From the NCBI GenBank assembly GCA_019412865.1, contig DXOJ01000010.1, positions 1 to 5,785 of the forward strand: a stretch of DNA of 5,785 bases. The letters are read 5' to 3'. This document shows, piece after piece, positions 1-5,785 of this stretch. A model generated the notes under the pieces. That model saw only the letters and a program-made list of their open reading frames with translations, searched no databases and was not told where the DNA came from. The stretch's first letter is position 1. The number at the start of each line of letters is the position of its first letter. The translations under genes and the position numbers were made by a program. The DNA comes from Bacteroides sp. Lineage in GTDB: Bacteria; Bacteroidota; Bacteroidia; Bacteroidales; Bacteroidaceae.

Positions 1-1508
1 GAACGGTAATGGTTCAAGTTGGCTACCATCGCTCCGAGATTTACTTCGAGAATGGTTTCATGCACCTTCAATTCGAGGGCTTCGGATACCAAATCAAAGT
101 TGAACACGCGGGAACCTTTCACCAGAATCACTTCCGAATGAAGCGATTTAAGTATATTGGATGCAAGGAGTGCTTCTGTATTAGGAAAGAAATATCGTTC
201 GAGATCATCATCAAAACGAGCGGAACAAGAAGATATCTCCTGCCCTACTCCAATCAGTTTATTAATACCTTTGCTCTGCACCAATTGTGCCACACGCCGA
301 TAAAGCGTAGCGGTACTTTGTCCGGTTTCCAGTATATCCGACAGGATAAGCGTCCGTTTCAAGCCTTTCTTTTCCGAGCGGCGTACAAGGAAATCGAGAG
401 CAATATCCAATGATGCCAGATCTGAATTATAGCTATCATTAATCAGTACACAGTTATTCTTCCCCTCTTTCACCTCCAGACGCATGGCAATCGGTTCGAG
501 ACGGGCCATCCGCTCGGTTATCTGATCGGCAGGCGTCATCAGATAAAGACAAGCTGCCAGGCAATTCAGTGCATTTTCAATGGAAGCGTCATCGATGAAA
601 GGGATACAGAAAGTATTATCCATCTCCAGATAACGATAAGATATAACGGTATGATCTTCTTTCTTGGTCACACGGCTGATATACAACGGGCGTTCAATGT
701 CGGTACGGCTCCAAGCAATCTCACGTGCCGTCAGCATTGATGTTGCGACACAATTGCTGATTAACTCGTTATCACCGTTGTAAATCACGACATCACAGTC
801 TTTGAAAAGCGTCAGCTTTTCCATGCATTTCTCCTGCAAGGAGAAGAAGTTTTCCTGATGGGCACCACCGATATTGGTCAGAATACCAATGGTAGGCTTA
901 ATCATTCGTTTCAAAGCTCCCATCTCCCCCATCTCGGAAATACCGGCTTCGAAAATACCCAGTTCGGCTTCTTCAGAAAGTTGCCACACAGAAAGTGGAA
1001 CTCCGATCTGCGAATTATAACTGCGTGGAGAACGAACGATGCAACGATCCGGGCTAAGTAACTGATGCAACCACTCCTTCACAATGGTTTTTCCATTACT
1101 GCCAGTGATACCGATCACAGGGATTTTAAATTTATCACGATGTGTTTCGGCAAGCTTCTGCAAAGCTTTCAGAGGATTGGGAACGATGAGGAAGTTGAGA
1201 GTTGAGAGTTGAGAATTGAGAGTGGGCTGCGCACCATCATGCTGCATAGAACTCTCAACTCTCAACTCTCCATTCTCAACTTCTTTAAAGTCTTCTTCCG
1301 TAATTACAAAATTACGTACGCCCCGGTCATATAAATCGGGGATATAACGGGCTCCGCTATTTCGTTTGGTAGTTAAAGCAAAAAAAAGAGTTTCTTCCGG
1401 AAAACTCAAAGAGCGGCTGTCTGTTAGCAGCCAATCAATAGTCGCTTTATGTTTGCCCACACGGCGGGCACCGATACTTTTGGCTATGGATTCAATCGCA
1501 TATGACAT
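1..1508 (-). CDS. murF: Bifunctional UDP-MurNAc-tripeptide:D-Ala-D-Ala ligase / alanine racemase (MurF-Alr fusion), 3' end cut by window edge
   Basis: The frame is open from ATG 1508 to the window's left edge (502 codons, no stop), so the gene is partial only at its C-terminus. The MurF part is complete. TDSRS lies at residues 29-33, LFFAL at 41-45, the ATP-binding loop GITGSNGKT at 133-141, SYNSQIGVP at 163-171, EAGISEMGEMG at 187-197, TNIGGAHQENF at 211-221, NDSYNSD at 357-363 and VKGSRVF at 463-469. From about residue 483 the sequence (ETILEVNLGAMVANLNHYR) matches the start of an alanine racemase; its PLP lysine would lie outside the window. MurF joins D-Ala-D-Ala to the UDP-MurNAc-tripeptide in the cytoplasm, and Alr makes D-alanine. 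The fusion is usual in Bacteroidetes. The start overlaps the upstream GSCFA gene by 25 bp, suggesting translational coupling. Residues 76-106 are encoded by a palindromic insertion and fall in a variable part before the P-loop. Confidence 0.96.
   Translation of the reverse strand, partial: MSYAIESIAKSIGARRVGKHKATIDWLLTDSRSLSFPEETLFFALTTKRNSGARYIPDLYDRGVRNFVITEEDFKEVENGELRVESSMQHDGAQPTLNSQLSTLNFLIVPNPLKALQKLAETHRDKFKIPVIGITGSNGKTIVKEWLHQLLSPDRCIVRSPRSYNSQIGVPLSVWQLSEEAELGIFEAGISEMGEMGALKRMIKPTIGILTNIGGAHQENFFSLQEKCMEKLTLFKDCDVVIYNGDNELISNCVATSMLTAREIAWSRTDIERPLYISRVTKKEDHTVISYRYLEMDNTFCIPFIDDASIENALNCLAACLYLMTPADQITERMARLEPIAMRLEVKEGKNNCVLINDSYNSDLASLDIALDFLVRRSEKKGLKRTLILSDILETGQSTATLYRRVAQLVQSKGINKLIGVGQEISSCSARFDDDLERYFFPNTEALLASNILKSLHSEVILVKGSRVFNFDLVSEALELKVHETILEVNLGAMVANLNHYR
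1191..1283. repeat. Imperfect inverted repeat (33-bp arms, 27-bp loop) inside murF
   Basis: Left arm 1191-1223 is built of gttgaga-like units. Right arm 1251-1283 is its reverse complement at 30 of 33 positions, and the loop is 1224-1250. Each arm is itself a degenerate tandem of 7-bp gagttga units. The element is exactly 93 bp and begins and ends on codon boundaries of murF, so it adds 31 residues (E76 to F106) without a frameshift. A hairpin in the mRNA is possible. I recall similar gagttgaga-type repeats between genes in Bacteroides genomes, but from memory only. Confidence 0.9.
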
Positions 1509-2473
1509 AGTTCTGTTTCTTTTTGAAAATCTAAGTACGGGTATTTTCCGATAAGTCGTTCTATTTTTAACACTATTTGTCCTAAAAAGCGTTGATACGC
1601 CTCTGACTCGGGATGAAAGGGTTTGTGCGCCAAGTCCCGGCGGATGTCTTGCACAGCTACGATAATCTGCTTTGTTTCAGGAGAAAAGAAGGTTTCGGAG
1701 AAGCGTTCCCACAGGTAACGAATCGCCAAAGGAGACGGATGCAGCATGTCGTCGGCATAGAAACGATAATCACGTAATTCGTCCAATATGATTTCATAAG
1801 AGGGGAAATAGAACACTCGTTCCGGGAACAGTTGTTGCAATCGGTCGATGGCGAGCAGCAGAGTCGATTTGCTTAACTGGTTGGCGTGCATCCCGTCGCG
1901 TATATGACGGATCGGGCTGACTGTAAACAGCCATTTCAGAGCCGGATTCAGGGCTGACATTTCGGTGATGAGTGCTGTATAATCTTCTACTATTTCTTCA
2001 ACAGACAGAAGCCTACGATTAAATTTATTCTCAGGCAGTTTATGACAGTTAGACACTACCTTTCCCGTTTCTTTCTGCTCATAAACATAAGCAGTTCCAA
2101 AAGTCAACATCAGCCAGTCAAGTTTTTGCATAGCCTGATGAACTTGTAACAGCCGAATATTGATATTCTGCAATGTACTTTCCAAGGTAGGTCCAGAAAA
2201 AAGACCATGATGCATAGGACTATGCCAAAGGTCATTATGGAAAAACAAGTCACCCTTCTTATATACTTTTCTTTTTAAGATTTCAATCAGAACAGCAGAA
2301 AGAGAAGAAGGGTTGTAAAGAATACCAAAAGGATTCAAATCTAATTGAAATTTGGCATCTTTCAAAAAATTCCCTACATTTTGGACAAAGCAAGATCCCA
2401 TCATGAGTATTTGTCCGGCATGAGTAATAGGCGGTAAACCAACAGGTAACTCTATTTGTGTACGGAAATCCAT
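1484..2473 (-). CDS. GSCFA-domain protein (SGNH/GDSL-hydrolase-like), function unknown
   Basis: This 329-residue protein carries the family's name-giving motif near the N-terminus as GSCFVQN (residues 26-32; the usual fifth residue A is V here). It is followed by LNPFGILYNP (46-55), TFGTAYVYE (124-132), a VSNCHKLP segment (140-147), TVSPIRHIRDG (184-194) and DDMLHPS (241-247). The GSCFA family (Pfam PF08885) belongs to the SGNH hydrolase clan. By that analogy Ser27 would be the nucleophile and Asp242/His245 the C-terminal catalytic pair, but this is inference and the substrate is not known. No signal peptide or membrane segment is seen, so it is probably cytoplasmic. The family is typically found just upstream of murF-alr in Bacteroides, and here it overlaps that gene by 25 bp, which hints at a link with envelope synthesis. 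The start at 2473 gives the expected family length, and the A-rich stretch before it is normal for this group. Confidence 0.93.
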   Translation of the reverse strand: MDFRTQIELPVGLPPITHAGQILMMGSCFVQNVGNFLKDAKFQLDLNPFGILYNPSSLSAVLIEILKRKVYKKGDLFFHNDLWHSPMHHGLFSGPTLESTLQNINIRLLQVHQAMQKLDWLMLTFGTAYVYEQKETGKVVSNCHKLPENKFNRRLLSVEEIVEDYTALITEMSALNPALKWLFTVSPIRHIRDGMHANQLSKSTLLLAIDRLQQLFPERVFYFPSYEIILDELRDYRFYADDMLHPSPLAIRYLWERFSETFFSPETKQIIVAVQDIRRDLAHKPFHPESEAYQRFLGQIVLKIERLIGKYPYLDFQKETELCHMRLNP

Positions 2474-2499
2474 ATTATTTTCTCTTTAAAAATTTCAAA

Positions 2500-3957
2500 C
2501 TATTCTCCAAGCACTACCCAATACCCATATCGTTTGCTTCCTACGCGTTTTAATAAGCCCAACTCCTGTAAACGTGCCAAGTTATATTTTATACCATCGA
2601 CTGTTATACCTTCAATATGACTATTTAAATCCGCCCGTGTGGCCTCCGGATGTTCTCTTAGATAACTTAAAATCATATTTTGGGCTTCTGTTAATTTCTG
2701 GGTAGTGTATTGGGTAGTAGATTGGGTAGTATGTTGGGTAGTATATTGAGCCGGTCTTCGTTCATTATCGGCACTATCTTCCATATTTGTATTCTCCTGA
2801 TAGTTCTTTTTAATAAACTGTACTTGAAAAGACAAACCAACCTCCTTCCAACATAAATCAATTTCAGGATAAGATTTCATTTCTTCAGCCACCATTTTCA
2901 ATCCATTACCCCATTGGTCAATGATGCCAAGTCTTTTAAACACAGGAGCTATTACTTTATTTCTTGCATTTGATTGGCGGCTCTCCATTGCCGAATAATC
3001 AATAGAGGGTGGTAAAAGACCAGGACTTGTGATCTCAACCATATCATCATATATGGCAACTTTGACATCTTTTCCTGTCAGAGAATAATCTCTATGTACA
3101 ATCGCATTACGGATAATCTCCCTTATTGCCTTCACTGGATACTCCCAACGTGAAACCGTATATACTCCCTCTATATTTGCTGCTTTATTAATATGCCGAA
3201 GTACAAAGTTATAAGTTTCTTCCGCCTGTAACCCAATGTGGACAATAATACTTTTTTGATCTAAAAACTCTTCCGTTCCTGTCCCTTTGAAACGGGCACA
3301 TTCAACTTTGGCATTCGGAAACATAGAATTACGCAAATTATCATCCGAAAATAGAAGTAAAGCTTTTGTAGGATATTCTTTATCCTGTTCAGTCTTAACC
3401 AATTCCAGTTTACGAAGTACTTGAATATTTAAATCTTCACCTGTTTTCTCTTTGTAGAGTAATTTAAACCCACTTATATCCAATTCATCTGCGGACTTAT
3501 CCATGACAACCTCACTATCAAAAGAAATATTTCTCCGTCTCCGCTCTAACTCTGCAATAATTGTTTCATCAGCTAGTTTATTGGTTGAACCAACCCTAAT
3601 ATAAGTTCCTTTCAGCTTCCCTTTATCTTTAAGATAGTAAGGGGGCATACTTCCACGATAAATACACACTTTAATAAGGTGTTTGTCCTCTATAGTTAAA
3701 AAAGAGACTTCAGGTAATATAATCGGATAACATCTATCATATATTAAATTACTAATTTGCTCTTCAATACGAGGTAATTCTTCTTCTGACAACCCTATTA
3801 TCTGTCGCGGGTTATCATTGATACCTATATAAATTTCACCTCCCGCATCATTGGCAAAAGCCACTACAGTTTTTGCTAAATCAGAATTTGTAGGAAGCTC
3901 ACCTTTAAATTCTAAACGCCGACCTTCAGACTGGTTTATAAGTTCATTAATAGACAT
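2500..3957 (-). CDS. AlbA_2 (Schlafen-type) / RecG-like ATP-binding protein with C-terminal winged helix
   Basis: This 485-residue protein has three recognisable parts. Residues ~8-130 form an AlbA_2 domain (PF04326): GRRLEFKGELP at 12-22 and VVAFANDAGGEIYIGI at 31-46, ending with YIRVGSTN at 119-126. Residues ~270-375 resemble the GHKL-type ATPase domain of RecG-like proteins (HATPase_c_4): an N-box-like REIIRNAIVHRDYS at 279-292 with E280 and N284, EITSPG at 308-313, and a glycine box QWGNG at 348-352. Residues ~421-485 form a winged helix (MILSYLREHPEATRADL), likely DNA-binding. A TTQ repeat linker lies between the last two (405-420). Databases often call such proteins ATP-dependent DNA helicase RecG, but no helicase motifs are present, so that name would mislead. 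A regulator or stress/defence role is plausible but unproven. It lies 26 bp upstream of the GSCFA gene on the same strand and is divergent from the 4106 gene, whose promoter it might control (inference). Confidence 0.92.
   Translation of the reverse strand: MSINELINQSEGRRLEFKGELPTNSDLAKTVVAFANDAGGEIYIGINDNPRQIIGLSEEELPRIEEQISNLIYDRCYPIILPEVSFLTIEDKHLIKVCIYRGSMPPYYLKDKGKLKGTYIRVGSTNKLADETIIAELERRRRNISFDSEVVMDKSADELDISGFKLLYKEKTGEDLNIQVLRKLELVKTEQDKEYPTKALLLFSDDNLRNSMFPNAKVECARFKGTGTEEFLDQKSIIVHIGLQAEETYNFVLRHINKAANIEGVYTVSRWEYPVKAIREIIRNAIVHRDYSLTGKDVKVAIYDDMVEITSPGLLPPSIDYSAMESRQSNARNKVIAPVFKRLGIIDQWGNGLKMVAEEMKSYPEIDLCWKEVGLSFQVQFIKKNYQENTNMEDSADNERRPAQYTTQHTTQSTTQYTTQKLTEAQNMILSYLREHPEATRADLNSHIEGITVDGIKYNLARLQELGLLKRVGSKRYGYWVVLGE
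2699..2746. repeat. Four-copy 12-bp tandem repeat encoding a TTQ linker
   Basis: Four consecutive 12-bp units beginning tgggtagt lie at 2699, 2711, 2723 and 2735 and differ only in the last four bases. On the minus strand they encode [Y/H/S]TTQ four times (residues 405-420 of the AlbA_2 protein). Because the unit is a multiple of three, copy-number change would lengthen or shorten the linker without a frameshift. TTQ-type linkers are, from memory, common in Bacteroidetes proteins of this kind. Confidence 0.92.
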
Positions 3958-3994
3958 CTATTGAATATATTGTTTTTTAAACTTTTTCTCGAAG

Positions 3995-4002
3995 CAAAAG
4001 TA
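3995..4002 (-). promoter_or_regulatory. Candidate Bacteroides -7 box for the AlbA_2 gene
   Basis: The minus strand reads TACTTTTG, a full match to the Bacteroides -7 consensus TAnnTTTG, 38 bp or so upstream of the ATG at 3957. No good TTTG -33 box lies at the usual 19-21 bp spacing; the nearest TTTG (4020-4017) is only 14 bp away. The box is therefore supported by its match and position but not by a complete promoter. Confidence 0.5.
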
Positions 4003-4022
4003 CAATAAAGATATGACAAATA

Positions 4023-4054
4023 ATTGGAGAAGCAAAAGAACTTTCTTATCTTTG
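4023..4054 (+). promoter_or_regulatory. Candidate Bacteroides promoter for the 4106-5753 gene pair
   Basis: TATCTTTG at 4047-4054 matches the -7 consensus TAnnTTTG fully, and ATTG at 4023-4026 matches the -33 TTTG at three of four bases with a 20-bp spacer, inside the accepted range. Transcription would start near 4060, leaving a leader of roughly 45 nt before the ATG at 4106. It lies inside the longer reading frame that begins at 4013 and so argues against that earlier start. Confidence 0.6.
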
Positions 4055-4105
4055 TCTTTATCTGATAATCAAACCAACAAACTGCAAAATATAATTATCC
4101 ATAAT

Positions 4106-4867
4106 ATGAATAACATACAAGTTAGCCTAAAAGCAGATAACCAAAACGGAATACTATCCATACAAGGAGTTGATTTATTTAGTATCATAGATACCGACTG
4201 GAACTGGAACAATATTTCATTCATACAGGATTCTTGTGTAAGAGCTTTTTTTATACGTGCCAAAAAACTTCTGAACAATAATATTGCAGAAGAAGAAGAT
4301 AATCAAGTCTTCAATGATGCATCTAAAAATTCAGAAGAAATAAATTCATATTATGAAAAAGAATTCGGCTATTCTGAATGGACACTACCTGAAATAGAAG
4401 ATTATGATCCTAGTGATGAAACAGAAATAAACTACGATGTCGACGATTTAGATCGAACTGAAATAAATTTATCAATTCCATATTACAAAATTATTTGGCA
4501 TGAAAGTATCTATCAGTATATTTACGATAATCTGAATTTATGGGCTTGCAAAATAGAAGAAGACATTAAAGTATATAAAGAACTTTGCAATATTATAGAT
4601 AACATCCCTACAATTATATCCACTATTAGACATGAGAATAGTACTCCAAAAGCCATCCTAAGTCTGATGCAAAAGTTCAACATTAGTAAGCAGACTGCTG
4701 AAACGATTGTCAATATGAAGTTATATATATTGTCAACTTTAACGGTTGGTGATTGTGAAAACACTCTTCAATATAAAAAGGAATTGAGAGGAACTGTAAC
4801 TAAATTAATCATCTTAAAAAAGAAAATCACCGAAACGTACAGAGCAAATGAAAAAATCAAAAAATGA
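4106..4867 (+). CDS. Hypothetical protein with a GyrA/ParC-like coiled-coil (C-gate) segment at its C-terminus
   Basis: I do not recognise the protein as a whole. With the start at 4106 it has 253 residues. The same frame also has an ATG at 4013 (284 residues), but a good promoter lies between the two and the extra 31 residues are low-complexity, so I prefer 4106. Three parts can be seen. An N-terminal part (residues ~1-60) has no motif I know. A very acidic stretch (nt 4286-4471, 62 residues) has 22 D/E against 3 K/R. The C-terminal part (nt ~4571-4864) reads like the gyrase A / topoisomerase IV A coiled-coil segment: NIIDNIPTIISTIR, then LMQKFNISKQTAETIVNMKL, then a helix ending in KLIILKKKI. 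In gyrase A the matching pieces are ALDxxDxVIxxIR and FxLxExQAxAILDMRL. The catalytic-tyrosine and ATPase domains are absent. It may bind topoisomerase subunits or simply use the fold to dimerise (inference). It is A+T-rich and lies 55 bp before its likely operon partner. Confidence 0.8.
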   Translation: MNNIQVSLKADNQNGILSIQGVDLFSIIDTDWNWNNISFIQDSCVRAFFIRAKKLLNNNIAEEEDNQVFNDASKNSEEINSYYEKEFGYSEWTLPEIEDYDPSDETEINYDVDDLDRTEINLSIPYYKIIWHESIYQYIYDNLNLWACKIEEDIKVYKELCNIIDNIPTIISTIRHENSTPKAILSLMQKFNISKQTAETIVNMKLYILSTLTVGDCENTLQYKKELRGTVTKLIILKKKITETYRANEKIKK

Positions 4868-4922
4868 CATAACTAATAATGGCTAGTTTATTAACATTTT
4901 CCAATATTTAAATAACCAGAAT

Positions 4923-5753
4923 ATGAAAAACTATTATTTTAAAGAACTCATAAGAGATAAAAAACTCACAAAAGATAATGACAAAGCGGAATTCATTGGC
5001 TATGGAAATCCTGATGCTGATATTTTAATTATCGGCAAAGAATGTGCTATTGATCCAAAACATGACCCAGATAACATTTATGAGTTGAGTATAACAAAAA
5101 ACGGAGAACAGTGGTTAAGTATCATAAATGATACAAACAAACAAAATCCTGATAATATACCTTCTTGGTTTTCTGAATGCCCTAGAGAAGAAAAATTCAG
5201 TCCATTATTCCCTTTTAAAGGACAACTATTCACTCAAAAGAAAAGAAATGAAAATCACGGGACCAATACTACATGGTATAACTATCAAAAACTTATAGAT
5301 AAAATAAGGGCTATCGATAGTAATCATCCAGATAGAACAAAAAATGATGAAATAGACTTTCTAAAATATTGCTTTATTACAGAATTCAGTGGCATATGTA
5401 GTCTTTATAGCAAGGAAAGCCCCGAAGTTACAGAATCTATCAAAAATAGGACTACAAATTTATTGAATCACCCTTTTTTTAAGTCTTTTCCTATCATCAT
5501 AATAGCTTGCGGTCATTATGTCCGCCAATATAAAGATATTATTGATTTACAGAAGTTATTTGAGGTTAAATGGGATGAACGCACAATCGAAGTTGAGAAT
5601 AATTGGTATAATTTACATAAAGGAAACAACAAAATCCTCATTCATACAAATCAGTTATCAATGAATATTTCTAATCAATTATTGGATAAAATAGCCAATG
5701 AATTCCAACCATTATTTAAAGGAATAAAACAAGAAGACATACATGTAAAATGA
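4923..5753 (+). CDS. Hypothetical protein, possibly of the uracil-DNA-glycosylase superfamily fold
   Basis: This is a 276-residue protein, and its function is uncertain. The pattern suggests an alpha/beta fold of the uracil-DNA-glycosylase type. GNPDADILIIGKE (residues 28-40) recalls the first strand and loop of family 4/5 glycosylases. TWYNYQKLID (117-126) and FITEFSG (151-157) would be mid-domain elements, the strand IIIACGHYVR (191-200) follows, and KILIHTNQLS (237-246) sits where those enzymes carry a conserved histidine. I see no cysteine cluster for an iron-sulphur centre, and base-excision activity cannot be claimed. From memory, similar Bacteroidetes proteins are annotated as hypothetical. 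There is no signal peptide or membrane segment, so it is probably cytoplasmic. It follows the gyrase-A-like gene by 55 bp with no promoter box or terminator seen between, so co-transcription is likely. It is A+T-rich like that partner and unlike murF, consistent with acquisition by transfer. Confidence 0.72.
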   Translation: MKNYYFKELIRDKKLTKDNDKAEFIGYGNPDADILIIGKECAIDPKHDPDNIYELSITKNGEQWLSIINDTNKQNPDNIPSWFSECPREEKFSPLFPFKGQLFTQKKRNENHGTNTTWYNYQKLIDKIRAIDSNHPDRTKNDEIDFLKYCFITEFSGICSLYSKESPEVTESIKNRTTNLLNHPFFKSFPIIIIACGHYVRQYKDIIDLQKLFEVKWDERTIEVENNWYNLHKGNNKILIHTNQLSMNISNQLLDKIANEFQPLFKGIKQEDIHVK

Positions 5754-5785
5754 TTAGTTCATTGATAAAAAGTAACCATTTAGAT

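Follow-up and report, generated by a model that had tools for sequence, protein, structure and literature searches.

What does the dimer-closing segment of a topoisomerase do in a small Bacteroides protein that otherwise resembles no topoisomerase? The question was raised by a gene in the window, i.e. the whole stretch of 5,785 nucleotides analysed here, which encodes a protein of 253 amino acids with a C-terminal part resembling the C-gate of the gyrase subunit GyrA. Since this stand-alone C-gate protein and several of its relatives cluster with a predicted base-removing enzyme, it is likely a docking component of a bacterial antiviral system that has yet to be described.

The window and its inserted stretch

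The window has the sequence of a Bacteroides-type chromosome: over bases 1-2482 it is 91.8% identical to B. xylanisolvens XB1A, and at 2482 the match ends. At the XB1A site the GSCFA gene and the next gene, which we take to be dxs, are spaced 198 bp apart, and the remainder of the window is missing. The G+C content is 0.41-0.45 in the flank genes and drops to 0.36, 0.30 and 0.30 in the three inserted genes, as expected of an acquired stretch, which may continue beyond the window end. The features are as follows.

2483..5785, no strand: inserted stretch, missing at the B. xylanisolvens XB1A site
2500..3957, minus strand: divergent gene, SLFN/AlbA_2 with a RecG-C-like HATPase and a weak winged-helix match (profile matches)
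4023..4054, plus strand: weak promoter-like match of Bacteroides type, upstream of 4106
4106..4867, plus strand: gene of the 253-aa stand-alone C-gate protein, stop codon included (coding 4106-4864; open reading frame, start common to relatives)
4106..4279, plus strand: N-terminal region, residues 1-58, matching no known family; conserved among its own relatives, WNW at 32-34 included
4280..4501, plus strand: acidic linker, residues 59-132, with 22 D+E against 4 K+R
4490..4864, plus strand: GyrA-like coiled-coil/C-gate module, residues 129-253 (profiles, PDB matches, structure alignment)
4923..5753, plus strand: UDG-fold protein of 276 aa, predicted DNA glycosylase, 55 nt 3' of the C-gate gene (structure model)

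The divergent gene encodes a SLFN/AlbA_2 and HATPase_c_4 protein of 485 aa that matches the phage helicase family phrog_12156 (3.7e-58), and it has its upstream region in common with the C-gate gene, both lying within the inserted stretch. Two Bacteroides-type promoter-like matches lie in the window, against 0.39 expected (a count of two was attained in 11 of 200 shuffles), and the weak one at 4023-4054 would fit the 253-aa start at 4106. This start is used throughout; three relatives (P0003, P0004, P0126) start at the same place and two (P0001, P0002) are recorded in the 284/285-aa form. A sigma-70-type promoter scan of the window was uninformative (11 sites, 12.2 expected) and a terminator scan of the window found none (0.4 expected).

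Separately, we observed an inverted repeat at 1191-1283, with 33-nt arms that are 91% complementary, 27 nt between them and gttgagagtt-type repeats. It sits within the Mur-ligase reading frame, is translated (ELRVESSM...PTLNSQLSTLNF) and looks like a small insert retained in frame.

Homology of the C-terminal half to GyrA and ParC

The resemblance of the C-terminal half to GyrA/ParC was confirmed to lie far beyond chance. Pfam PF00521 aligned with residues 136-244 over its positions 320-426 of 432 (2.1e-6; 27.3 bits, below the gathering score of 31), and the NCBIfam models for a topoisomerase subfamily (5.1e-8), gyrA (9.8e-8) and parC (3.9e-6 and 1.6e-5) all matched in residues 148-242, their scores falling well short of the cut-offs for whole proteins, as a fragment should. 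Among PDB sequences, phmmer found S. aureus GyrA (8.4e-4), aligned without gaps over the 60 residues 156-215, and a profile of five relatives gave 16 PDB sequences at E<=0.01, every one of them GyrA (best 7.4e-7). Against a Bacteroidales GyrA profile the window protein scored 25.7 bits, its reversed sequence -3.2 and the best of 2000 shuffles 8.4; the identity to Bacteroidales GyrA is 33% over 57 aligned columns. Furthermore, a profile of four relatives matched a single frame per genome in 142 of the 158 genomes searched within the genus, only with model positions 155-250, and gave no match in the other 16; the matched frames, of 465-906 aa, we take for GyrA. The preliminary description had recognised the GyrA/ParC C-gate segment at the C-terminus and a gapless alignment with GyrA over about 42 residues: PF00521, the gyrA/parC models, the PDB matches and the shuffles all agree with the former, and the latter is extended to 60 residues.

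The description had also noted that the DNA-breakage domain is missing, which is borne out by matches confined to PF00521 positions 320-426 and to gyrA positions from about 363 onward; by the Pfam and gyrA models the window protein lacks the winged-helix DNA-breakage domain, the catalytic tyrosine and the tower. The C-terminal DNA-wrapping domain is likewise absent, the protein stopping at residue 253, at the end of the returning coiled-coil helix. At the tip, the conserved GyrA motif MRLRQLTGL reads MKLYILSTL, with loss of the Arg residues.

A structure model built from the protein's own family only has the GyrA coiled-coil/C-gate fold, superposing at 2.6 A over 105 residues of one chain, in agreement with the fold anticipated beforehand. 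The structure alignment with GyrA covers residues 129-253, about 4490-4864; the segment had been placed at 4571..4864, a location that is right except that the homologous part begins earlier, at about 4490. Residues 133-253 contain 19 K+R and 14 D+E. Ahead of the module, residues 1-135 matched no family at E<=10 in four libraries; the N-terminal region (1-58) was modelled with pLDDT of 33-57 by blocks of ten, and the acidic linker (59-132) with low confidence (blocks of 27-35). As far as sequence and model indicate, a free GyrA coiled-coil/C-gate segment within an otherwise unrelated small protein is probably a dimerisation module.

A family of stand-alone C-gate proteins

A first protein search with the window protein yielded five close relatives. 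With proteins of 147 and 185 aa added, the search gave 274 proteins at E<=1, and among the best 120 of these 274 that were examined, 115 were new: 91 of 170-192 aa, 13 of 146-147 aa and 11 of other lengths. Stand-alone C-gate proteins thus occur in metagenomes and Bacteroidales genomes, in groups of about 185 aa (at least 91 clusters) and of 146-147 aa; one 185-aa member (P0151) is named Xylanibacter brevis. PF00521 matched all 28 sampled members of the 185-aa group at E<=0.01, and gyrA matched all five window-type members at E<=1e-3. By hhalign the window family aligned with the 185-aa group over 108 columns (1.7e-7, probability 93.8), beginning ahead of the GyrA-like coil at a SIxxYxY...W motif, and with the 147-aa group at 3.9e-5 with a probability of only 70.5. 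In the comparison of homologues that had been proposed at the outset, distant relatives share the C-gate segment and a short preceding stretch, and their N-terminal portions vary both in length and in sequence.

In the 185-aa group (91 sequences) the mean majority is 0.90-0.95 at positions 81-100 against 0.62-0.68 at 111-130 and 161-170 in the C-gate part, and the C-gate tip varies between subgroups. The window protein's own N-terminal region is conserved in it and four relatives, the most distant at 45%. The related C-gate genes are under purifying selection: four gene pairs, the window gene not among them, have dN/dS of 0.20, 0.31, 0.32 and 0.48, few changes underlying the values of the 147-aa group. 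Charges differ among the members, with 16 D+E and 10 K+R in residues 31-147 of the 147-aa member and a near-neutral 12 and 13 in residues 95-185 of the 185-aa member.

Two further observations concern the family. Three metagenome sequences (P0005, P0142, P0145) are truncated versions of the window protein, with the N-terminal part alone or the C-terminal part alone, perhaps owing to repeated gene loss or to assembly ends. Columns 101-188 of the 185-aa family alignment appear mosaic by eye, with alike middle parts and unlike tips (RLSILTGIRPEQ against RLSQLTGMRPDN), and look as if the tip had recombined or were under diversifying pressure.

No direct relative of the window gene turned up in genome contigs (two peptide patterns), viral contigs, phages or plasmids, nor in the 158 genomes of the genus beyond frames of GyrA length, nor at E<=1e-9 in 399 genomes of the family, a search run without positive control. 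The 185-aa protein had no match in plasmids, phages and viral contigs, and the 147-aa protein none in plasmids and viral contigs.

Gene clusters around the C-gate genes

In a first C-gate search, 184 of 299 genomes matched at E<=1e-6. Full-length stand-alone copies were found in five genomes, at least two of the 299 and three of 44 in a further search, the seeds (G476 and G222) included; the other matches listed among the 299 were partial (query 71-181), in frames mostly of GyrA length and some ended by contig ends. The number of C-gate loci is small, and six are clear: the window, L119, L120, L170, L174 and L175, with L119 and L120 found via the UDG-like gene. A gene of about 270-300 aa directly adjoins the C-gate gene in all five loci with known flanks, with gaps of 2-3 nt or 42-43 nt. 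A UDG-like gene is part of the cluster in four of the six, directly adjacent to the C-gate gene in three (the window; L120, at 2 nt; L170, with a 4-nt overlap) and one gene apart in L119. In L175 its place is taken by a GmrSD pair one gene from the C-gate gene (PF03235, GmrSD_N, 1.5e-30 and 3.7e-23; PF07510, GmrSD_C, 4.2e-8 in one of the two). L174 has the same chromosomal neighbourhood as L119, with neither UDG-like gene nor GmrSD and no recognised effector.

L120 and L170 have the same gene order, i.e. KilA-N, WYL, a 172/189-aa gene, UDG-like, C-gate and the gene of about 300 aa. Between the two loci the identities are 94% for KilA-N, 95% for WYL, 89% for the 172/189-aa protein, 92% for the protein of about 300 aa and 79% for the C-gate protein, whereas the UDG-like proteins share 22%, which indicates that the UDG-like gene was exchanged within the cluster. 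The KilA-N gene of L170 matches PADLOC PDC-S22 (E 1.5e-131), and beside UDG-like family members or C-gate clusters we found PDC-S22, WYL, GmrSD, AbiL and type III RM genes. Taken together, the UDG-like gene, the GmrSD pair, the WYL and KilA-N regulators and the partner of about 270-300 aa point to a putative mobile defence cassette. A C-gate gene was present in only two of 13 UDG-like loci examined and in only three, plus one weak case, of 22 places with the gene of about 300 aa (in 20 of 291 genomes), so the C-gate protein only now and then accompanies two genes that are themselves commoner; conversely, a UDG-like gene occurs in one of the three non-seed C-gate genomes.

The protein of about 300 aa has no family assignment; its profile gave nothing better than 0.056 against the PDB, and it had no match in phages. 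A relative of this partner was observed on an IMG/VR viral contig (L198:1-945) near a frame read as lysozyme, and the gene may also occur on phages or prophages. Another observation is a 110-aa frame at L215:7119-7451 (minus strand; E 0.029 with the 147-aa profile and 0.84 with the 185-aa profile), excluded from all counts, which resembles a fourth, very diverged C-gate protein and lies upstream of a gene of about 300 aa, near UDG-like and WYL genes.

The UDG-fold neighbour

The 276-aa protein encoded downstream of the C-gate gene was modelled with a pLDDT of 90.6 and a pTM of 0.90, and both Foldseek and VIA place the model among uracil-DNA glycosylases, so the UDG fold is present; the best PDB match is 4zby, the family-4 UDG of S. 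tokodaii. PF03167 matched only two of 38 family members (best E 0.07), and the family profile had no PDB match at E<=10. Homology to Ung or Mug by profile was rejected, hhalign of the family to Ung and Mug-like sets being not significant, and the UDG assignment is kept as one of fold only. Ung has the catalytic motifs GQDPYH and HPSPLS; the family has E40 within GKE in 38 of 38 members and an HTxQLS motif with H241 in 29 and Q244 in 36 of 38, the equivalence to the Ung motifs being drawn by eye. The model had no match at E<=0.001 among viral structures (best 3.9e-3), and the protein none in plasmids, phages and viral contigs. Homologues at E<=1e-20 occur in five of 399 family genomes, and two of these five clusters hold the 147- and 185-aa genes, which match gyrA at 3e-4 and 6e-7.

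Two side observations concern glycosylase-like genes. In L116 and L117 (858-1448, minus strand, in both) a gene read as a Mug-like glycosylase lies directly 3' of the UDG-like gene, in the presence of the gene of about 300 aa and the absence of a C-gate gene. Moreover, the 172/189-aa protein (L120:10295-10813, minus strand; L170:2163-2732, plus strand) weakly matches the UDG-like profile (3e-9) and may be a further UDG-like protein of that cluster, in reduced form.

Possible roles of the C-gate protein

The explanation we prefer, and to which we give nearly an even chance, is that the 253-aa protein, with its C-terminal half a GyrA coiled-coil/C-gate homologue, would act as a self-pairing adaptor for the adjacent predicted UDG-fold glycosylase within a predicted anti-phage cassette. 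Open GyrA dimers are reported to be held by their C-gates, with the C-gate and adjacent coil touching DNA (PMC6286129), from which we infer that two copies of the stand-alone module pair with each other; the tip would thereby form a forked dimer like the open GyrA dimers. The conserved stretch before the module and the cluster partners suggest that the two arms might carry or position the glycosylase (or GmrSD) and the protein of about 300 aa. The predicted glycosylase would excise modified bases from the DNA of phages in the manner of Brig1 and Brig3, and the WYL/KilA-N proteins would control expression of the cassette. Both the UDG fold and GmrSD are described as having members aimed at modified phage DNA (PMC11078745, PMC13160076, PMC4619093), which fits a system against base-modified phages. 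In a more general form, which we consider possible and somewhat less probable, the C-gate protein and its partner of about 270-300 aa would be the fixed platform of a modular anti-phage system of Bacteroidales, serving exchangeable UDG-fold or GmrSD enzymes.

The best of the alternatives, in our view unlikely, is that the free C-gate swaps into the GyrA or ParC dimer of the host or of a phage and blocks, protects or recruits the enzyme, e.g. bringing the glycosylase to replicating DNA via gyrase. The module scores higher with gyrA than with parC models, GyrA subunits and interfaces are reported to be exchangeable (PMC11164529), and a gate fragment without the breakage domain would by its make-up be dominant-negative. 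However, the tip has lost its Arg residues (MRLRQLTGL to MKLYILSTL) and varies between subgroups, identity to Bacteroidales GyrA is only 33% over 57 columns, and the recognised neighbours are enzymes acting on DNA bases or modified DNA and not gyrase modulators. In these surroundings of a putative mobile defence cassette, a self-dimerising adaptor fits better than pairing with host gyrase or topoisomerase IV.

Less probable still is a DNA clamp, the arms of the dimer holding duplex much as the passed segment is held in the lower gyrase cavity, and giving the glycosylase processivity. The reported DNA contacts of C-gate and coil in open GyrA dimers (PMC6286129) and the excess of K+R over D+E (19 against 14) in residues 133-253 would suit it, but the 147-aa member is acidic and the 185-aa member near neutral over the corresponding counts, and without a breakage domain the cavity is not closed on top. 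We also doubt strongly that the C-gate protein is one half of a toxin-antitoxin or immunity pair, its acidic linker helping to keep the neighbouring enzyme in check until infection: the linker has 22 D+E in 74 residues and a small gene stands beside a likely DNA-damaging enzyme, tightly spaced in L120 and L170, but the UDG-like genes mostly stand without a C-gate gene (present in 2 of 13 loci), L174 has a C-gate gene and no recognised effector, and the linker is absent from both other members whose charges were counted. That the gene is a functionless decayed or captured gyrA fragment is very improbable: truncated family members exist (P0005, P0142, P0145), but a plain gyrA fragment is largely ruled out by the window protein's own N-terminus, conserved in four relatives down to 45%, and by the dN/dS of 0.20-0.48 in related genes (the window gene not among them), and several divergent subgroups exist.

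Comparison with known systems

In the open-licence literature we found no stand-alone C-gate protein. If the adaptor explanation is true, this would be, as far as that literature shows, the first GyrA C-gate outside a topoisomerase, and a GyrA C-gate module would be linked to base-excising phage defence; the platform form would mean that a topoisomerase gate was reused as an immune scaffold. Were the module instead directed at gyrase, it would be a natural dominant-negative gyrase piece, equally interesting for drug-target biology. The C-gate gene might also provide an accessory marker for finding glycosylase systems in Bacteroidota.

With GyrA/ParC the window protein shares the coiled-coil arms and C-gate tip, the fold, the helix order and a gapless alignment through the tip, whereas it lacks the winged-helix domain, tower, catalytic tyrosine and C-terminal domain, has changed tip arginines, and has its own N-terminal region, an acidic linker and an adjoining UDG-fold gene. 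ParE, CcdB and Qnr are proteinaceous gyrase inhibitors and pentapeptide-repeat protectors, which the window protein would resemble as a small protein that could act on gyrase; we know of no such gyrase-acting protein built from a piece of GyrA itself. The GmrSD type IV restriction system is related by neighbourhood in one locus (L175), where the pair stands in the position of the effector, in company with the C-gate gene and the gene of about 300 aa; the window has no GmrSD gene.

The closest likeness on the side of the neighbour is to the anti-phage Brig glycosylases, the family of the neighbour lying in defence-like surroundings. For Brig1 the authors give an S. tokodaii UDG as best match (PMC11078745), and the best solved structure for our 276-aa protein is also an S. 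tokodaii UDG, a likeness of reported structure match. The phyla listed in the Brig1 figure legend are Firmicutes, Proteobacteria, Actinobacteria, Cyanobacteria and Planctomycetota, without Bacteroidota (PMC11078745). Brig3 is reported to have an accessory gene too, bapA, and the words gyrase and topoisomerase are absent from the main text of the Brig3 paper (PMC13160076). The parts of the present locus are known and their combination is new.
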